Below, in pieces: positions 1-64,000 of a stretch of DNA of 64,000 nucleotides. This DNA comes from Watersipora subatra (lineage: Eukaryota; Bryozoa; Gymnolaemata; Cheilostomatida; Watersiporidae). The position numbers and the translations under genes were made by a program. Under the pieces are notes generated by a model that saw only the letters and a program-made list of their open reading frames with translations, had not been told where the DNA came from and made no database searches. Each line of letters starts with the position of its first letter. Position 1 is the first letter of the stretch. The DNA lies in the NCBI RefSeq assembly GCF_963576615.1, contig NC_088710.1:75587019-75651018 (forward strand), written 5' to 3'.

Positions 1-1217
1 TTAAACGTGCCTTAACATAGCTATTGAAAGAGATCAGAAGGAAGAGAATGCCTCAAATGAGCTTTACAAATGTTCTTTTTGTGTGTATCTACTAAAGTTG
101 TTATCTCCATTTCAAAGAATGTGAGTTAATTTCATGGAATAGGAGTAATCTGTTCAATGTGCAGCACCAGAGAATAATGATTAATGTTGCAGGCACACTC
201 AAGGCTGCGCTAAATAACAGATCTGTTTCCATAAAACTAATTAGGAAAACCTTACAGTGCAAGCCACTATAAATATAAGCTAACCATCTCAGGCTGATAT
301 AACATATCTTGGTCTTACTCGCAATAACATAGCATTGTCAGTTTCCACTGTAATTCAGCTACCATAGAGGTACTCTTTTAGCTGAGGTTTTGAACTAAGA
401 TTAGAAGTTGCAAAAAAATTTGGCTAAAAATCTGAAGATGTTTTCATGACAGCGGCTAGCTCGGGCAAGATCAGTGGTATTGTGTGCGACTGGCATTTCC
501 AGTTATTTATCATCTGTCAAGTAAAACCAGCTTGAACTCGCTGGAGATAAAATCATGAATCTACAGAATTCTGAGATACATCTAGCTAATTGTCTATTCT
601 CACAAAGCCAAAATCATCTATGTTAAGAGAAAATAAGAAGTGTACGAGGTTACGAATCCAATTATTCGTGGTGGAGGTAACTTCCATATAGACATGTATA
701 TAAACGGTTTCTAGTCTTATTACTACTGCGTCATTTTCCTCGCCTACTGATAGAGTGTGGAGTCGTGACTTCAAATCAATCAACTCACAATAAGGCTGGG
801 GGTACATAAGGCCTGACTGAAATGAACACGGGATCTTTAATAAAACCTTATAACGAAATTTAATTGTGTCAAAATATTGAGTTTGTTTAGATATTCTGCT
901 GATAAAGCGATATTAAGTTTTACAAATTCAATATTATGAATGGGTAGGTAAAGGTTCATTTGACTCCTAATGGATGAAGCTAGAGCTATGCTATTCGTCA
1001 ATTGTTTGTGGAAATTACCATAATGATGTTTTGGCTCATGCAGAATATAGCTTGCATTATGATCTGATGAAATGGTGAGTTGAACCAAAGAACACAGACA
1101 TTTTGGAGAAACTTGCTTGACAGCTCATATGAAAGTCTATTTGAATTCCCTGACTGCTCTGTTCCTTGCTCAGTTTGTATACTCTACCACTATATATCTC
1201 TATATATCTACCACTCT
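1..1217. other. Non-coding sequence, nothing recognised
   Basis: AT-rich with stops in all frames. Short minus-strand open frames at 586-807 and 837-1088 have no recognisable protein pattern and no convincing splice context. Confidence 0.6.
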
Positions 1218-1948
1218 GTATCTTCCGGCCACTAGAATCTTCCGGCCACTAGTATCTTCCGGCCAGTAGCATCTTCCGGCCACTAGTATCTTCCGGCCAC
1301 TAGCATCTTCCGGCCACTAGTATCTTCCGGCCACTAGTATCTTCCGGCCACTAGCATCTTCCGGCCACTAGCATCTTCCGGCCACTAGCATCTTCCGGCC
1401 ACTAGTATCTTCCGGCCACTAGTATCTTCCGGCCACTAGTATCTTCCGGCCACTAGCATCTTCCGGCCACTAGCATCTTCCGGCCACTAGTATCTTCCGG
1501 CCACTAGTATCTTCCGGCCACTAGTATCTTCCGGCCACTAGCATCTTCCGGCCACTAGCATCTTCCGGCCACTAGCATCTTCCGGCCACTAGTATCTTCC
1601 GGCCACTAGCATCTTCCGGCCACTAGTATCTTCCGGCCACTAGTATCTTCCGGCCACTAGTATCTTCCGGCCACTAGCATCTTCCGGCCACTAGCATCTT
1701 CCGGCCACTAGTATCTTCCGGCCACTAGTATCTTCCGGCCACTAGTATCTTCCGGCCACTAGCATCTTCCGGCCACTAGCATCTTCCGGCCACTAGCATC
1801 TTCCGGCCACTAGCATCTTCCGGCCACTAGCATCTTCCGGCCACTAGTATCTTCCGGCAACTAGCATCTTCCGGCCACTAGTATCTTCCGGCCACTAGTA
1901 TCTTCCGGCCACTAGCATCTTCCGGCCACTAGTATCTTCCGGCCACTA
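1218..1948. repeat. 17-bp minisatellite, about 43 copies
   Basis: Unit CTTCCGGCCACTAGTAT, very homogeneous. Almost all variation is a C/T change at one position (CTAGTAT versus CTAGCAT). The unit contains ACTAGT and GGCC palindromes and is much richer in G+C than its flanks. Confidence 0.97.
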
Positions 1949-2065
1949 TTATCTTATGAAGAATTAAACTACTACCTCGACATAAATATATTGATGAGCC
2001 GATACTTCCTGGCTTATACTATCTTAAACTCATCATCATATCACTGTTATGTTGAGCCTGATATG

Positions 2066-2330
2066 ATAAACAAGTCTGTTACAGATATGATAGACAAGTC
2101 TGTCATATATATGATGGACCTGTCTGTCACAGATATGATATACAAGTCTGTCATATACCTATATGATGGACTGGGCTGTTACAGATATGATATACATGTA
2201 CAAGTCTGTCACAGATATGATCGACAAGTATGTCACATATATGATGGACTGGTCTGCTACAGATATGATATACAAGTCTGTTACAGATATGATATACAAG
2301 TCTGTCACAAATATGTTGCCCAGTTTATCA
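2066..2330. repeat. Degenerate 24-bp minisatellite
   Basis: Diverged copies of ACAGATATGATATACAAGTC with TGTC; about 11 copies with small indels. Open frames on both strands here are products of the repeat. Confidence 0.85.
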
Positions 2331-2585
2331 AACGAAAGACAGTAATGTGACAAATGATAATTGCTTGCAATACAGATGCAAATATTGGCTCTGAATAGAA
2401 TGACAAATAAGGATGTTGAATGCCCACAACGGACAACAACACAGGCAAACCGTGTAAGTTCCCAGTGGCCTCTTTTTAGTAAATCTGTTGAGGTGAACTT
2501 ACACTATTTAAGAGGATTTAAATTGTTTCTCTTCATATAGTAATAAATAGCAAATAAGTTGTTACTATGTGTAATGGATTGCTAG

Positions 2586-2712
2586 CTACCATATGTAATA
2601 GAGTTATTATAAGTAATAGAGCCATCATGTGTAGCCTAATAGAGTTACCATATGCAACAGAGTTACCATATGCAATAGAGTTATCATATGTAACAGAGTT
2701 ATCATATATAAT
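2586..2712. repeat. 18-bp minisatellite
   Basis: About 7 copies of AGAGTTACCATATGCAAT, diverging towards the ends. Confidence 0.8.
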
Positions 2713-4088
2713 GTAGTGTTAAATGTCTTATGTTATCGGAAAGATTGGTGTCTTTTTTACTATATATAAGTTTTAGAACGAGTTTGACCGAGCATTTATG
2801 TGAGTTGGGCAAACTGATGAAACTGTGACCAATTAAGAGTTTTTGGTGTTTTTCGTAGTACCTGATGAAGTGAACATGAATGAATTAATTCCGTCAAAAC
2901 AAGCAAAAAATTTTTTGACAGTGAAAAAAACCAACTTAACTTATACGGTATTTGATTATTAGGGTTTTCATGTTTTTTATTAATTTTCACCAGCCCCTTC
3001 GCTTTCCCTTATGAAACCACAATGTTATAAAGAACCTTGAAAGTCCTTGAAAAGACTGCAAGTGTGAAGTTTAGACCGTTAGAACTGCGCGTAGAGGTGA
3101 TGACAAGTAGAGGTTTTAGGCGATACTGCCTTGCATCGACTATGCACAATTATGTGAGTTAGGCCTACAGGCTACTTCACAGATAGAAAAGAGGGTTTTA
3201 CTAAGCCATCACCCCAACCACATTCGAGAGGATTCCGGCCATAAAATATAAAAATGTATAGTATTTCCCCAAGCAACCGGGGAGAGTATGTCTGAAGAGA
3301 GGAGTGCTGCTCTGCAGGAATACGCTGTATGACCAGGTGAACCTAAGTTCTCTACGCAAGTCTGATAGCTATGCACCAGTAGGATAATGTGAAGAGTATT
3401 GGTATTAAAATAGACAGTAGATGTTTGCTTGCTTCTTTGAAGATGGACTAAAGGTAACCTAAGACCAGCATATGGTAGTTCACACTGGAGTCAAGAGAGA
3501 TTAATTGGGTGTAACTCCAGAAGAAAAACTAATCTGCAAATGATATCCACATTATTCTAAAAGCGGTAGTCAAATCCCAAGCAAGCCAAGCCGGATATAG
3601 AAGCGTTATGAGAAGGAACAGCTATTAGTCTAAGGCTATCTACTGCAACCTGAGAGGCACGTATTGACTGAACTCAGATCTAAACAAACAGCTAGCTATC
3701 CCCATTCACTCGAATATTCTACACACAACATATACCTCGTCCCCGGAAAGACTCTTACACTACCGCCAACGGCGGATAGCCTCAAATGAAAAAAACTAAA
3801 GCCAAGCGCTGTGCCTCGTCGTGATCTCACTGCTTGCCGCTCGAAAGTTGTCATAGAAAAAACGGAAGAAATAATTATGTAATGAAGAGTAAATGGAGCA
3901 TCACACCAACCGTGATGGCTACCCACAATCCATCCCCGCTGAGTTATAACAATTTGTCACGGCTAATTGGCAAATAGATACCTTAACTGTTTTTTGCTGA
4001 TGACAATTCTTAATTCTTCAAGTAAAGATCTTTTTCTATTCTGATTTTAGGCAAATTTCGTTTGATTTTGGCTCTTGAACTCCTTTCT
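2713..4088. other. Non-coding sequence, nothing recognised
   Basis: No repeat or domain recognised. The 76-residue minus-strand open frame at 3696-3926 has no recognisable features. Confidence 0.5.
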
Positions 4089-4575
4089 GCTGTATTAGTC
4101 AGTCTCTGCTGTATCAGAGTCAGTCTCTGCTGTATTACTGTCAGTCTCTGCTGTATCAGAGTCAGTCTCTGCTGTATTACAGTCAGTTTCTGCTGTATTA
4201 CTGTCAGTCTCTGCTGTATTACAGCCAGTCTCTGCAGTATTACAGTCAGTCTCTGCTGTATTACTGTCAGTCTCTGCTGTATTACAGTCAGTTTCTGCTG
4301 TATTACAGTCAGTCTTTGCTGTATTACGGTCAGTCTCTGTTGTATTACAGTCAGTCTTTGCTGTATTACAGTCAGTTTCTGCTGTATTACAGTCAGTCTC
4401 TGCTGTATTACAGTCAGTCTCTGTTGTATTACAGTCAGTCTCTGTTGTATTACAGTCAGTCTCTGTTGTATTACAGTCAGTCTCTGCTGTATTACAGTCA
4501 GTCTCCGCTGTATTACAGACAGTCTCTGCTGTATTACAGCCAATCTCTGCAGTATTACAGTCAGTCTCTGCTGAC
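4089..4575. repeat. 21-bp minisatellite, about 23 copies
   Basis: Unit AGTCTCTGCTGTATTACAGTC. Because 21 is a multiple of three and the unit lacks stops in several frames, the array is open on both strands (plus: SLCCITV repeats; minus: QQRLTVI repeats). I judge these frames non-genic. Confidence 0.95.
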
Positions 4576-4619
4576 TAGGCATTAGTTTACTGCTGCCTAA
4601 ACGATTAGTGATCATATGT

Positions 4620-5323
4620 CATATGTTCATATGACAAAAAACTACATAATTGGAAATGTGTTCATGTCTCTAGTGCGGCTAAAATGAGATATATTTTAGC
4701 TAAAATACATTGATTTGAGAGGCAAAATGCTAGAGAAAGTTGCTCAAACTTGACAGCTTATTTGTTACCATGGCAGTGTAATAAATATTTCTATAAGGTG
4801 GGTGTTAAGAAATTTTTATATTTAGGAAAAAACAAAAGGAATATAAGACACAAATCTATCAAACATCACTTTGATTCTAGTAGAATGTTGTTTTTTAAGA
4901 AAAAACACTTTTAATACAATAGAGACTTCTGTATAGTTCTGGACTGCACAAATTTAAAATGCCTTAAAAATATGCTAAATTGTATTTGCTTCTTTAAACT
5001 TTATAAATGTATAACAACAAATGCTAATTTCAAAAATATATTAATTAAGAGAATTTTATACTGATAACACTTGCCGAACAAAATCCAAATAGACCTCATT
5101 CATGTCATCTCAGACAATATTTGGTACTCACAAGCAGGCTAGCCTGCTATGAAATAATTTCTAGACACACATGATAGCAATAATCCAATTCATAGCTCCA
5201 ATTATCATAGAATTTTTGCACCTTAACACTTTGACCAATGTGACATAGGAGTACAATAGACAGAACTCATACTGGTCATGCCTATTTAGGGGCAAGCAAT
5301 TTTAAATGATCCAAAGTTTTTAC
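4620..5323. other. AT-rich non-coding sequence
   Basis: No coding potential, repeat or transposon recognised. It would be intron or 3' sequence of the tentative minus-strand gene. Confidence 0.4.
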
Positions 5324-5427
5324 CTGGAGGTTGATGTGGAAGGACTTGAGAGAGGTACAGCCTGGTAAAGATCAGACTCACGCACGGGCGGTAGACTGTT
5401 TACCCAGTGTTGCACGAACTCTGATGA
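5324..5427 (-). CDS. Possible tail exon of the unknown minus-strand gene
   Basis: Open in the compatible phase between acceptor GTCTGCAG and donor CCAG|GTAAAA. It reads SSEFVQHWVNSLPPVRESD then LYQAVPLSSPSTSTS, a polar Ser/Pro-rich stretch that would follow the membrane segment. G+C content is clearly higher than the flanks, which supports coding. Further exons at lower coordinates were not identified. Confidence 0.4.
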
Positions 5428-6039
5428 CTGCAGACGATATTCTGACAGAATGAAAAGAATGGTTACAGACATTAACAGCGCAACTAGTGAGAGTAGAGCA
5501 AGGATACGTAACTACATGTAGGTATTACAACTGTACAGCAAAGGGAGTTCCTAAAGATAGTTATTGACAGGTGGCGCAGGTGGCTGTCTAACTTAGAGCA
5601 AAGAACTCTCCTTATAATTTACTTCTTCCATGATCAAGTGTTTGAATTCAATGTTCAATCATGACCATGGAAGACTCGAGTCTGGCCATGGATATGAGGT
5701 TTGTTCAAGCTCAGTTGTCAATAGACAGTTTATTGGCAAGGGAGAACAGGTAATATATACAGATCACAATTACATCTAGTATTAGTTTTGGATCACTTTT
5801 CTATGAGTCATCTCGAGGAGAGTGCGAGTGAGCCCAGGCCAAAACTTCCGCGAAAGAAAAAATTTCTGTCAATGATCTGCTAACGCCCAGAGATACACGA
5901 TAACATTCCAAAGTTATATTTTAATCAACATAAACTTAACAAAACTGCTAAGAAAGGTTCACAGACAAAAGTAAAGCTAAACAGTGAAGCTGTGAAGTTT
6001 TAATGATAAGCGAAACAGCTAGTGTGTATAAAATTAGAC

Positions 6040-6137
6040 ATAACATAAGTTTTGAAAAGCTAACATTCCAACTGCAAGCAGGGCCCATAATAAGGTCAAT
6101 GCACAGAAGAGAGTGGCAGCCATGAGAGAGCTAAAAA
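6040..6137 (-). CDS. Possible membrane-segment exon of the unknown minus-strand gene
   Basis: After an acceptor ending GACTGCAG, the compatible frame reads IFSSLMAAT then the strongly hydrophobic LFCALTLLWALLAVGMLAF and QNLCY. One transmembrane helix is expected. The donor (TAT|GTCTAA) is weak. With the upstream sequon this would fit a small single-pass membrane protein, but no family was recognised. Confidence 0.35.
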
Positions 6138-6826
6138 CTGCAGTCAGGTTTAATAGCGTCGCCTTTAGCAAAAGAGAAATGAAAACAGGTTACAGTAAAA
6201 CCTTGACTCATATTACCGTTACACATAAATCTTTTGCCATGCGGTGGTAAATATGATCAAAGATGTCTTGACATCATACAAAGTAATCTCCAACATACGA
6301 TGTCTGAAATTTTAGAAAAAGTTAGTTTTACTGTTAGTGTAAGAAAAATAAAACAGCTGGTAGAAAACAAAAGTAAAATTTAAAAATGATAGAAACCAAA
6401 TAAATTAATTTAAACTATAATCAATGTAATCTAGAATAAGCTATATTTTTAAATTTTATCAATTGCAAAATTCCAAAACAAAGAACTGCTGAGTCTACAT
6501 CCCCACTTCAGCATCTCTAGAGTAAATTAACAACAAAAACTAATTTTAAGTGATTATTATATTATTAATTTAATCTCAACGTAATGTTTGGTTTTCCCTT
6601 TAGCTTTACCTAATTTTATGCGTCTGCTTTAATGCTATACTTATTTACTTGAAGACGTTATCGTTGTTTTTAGGGCCCAGAATGAATTAAACAAAGTACG
6701 ATGAAGTCTTACAGGAATATTTGCTTAAACGCGTGACAGCTTGGACAAACAGACCAAATATCAGAACAGATCAACTTTTTATGTCAAAGTTTGACTGCAT
6801 TTTAGCTCAAAACTCAGATTACTTAC

Positions 6827-6865
6827 TGGAGCAGTTTGTTACTTGATGATGAATGTAGTATATGC
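6827..6865 (-). CDS. Possible 39-nt exon 2 of the unknown minus-strand gene
   Basis: Flanked by a pyrimidine-rich acceptor ending ATTAGCAG and a strong donor CCA|GTAAGTAA. Read in the phase left by the candidate start exon it gives G-IYYIHHQVTNCS, which includes an N-C-S glycosylation sequon, and leaves phase 1. No family recognised. Confidence 0.35.
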
Positions 6866-7264
6866 CTGCTAATATGACAAAAAATAAAACAACTACGCTT
6901 TTTTTCTGAAAAAAATGCACTCAACATCATAAGCTGGTTAACCATGCTTGAATGCACTTTTTGCCATTTGCTTTTACTTTGGAGTTTTTCGGCTGGTAAG
7001 AACAATGCTGTTGTTCTCTAACAAGCTTATATATGAGTAGTTTATCACATAAAATCACTAATACATTTTTACTGGAGAAGCTGTGAAAGTACTTTTAATG
7101 TTACCAGCAAGCCTCACCTCGAGCACACATGAAATGGTACATTGCTTGTGCTTGTTTACTTGTACTATAGCGTTCTCTATATTGCATGAGAACAAGCTCT
7201 CCAACGTATAAGGCCCAGTTGGTGCCACTGGCCCAAGTGCTCATCCTCCTGGTGTTAATATCTC

Positions 7265-7812
7265 GCGGACACCACCTAAAACCTCCAGGTCTGTTTGTTG
7301 TAGGACCCTGTATTTATTATTTTGTAACCACTATTCAAGACCTCCAGATCTGAGTTTATTATGGGACCCTGTATTTAATATCTCGCAGTCACCATCTAAG
7401 ACCTCCAGGTCTGAGTTTGTTATGGGACCCTGTGGTTGATATCTTGTAGGTACTATAAAAGACCTCCAGGTCTGAGTTTGTTGTAGGACCCTGTATTTAT
7501 TATTTTGTAACCACTATTCAAGACCTCCAGAACTGAGTTTGTTATGGGACCTGTGGTTGATATCTTGTAGGTACTATAAAAGACCTCCAGATCTGAGTTT
7601 GTTATGGGACCCTGTGGTTGATATCTTGTAGGTACTATAAAAGACCTCCAGGTCTGAGTTTGTTATGGGACCCTGTATTTAATATCTCGCAGACACCATC
7701 TAAGACCTCCAGGTCTGAGTTTGTTATGGGACCCTGTGGTTGATATCTTGTAGGTACTATAAAAGACCTCCAGGTCTGAGTTTGTTGAAGAACCTTGCTA
7801 TTATTATTTTGC
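7265..7812. repeat. 61-bp tandem repeat, about 9 copies
   Basis: Unit contains GACCTCCAGGTCTGAGTTTG and GTTATGGGACCCTGTGG followed by GATATCTTGTAGGTACTAT. Copies fall into at least two alternating sub-types (GGTTGATATC and ATTTATTATT). Confidence 0.9.
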
Positions 7813-8132
7813 AGGCGCTATTCAAAGGCTAAAGCAAAACAAGGGGCACTGTGATGGATGCTCCGCAAAACAAGGGGCACTGTGATGAATGCTCCGCAAA
7901 ACAAATTGGAGACATTAAACATAAATTTTATGTAATCTTTAATCATTGACTCATCAATAAATCTATTTTTATTATGGAATTTGTAATATAAAGTCTATAG
8001 TTTGTAGTATTTCATTTTCATCATTTTATTCATAAAGGAGTTTTTAGTCAGAATTAATTTACAAATATTTAGTTTCGATTATAAGCTAAACTACCTTCTT
8101 TTGGTACATTTTGAGATCTTTTTAAAAATGTA

Positions 8133-9515
8133 CCCTCTAATGATCAACTAGCCAAACCCCAAACATACTCTGATGATCAACTAGTCAAACCTCAAACAAA
8201 CTCTGATGATCAGCTAGTCAAACCCCAAACATACTCTGATGATCAACTAGTCAAACCCCAAACATACTCTTTGATGATCAACTAGTCAAACCCCAAACAT
8301 ACTCTGATGATCGACTAGTCAAACCTCAAACAAACTCTGATGATCAGCTAGTCAAACCCCAAACATACTCTCTGATGATCAGCTAGTCAAACCCCAAACA
8401 TACTCTGATGATCAGCTAGTCAAACCCCAAACATACTCTGATGATCAACTAGTCAAACCCCAAACATACTCTTTGATGATCAGCTAGTCAAACCCCAAAC
8501 ATACTCTGATGATCAGCTAGTCAAACCCCAAACATACTCTGATGATGAACTAGTCAAACCCCAAACATACTCTGATGATCAACTAGTCAAACCCCAAACA
8601 TACTCTGATGATCAACTAGTCAAACCCCAAACATACTCTCTGATGATCAGCTAGTCAAACACCAAACAAACTCTGATGATCAGCTAGTCAAACCCCAAAC
8701 ATACCCTCTGATGATCATCTAGTCAAACCCCAAACATACTCTGATGATGAACTAGTCAAACCCCAAACATACTCTGATGATCAGCTAGCCAAACCCCAAA
8801 CATACTCTGATGATCAACTAGTCAAACCTCAAACAAACTCTGATGATCAACTAGTCAAACCCCAAACATACTCTGATGATCAGCTAGTCAAACCCCAAAC
8901 ATACTCTGATGATCAGCTAGTCAAACCTCAAACATACTCTGATGATCAGCTAGTTAAACCCCAAACATACTCTGATGATCAACTAGTCAAACCTCAAACA
9001 TACTCTGATGATCAGCTAGCCAAACCCCAAACATACTCTGATGATCAACTAGTCAAACCCCAAACATACTCTGATGATCAGCTAGTCAAACACCAAACAA
9101 ACTGATGATCAGCTAGTCAAACCCCAAACATACTCGGATGATCAACTAGTCAAACCTCAAACATACTCTGATGATCAGCTAGTCAAACCTCAAACATACT
9201 CTGATGATGAACTAGCCAAACCCAAACATACTCTCTGATGATCAACTAGTCAAACCTCAAACAAACTCTGATGATCAGCTAGTCAAACCCCAAACATACT
9301 CTGATGATCAACTAGTCAAACCCCAAACATACTCTGATGATCAGCTAGTCAAACCTCAAACATACTCTGATGATGAACTAGTCAAACCCCAAACATACTC
9401 TGATGATCAGCTAGTCAAACCTCAAACATACTCTGATGATCAGCTAGTCAAACCCCAAACATACTCTGATGATCAGCTAGTCAAACCTCAAACATACTCT
9501 GATGATCAGTTAGCC
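8133..9515. repeat. 33-bp minisatellite, about 41 copies
   Basis: Unit TGATGATCAACTAGTCAAAC followed by CCCAAACATACTC. Variants are AACTAG/AGCTAG, CCCC/CCTC and ATACTC/AAACTC; some copies carry a 2-bp TC insertion. The TGATCA core is a palindrome. Confidence 0.97.
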
Positions 9516-9756
9516 AATCATGAAAAAGCGGCAGGCAAAAATATCAAGCAATCCTTATACACGTGAATGCGCTAACATTTACAACTAGCGTTTGCCACAA
9601 GCATTAGTTTCAGAGCCAATGCCTGTAAAATCGTCCATGAATTTGCACGATATATCTCCAGTATGCTTCAGTCTTAAAAATGTCAGGTAAATTGCAATAT
9701 TTAAAATTAGAGCATTCTTAGTGGTCTCTGTCCAACATTGATGTATTGCCTGTGTG

Positions 9757-10215
9757 ACAAGGGCTGCATTGGGCAGGGAGACAAGCATGGTCCTATGCTG
9801 GAAAGCCCTGTGTAACAAGGACTGCATTGGGCAGAGAGACAAGCATGGTCCTATGCTGGAAAGCCCTGTGTGACTAGGGCTGCATTGGGCAGGGAGACAA
9901 GCATGGTACTATGCTGGAAAGCCCTGTGTGACAAGGGCTGCATTGGGCAGGGAGACAAGCATGGTCCTATGCTGGAAAGCCCTGTGCGACAAGGGCTGCA
10001 TTGGGCAGGGAGACAAGCATGGCCCTATGCTGGAAAGCCCTGTGTGACAAGGGCTGCATTGGGCAGGGAGACAAGCATGGTCCTATGCTGGAAAGCCTTG
10101 TGTGACAAGGGCTGCATTGGGCAGGGAGACAAGCATGGTACTATGTTGGAAAGCCCTGTGTGACAAGGGCTGCATTGGGCAGGGAGACAAGCATGGTCCT
10201 ATGCTGGAAAGCCGC
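9757..10215. repeat. 58-bp tandem repeat, about 8 copies
   Basis: Unit starts GACAAGGGCTGCATTGGGCA, continues GGGAGACAAGCATGGTCC and ends TATGCTGGAAAGCCCTGTGT. Highly similar copies with single-base changes; more G+C-rich than the surroundings. Confidence 0.96.
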
Positions 10216-10419
10216 TAAATAAAACTGAAACTATGGCTAGCGCAGATAAAGACGAGATATGACCAACTGCTACATTTCATATCTAGAGTGAATACCACAT
10301 TACCCCTACCGAATGTTGTCCTTAACTACGAAGTAAACAACAAAGCCGCCGTGAACTCTTGTATACAAGACACACTTACATAAGTTAAGAAAGGTTTTGA
10401 TAAGATAAGTATGACTTAC

Positions 10420-10432
10420 CATTGACAGCCAT
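10420..10432 (-). CDS. Possible first coding exon of an unknown minus-strand gene
   Basis: On the minus strand GACATGGCTGTCAATG is followed by a strong donor GTAAGT. The ATG has G at -3 and +4, and an in-frame TGA lies upstream (about 10458). It encodes MAVN plus one base (phase 1). The next candidate exon with compatible phase is 3.5 kb away. This is an inference from splice signals and phase only. Confidence 0.35.
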
Positions 10433-11449
10433 GTCGTTGCTGGAGAGGATTAGGTAGTTGAATGATCAGCCACAGCTCTTACTTCAGCTGTGAAACAAAT
10501 GAACAAGACCAGCAATACAAACAAGTCACCAACAGTTTTTAACTCTAAAAATACTGCACAGACATAGGATCTTAGACCACAAGTATCAGCTAGAAGACTG
10601 ACTAAAACTCACTACTGCAAGTACTCATTATTCATTCTGCAAAAATATTGGAAATTTGTAAATTAGTTAAACCCTTTGAGTATGAAAATTGGACAAAACA
10701 CGGTGTCTAGACTGAAAGTGGAAAGTGAGTGTTTGTGTACACATGCCGTGTTAGCAACCGACACTGCTGATAATAACAAAGGGCAGTTCAGTCAATGAGA
10801 GCTTGTGATACCTGTAGACTATTTATGCCCTCTTGTCATGGTATCTTTTAGGCTTACAGCTTTACTTTAGTTAGTTTTCAAAAGGAAAGAAAGATGTTAC
10901 AGCACAAATGATCTATTTAAAACTAGATAAAGGTATTCTCCCTTGTTACCAGAATCATTGACCAATTCCTCACGACAATGAGCCGCTTCTGCCTTCACCC
11001 CCATTTAGTGGCAATGTGCAAAAAGAGATCATGGTAACTCGTGTACTTAACTTGCGAGTTTAGCAATGAAGTATAACAAGTCAGTACGAGCAAGTGATAA
11101 ATGTTCATCAACCTCTCGAAAGTACAGTATTCCAACACTATTTGTTTTGTAAGAACGAATAATACCTTTTTATAGACAAGTTTACTACACGTCATCTAGT
11201 TAGCATCTTTCTAGAAGTTACTGGAAAAACCTATCAAATGTAGTTTTAACGAGTGCAAGATAAATATTGTCTCTTATAAAAGAGCTTTGTTAGCCAAAAA
11301 AAGTCTTCTTACCAATCTTTAATAACTAGGAATAAAGAAGCTTTGATTCTCATGTCTATGGGTCAGCTTCACCTGAATATCACTACCACAGAGTCAAAAA
11401 ACACTTCAAACGTTGTATGTTCGTATAGAGTGGATGTCTGAAAATTTTA
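10433..11449. other. Non-coding sequence, nothing recognised
   Basis: No domain, repeat family or convincing exon was found. It would contain the promoter and 5' untranslated region of the tentative minus-strand gene. Confidence 0.4.
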
Positions 11450-11964
11450 TCAAGTTAACTCCCTTGCGTTTGTTTATCAGCCTCTAAGATGATAAGAGAA
11501 GCAGGAGTTTACTAGAAGTCTAAAAGATGTTTAAATATTGTTCTGCCATTTTGCAGTAAATAATGTTGATGAAATAATAATAATAATAATAATGTAAAAA
11601 CATAATAATAACTTAATAATGTCTGTTATTGCAATGCAGTTGTGTCCAAACAGATATAAGTAGGTAAAAATAAATTTTACTTGCTGTTTGACTTTATTAA
11701 GTCAAAGTAACAAACGCAAGTTAACTCCCTTGCGTTTGTTTATCAGCCTCTAAGATGATAAGAGAAGCAGGAGTTTACTAGAAGTCTAAAAGATGTTTAA
11801 ATATTGTTCTGCCATTTTGCAGTAAATAATGTTGATGAAATAATAATAATAATAATGTAAAAACATAATAATAACTTAATAATGTCTGTTATTGCAATGC
11901 AGTTGTGTCCAAACAGATATAAGTAGGTAAAAATAAATTTTACTTGCTGTTTGACTTTATTAAA
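11450..11964. repeat. Direct duplication of about 247 bp with an internal AAT microsatellite
   Basis: Sequence from CAAGTTAACTCCCTTGCG to TTGCTGTTTGACTTTATTAA occurs at 11450-11697 and again at 11718-11964, nearly identical. The copies differ in the AAT run (near 11574-11592 and 11839-11854). Confidence 0.95.
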
Positions 11965-12054
11965 GGTAAGAAGCGCCTCCGTAATAAAGCTATTTTATAA
12001 GTTACCCACGAAAGTGAGATGTGTTTTTAACTATATTTAATTTAAGTATACTAT

Positions 12055-12105
12055 AGGCAAACTGTCAGGCAAACTGTCAGGCAAACTGTCAGGCAAACTG
12101 TCAGG
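12055..12105. repeat. 12-bp repeat, 4 copies
   Basis: Four exact copies of GGCAAACTGTCA. Confidence 0.9.
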
Positions 12106-13578
12106 CACGGTAATATTTTATGTTCCATTTTTCTATAGATACTTACTTATCTATGATAACAAAATACCACAAACGGATGATACTGCATGTCTGCTACCAC
12201 CACCATATTCTACTACTACTAATATTACTACTTTAAACATTTTTTCTGTTTAACTGATTTTAAAATAGACAAATACTAATCTATGTTTGCTATATAAAAG
12301 CATACAAACGATTGAATCAGTATAGATATACACCGGGCAACCCATGAGAGCACCACGGGGCAACCCATGAGAGCACCACGGTGCAAATAGCATGCATGGA
12401 AAAGTACATTTAAATATTCTGTTAGCTTAAATCAGAAGATGAAATGCTGCTATTTCTCAAACACTCGAACATCTCTTGACACGCCAACATATGCCTTCAC
12501 ATACATATATTGTGCAGAACCACCTCCTCTACAGATTCATGTTGTTACCGTCTTGTTAATTACACCTTAAACTTTGCTGTGGAATAAACTATTGTCTGAG
12601 CTGATGACAGAAATAGCAAACAATTTTAAAGCGAACTCAATGAATGCCGTTACAAAGTTATACATTACAGTGAATATCGTACAAACACTGAGCTGTATTC
12701 TAAACTCCAGGAAACTGTCATAACACTAATTTCGGTTTCGGTAACGAGGAGAATATATTTCCTGGTAATAAATACAAGGCCATATCATAGATGTAGGTTG
12801 CCATGCCCAATAGATCTTTAGCAACTAAAATTTGACACACGTTTTGAGATCTTAAAATATTTACATCACCGCCCTGGTTTCAGAATATATAAAAAAAGAA
12901 ATAATTCAACACTCACTTTTGGCTCTATGAAAGGTCGGTAGTTTTGGTAATGTGAGAGTCGATGACTGCAGTTAATTCCAACAACATGTAAACGAATGAC
13001 TGTTTACACGTGCTGATAATGAATTGATTAATTAAATGTTCAGGTATATTGGGGAATGCAGATGGATTAAACTTCATTCAATACTGCTAATGGTTAAAAC
13101 TGTAATATTCAAATGCACTTTTGGTACTTATACATTTTGGTAAAATTTGTAGGCCTATAACAATTTCATTTTAGTAATTTGACTGATAAATAATCAAACC
13201 AATTCAACTAGGTCATCTAAATAAAGAATTCAAGTTCAATAACTTTGTTGCAATGACAAGTATTAAAATATCATTGAATGTTTTGCCAGCATAGCATTTA
13301 TATTGAAAACCTTTTTAAGATTAGAATAATAAACAACAATCATAAATCCAGATTTACCCATGATTTCTCGTTTTACCATGGCAAATTTTACTTTGTGTTA
13401 GAGATTGCACTGGACCACCATCTTTCCACTGTACATTTCATTGTCTAAAATAGACAGCTCATACCAATCTCCTAGCATAGTTACAACTCAAATGTTGTTT
13501 CACCAAAGAACTTTTAAAACTGCTCCGAGCAAGTAATCGCACAAATTCTGCTAATTCTACTAACCACATGTAGTACGT
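12106..13578. other. Non-coding sequence
   Basis: Apart from a 23-bp direct repeat at about 12335-12380 (GGGCAACCCATGAGAGCACC twice), nothing is recognised. Confidence 0.5.
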
Positions 13579-13624
13579 TTCGACATCCCTCCAAAAGATG
13601 ACGACAGATTTCTAAACAGCTACT
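13579..13624 (+). CDS. Possible isolated exon on the plus strand
   Basis: After an acceptor-like CACATGTAG one frame reads RFDIPPKDDDRFLNSYL, and a possible donor G|GTAAAG follows. The frame also continues open into the 22-bp array. The peptide looks like protein but no partner exons or family were found. Confidence 0.2.
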
Positions 13625-13711
13625 TGGTAAAGGGTACACAGAGAAGAGTCATACCGGAGCAAGTTATATTTAATCTCAGCAACCACAGCTATGATGTTAG
13701 AGATTTAGCGC

Positions 13712-14115
13712 AATATTACAGCCAATATGTGTCAATATTACAGCCAATATGTGTCAATATTATAGCCAATATGTGTCAATATTATAGCCAATATGTGTCA
13801 ATATTATAGCCAATATGTGTCAATATTACAGCCAATATGTTTCAATATTACAGCCAATATGTGTCAATATTACAGCCAATATGTGTCAATATTACAGCCA
13901 ATATGTGTCAATATTACAGCCAATATGTGTCAATATTACAGCCAATATGTGTCAATATTATAGCCAATATGTGTCAATATTATAGCCAATATGTGTCAAT
14001 ATTACAGCCAATATGTTTCAATATTACAGCCAATATGTTTCAATATTACAGCCAATGTTTCAATATTACAGCCAATATGTTTCAATATTACAGCCAATAT
14101 ATGTCAATATGTTAG
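13712..14115. repeat. 22-bp minisatellite, about 18 copies
   Basis: Unit CAATATTACAGCCAATATGT with GT. One variant subset has ATGTTTC in place of ATGTGTC, and a few have TATAGCC. Confidence 0.95.
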
Positions 14116-15111
14116 TAGACTGTAAAGGTAATTATTTAATTGCAAAATAAATTTAATCTGGAGCAGCGAGCGGCGCCGGTCAACATGCCAGGGTTTAAAG
14201 ACAGACCTACAGATATATAGGCCGAGACTTGAGATTACAGTAATTATTTTCTTGGCAGTCTAATAATACAAATTAAAATTCACAACTTTTTTATTTAATT
14301 ATTATAAAATCTGGAACTGGAAACACAATATGAATATAAAATACGGACCCAATAAAATTAATTTTGATTGCAATGTATTAGAATATTTTATGTAAACTAA
14401 CATAAAACGTCCTTACTGATCCGTAACCATATTTTAAAACTGATATAGCATAAAAATATTTACAAATAATTATGATCAAATTAAAAACCGGATCAATTCA
14501 AAGCCGCAACTCCTTTTATTCCAACACAGATTCGTACTTTTACCCGTATCATGGGAAGCTGATGTTCTCTGAAGATGGAAGGACGGAAACATCTGGAACC
14601 TTGATGAATGTCTGACTATCCATAACATTTCTGATTCATGATTATTGAAAAAAATCTCTGAGACTGATGAGAAGTCGGGCAAAAAAAAGCAGTATTTCAA
14701 CATAAAATGTCACGAATGTTTAATCGGACAGATTTTACTAAAAACTCGATTAAACGCCTGTGCAAAGTAATTTATGGTTATTAATCGGTCAGTAACCTTG
14801 TGAATGATTGGCCAAAAATTCAGTTTGCTTAAGCTCAATTTTCAGACAATTACTTTTTACGACAACCAATCGGAAAACAATGGGATAACCAATCAGAAAG
14901 CACTCTAACACCCAGCGAGTTTGGTTTCAGTGAATTACAAATGACGAACCGTTTCATTTTAAGACACATTCAACAGCAGTATTTTTTGCAAACATCTTGC
15001 CGTGAATTTAGCTAGATCCTTGTTAGTATAAATAACGGTTAACATTCCTTCAACATTTTAAATGTCGACAACAAAATTTTGGCTTGATTGATCTTAAACA
15101 AAAATTCTTAC
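14116..15111. other. Non-coding sequence, nothing recognised
   Basis: Several CCAAT/ATTGG motifs cluster at 14790-14930, but there is no gene beside them. Confidence 0.5.
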
Positions 15112-15312
15112 CCAAAGCTGAGTTGACTTACTCTTCGTGCACATGTTAGGTTGACTTACTCTTCTTGAGCAAGTTAGGCTGACTTACTGTTCGTCAACAT
15201 GTTAGGTTGACTTACTCTTCATGAACATGTTAGGTTAACTCACTTTTCATGAACATGTTAGGTTGACTTACTTTTCGTGAACATGTTAGCTTGACTTACT
15301 CTTCCTAAACAT
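15112..15312. repeat. 28-bp minisatellite, about 7 copies
   Basis: Unit GTTAGGTTGACTTACTCTTC then GTGAACAT, moderately diverged. Confidence 0.9.
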
Positions 15313-16529
15313 GGCAGACCTAAACTTCTAGTAGCAATTGATACATGTTATATCACAGATACAATACCACAAGCAGAAGATGACCAACAATGCGGCTTTT
15401 CAGCACTGTAATTGTTGAAAACAAACGATCGTTACGATTTCAATGAGATGATGTCATTCATATAATGATGTCATCCATATAATGCGCAGAGTTTACTGCC
15501 GATGGCTTGTGGAACTTTTCGAAATGCTAAGCACAAAACTGTACAAGCAGATGAGAAATTAAGTTTCAAAAATAGAGCAAAGACAATAGAGGCATACAAA
15601 CCTTCTGCAGGCCTGCCATCTACCGTAAAAAGAGAGAGGAAGAGGTATATGCAAGCCTTGCATCCTGGCTCTATCAAGGCATATGGATTCCAACTATATC
15701 TTGCTTGTTATAAGCCTACGAAAAGGAGTACGTCTCTTATGATCACAATCAGACATCATCTATTTCACATCATCATTAATTGCTCGCTATGAAATGGGTT
15801 TGGCACGGGTTGCAGAAGAGGCAACAATAAAATAGTTGTAATGAAGCCTGGCACCGGCTGTGAGGAACTAGTACCCTAATAGAAGGCAAAGGTCAAGAGG
15901 CTGCTGACTGGGAGCTAGCCATTGCCTCTTAATCATCCCAGCGATGCAAAGAAGGCCACAAAAGGCCTGCAGACATTCAGTGTTGTAATAAAGTAACTCT
16001 TGTCTTAGTTGCCCAAGTAAACAGATAAATAGATAAATAAAATGTTGAGATGGAATGACATTGACTAGGAGGCGGACTCGACTAGACTGGAGTAGTATAT
16101 GAGTAGAATGAAGTGATCACATCCAACAAGGCGACAGTCAGCGGTAAATACTGAGCCTCAACAACTGATCCTCCCACTCTTTATAATAAACTTGAAAGGA
16201 GTAAATGCATTGGGATATGCTAAGAATTTCAAAAGGAGTATCTATACAACAAAGGACCACTCGCAGGCTAGCTACCATTTCATGTATATGATTTTACTGC
16301 GGAGTACCTGTTTATGAAACAGCCAAGTAAAGATAATACTTTATTAGAGGAAACCACCTCGATGTGACAGGTGCCACAAGCTTAAAGTATATTTTGTAAG
16401 GTTTTAACATATTTATTTATAATGAATAACAGAAGCTTCCCTCTGTTAAGAGCAAATAACACATTAATGATAGGGTGAAAAAATTATTGGCAATTACAAC
16501 ATAAAAATAAGATCATGTGCCACACAAAC
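15313..16529. other. Non-coding sequence, no family recognised
   Basis: An open frame at 15502-15792 (96 residues, basic) has no recognised family. A GATAAATA microsatellite lies at 16022-16040. Confidence 0.4.
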
Positions 16530-16795
16530 GTTTGTCACTTGCGATGCTTGTCACTTGCGATGCTTGTCATTTGTAATGCTTGTCACTTGTAATGCTTGCC
16601 ACTTGTAATGTTTGTCTCTTGTAATGCTTGTCACTAGTAATGTTTGTCATTTGTAATGCTTGTCACTTGTAATGCTTGTCATTTGTAATGCTTGTCACTT
16701 GTAATGCTTGTCACTTGTAATGTCTGTCTCTTGTAATGCTTGTCACTAGTAATGATTGTCACTTGTAACTAATGCTTGTCACTTGTAACGCTCCA
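16530..16795. repeat. 16-bp minisatellite, about 16 copies
   Basis: Unit AATGCTTGTCACTTGT with frequent single-base changes. Confidence 0.92.
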
Positions 16796-17433
16796 CTAAC
16801 AAGCTTGTGTTAAATACAGTATTAATATTCTAGAAGAAACTGAGACATTTCATTGCATCACCATTTGACAAATGAATAACATTGCAGAGTGAGAAAACTC
16901 CAGTAGTAATTGATTATAATAGAACTAAATGCATACACGTATTTGTTTATAAAAGAAATAGCTGATAAGCATTGCTGAGATTCTTGATATGGAAAGATCT
17001 AATATTAAAAATGTTCTGGCTAAATCCCTTTTGCATTCGCACCAAATCACTAAACACTTTCTATTTTTTTCAAAATGCTAATGAACAGCTAATTTTTTAC
17101 TCAAAGTCTGACTTTTAATGCAAAGTAATGACATGCGCAAAAAAGTGAAAAATACCTCGAGTTCTTCGCTGTTTTTAGAACAGAAATAATAGTAATCCAA
17201 TGAAACGAAATTGTTAAAGAAAATTACTGTATTACTATTAGATGAATTCTATAGAAGCAATTGAACCAAAACTAGCATTAAGCCAGGCGTTGCCTGAAAT
17301 TTCTTTTATCCTCAATCAGAGAGACAGAAGCACGTGCGTAGAATATCAACAGAGACAGAAGCACGTGTGTAGATTATCAACGTAAATCGCTACACTGCTA
17401 TCACGACAACAATTCATGAATGTGTTCATTGTA

Positions 17434-17780
17434 GGCAACTGTCCCTAATGCATGCGATAGAGCAACTGTCCCTAATGCATGCGATAGAGCAACTGTCCCT
17501 AATGCATGCGATAGAGCAACTGTCCCTAATGCATGCGATAGAGCAACTGTCCCTAATGCATGCGATAGAGCAACTGTCCCTAATGCATGCGATAGAGCAA
17601 CTGTCCCTAATGCATGCGATAGAGCAACTGTCCCTAATGCATGCGATAGAGCAACTGTCCCTAATGCATGCGATAGAGCAACTGTCCCTAATGCATGCGA
17701 TAGAGCAACTGTCCCTAATGCATGCGATAGAGCAACTGTCCCTAATGCATGCGATAGAGCAACTGTCCCTAATGCATGCG
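17434..17780. repeat. 27-bp minisatellite, about 13 near-perfect copies
   Basis: Unit CAACTGTCCCTAATGCATGC then GATAGAG. I see no internal differences between full copies, unlike every other array here, so it looks very young. Unit contains ATGCAT and GCATGC palindromes. Confidence 0.97.
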
Positions 17781-18943
17781 AAGCCGCATTCTTGAGTTTC
17801 AAATCAGGTGGGCATTTAAGAGGCTGGCTCTCAGGCACCAGATGGAGCTTTGAAACTAAATATTTTCAGCAACCTAGCGGAAGATATAAAGTATAGGCGC
17901 GAATGAAAAGAGACAAAAATGTGGAGCTGCATAGCATTTACACAAGCTAACAGACACACAGACAGACACACAATGACAAAATATTATTTATTAATATACA
18001 GCGTCTATTTTAGGCATTTAATTAAGTTGTATATTATGAAAGAAATATCAAAATGAAATGAGAAAAAGTTGTGCGTAAGTATCTTGTTTATAAAACAATG
18101 GCTATTCTATGGTAAACAGTATACGCGCTCAACAAGAATGGTCAGTATCCGTTTAATGCTTCTTGGAAAATTGTTAACTTGATAATAAAACTGACCGAAA
18201 GTCATACGTTCTATGCCATTTTCTAAAGATTCGTTTTTAAATCTACTACAATTAAATACACGTCAATTCCGAATACAACAACAAATCCAGACACCAATCT
18301 GATCAGCCGATTCCAGTTAAAAATGAGCCAGATTCAAAGTTGTGTGTTGGTTGGTTGAGCATTTACTTTATTATACAAAACATAAGTTGAACATGTGTTT
18401 ATGAAAAAGGTTGTTCGATTTAATTTTGTTAAGCTAAGAAATTACAATATTATTCCTTGATTGTGATTGGTTGTAATAATTTTTTTATTACAAAAAGGAA
18501 ATCGACACATTATTTACATCCTGACTAAAACATTAAAATTCTTCACAAAACTAAATTGACAAAATCACAATTCGACAGATATTTATATTGGAGTAGTAAG
18601 AATTTGCAGTTTATTATATTTGTCAGTATGGCAGGCTGTAATACTATTACCATGATCAATGGCTGATTTCTAATTAATATTCAAAGTTTCCCATGCATTT
18701 AGGAAAGGATAACAACAATAAAATTACTTGAACTCTGCATCAGTGCTGATGAGGATACTAGGATTGGGACATTTCTAATTGCAATTGAAAACCAAGACAA
18801 AATGGTAAAAATATTCATATTATTCTGAAACTCATTTAAATGAGTTTCAAGTTTGTTAATAATGATTTATTAAATTTAATAGTAGTCATGATAGGTTATT
18901 TAAGAAAAATTGTATATGATGAACATTGACGACAAACAGCCAC

Positions 18944-18994
<51 letters not shown>

Positions 18995-21207
18995 GCCATT
19001 AGATACTGTTAATATAGCACTTCAAAAGTTTGGGACTCATAAACAGCGAAAGTCTCTGTATAATTACATCAAGTAAAATATGACTAAGTCTTTGGGATGC
19101 AGTTTAGTGCTAAAACTTAGTTGCATTTCAAATGGTTCTTGGTGAGTATTTGCAGCTGCCAAAATGTAAAAGAAGCATCAATTTAACCATGCCTTCGGTT
19201 ACGGCAGCAATGTGCTGACAATGAGAGACAGTTTAGCATTTCGGATGTAAAGGTATCTTGACTATCTGTCAAGATGCACTATCAAATACTTCAACTAGTG
19301 AACAGGAAACTAACTAAGATAGCATAAAACTTCTCAATTATAATTACAAAAAAACAAAAAGATTATAAGTCATTTGCCAAAAATTAAAACTATCTTATCT
19401 GATCTCATCTTGTCTTGAGAACATGACAAAAAAGCGCGCTGGAAACTTAGAAAATATAAAGCATCATAAAACATGTCTTTGTGTGCATATTGAACTAGCT
19501 CTGGACACTATGTTAGTATTGTTGTAAAATTAAGTGCAATAAGTCTCTCCATGCTCTTTCACAGCTGCTAAACAAATCTTTACTAAGTCCTGGTCATTTA
19601 TAGTGCGCTGGTGAGAGAAAAATCTTATATCACTTTTTGGTGAACCACAATTGCAAATAACGTATTTTTCTTTTCATCAACTTTAAAAACCCTCAATCTC
19701 ATGCCTACTTTATTGATTTAAATGTAATATTGCACATATAACAGCTATCAAAGTCATCTAACGCTTTACAAAAAGCTTAAAAAGACTAAAAAATACCAAA
19801 AGGTTTTGTCAAAAATTAACTAAATACCATTACACCAGCGTAGAACCTGCCAGATATACTGATGATCCTTTGCTGGAATTGCTAAGGATGATAATAATTT
19901 CAAAGTAAATAAAGTAACGAAAATAAGCAAAAAGGTTTTTACAAAAAGAAACTCAGTTTAGAACAAAGTGTATAGTGCATAGTTAGTGATAGGCTACACA
20001 CTGGCCAAACTCGATGTTTAGCGTAAGTTTATTTATCCGACTTTCTGTATTACTAGACCTCTTTTTAAATTTATTTCTGGTTGTAGTTATAGATGAGTTA
20101 AAAAATTCAAAACCTGTCTACAATTTTCTCAATAAAAGTTGAAAAACTGAGATAACAAAATTGATATTAATTTGCTCAACTGCAACCTAGCTAGGCTATA
20201 ATGACTTCAGAAATATTGGTTCGGAAAATTGCATATCCTATAAGGTCTAGACATAAAAAACAGAAGTCTATCTATTAAAAAAATTTCAATGCCTAAACAA
20301 CAACTACCACATGCTTGTCTGTTATGTAAACAGCGTCATGCCGAGCTTACTAACTTAAAATATTGGAGGGTGCGTTTACCAATGAAATACATCTGGCAAA
20401 ACTTACAAAACAATCAATAATTTATAATCGAAATTAACCAATATTAAAGCGTTACGCTTTAAATAAAATTTTTGCAAATATCAAGTAAGGCAGACCAATT
20501 GTTAAACAGTTTTACATCCAATAAGCATATGTGACAGATATGTTATACACCACTAGTGATTACAAATATAAAGAAAATGAATGTTAATTTATTCACTTTT
20601 TCGGATAATAATTGCAAAGAAATATAATATAGTGATTTTATGAAACAAGTTAGTGTAATACTGCCTATCAATATTGAACAAACAGTATTTCCAAGCAACA
20701 AAGCTGTGTGAATACCTAAGAAGTCAGCAATAAACACCTGTTGATAGATAGCAATGCGTGCAGTGCTAGCTCCGCTAATTTAGCCCAAAATCCATAGCTA
20801 ACACATCGTATACGTATATCGCCAACAATAAACAGCAAACGTTTCCGTTCGATCACGAACTACAAGTACTGTACGTGATAAAAAAACGTCGGCCTATTTA
20901 TCAGCATTCCTAGACTATTGGGGGACGGCCTAAAACGTAACCCTCAATTACTTGAATCGGCCTCCGTTCTGTACAAGTTTTCGCTCAATATTACCTATCG
21001 CATTAATGCTTCGTAAATACACTATTCGAAAGTGTTTTTGCAATCGTTCACGAAAGCAACGTTTCGCTACGCTTCTCAAATTTTAATGCCTAATCGCTAC
21101 TTCAAAAAATTGACCGAAGTGTTTTGTGAAAGATTCGAACTTATTGTTTATAATACTCACGATTGTCAATGTCATCTAATAAAAACACACAATTTTTTAA
21201 ATACAAA
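17781..21207. other. AT-rich non-coding sequence
   Basis: No gene or transposon recognised. It includes a (TA)n run at about 18946-18988 and a perfect 22-bp palindrome GAAACTCATTTAAATGAG with TTTC at 18827-18848. Confidence 0.5.
18946..18988. repeat. (TA)n microsatellite
   Basis: About 20 uninterrupted TA dinucleotides. Confidence 0.97.
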
Positions 21208-21261
21208 ATGAAACCAATGATATACAGCCCAGATATGGGGGCTGTATATCATTGATGAAAC
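21208..21261. mobile_element. 40-bp hairpin insertion with 7-bp flanking repeats (copy 1)
   Basis: The inverted repeat CAATGATATACAGCC / GGCTGTATATCATTG occupies 21215-21254 and is flanked on both sides by ATGAAAC (21208-21214 and 21255-21261). Removing it restores ATGAAACCAATG. The structure fits a minute palindromic transposable insertion with target duplication. Confidence 0.7.
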
Positions 21262-21384
21262 CAATGCACTAATGAAGTTAATTAACGAGCATAGTAATTT
21301 GATTTGATTTATATGCCTTAGTAGTTTGCTGATTGGCTATGACGACAGACCTTTTGCTGTTATGTGTGGACTTAGAGAAACTAT

Positions 21385-21437
21385 GTCACACCAATGATAT
21401 ACAGCCCCCCATGCATTATGTATATCATTGGTCACAC
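21385..21437. mobile_element. 39-bp hairpin insertion with 7-bp flanking repeats (copy 2)
   Basis: The same terminal sequence CAATGATATACAGCC opens the insert at 21392, it closes with GTATATCATTG at 21430, and GTCACAC flanks both sides. Loop sequence differs from copy 1. Confidence 0.7.
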
Positions 21438-21502
21438 ACGCGCACACATACACCACACATCACACGCACACACCACGCACACACCACTCACCCCCCCACA
21501 CA
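21431..21502. repeat. CA-rich low-complexity tract
   Basis: Imperfect CACACA/CACCACA repeats directly after the second hairpin insertion. Confidence 0.9.
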
Positions 21503-21537
21503 CCACATTAGTGTTGAATTTACTTTGTGATCTTATT

Positions 21538-22940
21538 ATGTTTTAATTATGTTTAATTTGTGCGTTTTTGCTTAGGCTGTGTGAACTAATTTGATTATTA
21601 CTGGTTTAGACGCTAATGAAGGTGCTAAGCTATTGTAAGTAATACCAATATTTACATTGTAAGCAATACTAATATTTTCCGGTTGAAGACACTTCTTCAT
21701 TTCTTGAAGTCCAACAATTATACAACACAGCTAACAATATTATAAAACAATAATACTAATGACAAAGGTTGAAAATAGCAAATGAACGTTACACCATTAC
21801 GAGAACGGTTGTCCATGTTCTTTTGCTCAGTCCCGTACGTCTACAAGTCTGGACAGTCATAGGAAAGTCATGACAGCCTATAGATAGTGTGGCTCAACGG
21901 TTGAATTAGAAAGAGCCTTAACAGTTGAAAGAGCCTCGGCAGACTGAAGAGAAGGAGGCAAAGTCATTGAAGCTGTTTTGTTTTATAGATGTCTCTGTTA
22001 GAATGTGAGGTGTTTACATTCTTTATGCTGTACGATGTTGATATTTGAGTGGTTTTGAGTACGTCATGGGAATGTACTGATTTGTAATGATAACTAACTG
22101 CTCTTATTTTGGTCGTGCTGTATGTGTCATCGCCACTAATTTCCTTTGGCCATTTTCATGGCAAGCAGTTTACAGTGTAATCTTCTCTGATGGATTCCTT
22201 CAACTCTAAGTTTTTAATCTGTTTGTTGATGCTTGCATAATTATTATTTTTCCTGATCGCCCTTTGATGTACCAGATATTTTGTTCATGGCAGTATTGAA
22301 TATATCTCCTGTGGTTTAGGTATTGCTTCCTTCTGATATCTGCTTTTGCTATTATCTCCATGTACATTGCACTACCCGTCAATGCAGAAACGTTAGTGTA
22401 ATGCAGACCTTTTACTCTATTAGATATATAGAACATTACATATGTCTGATCTAACGCAAAATACAATAACAAACAGAATTATTGTAACCAGATAACGCTT
22501 GTGCTACTCGCTAGAATGTTTGCTGGTCTTGTCCGAATGCTTCCGCCTTTCTAGATTGTATCATATCTATATCTGGCTGTAACACAATTACCAAGAAATA
22601 TTTTGAGTTCATTATTACTCATGCGATGTTTATCCATGCAACTCATACCATAGACAACAATATGCAAGATTGCACTGTAACTGGTAAACATACATTTCAT
22701 TATAATTTTATTTTAGGAGGGATTTGCCAAAGTTAGGTTAAAAGTATGAAATTTAACATGAAGAGAGTAAATAAATGCAATACCGTTTATAGGTGTGAAT
22801 CACGGATACTACATGCCTTGCGAAAGGCGGTAGTTTCTTCTCACTGCCGCCTTGTGCAATACACCCAGTACTCGTGGTGTGAATGGACAGAATGGCTATA
22901 CCGAGAATTCATAGTTTGCATTTTTAATTATAGTAAAAAA
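21538..22940. other. Non-coding sequence, nothing recognised
   Basis: Short open frames at 22206-22472 (minus) and 22746-22964 (plus) show no domain pattern. Confidence 0.5.
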
Positions 22941-23175
22941 GAGAAAGGTTTGTATAGTTTATAACATGAGTACTACACGCGATGAGATTAAGTTAAAAGA
23001 TAAAGGTTTGTATAGTTTAAAACATGGGTACTACACGCGATGAGATTAAGTTAAAAGATAAAGGTTTGTATAGTTTAAAACTTGGGTACTACCATATGTA
23101 TGGGGGGTGTCATATACACCCCCCCCCATACATATGGGAGCTGTAAAACATGGGTACTACACGCGATGAGATTAA
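22941..23175. repeat. 58-bp tandem repeat interrupted by a 46-bp palindrome
   Basis: About four copies of a unit containing GGTTTGTATAGTTTAAAAC and GGGTACTACACGCGATGAG. The third copy breaks after GGGTACTA and is followed by a near-perfect hairpin at 23092-23137 (arms CCATATGTATGGGGG / CCCCCATACATATGG), after which AAAACATGGGTACTA resumes. Confidence 0.85.
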
Positions 23176-24376
23176 GTAAAAAGAGGGTCATAATAACACA
23201 AAAAAGTTGTGGATTTTTGGTGAATGCAAAATAGAGTATTTACTCAGCATAGGGTTTTGAGAGTCTTACTGTGGCTCCTGTTGACTTAGTCTATTAGCTA
23301 TTCAATGGATTCAAGCAATGGTGTACACCAATGTTTCATAGCATAGTTTCATTAATCAAGTGCTAATAGGCTTCTAAAGAACACAAGGTGAACATCGAAA
23401 ATCTATTTAGTTGATCTGCCAAAAGGAAGTTTGGATGTTTACATTGCCATGGAAGGAATTTCCAAGAGCATGAAAGGAGGTGACAATTCCCACTTTGAGC
23501 TTACCAATTTTATCAATTTTCTATGACCTGCTAAAACAAGCAGATGGTATTGAATCCAATGCTTTTTGAAATACAATCTGTTTGATTTAATAGGAGGGAT
23601 GTGAAACCAGCTTTTTATGCTCTACTGAAGCCACCAGAGTGCGCTGAACTCAATGTAATTAGAAATATAACCTGCTAACCTCAACAAGAAAGCACTAAAC
23701 ACTTTGTTAGGCATATTTTTATAGTGCATCTTTTTATGGACAACTGGCACTACCAGGTAATTAGGTATTAACCACAACATTGCTTTCACCTTTACCTGCC
23801 ACCTAATACAGTTATTACACTAAGACCAATAACAATTGTTGTTCAGGGCAAAATGCAAGCATGCCTTTTACTCAAGAATAGAAAAGTTGTACGTATTTGT
23901 TTCAATAGTTGCTGCCTCATTATATTCAAACAGCAATATATCAAAAGCTCCATAAATGTAGGATAAGCTAACATGGTGTCTTAACAAATATTTTTAGTTT
24001 GTAACAGGACGTGCACTTGCTAAACTATACGTAATATTTTAATATTATCTATTGCCAAATATCCATTCATTGGTATGCCCCAAGCAACTTTTACCTTTCC
24101 TGATAAATTATCTTCACCATTTTGTCTATTTTCAAATTTTAAACATAATATAAAAATAAAATTTGCCCAACAACTATTTAAAAACCAGATGTTTTAAAAC
24201 ACCAAAGTTCTTGTATATAGTGTACTACAGTATACAGTATATAGTGTACTACAGTATACAGTATATGCTATGCTTTAGTGGTGAGACAACTCTCAAATTA
24301 TGATCCATGATACTTAACTGCTCTTCGATTCTTTCCAAAGCCTGACCATCTATAACAAGCACAGTTGTACAATTAT
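23176..24376. other. Non-coding sequence
   Basis: Only a 24-bp duplication (TATAGTGTACTACAGTATAC twice, 24217-24262) is recognised. Confidence 0.5.
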
Positions 24377-25064
24377 ATGGCGCCTTACAGTGCCTCGCGT
24401 TCTGTGTTCACAACTCGAGTTGTGAACACGGAACGGGAGTTTGTAAAAGTAAGGTGCAATATATTGGTATTACGGTAGCATAACCGTAGATCTGGTTATA
24501 TTAACAATGTTACATCAATAGGCACCCGTTAGTTGATAGAAATTAAACTATGTATGTATGTAGTGTAAAACTAGAGCTAATGGGAAACTATAGTGTCCCG
24601 AGTTTGCAACTCGAGTTATATTTACAAACTTGAGTTTGTAAATATAACTCGAGTTGTACAACTTGAGTTCATCAAAAATCCAGGCCAAGTTCTTTCAACG
24701 GCAAATTGAGTTCAACAACTCGGCTTGAGAACATGGAACGCCAAGCACTGTAAGGCGCCATACTAAACAACTCATAATTTAATTTTCTCTAGCTATACTT
24801 TTTATATGGAATTTTTTTTGGTGCATCATTAAACGTCGTTGACATAATTTCTATGTTTGTTCATTTTCAGAGTTCATTCAGTTTCTTGTCAGGTTCTAGA
24901 AAGAGAATTCTTCTTTTCATTTGAAAAAGAAGTGGCCCGGCCCCACATGGATTGTTTTTAATTTGCTTTTTACATTCTACAATCGTTTTTGTCTCTTTAT
25001 ATTTATATAAATAAATAACAACTCGAGTTGCGAACACGCAACGCGAGGCATTGTAAGGCGCCAT
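24377..25064. mobile_element. 688-bp inverted-repeat DNA element with 8-9 bp target duplication
   Basis: Ends are ATGGCGCCTTACAGTGCCTC and its near complement at 25041-25064, with ACAATTAT on each side (24369-24376 and 25065-25072). A third copy of the end sequence lies inside at 24720-24763, in right-end orientation, so the element may contain a nested or partly duplicated end. It is full of CTCGAG-centred palindromes. No transposase. Target length is compatible with hAT, P or Mutator types. Confidence 0.8.
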
Positions 25065-25805
25065 ACAATTATCCTTATTTGTGACAACCCATGAGGCTAG
25101 TTAAACTAAAAACATACTGTAAAAACAAGTGATCACAGATAACCTTTTAAAAAGATATGCCTATATTGATGTGGTGCCACGCAGAACAGCAGTACTTTCT
25201 ATTGTAAGACCACCCTTGATGATAAGAGTATGTATATAATGAATGTCTTTAACCATATCTGCTGCTGTCTTTATGATGCTAGTCTTATAAAGCATCTAGA
25301 AATGTGTTGTCTTTCATGTTTGAGTTTCAAAGTACAGCAAATCTAAGTCATTTCTAAAGATTTAACCCTGTGCTGTCGGCATTGAACTATTGACTGCTCA
25401 TCATCAATTGGGTATCCATTTGCAAACAGCTAAGGAATAACTCCTTATCAGGTAACATAAACAAATGCTTTATATAAACTTCACTCATGCATTAGTTTTG
25501 GTAACAAACTAAATTTCAATATTGTCCATTTCAAATTGTAAAGGATAAAATATGTAAACATTATTCTTTCAAATGTTAATTATGTAATTAAATTGTAATT
25601 AAAAGTAATTATGTATTTGAATGTACTGTTTTATTTTTGTTTAACCTGCAGTTAATGTTAGTTTTTAGTGTAATAAACATTTAGGAATTGTATTGTTTAT
25701 TATATTAGAATTTGATTGATGGACATCTATATCTAAAAAACAGTACTGACTGAGGAACATAGGACTTTAGCCCTTCAGCAATGAATATACAACAAACAAC
25801 AAGGT

Positions 25806-26104
25806 AGAGCAGGAGGGCTGAGCAGAGGGGGCTGACCAGAGGTGGCTGAGCAGAGGTGGCTGAGCAGAGGTGGCTGAGCAGAGGTGGCTGAGCAGAGGGG
25901 GCTGAGCAGAGGGGTCTGAGCAGAGGGGCTGAGCAGAGGTGGCTGAGCAGAGGGGGCTGAGCAGAGGGGGCTGAGCAAAGGGGGCTAGGCAGAGGAGGAG
26001 GGGTGAGCAGAGGGGACGAAGCAGAGGGGGCTGAGCAGAGGTGGCTGAGCAAAGGGGGCTGAGCAGAGGGGGCTGGGCAGAGGGGGCTGAGCAGAGGTGG
26101 CTGG
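25806..26104. repeat. 14-bp G/A-rich minisatellite in duplication copy 1, about 21 copies
   Basis: Unit CTGAGCAGAGGTGG/CTGAGCAGAGGGGG. The plus strand has almost no T outside CTG or GTGG, so strand asymmetry is strong. Minus-strand frames (SAPSAQPPLLSPLC repeats) are repeat products. Confidence 0.95.
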
Positions 26105-26739
26105 CTAAACAATTTTTGTGATACATTTTAGAAAAATTAGCAATCAGCTTACAATGTTGCCTTCAAGTTTCACATGAGTCAGCCGTAGCGATCTAATGTA
26201 CCTGTATAAAGCTGTACACAGGGTACAAGCAAACTAGCTGCAACTGGTGTATCTTTTAAGTTTGATACCTTTTGATTTTGTTTAAAAACAAATGTGAAAG
26301 CTGGAGATGAGCATTATTTCTAGACTAGAGTGAGCAGAGCAAGACTACTGAAATCAAAGGCATCATTTCAGCATCCATGTAGCATTCCTTGAATTCATGA
26401 AGTGGAGATATCCATCATGGAACAGGAGTTGGAACTCATGACTTATTTTATGATTCAGACTTCTCTCCTAGAATCACTTCACGCAAGTCAAATACATGTT
26501 CTGTTCACAGGCCACACACAATGTTTGTAGTTTTTTGCTATAAGCAGCACCAGCTTTCGTCTAAGTAGATATTTAAAACCAAAAAGCGACTTATAGATGT
26601 GGATGTATTACCTTGTATTCCCATCAAATTAAAACTTTCAAGAGAAGGCAGCGAAAAGAAATGCCGCTATTTTATAGATTTACAGCTCAGTTAGTAGACT
26701 AGATGAGTAAATAGCAAGGAATAAAATACTGAGTAATAA

Positions 26740-27121
26740 TCTAGATATATAAATCTCAAAGTTTGTCTGTACCTCGGTTTGTCCAGTTATAGCTATTAAA
26801 ATATTAAAATAAAGAATCTGTATGGCAGAAGATTTGATCTCGGAACTGCCCGTTCTCCTGGTAAATACCTTACCAATGAAGCTATGCGAGTTTGGTGGAC
26901 CCTTTGAGTGATTTATGTCGCTATGTAGGTGAAAATATGCTTCCGCTCTCCGTTACGACGCAACATAATTTTATGCTTGCTCTCATGCCTCTTATTAGTA
27001 AGCTTACTCAAATTAACCATTGGTAATGTGCTAGGCTAATGGCAAGTAGCAAGCAACTACATTACCTCTACTGTTTATAAGCTGATTTTTAATGTCCACC
27101 CAACGCTGGGCATTCCGTTAG
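26740..27121. mobile_element. Helitron-like non-autonomous repeat, copy 1
   Basis: Starts TCTAGATATATAAATCTC and ends with a short GC hairpin CCCAACGCTGGG followed by CATTCCGTTAG (CTAG in the third copy). A TC start and a 3' hairpin before CTRR are the hallmarks of Helitrons. No coding capacity. A tRNA-like segment lies inside on the minus strand. Confidence 0.6.
26829..26890 (-). other. tRNA-like segment inside Helitron-like repeat 1
   Basis: On the minus strand CATAGCTTCATTGGTAAGG resembles a tRNA A box, and AGTTCCGAGATCAAATCTTC is a degenerate B box at the right distance. It does not fold as an intact tRNA by eye; best seen as a tRNA-derived module. Confidence 0.45.
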
Positions 27122-29452
27122 TATTGTACTATAATATAAAGATATAGGATAATCTAACTTATCAACCATAATTATTTGGCTACTTGAGACATGGCTGGGT
27201 GCAGAACAAATACAAGCTGGCTAGTGAACATGTCAATAAGACAAGGTATAGTCATTTGGAGATTCACAGAGGGCCAATGTTATAGACCCTGAGATTGAAG
27301 TACAAAGCGGAGTTTATCAACTGCAAGGATAACAACTTGAAGACGCCAGACTTGGTAGACGCTGTCTAATGTCAGTGAAGCTATTGGGAACTTACCGGCT
27401 GCTATGAAGTATTTGTGACAGAAAGAAATCCTGGTTACGCTACATCACAACAAAGAGAAGAAGCCACGATACTGGGCAACAAGAGAGCAACAGACCTTAA
27501 AATTCACTGATCTTATGTGAAAGGAGCTAACGATGTGATCAAGATAACATAATAAGAATAATAAGAATGGTAACAATGGACATGTTTAAGGCAAAGAACA
27601 TTATAACTTGATTTTTATTTATTATGCCAAATTGTAAATACTATACATGGATAGATGTTATTCTATAGAGTACAACAATTTTTAGGAAATATATCCCTAC
27701 AACATATCATCTCACCTACAAATTGATGGATTGATTTAAAAATGTAACTGCACTAACAGTGCAGTTACATTTTATTGCAGATCATAACCGCTAAATACAA
27801 TAAAGTGACTATAGTTACTAAGGTTAACATACTATTTTGCTACTAATTTTAATATGTAAGGCACTTATATATAAAATTTTGACGATTTTTACCAGAGAAT
27901 GTTTGCATTATATAATTACTATGGTTTCTATTAACCCCTACATATGATTTTTTTACCATATAATGCCAACCCTGGAACGAATTAAGATCGTATCCTGAGG
28001 GTGCACTGTACAGAGTTGAGTGAGAACTCAGGGAGAAAGTGAGAGCAGTTTCAGTTTTTGAGATGTGACCATCGGCAATACATGCAGATGTCATGACTAC
28101 AGTACCAACTGCCAGTCAAGAAGCAGTGTGTTGGTTAAATTTATGAAGTAGCAGCAAAGGAAACAATTTGCACTAAAATTTTGTGAACTATATTTTTAAA
28201 CTAAAAATATTTTTAAACTATGCAAACATGGTTTTGAATGTAACTGACCAACCTTCAATGGTCAAGAAGTCTGGAAAGACAGAATTAGTGATGAATTAAC
28301 AGCCTTATCAAAGACTGATTAGTGCTCACTCGCTCCACACAACCAATAATACTGGATAATAACTAAAAGCCTTAGTTAGTTATTACAGTATGTCCATAGC
28401 CAAATAGGCTACTGGTATAGGATGGGTTGCTTTCATATAAACTTTGCTGTAAGAACTTGGATACACAAATGCTGAAATAAAACTGGTTCGTGGAAGTTGC
28501 ACTAGCGAATACTCACCAGCAAATAACATTACAGATTTTATAGTGGCTAGCAGATCAGATAGTGCATATATTGAGCATTAAAAACCACTCGTAATCCAAG
28601 ATAACATACAGTGTAGGTGTCATTTATTACAATCGTGTCTACAATTATCAGTAATGTAACAGAGTGATTCACCCATGAAGATTGTTCGTAGCTTCTCGCA
28701 TGTTTGCTCTACAATATGCAACGTAGGCCTAAATATCATGGCGGTGACCATTATAAAAAAATCATAACTTTGCATCCATAAGTAGGCTACCTTAAGTATG
28801 CCTATATTGATGTGGGGCCACGCAGAACAGCAGTACTTTCCATTGTAAGACCACCCTTGATGATAAGAGTATGTATATAATGAATGTCTTTAACCATATC
28901 TGCTGCTGTCTTTATGATGCTAGTCTTATAAAGCATCTAGAAATGTGTTGTCTTTCATGTTTGAGTTTTAAAGTACAGCAAATCTCAGTCATTTCTAAAG
29001 ATTTAACCCTGTGCTGTCGGCATTGAACTATTGACTGCTCATCATCAATTGGGTATCCATTTGCAAACAGCTAAGGAATAACTCCTTATCAGGTAACATA
29101 AACAAATGCTTTATATAAACTTCACTCATGTATTAGTAGTGGTAACAAACTAAATTTCAATATTGTCCATTTCAAATTGTAAAGGATAAAATATGTAAAC
29201 ATTATTCTTTCAAATGTTAATTATGTAATTAAATTGTAATTAAAAGTAATTATGTATTTAAAAGTATTGTTTTGTTTTTGTTCAGCCTGCAGTTAATGTT
29301 TAGTGTAATAAACATTTAGGAATTGTAGGTATATTGTTTATTATATTAGAATTTGATTGATGGACATCTATATCTAAAAAACAGTACTGACTGAGGAACA
29401 TAAGACTTTAGCCCTTCAGCAATGAATTTACAACAAACAACAAGGTAGAGCA

Positions 29453-29850
29453 GGAGGGCTGAGCAGAGGGGGCTGAGCAGAGGTGGCTGAGCAGAGGGGA
29501 CTGAGCAGAGGTGGCTGAGCAGAGGAGGGCTGAGCAGAGGGGGCTGAGCAGAGGGGGCTGAGCAGAGGGGGCTGAGCAGAGGGGGCTGAGCAAAGGAGGC
29601 TAGGCAGAGGAGGAGGGGTGAGCAGAGGGGACGAAGAAGAGGTGGCTGAGCAGAGGCGGCTGAGCAGAGGAGGCTGAGCAGAGGGGGGCTGAGCAGAGGG
29701 GGCTGAGCAAAGGGGGCTAGGCAGAGGAGGAGGGGTGAGCAGAGGGGACGAAGCAGAGGGGGCTGAGCAGAGGTGGCTGAGCAAAGGAGGCTGAGCAGAG
29801 GTGGCCGAGCAGGAAGCTGAGCAGAGGGGGCTGAGCAGAGGGGGCTGGCT
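29453..29850. repeat. 14-bp G/A-rich minisatellite in duplication copy 2, about 28 copies
   Basis: Same unit as at 25806, longer and with an internally duplicated block around the GGCTAGGCAGAGGAGGAGG variant (29607 and 29717), showing expansion after the segmental duplication. Confidence 0.95.
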
Positions 29851-30483
29851 AAACAGTTATTGTGATACATTTTAGAAAAATTAGCAATCAGCTTACAATG
29901 TTACCTTCAAGTTTCACATGAGTCAGCCGTAGCGATCTAATGTGCCTGTATAAAGCTGTACACAGGGTACAAGCAAACTAGCTGCAACTAGTGTATCTTT
30001 TAAGTTTGATACCTTTTGATTCTGTTTAAAAACAAATGTGAAAGCTGGAGATGAGCATTATCTCTAGACTAGAGTGAGCGAAGCACGACTACTGAAATCA
30101 AAGGCATCATTTCAGCAGCCATGTAGCATTCCTTGAATTCATGAAGTGGAGATATCCATCATGGAACAGGAGTTGGAACTCATGACTTATTTTAGGATTC
30201 AGACTTATCTCCTAGAATCACTTCACGCAAGTCAAATACATGTTCTGTTCACAGGCTACACACAATGTTTGTAGCTTTTTGCTATAAGCAGCACCAGCTT
30301 TCGTCTAAGTAGATATTTAAAACCAAAAAGCGACTTATAGATGTGGATGTATTACCTTGTATTCCCATCAAATTAAAACTTTCAAGAGAAGGCAGCGAAA
30401 AGAAATGCCGTTATTATATAGATTTACAGCTCAGTTAGTAAACTAGATGAGTAAATAGCAAGGAATAAAATACTGAATAATAA

Positions 30484-30869
30484 TCTAGATATATAAATCT
30501 CAAAGTTTGTGTGTCTGTACCTCGGTTTGTCCAGCTATAGCTATTAAAATATTAAAATAAAGAATCTGTATGGCAGAAGATTTGATCTCGGAACCGCCCG
30601 TTCACCAGGGAAATGCCTTACCAATGAAGCTATGCGAGTTTGATGGACTCTTTGAGTGATTTATGTCGCTATGTGGGTGAAAATATGCTTCCGCTCTCCG
30701 TTACGACGCAACATAATTTTATGCTTGCTCTCATGCCTCTTATTAGTAAGCTTACTCAAATTAACCATTGGTAATGTGCTAGGCTAATGGCAAGTGGCAA
30801 GCAACTACATTACCTCTACTGTTTATAAGCTGATTTTTAATGTCCACCCAACGCTGGGCATTCCGTTAG
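30484..30869. mobile_element. Helitron-like non-autonomous repeat, copy 2
   Basis: Duplicated with the segmental duplication; same ends as the copy at 26740. It differs by a 4-bp GTGT insertion and point changes. Confidence 0.6.
30576..30638 (-). other. tRNA-like segment inside Helitron-like repeat 2
   Basis: Same A-box and B-box-like pair as at 26829; here the B-box part reads GGTTCCGAGATCAAATC, closer to the consensus. Confidence 0.45.
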
Positions 30870-32372
30870 TATTGTACTATAATATAAAGATATAGGATAA
30901 TCTAACTTATCAACCATAATTATTTGGCTACTTGAGACATGGCTGGGTGCAGAACAAATACAAGCTGGCTAGTGAACATGTCAATAAGACAAGGTATAGT
31001 CATTTGGAGATTCACAGAGGGCCAATGTTATAAACCCTGAGATTGAGGTACAAAGTGGAGTTTATCAACTGCAAGGATAAAAACTTGAAGACGCCAGACT
31101 TGGTAGACGCTGCCTGATGTCAGTGAAGCTATTGGGAACTTACCGGCTGCTATGAAGTATTTGTGACAGAAAGAAATCCTGGTTATGCTACATCACAACA
31201 AAGAGAAGAAGCCACGATACTGGGCAACAAGAGAGCAACAGACCTTAAAACTTACTGATCTTATGTGAAAGGAGCTAACGATGTGATCAAGGTAACATAA
31301 TAAGAATGGTAACAATGGACATGTTTAAGGCAAAGAACATTATAACTTGATTTTTATTTATTATGCTAAATTGTAAATACTATACATGGATAGATGTTAT
31401 TCTATAGAGTACAACAATTTTTAGGAAATATATCCCTACAACATATCATCTCACCTACAAATTGATGGATTGATTTAAAAATGTAACTGCACTAACAGTG
31501 CAGTTACATTTTATTGCAGATCATAACCGCTAAATACAATAAAGTGACTATAGTTACTAAGGTTAACATACTATTTTGCTACTAATTTTAATATGTAAGG
31601 CACTTATATATAAAATTTTGACGATTTTTACCAGAGAATGTTTGCATTATATAATTACTATGGTTTCTATTAACCCCTACATATGATTTTTTTACCATAT
31701 AATGCCAACCCTGGAACGAATTAAGATCGTATCCTGAGGGTGCACTGTACAGAGTTGAGTGAGAACTCAGGGAGAAAGTGAGAGCAGTTTCAGTTTTTGA
31801 GAATGTGGCCATCGGCAATACATGCAGATGTCATGACTACAGTACCAACTGCCAGTCAAGAGGCAGTGTGTTGGTTAAATTTATGAAGTAGCAGCAAACG
31901 AAACAATTTGCACTAAAATTTTGTGAACTATATTTTTAAACTAAAAATATTTTTAAACTATGCAAACATGGTTTTGAATGTAACTGACCAACCTTCAATG
32001 ATCCAGAAGTCTGGAAAGACAGGATTAGTGATGATTTAACAGTCTTATCAAAGACTGATTAGTGCTCACTCGCTCCACACAACCAATAATACTGGATAAT
32101 AACTAAAAGCCTTAGTTATTACAGTATGTCCATAGCCAAATAGGCTAATGGTATAGGATGGGTTGCTTTCGTATAAACTTTGCTGTAAGAACTTGGATAC
32201 ACAAATGCTGAAATAAAACTGGTTCGTGGAAATTGCACTAGCGAATACCCACCAGCAAATAACATTACAGATTTTATAGTGGCTGGCAGATCAGATAGTG
32301 CATATGTTGAGCATTAAAAACCACTCGTAATCCAAGATAACATACGGTGTAGGTGTCATTTATCACAATAGT

Positions 32373-33768
32373 GGGGGTCCTATCACACAAAGCTGTCGTC
32401 AGAATAGTCACTTTTAAAATCACTGTCGTCACTTTTAAAATCACGGTCGTCACTTTTAAAATCACTGTCACCTTTTTCAATATCGTAACCAAAACAACCT
32501 CTTTCTTCACATTCGTTATTTTAATACAAATATCTATACTGGTGGCACTGGGTTGCGTTAAAAATCTGAAACTCGCTAGGTTTGAACTTCTGCTAACCAA
32601 AAGCATGGCTCAACCAGCGACCTTCACAAACATATTAGTGATGTTTGGGAGCGTTGCTGATTACTCCGCGAAGAGTGACAGCCGTCTTAGGTTTTTAGAG
32701 CTATATTTCTTGTACGGAAAATAGACCGAGATTGCCTTTAATAATCACTGTCAGTCACAGACTTAGAAACGGATTTGCTGTCAATGTCGTGGCATTTCAT
32801 TGCTTTAATTATTTGGTAGTCTATAAATGCTGGGCCAGATGCTTCAAACCAAAACTAGTGAAGTTTCGGGTGACCGTGGTGATTTATGAACAAATAATAA
32901 GTTAGTAACGGTACGGCAACACGTAACAAAATTTCCGTTGGTTCTAACCAAAATCACGAAATGATTGAAACACACAGAATTATTCTGCGCTGCTAGAATC
33001 GTGCTAACGAGCACGATCTCAGCAGCTTTTGCAATTATTATAGTCAAAGAGACGTATAATGACACACAATAGTAAAAGTATAAGTGCAAATCAACATAGT
33101 ACACACGATGCAATTGCTTAAATTGCGTTATTGAATGTATTTATTGTTTGGACGCTATAGCTACAATTTGTTTATTTTTTAATTATATTTCCTTTTTAGC
33201 AGCAAAAGTTTTGTGGTAGAGAATGTCGACATCTCTAGCGCAAACAAGTCAGTTGCATCGTATTTAGTATGATAACTTTCTGTAATAATTTTCTTGTGTG
33301 TCGCATTATGTTTTCAGACTACGTTTATCTTAAAATTTGCTAAAGTCGTGTTTGCTAACTAATAATAGCGCGACTTAGACAGTTACATCGTGTGTTCTAT
33401 GTTGAAATGCTTCCGTATTTTTATTGTGTGTCACGGTACATGTCTTGGACTATACTAATTGCTAAAGCTGTTAGACTCGTGCTCGCTAATAATTTGTTTA
33501 ATCTGTTAAAAGCGTTTCGTCGACGAACTCGGTGGGCATGCACAGCTCAAATAATTCTGTGAATTTTGACCGATTAATTCTGCGTTTTTCGTGATTTCGG
33601 CCAGAACTCCGAACCAACGAAAAATTCGTTACGTGCAGCCGTACCTTTAGTAATCCTATTTACGCAATCTTCGTCACCTACATTGGTAAATGGTCGTCTC
33701 GTCTGTCACTTTTTAAATATCCCTGTCGTCGGGTCGTCAGAATCGTCACAAAACATGGGAGGACCCCC
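32373..33768. mobile_element. 1,396-bp terminal-inverted-repeat insertion in duplication copy 2
   Basis: Ends GGGGGTCCT / AGGACCCCC with AATAGT duplicated at 32367-32372 and 33769-33774 (7 bp if the adjoining C is counted). The empty site exists in duplication copy 1 at about 28635. Just inside the left end a 21-23 bp unit (GTCGTCACTTTTAAAATCAC) is repeated three times, and related sequence lies inside the right end. A second, internal inverted repeat pairs 32908-32965 with about 33590-33650. No transposase frame recognised. Confidence 0.85.
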
Positions 33769-33922
33769 AATAGTGTCTACAATTATCAGTAATGTAACAG
33801 AGTGATTCACCCATGAAGATTGTTCGTAGCATCTCGCATGTTTGCTCTACAATATGCAACGTAGGCCTAAATATTATGGCGGTGACCATTATAAAAAAAT
33901 CATAACTTTGCATCCATAAGTA

Positions 33923-35296
33923 CAATGCATTGCAGTGAATATTTGCCTAGATATCTGTATGTAATTGCGTTAGCTTTGCAATAGCCGTAGTGTGTCACAA
34001 CCAGCCAGTATAATTGCATTGTATACTGTGTACTGCTGCGCAGGACACAGTATACATGCAGTTCAAATAATTTCCAATGCGCATCGAGCAGTATTGGTGC
34101 AGTGGTGCAGTGGTGCACTAGTAACATTCATGCCTGCTGGATGCAGCAAAAATGCTTTTAGTGCGCATTCTGCAGTGATAGTGGCAATAGGAACATATGC
34201 ATTACATTGTACATACATGCGCAGCACATTATCATAAAAACTCATCATAGAATCAAGTATGGAGTTGACGCTGACACAACCGGAATTGCAAGATGTAAAT
34301 GCTGCTCAAAGTTGATTAAGAGTGGGCAAACGAACTTATTGCAATTAGCCTGTCGTATATGTTTGAAAAAAAATAAATCATGGTTTTAATATATAATGTT
34401 ATTGAGAATCGAAAGACCCATCTTCATCAACTGGAATGGTGATATGATAATGACGGACTCCCTGTTTCAAAATGATATGAGAGCTAGAGAGTGAGTTTAT
34501 GAGCTTAATAAACAACATCTGACAGTTTGGTATAATGCAGTACTGATGATTGAAAGGCCAGCAGTGTCAGTTGAACTGACACTGCTGGGCTTTTCAATCA
34601 TCAGGGAAGTAAATGTGCAGTATATCACAGTGGACAATTTTAGTAAGAGCGCAGTTGCATTACCAGTAAATGTCTACTGCGCATTAAAGTTGTGAGGCAG
34701 TGCAAAATTACTGCGTACTGCACTGACGCAGTGCTCTGCGCCAGTGGTACTGTACAGTGGTACTGTACATATACTTACACTTACCTATATACTGTATCTG
34801 CACTTATAGGAGATATTTGTTACACAAGGACCTTGTTCAGGAGTGCTGTCCAAAAACAAAGTAATTTGTATGTTTTCTTTAGTTTTAGAAAGGAGGAAAA
34901 TATTTCATAAGGTGAATAAGTATTTGTATAATTTCATACAAAATTTATTTGCAATTTTTTAAATACATAATTATACATGCATATGCAATTTATATCTTTA
35001 CATTATTATTTTGTACTCATCTTTATAAAGTCTATAAAATATATCTTATTCATACTTATCATGAAACATCAGGTAACCTTATCAATTTCAGAATAGTGAG
35101 AAAAGACGTTAGATTTATATGCAATATGTAACATTCACCTCAGCATCTCGTAGTCGCCAGTCTTCTACTCTTAAACAATATCCACAATAACCAATAGGAT
35201 TCATGCAGCTAGACTATTGCTGTGTTAGTAATACACACGGTTTACAGGTAAGCAGTTATATTGTCAACACTTTGGATGAAACACTTATTTTTATTG
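33923..35296. other. Non-coding sequence with several hairpins
   Basis: Includes a GTATACTGTGT / ACACAGTATAC hairpin near 34022-34056 and a larger near-perfect hairpin at 34543-34604 (about 30-bp arms beginning CTGATGATTGAAA). TGCAGTGG and GGTACTGTACA short tandem repeats occur at 34097-34116 and 34744-34768. No gene recognised. Confidence 0.6.
34543..34604. repeat. 62-bp near-perfect hairpin
   Basis: Arms CTGATGATTGAAAGGCCAGC / GCTGGGCTTTTCAATCATCA and further pairing through AGTGTCAGTT / AACTGACACT, with essentially no loop and about two mismatches. Confidence 0.85.
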
Positions 35297-38275
35297 TCCT
35301 TGTTGATTTCCTCAGCTCTTCAACCAGTGATACGTTGATATCAGGCTAGGGCCCCTAACCTGGGGTATCTAACACCTTTCTCAGTATCCTCGCTGATCCT
35401 AGTAGGGCACAGAATTGTACTCTATCTACTTTCTTCTCTATGTCAGCAGCTGCATTTGCTCGTGCAGGTTTGCCACTGCTCCCAGTGCTCTCACGATGAT
35501 TGGTACTACCGACACTGATGTTTTCCATATTCTTCTTATCTCTCTTTCCAGGTCATGATACTTCTCCATTTTCTCTTTCTCTGTTATCCTTGCATCTCCT
35601 GGCATGGCTATGTTGATGATCCATGTGTGGTTGATCTCTTTGTCTTGCACAACGATGTCTGGTGTGCGTGCTAGTATGATTTGGTCTGCTTGGGTAAAAA
35701 ATTTGCACAGTATCTTTGCTTTGTAGTTTTCTGTCACACTCTCCGCCTGATGCTCGTACAAATTCCTCTTGTGATCTAAATCATATCGCTTGCACGGATT
35801 CCAATGAATCAGTTGTGCAACCTTGTTGTGTCGTTTCTTATACTCGGTCTGTGCCATTTTCGAACACTCGCTGAGTATATGGAAGACCGTATCTTCCCTT
35901 TCGTTACACATTCTGCACAATGATGTTCCTACTTGTTTCTCTGTATGAACTTTCTTCCATTATGTTGGTACTGCCTGATCCTGTGCCGCAGTGAGTAGTC
36001 CTTCTGTTTCCTTTTTCATAAAAATCCTTTTTCATTTGTGAGCTTTCTTTGTGTCTGTTTTGTCTGCGATTTTGGTGTATTGTCCATGTAGTGCTTTGTT
36101 TTTCCATTCATGTTGTTTCTCTTCTGCCTTGGTGTTTTTATAATCTTGCTTGGTCTCTTCCTTTTCAAAACTCTTCAGATATTTGTTGAGTCCTTTGTTT
36201 TTACATTTCATGTAGTCGGATAATCCGTGTTCCTCTGTCCGGAAGGTTTCCTCCAAATTTTTCAGTCCTCTCCCTCCTTCACTTCTTGTCTGATGCAGTC
36301 TTGCCGCATTAGCCCTTGGGTGTAGTGCTCTGTTCATGGTCATCAATTTTTTTGTTTTCCTATCTATCCCCTGCAATTCTTCCTTTGTTCAGTCAAGTAT
36401 TCCTCCAGAGTATCCAAGGACGGCAGTCGCTCATGTGTTTATCGCTTTGGTTACATTTCCTTCATTCAGCTTGAATTCCAGAAGTAGTCCAGTTCTCCTG
36501 TACAATTCCTTCTTCACTTTGTTCTTTCATTTTTATGTCATCTGCTTCCAGCACCCCTAGGTACTTATAGTCCTGTTCTCCGAGATCTTTCATAATTTGT
36601 CCATCAGATAGCCATATGCCTTCATCCAGCTCACGTTTACCTGTCTTCATAACCACTGTCGCACACTTCTGTATTTCGAACTTCATCCATATGTTTTGGG
36701 TGAAAACCCTCACTGTCTGTACGAGTGACTCCAGCTCATTTTTGTTTTTTTTCCGTATAGTTTCAGGTCATCCATATAGAGCAAGTGGTTTATCCTACCT
36801 GACTGTGGTCTGGCAAAAGAATACCCTTGCCTTGTCTCCCGCAGTTTCACGCTCAAAGAAATCAGACACTATGAACAACAGCGGTGACTAAGAATCTCCT
36901 TAGAATATCCCTCTCTTGATGTCTACATTCGTGAGTGTGCGTCCTCAGCACTCCAAGTTGGTATTCCACTTGCTCATGCTCTCCCTGTGAAATTTCCAAG
37001 TCCTCTTCTGTACCCCCACCATTCCCAGTGCCTCAATAATTTACAAGTGTAGCACTAGATCATACGCTTTCTGGTAGTCAATCTAGCCCATGGCTAATCC
37101 AATTTTCCGGCTCTTACAGTCCTTCGGTATCACCTTGTCCTGCATCAAATGGTCTTTGGTTCCTTTGTATCCTGATCTTCATCTCTTCTGCTCTTCTCCT
37201 ATGAAATCATTTTCCTCCAAGTGTCTGTAGATTTCTCCAACCACCATAGTGGTCAACAGCTTCCAAACAATCGGTAAGCAGGTAATAGGTCTATAGTTTC
37301 CTGGTGCTCTTTATTTGGTCTTGTCCTTCTGAATAAGAACAGTTCTTTCAGTTGTTATCCAGATGGGTGTCTGTGCTGTCTGCCGGCAGTCATTCAGGCA
37401 TAATACAAGCTTCCTGTGCAGGTTGGTCAGGTTTTAAATTCAAAAACCTTGATTAGAATCTGGGCCTGGAGCTTTCCCGTTTGGTAGTTTCATTAATGTA
37501 CTTTTCAGCATGTTCTCTGTGATTAGTATCTCATCCTGGTGTCTTCTTCCTAGTTTGTTCTTTACTCGCTCAATCCATGGTGTTGTTCTGTCATGTTCGG
37601 TCGCATGTCTCCAAATCCCTGTCTAGAACTCCTTAGATTCCTTTTCATTTGGTATTTCGTTCTTTCGATTCTCCTTATTTTGTACATCATCGTAGAATCT
37701 CTTTTGGTTGTTTTCAAACATTCTGTTTTGTTGGTATTGTTCCAATCTATCATCATATCTTATGATCTTTGCCGCTGTCGCTATCAGTCTTTGTTTCAGG
37801 TCTTCTAATTTGAGTTGGTATCCTTTGCGTTTGACATTGTGTTTCACTTCCATCTTTTTTTCTGAATCTGTTATTGTGTGATTTGTTTCTTGCTTGTACT
37901 ACTCTGCTTATAATGTCTTTTCTTAGTTCTGTCACCCTTCCTTTTAGTCTCCTGCTCCGTGGTTGTTTATCTTTCTTCTCACTCTGGTTCCTTACCAGCT
38001 TCTTTGTGACAATTGCCGCACTAATGTAGAATGTATCATTTAGTTCGGTGATGTTATAAATCGACGCATGTTTATTACTTCATTGATCTTCCGTAGTTCA
38101 TCCAGTATCTTTCTTCTGTCTATCTGTCTGATGTTAGACAGCTTTTCTCTCCCCATCTGCAGCCTTTCTCTCATTGCCTTGCTTTCTTCAGCTAATTCCC
38201 TCTTTTCATTTGGTAATCTCTCTGCCGTGGTTTTATCTGGTCTCACTTGGTGTTCGAGTTCCCTCCTTCCACCAA
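35297..38275 (-). pseudogene. Decayed LINE (non-LTR retrotransposon), copy A, RT plus zinc knuckle plus RLE-like C terminus
   Basis: In minus-strand order: a charged coiled-coil-like N part (38275-37620), a reverse transcriptase with GKAPGPD near 37465-37485, IDYQKAYDLV near 37040-37080 (preceded by a stop where the family has Trp), RGIF-GDS near 36890-36920 and LYMDDLK at about 36760-36780; then LTMNRALHPRANAARL, KNKALHGQYTKIADK, a CRMCNEREDTVFHILSEC zinc knuckle (35917-35864) and a restriction-like endonuclease-type PD...D region. Stops and frameshifts (for instance at the T-run near 36745) leave no intact frame. Members with CCHC plus PD-(D/E)XK belong to the R2/R4/NeSL/CRE group of LINEs. 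Truncated at the 5' end. Confidence 0.9.
36767..36778 (-). other. Reverse transcriptase YMDD active-site motif
   Basis: Minus strand encodes LYMDDLK; the two aspartates bind metal in reverse transcriptases. Intact here although the surrounding gene is broken. Confidence 0.92.
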
Positions 38276-38303
38276 TGATAATAATTATTATTATCATCAT
38301 CAT

Positions 38304-38805
38304 CCTTGTTGATTTCCTCAGCTCTTCAGCTGGTGACATGCTGGTATCGGGCTAAGGCCCCTTACCTGGGATATCCAACACCTTTCTCAGTATTCTCGCT
38401 GACCCTAGTAGGGCAGAAAATTGTACTCTATCTATTTCCTTCTTCTCTATGTCAGCAGCTGCATTTGCTCATGCAGGTTTGCCACTGCTCTCAGTGTTCC
38501 CACGATGATTGGTATTACCGTCACTGATGTTTTCCATATTTTTCTTATCTCTCTTGCCAGGTCATGATATTTCTCCATTTTCTCTTTCTCTGTTATCCTT
38601 GCATCTCCTGGCATGGCTATGTTGATGATCCATGTGTGGTTGATCTCTTTGTGTTGCACAACGATGTCTGGTGTGCGTGCTGGTATGATTTGGTCTGTTT
38701 GTATAAAAAAGTTGCACAGTATCTTTGCTTTGTAGTTTTCTGTCAACTCTCCGCCTGATGCTCATACCAAATTCTCTTGTGATCTAATCCATACCGCTTG
38801 CAAAG
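38304..38805 (-). pseudogene. LINE copy B, 3' fragment of the same family
   Basis: Close copy of 35297-35800, ending with the same 3' sequence; the frame TENYKAKILC, TPDIVVQ, WIINIAMPGDARITEKEK is shared. It is 5'-truncated at about 38805, and its 3' tail (a GAT/AAT microsatellite at about 38274-38304) abuts the 5' end of copy A, so the two lie head to tail. Confidence 0.9.
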
Positions 38806-39894
38806 ATTTCTTTTCAATATAATCTGTCGAATAAGATTACTGGCGCAAACGATGAATGTGTAGCGTTTAAAAGCGTAAAAGTTTAAAACCATAGATATAT
38901 AAACCTAGATTGGCCAATAGGGAAAAAGCCTGTCAGACATAAATAACATGACATTATGTCATTGTATTGTACCTAATGCTTGACTGCACTGTTGTTTACA
39001 ATAGAGCTAATGAGGAGAAGGTGACAAAATCACATTTATTTTCACCTAAAAACCTTCTTGGATACATAATCCAGTAAGCCAAAGCGATTCTGTGATAATA
39101 TCTGATAACCACCATAGATTAAAACTATAAAAGTTATGAAATGTAGCACACAAATCATGAGCCATCAGGGCTTTATTTGCCACCCCCTCTCCCCCTTCTC
39201 TCTTTTCGCCTTTCCTTTTCTCCCAAAAAGAAGTGGGAAGGGGAAAAGAGAGAAGAGGGAAAGGAGAGGGGGGGGCAAATAGCCCACCCACCCGAAGAGC
39301 CAGACCCTGGCTAGGTAAAAGACTAATATCATGCTGAACTAAACATGACTAAATATGATGAGCATGTGAAGTTTTGATCTGATCAGGGAAGTGGAATCAG
39401 TGGCTTTCTTAGCTAGAGCTGGAATGAGACCAAGGAATGCAGGGTCGGGCCAGACTCAGGGTCAGCAATGAGGGCCAAATCAAGTGGGACCGGGTCAGCA
39501 TGCGTGATTTTTTTATTCATTTAAGGTTAAGAGATAGTTCTATTACAGCCTAATGTTGTGACATCAATAACCTAAGATAAAAGAACCCATTATCACACCA
39601 ATCATTATATTTTGTGGCTTGGTTAATAGATGCAATTTACAATTTATGGCTAGACATTGGTGGATCAATGCTATTCAATGAGTGATAGATTAATGGCATG
39701 ATTTGGCTAGTGTTTTTATTACAGATTTTATTTTCAACTGCTATTATAATCAACAAGAAGAGATTAATTGAGGAATACTTTGCAAATATAGAAATGGAAA
39801 ACCGAGCATAGTGGAAAGCAAAAATCCATCACTTCCCTAAAACTTCTGGTATTAGTGAAAGAAACTAAAAATAAAATAAATTTGCTGAATTGAA

Positions 39895-40080
39895 GGTTCT
39901 TAGACACGCTTTTAAGTTCCTCAGGATGCCTTCGTTGTAAATGCCTCAATAGTATTGAGGTGGACCCTTCTTTGTAGCTTAACTTGCTTTCGCATAATAT
40001 ACAAATAACTTGGTATTTCCCTTTTTTGACCCGGCTTCTTCATGAACTCCCAGACCACCGACATGCTGATTATTTCTTGC
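39895..40080 (-). pseudogene. BED-type zinc finger fragment
   Basis: Minus strand reads SVVWEFMKKPGQK, then after a one-base frameshift in the A-run (about 40020) GKYQVICILCESKLSYKEG and STSILLRHLQRRHPEEL. The C-x2-C...H-x5-H arrangement with the W/F start is a BED finger, usually at the N terminus of hAT-type transposases. It lies downstream of the P-type fragment on the same strand, so it is either a nested hAT remnant or an unusual domain partner. Confidence 0.75.
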
Positions 40081-40379
40081 CGAAAAACATTGTGAAACCT
40101 ATAGTCCAAAGACTATGGCCGCAGACGTAAAAATATAGTCTGAACTCACCTTGTTTTATTTCGCCTGGTCCTTTCGCGCTAAGACCATACGCGACTCTAT
40201 TTCAATCGCACTTAAAAAGCGATATACAATCGCTCTCATTTAGCCATAAATCTACCCGTGTCTTTGTATAAGAAGACCCGAGGGTCGGGTGCCCTGACGA
40301 GGGCACCTCTGACCCGGTGGGTCAAGACCAGACGAGCTACCAGTGCCCGCTCTATTCTTAGCTTCATAATGTGCCCTAA

Positions 40380-40791
40380 TCGAAATATATCTCTTTGCTA
40401 TCTCACGAGCTAGGCAACTAGCATGAAGATTACACTTAAACAATAGCATGATGCTGAACCTCAGCAACCTCTCCATGGTGGCAATTAGTGCTAGCCTGGG
40501 AAAGTTTGTTACCAACCCAGCACTGCTAATCAACACTCTCATCGCTTTCTCACTGTGGTTGCAAACCTCAATCACCACAGGCGAAGACAAAGTCAAGCCA
40601 CCACAATTCTTAACTGTGATTAGGGAATTCCTTGCTTGGTTGACATCATAGTTGGTAACATCCACGATGCTAGTGATACAATCATTACACTTCAGCTTTA
40701 GTGACCGAGATACATAGCCTGTTGTATAATAATCATTCTGTCTCATTTTTGCATACTGTCTCATACTTGCATACTCATCATATTTAGTCAT
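40380..40791 (-). pseudogene. P/THAP9-type transposase C-terminal fragment
   Basis: Minus-strand frame with YYTTGYVSRSLKLKCNDC, then KNCGGLTLSSPVVIEVCNHSEKA and, about 70 residues later, LAREIAKRYISIRAHYEAK. This order (Y-x-x-GYV-x-R...CxxC, a GGL block with E-K, and a final K-x-x-IR-H-Y) is what I recall for P-element/THAP9-like transposase C termini. The catalytic N-terminal part is absent; the frame starts inside the inverted arm, implying internal deletion. Confidence 0.7.
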
Positions 40792-41180
40792 GTTTAGTTC
40801 AGAATGATATTAGTCTATTTACCTAGCCAGGGTCTGGCTCTTCGGGTGGGTGGGCTATTTGCACCCCCTCTCCTTTCCCTCTTCTCTCTTTTCCCCTTCT
40901 CCCTTCCCACTTCTTCTTGGGAGAAGAAGGAAGGCGAAAAGAGAGAAGGGGGGTAGGAGAAGGGGTGACAAATAAAGCCCTGATGGCTCATGATTTGTGT
41001 GCAACATTTCATAACTTTTATAGTTTTAATCTATGGTGGTTATCAGATATTATCACAGAATTGCTTTGGCTTACTGGATTATGTATCCAAGAAGGTTTTT
41101 TGTGTGAAAATAAATGTGATTTTGTCACCTTCTCCTCATTAGCTCCATTGTAAACAACAGTGCAGCCAAGCAATAGGTAC

Positions 41181-41357
41181 ATACCTGCCAACTCTCACGC
41201 ATTGGGCGTGAGACTCACGCAATCGCCCCAAAGAAAAAATGAAAATGCGTGAGACTTTTGCCCCAATTTCCACAATTTTATATATACTATTATTGATACA
41301 TCAATTGCCCCAAAACCAAATCTCACGCATTGCCCCACTCTTGGGTTGGCAGGTCTG
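41181..41357. mobile_element. MITE nested in the right arm of the P-like element
   Basis: Ends ACCTGCCAAC / GTTGGCAGGT, flanked by TAGGTAC on both sides (41174-41180 and 41360-41366; 9 bp with one mismatch if extended). The left arm of the P-like element shows the empty site at about 38980. Internal CTCACGCATTGGGC repeats occur in both orientations. Confidence 0.85.
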
Positions 41358-41524
41358 ATTAGGTACAATACAATGACGTAACGTCATGCTATTAAGTCTG
41401 ACAAGGCAACCAATGGGAATAGCTATTATTGGCCAATCTAGGTTTATATGTCTATGTTTAAAACCGAAACGAATACTCTACCGATTATTCTTGCGTTCAC
41501 GTACGAATATTCTTACGTAAGAAC

Positions 41525-41655
41525 GGGTTACAGAGATTACGCCTACAAGAAGATTCGGCTACAAGAGGTTTCGCCTACACTTCCTGGAGGTTACGTCTAC
41601 ACTTCCTGGAGGTTACGTCTACACTTCCTGGAGATTACGTCTACAATTATGGAGA
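41525..41655. repeat. Minisatellite, left member of an inverted pair
   Basis: TTACGCCTACAAGA- and GGTTACGTCTACACTTCCTG-type units of about 22 bp. It is the approximate reverse complement of the array at 45095-45275, including the flank CGGGTTACAGAGATTACGCC. Confidence 0.8.
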
Positions 41656-41659
41656 TGGT

Positions 41660-42843
41660 GCATACCATTGATTGTTGAAGAAAAAATGTAAAAAAAAAAT
41701 GGTAAAAAGTAATGCAATAATAGTGTTTTCACTTTACATTGATTGAAAAACATACTATTGATTAAAGTCATCTATCAATCAGAACGAAAATCGTGGAAGT
41801 GTCAATTTATTATCAATTTAACAATTTATTATCTCCTTTCCTATATTGGCTTTCTTAACGATTACTACCACTGCTACTATTAGTACTGGTGGCTGTTCGG
41901 AGCCACAAGAACGCTAAGATGTGTGCTTAAAATCTCAAAGCTTTGGTAGATGCTTTGAGTCTGATAAAATCATCACCACCTTAGGGTGGTAGTACCATTC
42001 GTTGTACTACGAATTATTATTTATTGATAGTTTGTAATTAATTAATAGTCTGCAACTAACGGTGAACTAGTATTAATACTTCGATATATTGGGCATTGGT
42101 CTGTCTGCTTATAGTAATTTAATAGTCAAACGAGTGTGGGTAAATGAATGAGACAAAATAATATGATTATTTGCGAATAAATAACAAAAAAATAAATAGT
42201 TGTTTTATAACTAAATTGTTCCATTCTTCTGGTCACTTTTAATGTTTTACGCATTGCTTTGTTTTAGCTTGCTTTGTAAAACATTGTTTTAGCAATGTCT
42301 TATGCATTGCTAATATATACATAGTAGTAGTAATATTATATCTTTGGTATATTATACCATATACATAATATATATTACATATAATTATGTAGTGGTTTTA
42401 TTATTTTGTGTTGCAAGCAAGGTTGATTGATCAAAAGGTTGAATCATGAGTTAAAACTGTTTGTCTTGGGATGGCTAATTGTGATAAGTAACATTACATT
42501 AAAAATTTCATCCTCTGAGCAGTACAATTAGTCTAAAACTGTAAATTATGAAACGCCAATACCGTGTAGCAGGCTGTACGCTACCATTTTCTATGTATGT
42601 AGCTTTGTACGCAACATCTAAATTACAAGTCTCAGGTAGCGAATGGGACCAATGTCAATATTGATATATTGATATTGGTCCTGATCAATAAGTCACTATC
42701 ACCACCCAGAATTTTACTAAAAACATTATGACAAAGTTAACTCATCTGTCTTTCAAGGTTTCAAAATAATTAATTTCTCATAGTTGAAGAAAACTAACTC
42801 TGCTTTTTTGTCTATACAAAAATCTCAGTGCAGCGTTTTGAGT
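41660..42843. other. AT-rich non-coding sequence
   Basis: Holds a GGACCAAT...ATTGGTCC hairpin at about 42649-42684 and otherwise nothing recognised. Confidence 0.5.
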
Positions 42844-43270
42844 TCACTTTAGTAAAGTAATATCCTTTGTAAGGTAAAGGTCCCAAACCATGCAGCCATA
42901 CTCAGGACCAGGTCTAACTCGTGAAGTATCAGCTATCTTTCTTGTCTTTTGTTCTGCATCTTTCAGAACCATTGTAAGCATGCCGATTAATTGCTCTTCC
43001 TCGGATTCAATTTTAAAAATATGTTGATTAAATTTCAGATCATTCTGCAACTCTACCACAAAATAAGGATTAGAAGTCACACTTTGAAGATGGTGATCAT
43101 ATAAGATGAGAAAGTTATTTGTATCTATCGGCAAAGACGACTTGCCAATAGAGAGATGGTAATACTTTTGTGGATTAAATTTCATGTGCCAAATTTTGGC
43201 TCAAGATTCAAGAGAGCATAAATCTTGTTGCAGCATGGGAGCTTTGTCTTGTGTAGCTGTTGAGGCTTTG
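42844..43270 (-). pseudogene. Second LINE fragment (CR1/jockey-like reverse transcriptase C-terminal part)
   Basis: Minus strand: LLQQDLCSLES, a stop, AKIWHMKFNPQKYYHLSIGK, PYFVVELQNDLKFNQHI, then LGML-like LIGMLTMVLKDAEQKT and VRPGPEYGCMVWDLY. The MKFNP-K, (Y-L)GVEL-DLKFNQHI and LVRP-LEYG-VWDPY succession is typical of CR1/jockey/Rex-type elements downstream of the RT core. At least one stop and an indel near ISK/IES show it is dead. Different family from the LINE at 35-38 kb. Confidence 0.88.
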
Positions 43271-45094
43271 TGTTATCAGCTAAGTTGTCAGTTCATCTTC
43301 GGCCACTTTCTCGGCACTCGCATGGAGTCCCTTAATACCTCGTTTCTTAGCCTACCAAGCATCATTTTATGCAATATGTAGCAGGCACAAAAATAGCTCT
43401 AGACTCTCTCAACAAGCGATTTGGGAGTTGTCTGTTAGAGTTTTGCTGTTGTTGAACACACGACTCCTTTCTTAAAGCTAGTCTAAACAGGCTAAACTAG
43501 CTCATACAATGATTAGCAGGGCTTTTGGCTCACAAAATATGAAGCAAAAGTTTAATCATTATATTACTGTTTGAACATTTTAGAATATTATACCTATAAC
43601 CTAGCTTAAGTTGACTTGTTCTGTATCTTGCAAAAATCTTGCAAAATCTTGCATTTGTTCTCTGTGCAAATTTTCTTATCCGCTCAGTGTTGGGTTTCTG
43701 ATGTATCGAGCTAGAGAAAGTAAATTGCATTATCATACTTTCTAATATTCTCAAAAAACATATTGCTTTTTCATGACCTTCTACTCTACTTTGTAGAACA
43801 TTGAAAGTCGATTGAGAAAGAATGATGACAGTCAGAAGATAGGGTGATATGACGATACATACGTTATTGAACAAATACTAGTACAAGTACAGATACTACC
43901 ATTTCAAGATGTATCACTGACATGATGGTGCTTATATGTGATGAATGAGAAAATGGAGCAAATAAATCTGTAACTGGATGTTTGTATTTTTTTGCAGAAT
44001 CAATCCTAAACTTATAATCTATCTATTGATTCAATTGATGAAATAGGAAAACTTCAGCAAGTAAAAATACTGCAAGAATGTGTACTTAGCATATGAACTG
44101 TTGTGTGTACAAAAGTAGCCCAATTCCTCCAAATTATACAAAAGTGAGTAATTTTGTATAAGTCTAAATGATATTCACTTCGAAATAGTCTTTTAATGTA
44201 TGCTTATTATATAGCAAAGCTAAAGAGAAGGAGCAGTTATAGTAGCCATGCAAGGAGATTGAGAAATGGGTTTTTACTTCATTTCAAAGATATTTATTAC
44301 AGCATTACAATGTGGTTGAAGCTATGGCCACTTTAGCATAATTTTATCAAACGTGCTTAATTGTTTTGTGGTCTTTTTGTTAATTTAGAGTTGGCTCCTT
44401 TATATGTCATATTTTTTCTTGCTAAAACAATATTGTTTAGTAAATAATTTCTTTTGTATCAAAGTGAAATAACAGGTTATATGCAGAAAAATCAAATTTT
44501 TATGAGAGCCTTCTTTTGCTCATTTATGATGGATGACACTATTGTAAATCATATAACTTGTATTTGTAATTTACTCTGTATATATGCATATGTACCCAAG
44601 GGTGATCTCAACCGGCTGTGAGGGAGGCTCCATGTAAAAGTGAAACATAATGGTATGCAATAGGAGATAAAAAACAACTCCAAAGTTATGAAATGATATA
44701 TTGACCAACAACCATTGATCACTTTTAGTGATGGGCTGCTGATAACATAGAAATACTCAGTTATTGACATGTGTCTGTATGTGTAAGAGTAACAACTTCA
44801 AAAATACATACGCTTGTTTTTTGCTTAATAATTCAATAAAAATGTGGTTTTAACTTCAATAACACGGTTTGTTGCAAATAAACGGCTGTTAAATCACCAT
44901 GGTTTCCAATAATCAACTCGAATTAAATGTATATATTTGCAAGGATTTGATATATGGATGATTAAAGGATTTGATATAAAAAATAATTTACATAATAAAA
45001 TACATCAACACACGTTCAAAACATGCATTCATCGTGCCATTCGTAATTTTCTGCATCACAATTCACAGAATTAAAGTAGGGGCAATATCCTAGA
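43271..45094. other. Non-coding sequence, nothing recognised
   Basis: AT-rich; open frames at 43530-43874 and 44549-44770 (minus) show no family features. Confidence 0.5.
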
Positions 45095-45275
45095 TCGTAG
45101 GCATAGTCTATCAGCTTGTAGACGTAATCTCCTGTAGGCAAAATCACTTGTAGACGTAATCTCCTGTAGGCAAAATCACTTGTAGACGTAATCTCCTGTA
45201 GGCAAAATCACTTGTAGGCGTAATCTCCTGTAGGCAAAATCACTTGTAGGCGTAATCTCTGGCACCCGTAAGAAC
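45095..45275. repeat. 35-bp minisatellite, about 5 copies; right member of an inverted pair
   Basis: Unit CTTGTAGACGTAATCTCCTG then TAGGCAAAATCA. The units and the flank AATCTCTGGCACCCGTAAGA are inverted relative to 41490-41655. It lies about 400-590 bases upstream of the DPY19-like start codon. Confidence 0.9.
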
Positions 45276-45681
45276 TAGTCTTACGTTGTTACCTTTTAAT
45301 TTTGCCTGTAAAATGAACAACAATTTTTTATTACGAGGTCTACGTGAATTGTTAATAATTAATTCGATTTTAAAATTTTGTGTACGGATGAACACCCTCT
45401 CCAGTATCTGGTCATTATAAAGGCTATTACCTAATTTTTATGTTTGCAACTGTTTATGTTTACAACCTTATATGTTTACAACAGACCAATTTACGAAGTA
45501 ACAACTTTCCACGAAATACTTCATTTGAAAACGTTTCCTTGCGGAAAAGGCTTCGCAAAACAGAATTTCGAACTGCCCTTAGCCTAAACATCCTGTTCAT
45601 CAAAGCGAAACCTACACTTCTTTAGCGGGAGTGCCAACAGTGCACTCTAAGCCGGCTTGTAATAGGTAGGCATATCTGAAG
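45276..45681 (+). promoter_or_regulatory. Presumed promoter and 5' untranslated region of the DPY19-like gene
   Basis: Position only: immediately upstream of the start codon and less AT-biased near its 3' end. TGTTTATGTTTACAAC-type short repeats occur at 45440-45485. No TATA box or initiator could be assigned with confidence. Confidence 0.3.
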
Positions 45682-45871
45682 ATGGCAACTAAAAAACGAG
45701 AAGCTCTGTCTGGAGATGCCAAATCTAAAGGGAAAACTGGCGGACAACCTTTAAAGAAACAGCCATCTTCTTCATCAACAAAATATGCGTCTACCACAAA
45801 GAAAAAAGCAGCTGAAGAGATGGTGGACATACGATCCAAGGTTTTTTGGTGTCTGGCTGTCGGTATTCTAT
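45682..45871 (+). CDS. DPY19L1-like: DPY19-like exon 1 (start codon, N-terminal tail, first membrane segment)
   Basis: Begins [14 protein letters not shown], a basic Lys/Ser/Thr-rich tail expected on the cytosolic side, then the hydrophobic stretch [10 protein letters not shown]. It ends in phase 1 at the donor TAT|GTAAGT. The reading frame stays open for about 120 bases into intron 1, but family homology stops at the donor. Confidence 0.9.
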
Positions 45872-48800
45872 GTAAGTTTTTGTCACGGCAAGACCATAAT
45901 ATCTTACATTTTTATTTGAGAACTTGCTGGCTTGTGTTAAACGTTTTACATCTTTTTTTCTCTTACTACTATTATGCACCCTTTTCCATATAGGCTCCCC
46001 ATTTTGGGGCAGTTCATCTACTGATTTCCTGCTTATCTTGCTGTAAAACTTGTCTTTATTTCATGATGTTGTTTTTATTGTAGCTATTGTTATCAGCCTG
46101 GCTCACAAAAGTCATGTTTTTGCACTGTTCGAAGGGGATAAACATTTTTCGCATTTATCCAATCTTGAGCGAGAAATGGCATTCAGAACAGAGATGGTGA
46201 GTAGCTAAGTTGCTGATGCCACTATATGTCATTTAGCTATTTTAAAGCCTAACTGTTTGGTTATTCTAAAGGATGCCATTCTGGGATATTTGGCTGATTA
46301 CACTAGCTAGAGAATATGCTTCACTCATTTTGCAAGGAAAAGCAGAACATCTTAAAATTGCCTGAAATTGGTTTACAACATATTTTCTAAAATTGATACA
46401 AAAATGCTTGCAGCTAATTATAACATGCCAATTGAAACTTAACTGTTAGCTTAATGAACGTATTCGTTTGAGTTTGCACCGAGTTGTACTGCAAAGTGTT
46501 TTGTTAACTTAAATACATTAAAGTTTCATAGTTAGCCAACAAATTCTATTGAGTGTGCCATAATAAGTATATAGCTTTTATTTTAAGTGATGCAGTAGCA
46601 ATGGTGGAACAGTAATCAAATTTTGTGTATATTTTGCAGGGCCTCTACTACTCCTATTTTAAAACTATAATTCATGCGCCGTCATTTCTGGAAGGCATGC
46701 ATGAAATCACACAAGATAATGTCACTGAGTACCCTGACACTATCAACACCTTGAAGCGTTTCAACCTCTATCCAGAGGTACGAACTGTGAACTCTCACTG
46801 TTTTTAAAATGCTTTGACAGATTGCTTGTTGAGTCTTAAAATCACTATCTAAACTCAAGCAACAGTTTTGAAAATTGTTTGGAAGTCGCTATTTATAATA
46901 TTCTTTAGGGTAACAAGTGATCCTTTCCTCATTGCTTTGTGCAGTATGTGTACACCAGGAAATGCTTGCTACGTGTGCACTGCAAACGTGTGCATTGCAG
47001 ACGTGTCCTGTTGCAACTGGATTAAATCCCCAATGATTAATGTCTTACCATGTCACTGTGGAAGCTTCAGCATAGCTCCACGCATCATTACTCATGCTCT
47101 CGCTTCATGCTTTACCTTTGAATTAATGCTGATTTTGAGGTGTGTGCAAGAAGTGGAGTTATCTTTCCATTGAGTTCATTCATTGACATGGTTCTGGTAT
47201 ATGTTTTAAAGCCTTGAAACATGGAATCTTGTTTGCTAATCCATTTAAACCTTTTATATGGGTTAGGGTTTTGTCGGCTCTTCAAGCATTTTGCCATTCC
47301 AGACCTTATTGTGAATTTATTAAAATGTGCCAAAAACACACAAACTGTTCGATCTTGTAAATAGTTGTCAGGTTACCATGACAAGAAAGAAACTTATAGC
47401 ATTTTGAATATTCTACTCTAGACATAGACTCTGTAGTGTGTCAACAAGAAAAAAGATATCCCAGTTTTTTATAGTGGTCACAAACTCACAATGTGCTTAC
47501 CTGATTTATTCACTGTCACTAAAGCACAAGATAAAATAGGGCTGACGAGGATCTCACTCATCGGGCAGTAAAATATGATATGCTTTTCTTTTCACTAGGT
47601 TATTCTTGGTGCTGCGTACCGATTTTACATAGATATGGCTGACCGCAACGACTGGCGTGTAAAGATCTGCTATCAGGTTAATAGGGGAGAAGGAAAGTCA
47701 CCAGTCCCTAGCTGTGAAGGTGTGTGACAGTTTTATGCTGACCAGTACCTAGCTATGAAAGTGTGTGACAGGTTTATACTGAATCAGTACCTAACTGTGA
47801 ATGTATGTGACAAGTCTATGTTGAACCAGTACCTAACTGTGAATGTGTGTGACAGGTTTATGCTGAACCAGTACCTAACTGTGAAGGTATGTGACAGGTC
47901 TATGCTGAACCAGTACCTAACTGTGAAGGTATGTGACAGGTCTATGCTGAACCAGTATCTAACTGTGAAGGTATGTGACAGGTCTATGCTGAACCAGTAC
48001 CTAACTGTGAAGGTGTGTGACAGGTCTATGCTGAACCAGTACCTAACTGTGAAGGTATGTGACAGGTCTATGCTGAACCAGTACCTAACTGTGAAGGTAT
48101 GTGACAGGTCTATGTTGAACCAGTACCTAACTGTGAAGGTATGTGACAGGTCTATGCTGAACCAGTACCTAACTGTGAAGGTATGTGACAGGTCTATGCT
48201 GAACCAGTACCCAACTGTGAATGTGTGTGACAGGTCTATGCTGAACCAGTACCTAACTGTGAAGGTATATGACAGGTCTATGCTGAACCAGTACCTAGCT
48301 GTGAGAGAGTGTGCGTTGAGAAGGGGTGCCATGAGAGCTTTGCAACATTTTTGTATAAATAACCTTTTCACATGTTGATTCGTGTTAAAGCCAAGCAGAT
48401 TTTTCTTCTATGATTTGCCCTCAATACAATGAGATGTCCAAATGCTACCGGTCAAGCATTTTTTCTGCTGCGCATGCAATACTTTCTGTAAGCAAATATA
48501 TTGAAAATTACAAAAAATGAGCTATTTTTAATGTTTTCATATTTTCAGAGCAACTAGAAATAGGAGATTGCATGTGTGCTGCGTCTGTAATACTTAAAGA
48601 CATATAACATTAAAACATAACCAAATATATCAACATATATACAATATATGTTAGATGTTATACATATATACAATATACTCAGATGTTATATCTGAGTGCT
48701 GTGAGAAGTAAAAAAGAGGCAGCTCAACTTACCTGGAGTGAAAGATGACATCTGCTCAGACATAAGGTGATACACGAGCTGCTCTCTCGCATCACCTAGC

Positions 48801-51800
48801 TGCTGTCAAACACTTTACAATGTTGCTATTGAGAGTCTAGTGTGTGTGGGCATAAGACAATATTGCTCTGGTAGTTTACTATATTCTAAGATGTTATGCA
48901 GCACAAGCATGGTATGTTATGCAGCACAGCATGGTATGCTATGCAGCACAGCATGGTATGTTATGCACCACAGCATGGTATGCTATGCAGCACAGCATGG
49001 TATGTTATGCAGCATACCATGGTATGTTATGTTGTACTACCTGTATAATATATGAAAATATATAAAAGTCCTCTATATACCTGACAGTACACTGTTAGTA
49101 TACTGACAGTACATTGTTAGTATACTGTCAGTATACTGACAGTGTACCCAAGTTACTAATCGATCCCTACATTTGACTGTATATAGACCACACATACACA
49201 CCGTGTAAATGACAGTATGTACTAATCACTTGTACACTCTGTACACATGGCAGTGTACGCGAGTCTCGCAGACTGTATACATAATTGTACACATTAGCTA
49301 GCTGTATACACTACATTCATCATGACATACGCTAGTCAGTTGTATTTTGTTGGATGCTTCCAGATTCCCTTCCCCACCTTTTCGGGCTCGCTGGGGCATT
49401 ATAAGTAATTACGGTATTTACAGCTATCAGTATCCATAAACTTGAAGTCATCTTCTCTACACGTCGCTTTTGGCTATGAACTTTTCACCTGGTTTCTGTC
49501 GCTTACAAAAATAAAATAAGCCAAAACTGAGATTTGTGTTGAAGGTCTCGGGGAGCCGACATACTTCTATGTAACAGCAGTTATGTTTCTCAATGGATTT
49601 ATGATGGGAGCCTATTTCCTTTTCGGCACCTTTCTGAGGTCAGTCTTGTGGTTTCTCTCTATCGCTTACTTCGCCTTCTTTTCCTGCTGCATTTTAACAT
49701 CTGATTTTATATCTTTGTTTGGTTCATGCCATGCTTCTGCCAAAATTGCTTTTCACTACCACTTTTGATATTGCCTATTTCGCTGCTCCTGTCATGTGAT
49801 GTCACAGAGTCGACAATAATGATGGTATTACAAAAGAAGGTTTCAAACTCCAAGCAGTTAAGCCACTTAATAAAATTAGATGTCGAAGGAAGTACTACTC
49901 TATAACTCTGGTAGATTAATAGACTTAGATATACATGTATATTTAGCTTAATAGTCTTAGACATCTACATGTATTGTTGGAGTACTCTATGACAGCACTA
50001 ATTCGTCTGTTATTCTATATAAGACCTTAGCTATGGCACTGCAAGTATTTGCTCTATAATCTTGTCAAGTCTGTAGAAATAGAACAATGATTTAAAATTT
50101 TCCAATTTCATTAAGATACGACTCAAAAATAATATGATTTCGTTTGTTAGACTAATTTAGTTCAATTCTTCTGCTTGATCTGAATCATAAAACTGCTGTG
50201 GCCTTTTTCTAATGTGGCCAATCAGCTATGGGCTAGAGAGGTCATTGCGTATTAGACTATATTGAGTTGGCTTTGAGCCAGAGAGATGATTATGTGCTCC
50301 GCGTTTATTTATCATGAAGAGAATTACAGCCTCTGAACAGTACTCTTACAGCCTCTGAACAGTACTCTTACAGTATGCTGAACAGTACTCTTACAGTATG
50401 CTGAACAGTACTCTTACAGTATGCTGAACGGTACTCTTACAGCCTCTGAACAGTACTCTTACAGTATGCTGAACAGTACTCTTACAGTATGCTGAACGGT
50501 ACTCTTACAGCCTCTGAACAGTACTCTTACAGTATGCTGAACAGTACTCTTACAGTATGCTGAACGGTGCTTGTTAAAACTAAACTCTCCAAAAGACTAA
50601 AAATGACCTAATAATGACCTCGCTTTAAAGTTACTGCTTTTATACTCTCTGAGGCCCTAAGGCATGGCCTGAGCAAACTCTACACATTTTGTGATAATGA
50701 GACAAATAAGTTTATTTTAGTTCAGAGTAAGTACATTACGGATTAACCTAATGAGTGTGTTTAAACTCGTAGACTCGTAGCACAGGACAGTAACATAAGT
50801 ATATGGGTGGTTGTACTTTTTGCTGTATAGCCACCTACCAGCTATGCTGGCTACAGATTGGTATGCAGTTGTATTACTCCTCCACCTTTTCTATACCTCA
50901 AGTACTTCTGAAATTATGTTTGAAGTAAACCAATGAACTAATTTGAGCTAATAATACTACTTGAAATATAATCATGGGTGCTTCGCTATCAAACTCAGTT
51001 TATAAGGTCCACATCTCTAAAGAATTAGTCTATTATGCTCCCTCTCTATTTGCGCAAGATATACTATATCAATCCATATACTTATATAGATCTCCAAGTT
51101 TATTTGTTCTTCGGTTCGTTTGGCTATAGCTATTAAAACCGTGGAATTAAAAGCTCGCATTCGGCTGGATTTGAGCTCATGAAGATTGCAACCGCATGTT
51201 TGTAGACCAATTCTCTAACCACAAGTCTACGAAGGCTCTTACGATTACATAGCTCTTATTATACCGGTATATGTACTCTGTATCTTTTTTGCGATTGCAC
51301 ACGCTAAATGTGCACTTTTTATCATTAATTAATATATCTTTTGCATTTGTTATTTGAAATTTTTTACAAGTTAAATTTTTGCTGCCATTACAAATGGCAG
51401 CAAAAATTTCAAATTTTGAAATTTCTGTGCCATTTGAAAAACTGTGCCATTTGAAAAACTGTGCCATTTCAAATGTGTCGCTACACTTCTGTTTCTGATT
51501 TTTCCTAACGTTTGATTGCTAGATCTCTAAAATCGAAATTCTTTTCACGTGGACAATTGTATTATATCGAGTAGGAATAGCCTCTTTCATAGAATAGAAT
51601 ACATTCTTTCTCTGCTCGGTCAGACAAAGTACCAGACAAAGACAGTCCGATATCTCATTTTTACATTTGTACCATTATCGAGAGGTACCAGTATCATCGT
51701 ATTCAAAGTTTTGATGGATAGCTCCTGCTGGAACAGTAACCTTTTTATACACATACACTTCTATACAATAATTATTGTTATTAGTAATTCATCAACATAT

Positions 51801-54800
51801 TTAAGATTTTTATTTTGTTTTCTCAGCTCGTAATGATTGTATCATTGCCAAATCATTTTTCATTGTAATCGTAGCAAAACAGATTTTATTTAGCCATTAC
51901 TTGCTAATTATTTCAGATTTACATTTAAACACTTTACAGTTGTTTTATTTTTTTTTCTTACTTCACTTGAACTGCGCAAAACACATTTCTCATGATATGA
52001 AGTTTAAAAGTTAGAACGTTAACTGTTGTTATTTGTGGAATAAAAATAACTTTTGTGTGCAAAGGCTTATGTTATCTGGGCAATGCCGGGCGTTCCACTA
52101 GGCTATATTTATAAATCTCAAAGTTTGTGTGTCTGTGTGTCTGTGTGTGTGCACTTAAATATGTCCAGCTATAGCTATTCAAATCTTGGAATGAAGAATT
52201 CGTATCGCGGAAGATTTGATCTCGGAACCCCCCATTCCCCAGACAATATGCTAAACCATGGAACTACATGAGATTGATAGATTCACTGGGCGATATATGT
52301 TACTATATGGGTGAAAATATGCTACCGCTCTCCGTTATGGTACAACGTCATTATATGTATTATTAAGAGCCGTAGATAACTAGCTTGCTTAAATTAGCCA
52401 TTGACAATGTGTCAGGCTAATGGCAAGTGGCATTGTTTATAAGCTGAGTTTATAAGTGTGGCTTTGCAATCACTGCTTATAAGTTGATTTTTAATACCCG
52501 TGCAACGCGGTGCATTCCACTAGTATTATAATATTTTAGAAGTCAGCAAAGTTCCTTGCTTTTCACTCTTTAATTTTGTTCCGTAAAACTTACTCAGATG
52601 CAATGAAAATGAACCATGCTAAGTGTCATATTTTATACTCCACTAGAACTAGGAAAACAGCGTCACCTTTTGATTATTTACCATATACTCGTATATTACC
52701 TATTGCATGGGCAGCAGTGAAAATGGGTAACTGTTAGCATTAATGGATCAATGTGCAATAGTGAGAGAAAAGAGTGTAAATCTAAATACAATTTTTAGAG
52801 AAATCATGAAAGTAAGTTCTTGTGTCTAAGAGTCTTGTGACAGACCTTGAGTATCTAGGAGTTTTGTGACAGACCTTGAGTATCTAGGAGTCTTGTGACA
52901 GACCTTGAGTATCAAGGAGTCTTGTGACAGACATTGAGTATCTAGGAGTCTTGTGACAGACCTTGAGTATCTAGGAGTCTTGTGTCAGACATTGAGTATC
53001 TAGGAGTCTTGTGTCAGACCTTGAGTATCTAGGAGTCTTGTGACAGACCTTGAGTATCTAGGAGTCTTGTGACAGACCTTGAGTATTTAGGAGTCTTGTG
53101 TCAGACATTGAGTATCTAGGAGTCTTGTGTCAGACCTTGAGTATCTAGGAGTCTTGTAACAGACCTTGAGTATCTAGGAGTCTTGTGACAGACCTTGAGT
53201 ATCTAGGAGCCTTGTGTCAGACACTGAGTATCTAGGAGTCTTGTGACAGACCTTGAGTATCTAGGAGTCTTGTGACAGACCTTGAGTATCTAGGAGTCTT
53301 GTGACATACATTGAGTATCTAGGAGTCTTGTGATAGACCTTGAGTATCTAGGAGTCTTGTGTCAGACCTTGAGTATCTAGGAGTCTTGTGACAGACATTG
53401 AGTATCTAGGAGTCTTGTGTCAGACATTGAGTATCTAGCAGTCTGTGACAGACCTTGAGTATCTAGGAGTCTTGTGACAGACCTTGAGTATCTAGGAGTC
53501 TTGTGTCAGACCTTGAGTATCTAGGAGTCTTGTGTCAGACCTTGAGTATCTAGGAGTCTTGTGACAGACCTTGAGTATCTAGGAGTCTTGTGACAGACCT
53601 TGAGTATCTAGGAGTCTTGTGCCAGACCTTGAGTATCTAGGAGTCTTGTGTCAGACCTTGAGTATCTAGGAGTTTGGACTAGTTACAACATGACGAATAA
53701 ATGGTAGTATTTCAGTGCTGATTGTTAGTGGTTCTGCCTCCACAATTAGTCGCTGCGAAGTCAAATGTGCCAAGGTAAAAACATGGAGACAATGTACTAG
53801 TTGGTTAGTGCTTAACTTGAAATGAATAGCCCGGTAGTAGGTGCTAACACTCACTATAATCCTTGACTGTGTATATCAAACCATGTAGTATAACACGCAT
53901 AACTTAGCAACTTATGTACTGGCACACTGTAGCATAGACATGAGTATTTGATGTCTAATCTTGGTCTTTCCTATTGCTCGTTGCGCTGAGGGAATGTTTG
54001 TCTAACGCTAAAGCAAACTCGTGTTTCATATATTCCAGCGGCAGCATGTTCGGTGGCTTGCTGACAGTCCTCTGTTATTTCTTCAACCACGGAGAGTGTA
54101 CGCGTGTCATGTGGACTCCTCCTCTTCGTGAAAGCTTCGCATTTCCAATGCTGGTTGTTCAAATGTTATATCTCTCCTACATGCTCAAGTGAGTTCCCTA
54201 GCCTGAGATATTAAGTATTATACCTCTGCTATATACTGAAGTGAGTTCCTTAGCCTGAGATACTAAATATTATATCTTTTCTATATGCTTACACGAGTTC
54301 CTTAGGGAGACTACATGTAACTAATGCTAGCAATTTTAGTAAAATGTCACCAAATTTGTAGCATATTCTTACACCTGTGTCTCTCTATGTGTTCATGAAG
54401 AGTACGAGAGAAACAGCCAATATCTGTTGGGGTTGATCAAAGGAGGGTCTAGATGATTGGGACATATAATCTGAATATATTATTCCATTTGCGATAGATA
54501 GATTGCCTTTGCCTCTCCTATTATGGCCGATGGAATGTCTGCTCCATCCTTCTTGTTTCATAGGTGTTTGTGTGTTTCAGGAAAAGAACCCCAACTTTCA
54601 AAGACTCCATCTGTCTTGCTCTTCTCATTGTTGGGTTCATGCTGCCATGGCAGGTGAGCTTTCACAACAAACGTTCACTGTGTATTTGCCTAACCATGTG
54701 TTTAGTACAGACCTCTATGCTGCTCTAAGTCTATCAGCCGCTCTAAGTCTATCAGCTCCTCTAAGTCTATCAGCCCCTCTAAGTCTATCAGCCGCTCTAA

Positions 54801-57800
54801 GTCTATCTGCCGCTCCAAGTCAATCAGCCGCTCTAAGTCTTTTAGTTACTGTGTTTGAGTCTGTTACTAGCTAGAATAACTTTTCTGTTTTTATCTGTAG
54901 TTTGCTCAATTCGCTCTGATGACACAACTTGTTGCGGTTCTTGGATGTTTCGTGCTTGGCTACATAAACTTTCTACGAATGAAACTCATCCTGATTGGTC
55001 ACTCGGTGAGTAGAATATTTTATCCCATCTAAAACACAGCAGGAAAATACCTGCAGTGTTTTATCTTAACCATACATGTATTTATATAATTGTTTGCTCA
55101 TTAGGTAGCATTTGATTGTTTATGATACAAACTTACTCACCTGGAGTTGTCTGCTCACTAGGGACCTCTAATTTCTGTAAATGTTGTTTGTAACAAATAA
55201 TTTTCAGCGATTTGTTATATCACACTTTGTATTAATCAACAGTCAAGATTCTGTTCTAAAGTTGTTGGTCTAAATTAAACTATCGAGCTAATATTTACAT
55301 CCTTGAAGTTTGAAAGTTTCTTAAATTGTTCCAAAATATGCCAAAATGACATAAATCACATGTATTTAACACAATAATGATCAGAGTTGTTATATGAAAT
55401 TATCATGAATATTAAATGTTCATTGCTATATTGTTGTATTGATGTAATGCACTAGTTTCATCGCATTATTGTTGGAAGCTATAATTGGTCTCCATATAAA
55501 ATTATATACGACTATATGAATGTTTGTTTTCTACCTGATATTTATACTCAAGTCTTTGTACCTGATATTTATATCTAAGTCTTTGTACCTGATATTTATA
55601 TCTGAGTCTTTGTACCTGATATTTATATCTAAGTCTTTGTACCTGATATTTATATCTGAGTCTTTGTACCTGATATTTATATCTAAGTCTTAGTACCTGA
55701 TATTTATATCTGAGTCTTTCTACCTGATATTTATATCTAAGTCTTTGTACCTGATATTTATATCTAAGTCTTTGTACCTGATATTTATATCTGAGTCTTT
55801 GTACCTGATATTTATATCTGAGTCTTTGTACCTGATATTTATATCTGAGTCTTTGTACCTGATATTTATATCTAAGTCTTTGTACCTGATATTTATATCT
55901 GAGTCTTTCTACTTGATATTTATATCTAAGTCTTTGTACCTGATATTTATATCTAAGTCTTTGTACCTGATATTTATATCTAAGTCTTTGTACCTGATAT
56001 TTATATCTGAGTCTTTGTACCTGATATTTATATCTAAGTCTTAGTACCTGATATTTATATCTGAGTCTTTGTACCTGATATTTATACTCAAGTCTTTGTA
56101 CCTGATATTTATAACTAAGTCTTTGTACCTGATATTTATATCTGAGTCTTTGTACCTGATATTTATATCTAAGTCTTAGTACCTGATATTTATATCTGAG
56201 TCTTTCTACCTGATATTTATATCTAAGTCTTTGTACCTGATATTTATATCTAAGTCTTTGTACCTGATATTTATATCTGAGTCTTTGTACCTGATATTTA
56301 TATCTGAGTCTTTGTACCTGATATTTATATCTGAGTCTTTGTACCTGATATTTATATCTAAGTCTTTGTACCTGATATTTATATCTGAGTCTTTCTACTT
56401 GATATTTATATCTAAGTCTTTGTACCTGATATTTATATCTAAGTCTTTGTACCTGATATTTATATCTAAGTCTTTGTACCTGATATTTATATCTGAGTCT
56501 TTGTACCTGATATTTATATCTAAGTCTTAGTACCTGATATTTATATCTGAGTCTTTGTACCTGATATTTATACTCAAGTCTTTGTACCTGATATTTATAT
56601 CTAAGTCTTTGTACCTGATATTTATATCTGAGTCTTTGTACCTGATATTTATATCTAAGTCTTTGTACCTGATATTTATATCTGAGTCTTTGTACCTGAT
56701 ATTTATATCTAAGTCTTAGTACCTGATATTTATATCTGAGTCTTTCTACCTGATATTTATATCTAAGTCTTTGTACCTGATATTTATATCTAAGTCTTTG
56801 TACCTGATATTTATATCTGAGTCTTTGTACCTGATATTTATATCTGAGTCTTTGTACCTGATATTTATATCTGAGTCTTTGTACCTGATATTTATATCTA
56901 AGTCTTTGTACCTGATATTTATATCTGAGTCTTTCTACCTGATATTTATATCTAAGTCTTTGTACCTGATATTTATATCTAAGTCTTTGTACCTGATATT
57001 TATATCTAAGTCTTTGTACCTGATATTTATATCTGAGTCTTTGTACCTGATATTTATATCTAAGTCTTAGTACCTGATATTTATATCTGAGTCTTTGTAC
57101 CTGATATTTATACTCAAGTCTTTGTACCTGATATTTATATCTAAGTCTTTGTACCTGATATTTATACTCAAGTCTTTGTACCTGATATTTATATCTAAGT
57201 CTTTGTACCTGATATTTATATCTAAGTCTTTGTACCTGATATTTATATCTGAGTCTTTGTACCTGATATTTATACTCAAGTCTTTGTACCTGATATTTAT
57301 ATCTAAGTCTTTGTACCTGATATTTATATCTGAGTCTTTGTACCTGATATTTATATCTAAGTCTTTGTACCTGATATTTATATCTGAGTCTTTGTACCTG
57401 ATATTTATACTCAAGTCTTTGTACCTGATATTTATATCTAAGTCTTTGTACCTGATATTTATATCTAAGTCTTTGTACCTGATATTTATATCTGAGTCTT
57501 TGTACCTGATATTTATACTCAAGTCTTTGTACCTGATATTTATATCTAAGTCTTTGTACCTGATATTTATATCTAAGTCTTTGTACCTGATATTTATATC
57601 TGAGTCTTTGTACCTGATATTTATATCTAAGTCTTTGTACCTGATATTTATATCTGAGTCTTTGTACCTGATATTTATATCTAAGTCTTTGTACCTGATA
57701 TTTATATCTGAGTCTTTGTACCTGATATTTATATCTAAGTCTTAGTACCTGATATTTATATCTGAGTCTTTGTACCTGATATTTATATCTAAGTCTTTGT

Positions 57801-60800
57801 ACCTGATATTTATATCTGAGTCTTTCTACCTGATATTTATATCTGAGTCTTTGTACCTGATATTTATATCTGAGTCTTTGTACCTGATATTTATATCTGA
57901 GTCTTTGTACCTGATATTTATATCTGAGTCTTTGTACCTGATATTTATACTCAAGTCTTTGTACCTGATATTTATATCTGAGTCTTTGTACCTGATATTT
58001 ATATCTAAGTCTTTGTACCTGATATTTATACTCAAGTCTTTGTACCTGATATTTATATCTAAGTCTTTGTACCTGATATTTATATCTGAGTCTTTGTACC
58101 TGATATTTATATCTAAGTCTTTGTACCTGATATTTATACTCAAGTCTTTGTACCTGATATTTATACTCAAGTCTTTGTACCTGATATTTATATCTGAGTC
58201 TTTGTACCTGATATTTATACTCAAGTCTTTGTACCTGATATTTATATCTGAGTCTTTGTACCTGATATTTATACTCAAGTCTTTGTACCTGATATTTATA
58301 TCTGAGTCTTTGTACCTGATATTTATATCTGAGTCTTTGTACCTGATATTTATATCTAAGTCTTTGTACCTGATATTTATACTCAAGTCTTTGTACCTGA
58401 TATTTATACTCAAGTCTTTGTACCTGATATTTATATCTAAGTCTTTGTACCTGATATTTATATCTGAGTCTTTGTACCTGATATTTATATCTAAGTCTTT
58501 GTACCTGATATTTATATCTGAGTCTTCCTACCTGATATTTATATCTGAGTCTTTGTACCTGATATTTATATCTGAGTCTTTGTACCTGATATTTATATCT
58601 GAGTCTTTGTACCTGATATTTATATCTAAGTCTTTGTACCTGATATTTATACTCAAGTCTTTGTACCTGATATTTATATCTGAGTCTTTGTACCTGATAT
58701 TTATACTCAAGTCTTTGTACCTGATATTTATATCTGAGTCTTTGTACCTGATATTTATACTCAAGTCTTTGTACCTGATATTTATACTCAAGTCTTTGTA
58801 CCTGATATTTATATCTAAGTCTTTGTACCTGATATTTATATCTGAGTCTTTGTACCTGATATTTATATCTAAGTCTTTGTACCTGATATTTATATCTGAG
58901 TCTTTCTACCTGATATTTATATCTGAGTCTTTGTACCTGATATTTATATCTGAGTCTTTGTACCTGATATTTATATCTAAGTCTTTGTACCTGATATTTA
59001 TATCTGAGTCTTTCTACCTGATATTTATATCTGAGTCTTTGTACCTGATACCTGATATTTATATCTGAGTCTTTGTACCTGATATTTATATCTAAGTCTT
59101 TGTACCTGATATTTATACTCAAGTCTTTGTACCTGATATTTATATCTGAGTCTTTCTACCTGATATTTATATCTGAGTCTTTGTACCTGATATTTATATC
59201 TGAGTCTTTGTACCTGATATTTATATCTAAGTCTTTGTACCTGATATTTATATCTGAGTCTTTCTACCTGATATTTATATCTGAGTCTTTGTACCTGATA
59301 TTTATATCTGAGTCTTTGTACCTGATATTTATATCTAAGTCTTTGTACCTGATATTTATACTCAAGTCTTTGTACCTGATATTTATACTCAAGTCTTTGT
59401 ACCTGATATTTATTTATATCCAAGTCTTTGTACCTGATATTTATATCTGAGTCTTTGTACCTGATATTTATATCTAAGTCTTTGTACCTGATATTTATAT
59501 CTGAGTCTTTCTACCTGATATTTATATCTGAGTCTTTGTACCTGATATTTATATCTGAGTCTTTGTACCTGATATTTATATCTAAGTCTTTGTACCTGAT
59601 ATTTATATCTGAGTCTTTCTACCTGATATTTATATCTGAGTCTTTGTACCTGATACCTGATATTTATATCCGAGTCTTTGTACCTGATATTTATATCTGA
59701 GTCTTTGTACCTGATATTTATATCTGAGTCTTTGTACCTGATATTTATACTCAAGTCTTTGTACCTGATATTTATATCTAAGTCTTTGTACCTGATATTT
59801 ATATCTAAGTCTTTGTACCTGATATTTATACTCAAGTCTTTGTACCTGATATTTATACTCAAGTCTTTGTACCTGATATTTATACTCAAGTCTTTGTACC
59901 TGATATTTATATCTGAGTCTTTCTACCTGATATTTATATCTGAGTCTTTGTACCTGATATTTATATCTGAGTCTTTGTACCTGATATTTATATCTGAGTC
60001 TTTGTACCTGATATTTATATCTAAGTCTTTGTACCTGATATTTATATCTGAGTCTTTCTACCTGATATTTATATCTGAGTCTTTGTACCTGATATTTATA
60101 TCTGAGTCTTTGTACCTGATATTTATATCTGAGTCTTTGTACCTGATATTTATATCTAAGTCTTTGTACCTGATATTTATATCTAAGTCTTTGTACCTGA
60201 TATTTATATCTGAGTCTTTCTACCTGATATTTATATCTGAGTCTTTGTACCTGATATTTATATCTAAGTCTTTACCTGATATTTATATCTAAGTCTTTGT
60301 ACCTGATATTTATATCTAAGTCTTTGTACCTGATATTCATACTCAAGTCTTTGTACCTGATATTTATATCTAAGTCTTTGTACCTGATATTTATATCTAA
60401 GTCTTTGTACCTGATATTTATATCTAAGTCTTTGTACCTGATATCTATACTCAAGTCTTTGTACCTGATATCTATATCTAAGTCTTCACCCCTGAGTTTT
60501 ATACTACTTGTATATCTAGATTTTCTGTGTTATTTGTAGATGGGCCTTTTCATCAGCTTTCTGATGCTCTTTGGTAATGAGATGCTTCTCTCATCATTTT
60601 ATGCCTCTTGCATCCTTTCTGTCTATGTGAGTATATCTTTGCGTTACAACTATGTTACTATCTCAGTAATCTAATGCCTTGGTGTCTATTCTCTGAGATT
60701 GTGGAGACTTCCATTTATGAAGAAGTCTCTATGCATGCTCTAGCTTTGCACTCTTACATCACTAGTTGATCCTGCTATTTGACGGAGTTCTTCGCCACAA

Positions 60801-61796
60801 GCTGACCTATAAACCCGTCGTTTTACTGGTCCAAGGAGTCATCCTGCTCATTGGAATGGTTTCATTAAAAGTACTGATAGGAAGAGTGCTGCGCGTGGAG
60901 GATGATGTAAGCCTTTATCTTATCAGTAGTAGTTAGATGGAATTCTTTTTTATTTCTACTGGTTAAATTCAATTGTAGTCTCTCATTAGCTGTCAGCCCT
61001 AATTTGTTAGGCAGTTCTTAAGGTAGCCATTTCTGGTTGCTGCAGGCACATATTGGAGAGATACTGAAAAGCAAGTTTGGTGACTTCAAAAGCTTCGACA
61101 CGCTACTCTATACATGCGCTAAGGAATTTGACTTTCTCGAGTATGAAACCTACGGCAAGCTCTGTCTTACTGGTCTCATACCAAGCATGCTTTTGGCAGT
61201 GTTTCTTGTTGTGTTCACGGTGAGGCTAGCTCAGTGTTCTCTATGAATGCTGCTATTTGTATTTGATGTCGATGTGTTATATGTTTTTGAAAAGCCACAG
61301 ATGATTGCAACCACTCACTCTGAATGACTGTGACTAGCTGTCAGTGAGTCACTAGCCATTGTTGACAGTTAGTGGCAGTGACTGTCACTAACTGTCAATG
61401 ACTGTGGCTAGCTGTCGGTGACTGTGGCTAGCTGTCGGTGACTGTCACTAGCTGTCGGTGACTGTCACTAGCTGTCAGTGACTCACTAGTTGTCAGTGAC
61501 TGTGACTAATTGTCAGTGACTGTCACTAGCTGTCAGTGACTGTCACTAGTTGTCAGTGACTGTCACTAGCTGTCAGTGACTGTCACTAGCTGTCAATGAC
61601 TGGCTAGCTGTCAATTACTGTGGCTAGCTGACATTGACTATGACTAGCATTAGGTATGACATCGCAACAGTGTATATCTAATCTCTGCTGACAGCTGCTG
61701 AGGAGGGAGATAACCAACTATAGAAGTGGCAAAAGAGAAGGGGTTATATGTTATCCTCAAGGAGAAGGCATGGATGATGAGAAAGAACACGCCGAG
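45682..61796 (+). CDS. DPY19L1-like: DPY19-like protein C-mannosyltransferase gene, 12 exons, 3' end beyond the window
   Basis: Family role (known): DPY19 proteins are multi-pass endoplasmic reticulum enzymes that attach mannose from dolichol-phosphate-mannose to tryptophan carbons in WxxW and thrombospondin repeats. Seen here: exons 45682-45871, 46084-46196, 46640-46777, 47599-47719, 49545-49638, 54039-54188, 54581-54653, 54901-55005, 60540-60626, 60766-60906, 61046-61219 and 61695-61796. All have AG/GT borders and matching phases, giving 496 codons without a stop. Family blocks are [47 protein letters not shown] and [13 protein letters not shown]. The start ATG has A at -3, G at +4 and an in-frame TAG 15 bases upstream. 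The N terminus is a Lys/Ser-rich tail of about 50 residues followed by the first hydrophobic segment. Compared with about 675 residues in human DPY19L1, roughly the last quarter to third is missing because the window ends. Nothing in the visible coding part looks broken. Assignment to L1 rather than its paralogues is from recalled similarity. Confidence 0.95.
46084..46196 (+). CDS. DPY19L1-like: DPY19-like exon 2 (catalytic-region block)
   Basis: Completes the first membrane segment ([17 protein letters not shown]) and encodes [18 protein letters not shown], the most strongly conserved block of the family. Acidic residues in this luminal loop are implicated in catalysis in the C. elegans enzyme (recalled, not tested here). 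Acceptor TTGTAG, donor ATG|GTGAGT. Confidence 0.92.
46640..46777 (+). CDS. DPY19L1-like: DPY19-like exon 3
   Basis: Encodes [16 protein letters not shown] and [18 protein letters not shown], both nearly identical to the vertebrate DPY19L1 blocks as recalled. Acceptor TTTTGCAG, donor GAG|GTACGA, both borders in phase 0. Confidence 0.93.
47599..47719 (+). CDS. DPY19L1-like: DPY19-like exon 4
   Basis: Encodes [19 protein letters not shown] and then [12 protein letters not shown], matching the family's RGEGLSPIESCEG region. It ends in phase 1 at GAAG|GTGTGTGA. The last 19 bases of the exon plus the start of the intron have been amplified into the array that follows directly. Confidence 0.92.
47701..48310 (+). 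repeat. 42-bp minisatellite built from the exon 4/intron 4 junction, about 14.5 copies
   Basis: The first unit is the real exon end CCAGTCCCTAGCTGTGAAG plus intron start GTGTGTGACAG and TATGCTGA. Each later unit repeats CCAGTACCTAACTGTGAAG then GT(A/G)TGTGACAGGTCTATGC. Every unit therefore carries an exon-like 3' end and a GAAG|GTATGT donor. The first unit is 41 bp, shifting the later units into a stop-free frame (47755-48378), but an in-frame TGA at 47725 blocks read-through from exon 4. Confidence 0.93.
48893..49032. repeat. 21-22 bp minisatellite in intron 4, about 6 copies
   Basis: Unit ATGGTATGTTATGCAGCACAGC. Followed at 49080-49145 by CTGACAGTACACTGTTAGTA-type short repeats in both orientations. 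Confidence 0.9.
49545..49638 (+). CDS. DPY19L1-like: DPY19-like exon 5
   Basis: Encodes [19 protein letters not shown] and [12 protein letters not shown], a luminal loop end plus a membrane segment. It enters with 2 bases completing Gly and leaves in phase 2 (CTGAG|GTCAGT). Confidence 0.9.
50335..50573. repeat. 23-bp minisatellite in intron 5, about 10 copies
   Basis: Units CTGAACAGTACTCTTACAGT with ATG or CCT; the two unit types alternate in a larger pattern of about 114 bp. Confidence 0.92.
51163..51236 (-). other. Different tRNA-like segment in a related repeat
   Basis: Minus strand TAGACTTGTGGTTAGAGAAT is a good A-box region and GAGCTCAAATCC a B-box-like sequence. The plus-strand flank GGCTATAGCTATTAAAA is shared with the Helitron-like copies, so this seems a related element carrying another tRNA type. 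Confidence 0.45.
51360..51475. repeat. Short palindrome and 19-bp repeats in intron 5
   Basis: TTTTTGCTGCCATT / AATGGCAGCAAAAA hairpin at about 51376-51410, then three copies of CTGTGCCATTTGAAAAA. Confidence 0.85.
52102..52523. mobile_element. Helitron-like non-autonomous repeat, copy 3, in DPY19-like intron 5
   Basis: Begins ATATTTATAAATCTCAAAG and ends GCAACGCGGTGCATTCCACT then AG. The preceding 25-30 bases (GGGCAATGCCGGGCGTTCC then ACTAG, 52073-52101) look like the 3' end of another copy, so two elements abut. Independent of the segmental duplication. Confidence 0.6.
52207..52271 (-). other. tRNA-like segment inside Helitron-like repeat 3
   Basis: Minus strand GGTTCCGAGATCAAATC is kept; the A-box side (CATGTAGTTCCATGGTTTAG) is more diverged. 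Confidence 0.4.
52833..53672. repeat. 29-bp minisatellite in intron 5, about 29 copies
   Basis: Unit GAGTATCTAGGAGTCTTGTG then ACAGACCTT. Main variants GTGTCAG and GACATT recur in mosaic order. Confidence 0.97.
54039..54188 (+). CDS. DPY19L1-like: DPY19-like exon 6
   Basis: Encodes [20 protein letters not shown] and [20 protein letters not shown], the signature central block of the family. It leaves in phase 2 at CTCAA|GTGAGT. The end of the exon with its donor is partly repeated downstream in the intron. Confidence 0.95.
54165..54305 (+). repeat. 52-53 bp repeat of the exon 6/intron 6 junction, about 2.5 copies
   Basis: The junction TATATCTCTCCTACATGCTCAA|GTGAGTTCCCTAGCCTGAGAT-type block recurs as CTGCTATATACTGAA|GTGAGTTCCTTAGC and again, degenerate, as CTATATGCTTACAC|GAGTTCCTTAG. 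The second copy keeps a perfect GTGAGT donor 53 bases downstream of the real one. Confidence 0.85.
54581..54653 (+). CDS. DPY19L1-like: DPY19-like exon 7
   Basis: Encodes [19 protein letters not shown] and MLPWQ. The hydrophobic segment ending in LPWQ followed by FAQF in the next exon is characteristic of the family. Acceptor TGTTTCAG, donor CAG|GTGAGC. Confidence 0.9.
54716..54845. repeat. 18-bp minisatellite in intron 7, about 7 copies
   Basis: Unit GCTCTAAGTCTATCAGCC, in an intron of only 247 bp, filling half of it. Confidence 0.95.
54901..55005 (+). CDS. DPY19L1-like: DPY19-like exon 8
   Basis: Encodes [20 protein letters not shown] then [15 protein letters not shown]. Phase 0 on both sides; acceptor ATCTGTAG, donor TCG|GTGAGT. 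The following intron is 5.5 kb and almost wholly minisatellite. Confidence 0.9.
55533..60486. repeat. Giant 27-bp minisatellite in intron 8, about 183 copies
   Basis: Unit TACCTGATATTTATATCTGA then GTCTTTG, with three main variants at the centre (ATCTGAG, ATCTAAG, ACTCAAG) and secondary ones (TCTTAG, TCTTTC). Blocks of 18 and 20 units (486 and 540 bp) are repeated at 55.5-57.1 kb. The array is free of stops in several frames on both strands, creating a 1,206-codon minus-strand open frame that I do not regard as a gene. Confidence 0.98.
60540..60626 (+). CDS. DPY19L1-like: DPY19-like exon 9
   Basis: Encodes [20 protein letters not shown] then YASCILSVY, matching the family's LMFGNSMLLTSYYAS block. 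Acceptor TTTGTAG lies only about 50 bases after the giant minisatellite ends; donor TAT|GTGAGT. Confidence 0.9.
60766..60906 (+). CDS. DPY19L1-like: DPY19-like exon 10
   Basis: Encodes [17 protein letters not shown], then the membrane segment [20 protein letters not shown] and RVEDD. Acceptor ATCACTAG, donor GAT|GTAAGC. Similarity is lower than in neighbouring exons but the pattern and phase fit. Confidence 0.87.
61046..61219 (+). CDS. DPY19L1-like: DPY19-like exon 11
   Basis: Encodes [20 protein letters not shown], then [18 protein letters not shown] and a membrane segment ending VFLVVFT. The [13 protein letters not shown] motif is conserved in the family. Acceptor TTGCTGCAG, donor ACG|GTGAGG. 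Confidence 0.94.
61325..61640. repeat. 20-bp minisatellite in intron 11, about 15 copies
   Basis: Unit CTGTCAGTGACTGTCACTAG with TGGCTAG variants; contains CAGTGACTG, itself an imperfect palindrome. Confidence 0.92.
61695..61796 (+). CDS. DPY19L1-like: DPY19-like exon 12 (last visible exon)
   Basis: Encodes [20 protein letters not shown] then [14 protein letters not shown], a charged cytosolic loop. Acceptor GCTGACAG, donor GAG|GTACAG. Exons for the C-terminal membrane segments and luminal domain are not found in the remaining 2.2 kb, which is minisatellite. Confidence 0.85.
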
Positions 61797-61964
61797 GTAC
61801 AGTCTTTGAGCTTGAACAAATATTGCAGTAGATGTATTTGGATGAGATCTGGTAATACACTTTCTTGCCATAACAATTGCCTGAGCTAGTAATTACGTAT
61901 AGCTCATACTTCAGATATAACATGCCAAACATGACTAATTGCTGCACATTAAGAATTTCGTCTG

Positions 61965-63272
61965 GGCATGATCATACCATCGCTGCAGATAAACTTATGG
62001 TCATACCATCACTGCAGATAAATTTATCGTCATACCATCACTGCAGATAAACTTATGGTCATACCATCACTGCAGATAAACTTATGATCATACCATCACT
62101 GCAGATAAACTTATGGTCATACCATCACTGCAGATAAACTTATGGTCATACCATCACTGCAGATAAACTTATGATCGTACCATCACTGCAGATAAACTTA
62201 TGGTCGTACCATCACTGCAGATAAACTTATGGTCGTACCATCACTGCAGATAAACTTATGGTCATACCATCACTGCAGATAAACTTATGGTCGTACCATC
62301 ACTGCAGATAAACTTATGATCATACCATCACTGCAGATAAACTTATGGTCATACCATCACTGCAGATAAACTTATGATCGTACCATCACTGCAGATAAAC
62401 TTATGGTCGTACCATCACTGCAGATAAACTTATGGTCATACCATCACTGCAGATAAACTTATGGTCATACCATCACTGCAGATAAACTTATGGTCGTACC
62501 ATCACTGCAGATAAACTTATGGTCATACCATCACTGCAGATAAACTTATGGTCGTACCATCACTGCAGATAAACTTATGGTCGTACCATCACTGCAGATA
62601 AACTTATGGTCATACCATCACTGCAGATAAACTTATGGTCATACCATCACTGCAGATAAACTTATGGTCATACCATCACTGCAGATAAACTTATGGTCAT
62701 ACCATCACTGCAGATAAACTTATGGTCATACCATCACTGCAGATAAACTTATGGTCATACCATCACTGCAGATAAACTTATGGTCATACCATCACTGCAG
62801 ATAAACTTATGGTCATACCATCACTGCAGATAAACTTATGGTCATACCATCACTGCAGATAAACTTATGGTCGTACCATCACTGCAGATAAACTTATGGT
62901 CATACCATCACTGCAGATAAACTTATGGTCATACCATCACTGCAGATAAACTTATGGTCATACCATCACTGCAGATAAACTTATGGTCATACCATCACTG
63001 CAGATAAACTTATGGTCATACCATCACTGCAGATAAACTTATGGTCATACCATCACTGCAGATAAACTTATGGTCATACCATCACTGCAGATAAACTTAT
63101 GGTCATACCATCGCTGCAGATAAACTTATGGTCGTACCATCACTGCAGATAAACTTATGGTCATACCATCACTGCAGATAAACTTATGGTCATACCATCA
63201 CTGCAGATAAACTTATGATCATACCATCACTGCAGATAAACTTATGGTCATACCATCACTGCAGATAAACGC
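61965..63272. repeat. 29-bp minisatellite in intron 12, about 45 copies
   Basis: Unit AGATAAACTTATGGTCATAC then CATCACTGC. Variation is confined almost wholly to GGTCATAC / GGTCGTAC / GATCATAC. Confidence 0.97.
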
Positions 63273-63466
63273 AACAACTTCTTTAATGACTGCGCTGTTT
63301 CAGGGGCTACTTGAAGTGATGCTATGGTCTATAAACTATAGTCTACCTTTCTAGTATCGATCTCAGTGTTGTATAGAAAATATATGGTTAGAAATTTGGT
63401 AATTTTATACTCACAGAAGTTGATTTTATCGTTAAATACAAAGAATATTGGCACAGAGGCTCCGCA

Positions 63467-64000
63467 AGTGGTTGATACACAAGTGGTTGATAATCCACTA
63501 CCTACACAAGTGGTTGATAATCTACTACCTACACAAGCGGTTGCTAATCCACTACCTACACAAGCGGTTGCTAATCCACTACCTACACAAGTGGTTGGTA
63601 ATCCACTGCCTACACAAGTGGTTGGTAATCCACTACCTACACAAGTGGTTGATAATCCACTACCTACACAAGTGGTTGATAATCCACTACCTACACAAGT
63701 GGTTGATAATCCACTACCTACACAAGTGGTTGATAATCCACTACCTACACAAGTGGTTGGTAATCCACTGCCTACACAAGTGGTTGATAATCCACTACCT
63801 ACACAAGCGGTTGGTAATCCACTACCTACACAAGTGGTTGGTAATCCACTACCTACACAAGCGGTTGATAATCCACTACCTACACAAGTGGTTGATAATC
63901 CACTACCTACACAAGTGGTTGGTAATCCACTGCCTACACAAGTGGTTGATAATCCACTACCTACACAAGCGGTTGGTAATCCACTACCTACACAAGTGGT
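63467..64000. repeat. 27-bp minisatellite running off the window end, about 20 copies
   Basis: Unit CAAGTGGTTGATAATCCACT then ACCTACA, with GTGG/GCGG and GATAAT/GGTAAT variants. Contains the imperfect inverted pair AGTGGTT / AATCCACT. Still within the DPY19-like gene unless the gene ends in unusual exons. Confidence 0.96.

Follow-up and report, generated by a model that had tools for sequence, protein, structure and literature searches.

A Minisatellite over the Exon 4 Donor of DPY19 in the Bryozoan Watersipora subatra, Probably a Mirage outside Lancelets

The donor splice site of coding exon 4 in the DPY19 C-mannosyltransferase gene of Watersipora subatra is part of a minisatellite whose 42-base unit joins the end of the exon with the beginning of the intron, so the whole junction is repeated. 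It is likely that this junction-spanning array is a mirage (a structure of the kind described in lancelets) grown from a duplication of the donor; it is probably functionless, and the first donor is most likely still the one spliced. The window referred to below is the whole stretch of DNA analysed (64,000 nucleotides of contig NC_088710.1), position 1 being its first letter; a slash within a motif marks the splice junction.

The DPY19 Locus and the End of Exon 4

The gene lies on the plus strand; its first eight modelled coding exons fall within 45682..55005 of the window, and the remainder lies beyond it. The gene model, in which the phases are consistent, comprises the following exons, of which those bounding intron 4 are described separately:

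45682-45871, 46084-46196, 46640-46777, 47599-47719, plus strand: DPY19 coding exons 1-4
49545-49638, 54039-54188, 54581-54653, 54901-55005, plus strand: DPY19 coding exons 5-8
47599..47719, plus strand: exon 4, 121 nt, entered in phase 0 and left in phase 1, its last 20 bases being the exonic part of the repeat unit
49545..49638, plus strand: exon 5, with the acceptor TTGAAG/ lacking an adjoining pyrimidine tract

Exons 2-6 encode a 192-residue part of the conceptual protein, which matches the Pfam family Dpy19 (E 9e-84) and, in the same 192 residues, C. elegans dpy-19 (PDB 7zlg; E 2.6e-76), while exons 1, 7, and 8 are supported by open frame, phase, and splice signals. A genome-wide search of the same assembly for Dpy19 returned eight matches, all eight at this locus. 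It is the sole DPY19 gene detected in the genome, hence its splicing presumably works.

The exon 4/5 junction, PVPSCE/GLGEP, gives an ungapped alignment with C. elegans PVESCEGIGNP, and the sole gap in the alignment with C. elegans DPY-19 is a single residue just upstream of PVPSCE; homology speaks for the first donor as the one yielding the protein. If exon 4 ended elsewhere, e.g., at CAG/GTTAAT (47677), which is a plausible donor by eye, the array would be wholly intronic. Such an end is extremely improbable: the 14 residues at issue are homologous to C. elegans DPY-19, one gap aside, and the donor at 47677 stands in phase 0, yet both candidate acceptors of exon 5 (AG ending at 49544 or 49520) require phase 1.

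As to the exon 5 acceptor itself, the 20 bases before its AG contain 40% pyrimidines, the lowest value among the seven introns (window 49500-49545). An alternative AG 24 nt upstream (ending at 49520) would insert eight residues, AKTEICVE, in frame.

Anatomy of the Exon 4 Donor Array

TRF delimits the array at 47700-48304 with a period of 42, 14.4 copies, 93% matches, and a score of 1021, and alignment of the exon 4 donor region with the 500 bases downstream gives a score of 64, which was reached by none of 200 shuffles (maximum 33). The minisatellite of about 14 copies that the preliminary description had placed at this donor is thereby borne out; the real donor and the unit boundaries that it had recognized (end of exon 4 plus start of intron 4) also hold up, the unit being measured here as the 20 terminal bases of the exon plus the 22 initial bases of the intron. 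The exon's own 20 bases are ACCAGTCCCTAGCTGTGAAG. The elements of the array are as follows:

47700..48304, plus strand: minisatellite over the exon 4 donor, 42-base unit ACCAGTACCTAACTGTGAAG/GTATGTGACAGGTCTATGCTGA, 14.4 copies
47720..47727, plus strand: true donor GTGTGTGA, with an in-frame TGA (47725-47727) just within the intron, the first in-frame stop after exon 4
47761, 47803, and 47845 (47761..47846), plus strand: donors of copies 2-4, all without G at position -1
47887..48266, every 42 bases, plus strand: donors of copies 5-14, GAAG/GT in nine of the ten

The first copy measures 41 bases; the recurrence every 42 bases, as described earlier, applies from the second copy onward and fails for the first spacing. 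Owing to this shorter first copy, use of any later donor would shift the intron phase from 1 to 0, besides taking in the TGA at 47725, and the earlier statement that this codon ends the product of any later donor agrees with its confirmed frame.

The GT of the donor is kept in 14 of the 15 register positions; among these 14 copies, 10 show GAAG/GT and 8 show GTATGT, the latter in keeping with the "many" reported before. Changes from the consensus number 6, 6, 4, and 3 in copies 1-4, 0 or 1 in copies 5-12, 3 in copy 13, and 1 in copy 14. The GT-bearing copies comprise five equal to the consensus, four one base off, and five off by three to six, with private variants among them. High divergence in the first four copies is as expected where the edges of an array escape homogenisation.

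Tandem arrays are error-prone in assembly, and the repeat number of the lancelet PGBD5 array differs between two genome versions (PMC3902484); an artefactual array, or a wrong copy number in the assembled one, has to be considered for these reasons. We judge it very unlikely. The copies differ from each other and carry private variants, and the assembly is of chromosome scale (784 Mb in 239 contigs, the eleven large ones of 46-79 Mb), which makes the existence of the array likely, the exact copy number not being secured thereby.

Choice among the Competing Donors

The array would have arisen when a tandem duplication took in the exon 4 donor of DPY19, expansion and homogenisation within the intron following later. 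Under exon definition, the exon 4 donor would pair with the upstream acceptor across the exon and the nearest donor would win. Exon definition should apply here, since exon 4 is short (121 nt) and lies between long introns (821 nt for intron 3 and 1825 nt for intron 4). A human survey combined with minigenes reports that exon definition selects the donor closest to the acceptor across the exon (PMC9225289). In those minigenes, built for exon definition with two identical donors 52 nt apart and flanking introns of 365 nt, the upstream donor was used exclusively; when both were weakened, the preference for the upstream one persisted in the small and medium constructs, and in the larger-exon ones the exon was mostly skipped (PMC9225289).

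The donors of the array were compared by their pairing energy with the 5' end of U1, computed with a program that may shift the register, which makes low values rough. The true donor pairs at -7.0 kcal/mol, as does copy 8; the other seven of copies 5-12 (copies 5-7 and 9-12) reach -7.6 kcal/mol. Copies 2, 3, 4, and 13 pair weakly (-4.2, -2.4, -1.9, and -1.9 kcal/mol, rough values) because the base at position -1 is A or T in them and no longer G. This loss concerns 4 of the 13 later copies, including the three nearest to the exon, and the notion of about 14 equivalent donors put forward in the preliminary description is, therefore, too strong. With the three nearest decoys weakened, a full-strength donor is not met again until 47887, 167 bases further on. 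If four of the 13 decoys lost the G at -1 at random, the three nearest would all be hit with a probability of 0.014, a post hoc figure, and the weakness of the nearest decoys could be due to selection or to plain edge divergence. Whatever its origin, it would also favour the first donor. Concealment of the decoys by RNA structure was rejected as an explanation: predicted accessibility gives the first donor no advantage (0.40, against 0.26-0.59 for the others).

Against the use of the first donor stands the slightly better U1 pairing of seven of copies 5-12. If these later donors, mainly copies 5-12, were used in an appreciable share of transcripts, exon 4 would acquire a poison extension that lowers DPY19 output in step with array length. 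The advantage of copies 5-7 and 9-12 (-7.6 vs. -7.0 kcal/mol) is consistent with this possibility, and the title of a paper on the human 6-16 minisatellite speaks of multiple splice donor sites being provided. Donor strength is a strong determinant in the human data of PMC9225289, where the donor with the higher predicted strength is dominant in 86% of events; this is the main reason for doubting first-donor use. The poison extension is nevertheless unlikely, since the exon would have to reach 288 nt for copy 5 and 666 nt for copy 14, and the exon-definition minigenes were spliced only at the upstream of their two identical donors (PMC9225289).

Nearly exclusive use of the first donor is thus the most likely outcome. 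Transcripts made with a later donor would carry an early stop, and their removal is expected. The suggestion that the array is a natural test of the role of position in donor choice is fair; the question itself has, however, already been addressed in minigenes with identical donors, and the kind of structure is known (PMC9225289, PMC3087553, PMC3902484).

A Second Donor Duplication and the Density of Arrays

A further donor of the same gene, absent from the preliminary description and new here, is duplicated as well:

54161..54305, plus strand: donor-spanning tandem repeat at exon 6, period 52, 2.8 copies (TRF)

The exon 6 donor, GTGAGT, lies at 54189 and recurs at 54241, whereas the GT has been lost at the corresponding site of the third copy (54293); an in-frame TGA (54190-54192) directly follows the true donor. 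Copies 1 and 2 are equal in 21 of 28 exonic and 22 of 24 intronic bases. The donor region has an alignment score of 61, higher than in all 200 shuffles (maximum 23); among the 15 DPY19 junctions tested by alignment against shuffles, the remaining 13 gave scores within those of their shuffles. In the five more DPY19 matches past exon 8, whose exon ends are approximate, being taken from the matches, no array was found within 60 nt.

Junctions do not seem to be preferred sites. Under random placement of the gene's own arrays, 2.9 of 14 DPY19 junctions would be expected to be crossed, and 2 are crossed, i.e., there is no junction enrichment in this gene; the array lies on the exon 4 donor because arrays are dense in this gene and not because junctions attract them. 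Arrays with a period of at least 10 cover 25.8% of the window, and 14 interior 10-kb samples of the same contig show a median cover of 5.0% (mean 14.6%, one sample being wholly tandem). Among the arrays of the gene are one of 27-base units (183 copies over nearly 5 kb, window 55528-60486), situated between DPY19 exons, and, further along, another of 23/46 bases extending over nearly 4.8 kb.

The end of the window is about 272 kb from the end of the 75.9-Mb contig. A subterminal position was considered as the cause of the array density and set aside for want of a simple trend: the four successive 10-kb stretches after the window have array covers of 63, 30, 44, and 0.4%, the fourth being nearly free of arrays, and two samples nearer the contig end have 13 and 17%. 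Another idea considered was that intron 4 arose when its own boundary was duplicated. Its donor and acceptor share TGAAG/GT, and five bases before the junction match between donor and acceptor, compared with 0-2 at the other six introns; this is too little for such a claim.

Repeated Donors at Myosin Exons

Donor duplications were also sought in a hand-picked sample of myosin exons from the same genome, comprising 60 of 75 myosin-head matches with their flanks, which stem from a restricted set of genes and are not mutually independent. The matches passed over comprise six rows on contig 4, from a cluster that seems poor in introns, as well as the six weakest rows and three others. The automatic test flagged a duplication at three donors (of 59), one acceptor (of 58), and seven intron points (of 115), and at none of the 60 exon middles. 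In this sample, donors are duplicated about as often as intron interiors (3/59 vs. 7/115), without enrichment at the junctions.

After reading, exon and intron sequence proved to be repeated together at 3 of the 60 donors. The first (L066) has an exact two-copy, 43-base repeat of the donor CAAG/GTACGT; the second (L102) has a 30-base array with units resembling the donor, which barely passed the threshold (37 vs. 36); at the third (L069), the donor is repeated in a 31-base unit found by TRF and missed by the automatic test. The repeat at L089, one of the three donors flagged automatically, begins at the first base of the intron and was left uncounted since exon sequence is not repeated there. 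At one minus-strand exon (L067), the acceptor region and some 20-25 exon bases recur about 130 bases upstream within TA-rich repeats.

Other Features of the Window and the Contigs

The sequence at 38968-41181 of the window looks like a DNA transposon. It forms a long inverted repeat with arms of 145, 85, 76, 51, and 50 nt, which show 84-98% complementarity and lie about 1.4-2 kb apart; inside it are a BED zinc-finger frame (39764-40039, minus strand) and a weak THAP9 C-terminal match below the cut-off. Related frames at 35438-35959 and 38447-38761 (minus strand) resemble the end of a LINE-type element, the former showing the zinc-binding region of a reverse transcriptase below the Pfam cut-off. 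A segmental duplication is suggested for the stretches at about 25.8-28.1 kb and 29.4-31.8 kb, because they have in common a long identical peptide (frames 27852-28115 and 31588-31830, minus strand) and arrays of the same 14-base unit (25807-26103 and 29448-29847).

The contig ends carry (TTTGGGG)n/(CCCCAAA)n, unlike the usual animal TTAGGG. These repeats were seen at 4 of 11 contig starts, one of the 11 being masked (L035, L037, L038, and L042, on contigs C1, C3, C4, and C8), and at the sole end examined (L011, contig C3), where the final 4.1 kb contain 313 TTTGGGG copies scattered between GC-rich repeats. No haemocyanin domain, which would have pointed to a mollusc, was detected, a result that does not establish its absence, and COX1 was not found in the assembly.

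Relation to Known Mirages and Donor Series

The name mirage was given to tandem repeats across exon-intron boundaries in lancelet Adh3, and such repeats were also described in globins (PMC3087553); PGBD5 was added later, with troponin C cited (PMC3902484). According to these papers, a minisatellite-like unit spans the exon-intron boundary in all of these Branchiostoma genes (Adh3, the globins BflGb6 and BflGb9, troponin C, and PGBD5); the units measure 10-160 bp, many of them carry AG/GT signals, and edge copies are unhomogenised, one lancelet mirage being reported to have its edge copies left out of homogenisation (PMC3087553, PMC3902484). RT-PCR suggested normal splicing in the lancelet globins with mirages, and the authors propose mirages as a source of new introns (PMC3087553).

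The DPY19 array resembles these structures in its make-up: each unit holds 20 exonic and 22 intronic bases about a junction set by homology, and the splice signals are kept (GT in 14 of 15 positions, AG/GT in 10 of those 14). It differs in the gene concerned and in its series of 14 GT-bearing donor copies of 42 bases; the assembly (784 Mb, 11 large contigs) also speaks against a lancelet, lancelet genomes being smaller and having 19-20 chromosomes. Probably, it is a mirage outside lancelets. The kind of structure already has precedents in lancelets (PMC3087553, PMC3902484) and, to go by a title, in one human gene; what is new is the repetition of a second DPY19 donor, that of exon 6, and of the donors at 3 of 60 sampled myosin exons. 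No mirage-like report from another phylum was found by title or abstract in a search that covered subscription papers thinly and rarely queried the word "mirage".

The human gene is 6-16 (IFI6), whose minisatellite, to go by the title of the paper, reportedly supplies multiple splice donor sites, a likeness to the DPY19 array in that a minisatellite brings several donors into a transcript. It is said to start near the end of an exon and to consist of 26 12-base units, only the first few of which are used as donors. The alternative units reportedly add codons in frame, whereas any later donor of the DPY19 array brings in the in-frame TGA at 47725.

The minigenes behind the exon-centric proximity rule are alike in offering a single exon followed by two equal donors with tens of bases between them (PMC9225289). 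They are designed and have two donors; DPY19 presents a natural series of 14 of unequal strength.

Implications

It is conceivable, although we hold the view only tentatively, that tandem repeats across splice junctions occur in this genome as a standing feature. Donors would then be duplicated repeatedly and tolerated through the exon-definition choice of the first copy, each repeat lengthening its intron, and would form a natural donor-competition series ranging from two exact copies (the L066 myosin exon) to fourteen (DPY19). As the stretch from one AG/GT donor to the next starts with GT and finishes in AG, units wrongly retained in a transcript might in principle be spliced out afterwards, giving the right product. 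Another animal genome with tandemly repeated donors at several genes would provide natural competition experiments graded in copy number, distance, and strength. Such a genome would reveal to what extent exon definition protects genes from the growth of repeats, and its repeated donors bear on the growth of introns and on possible shifts of donors.
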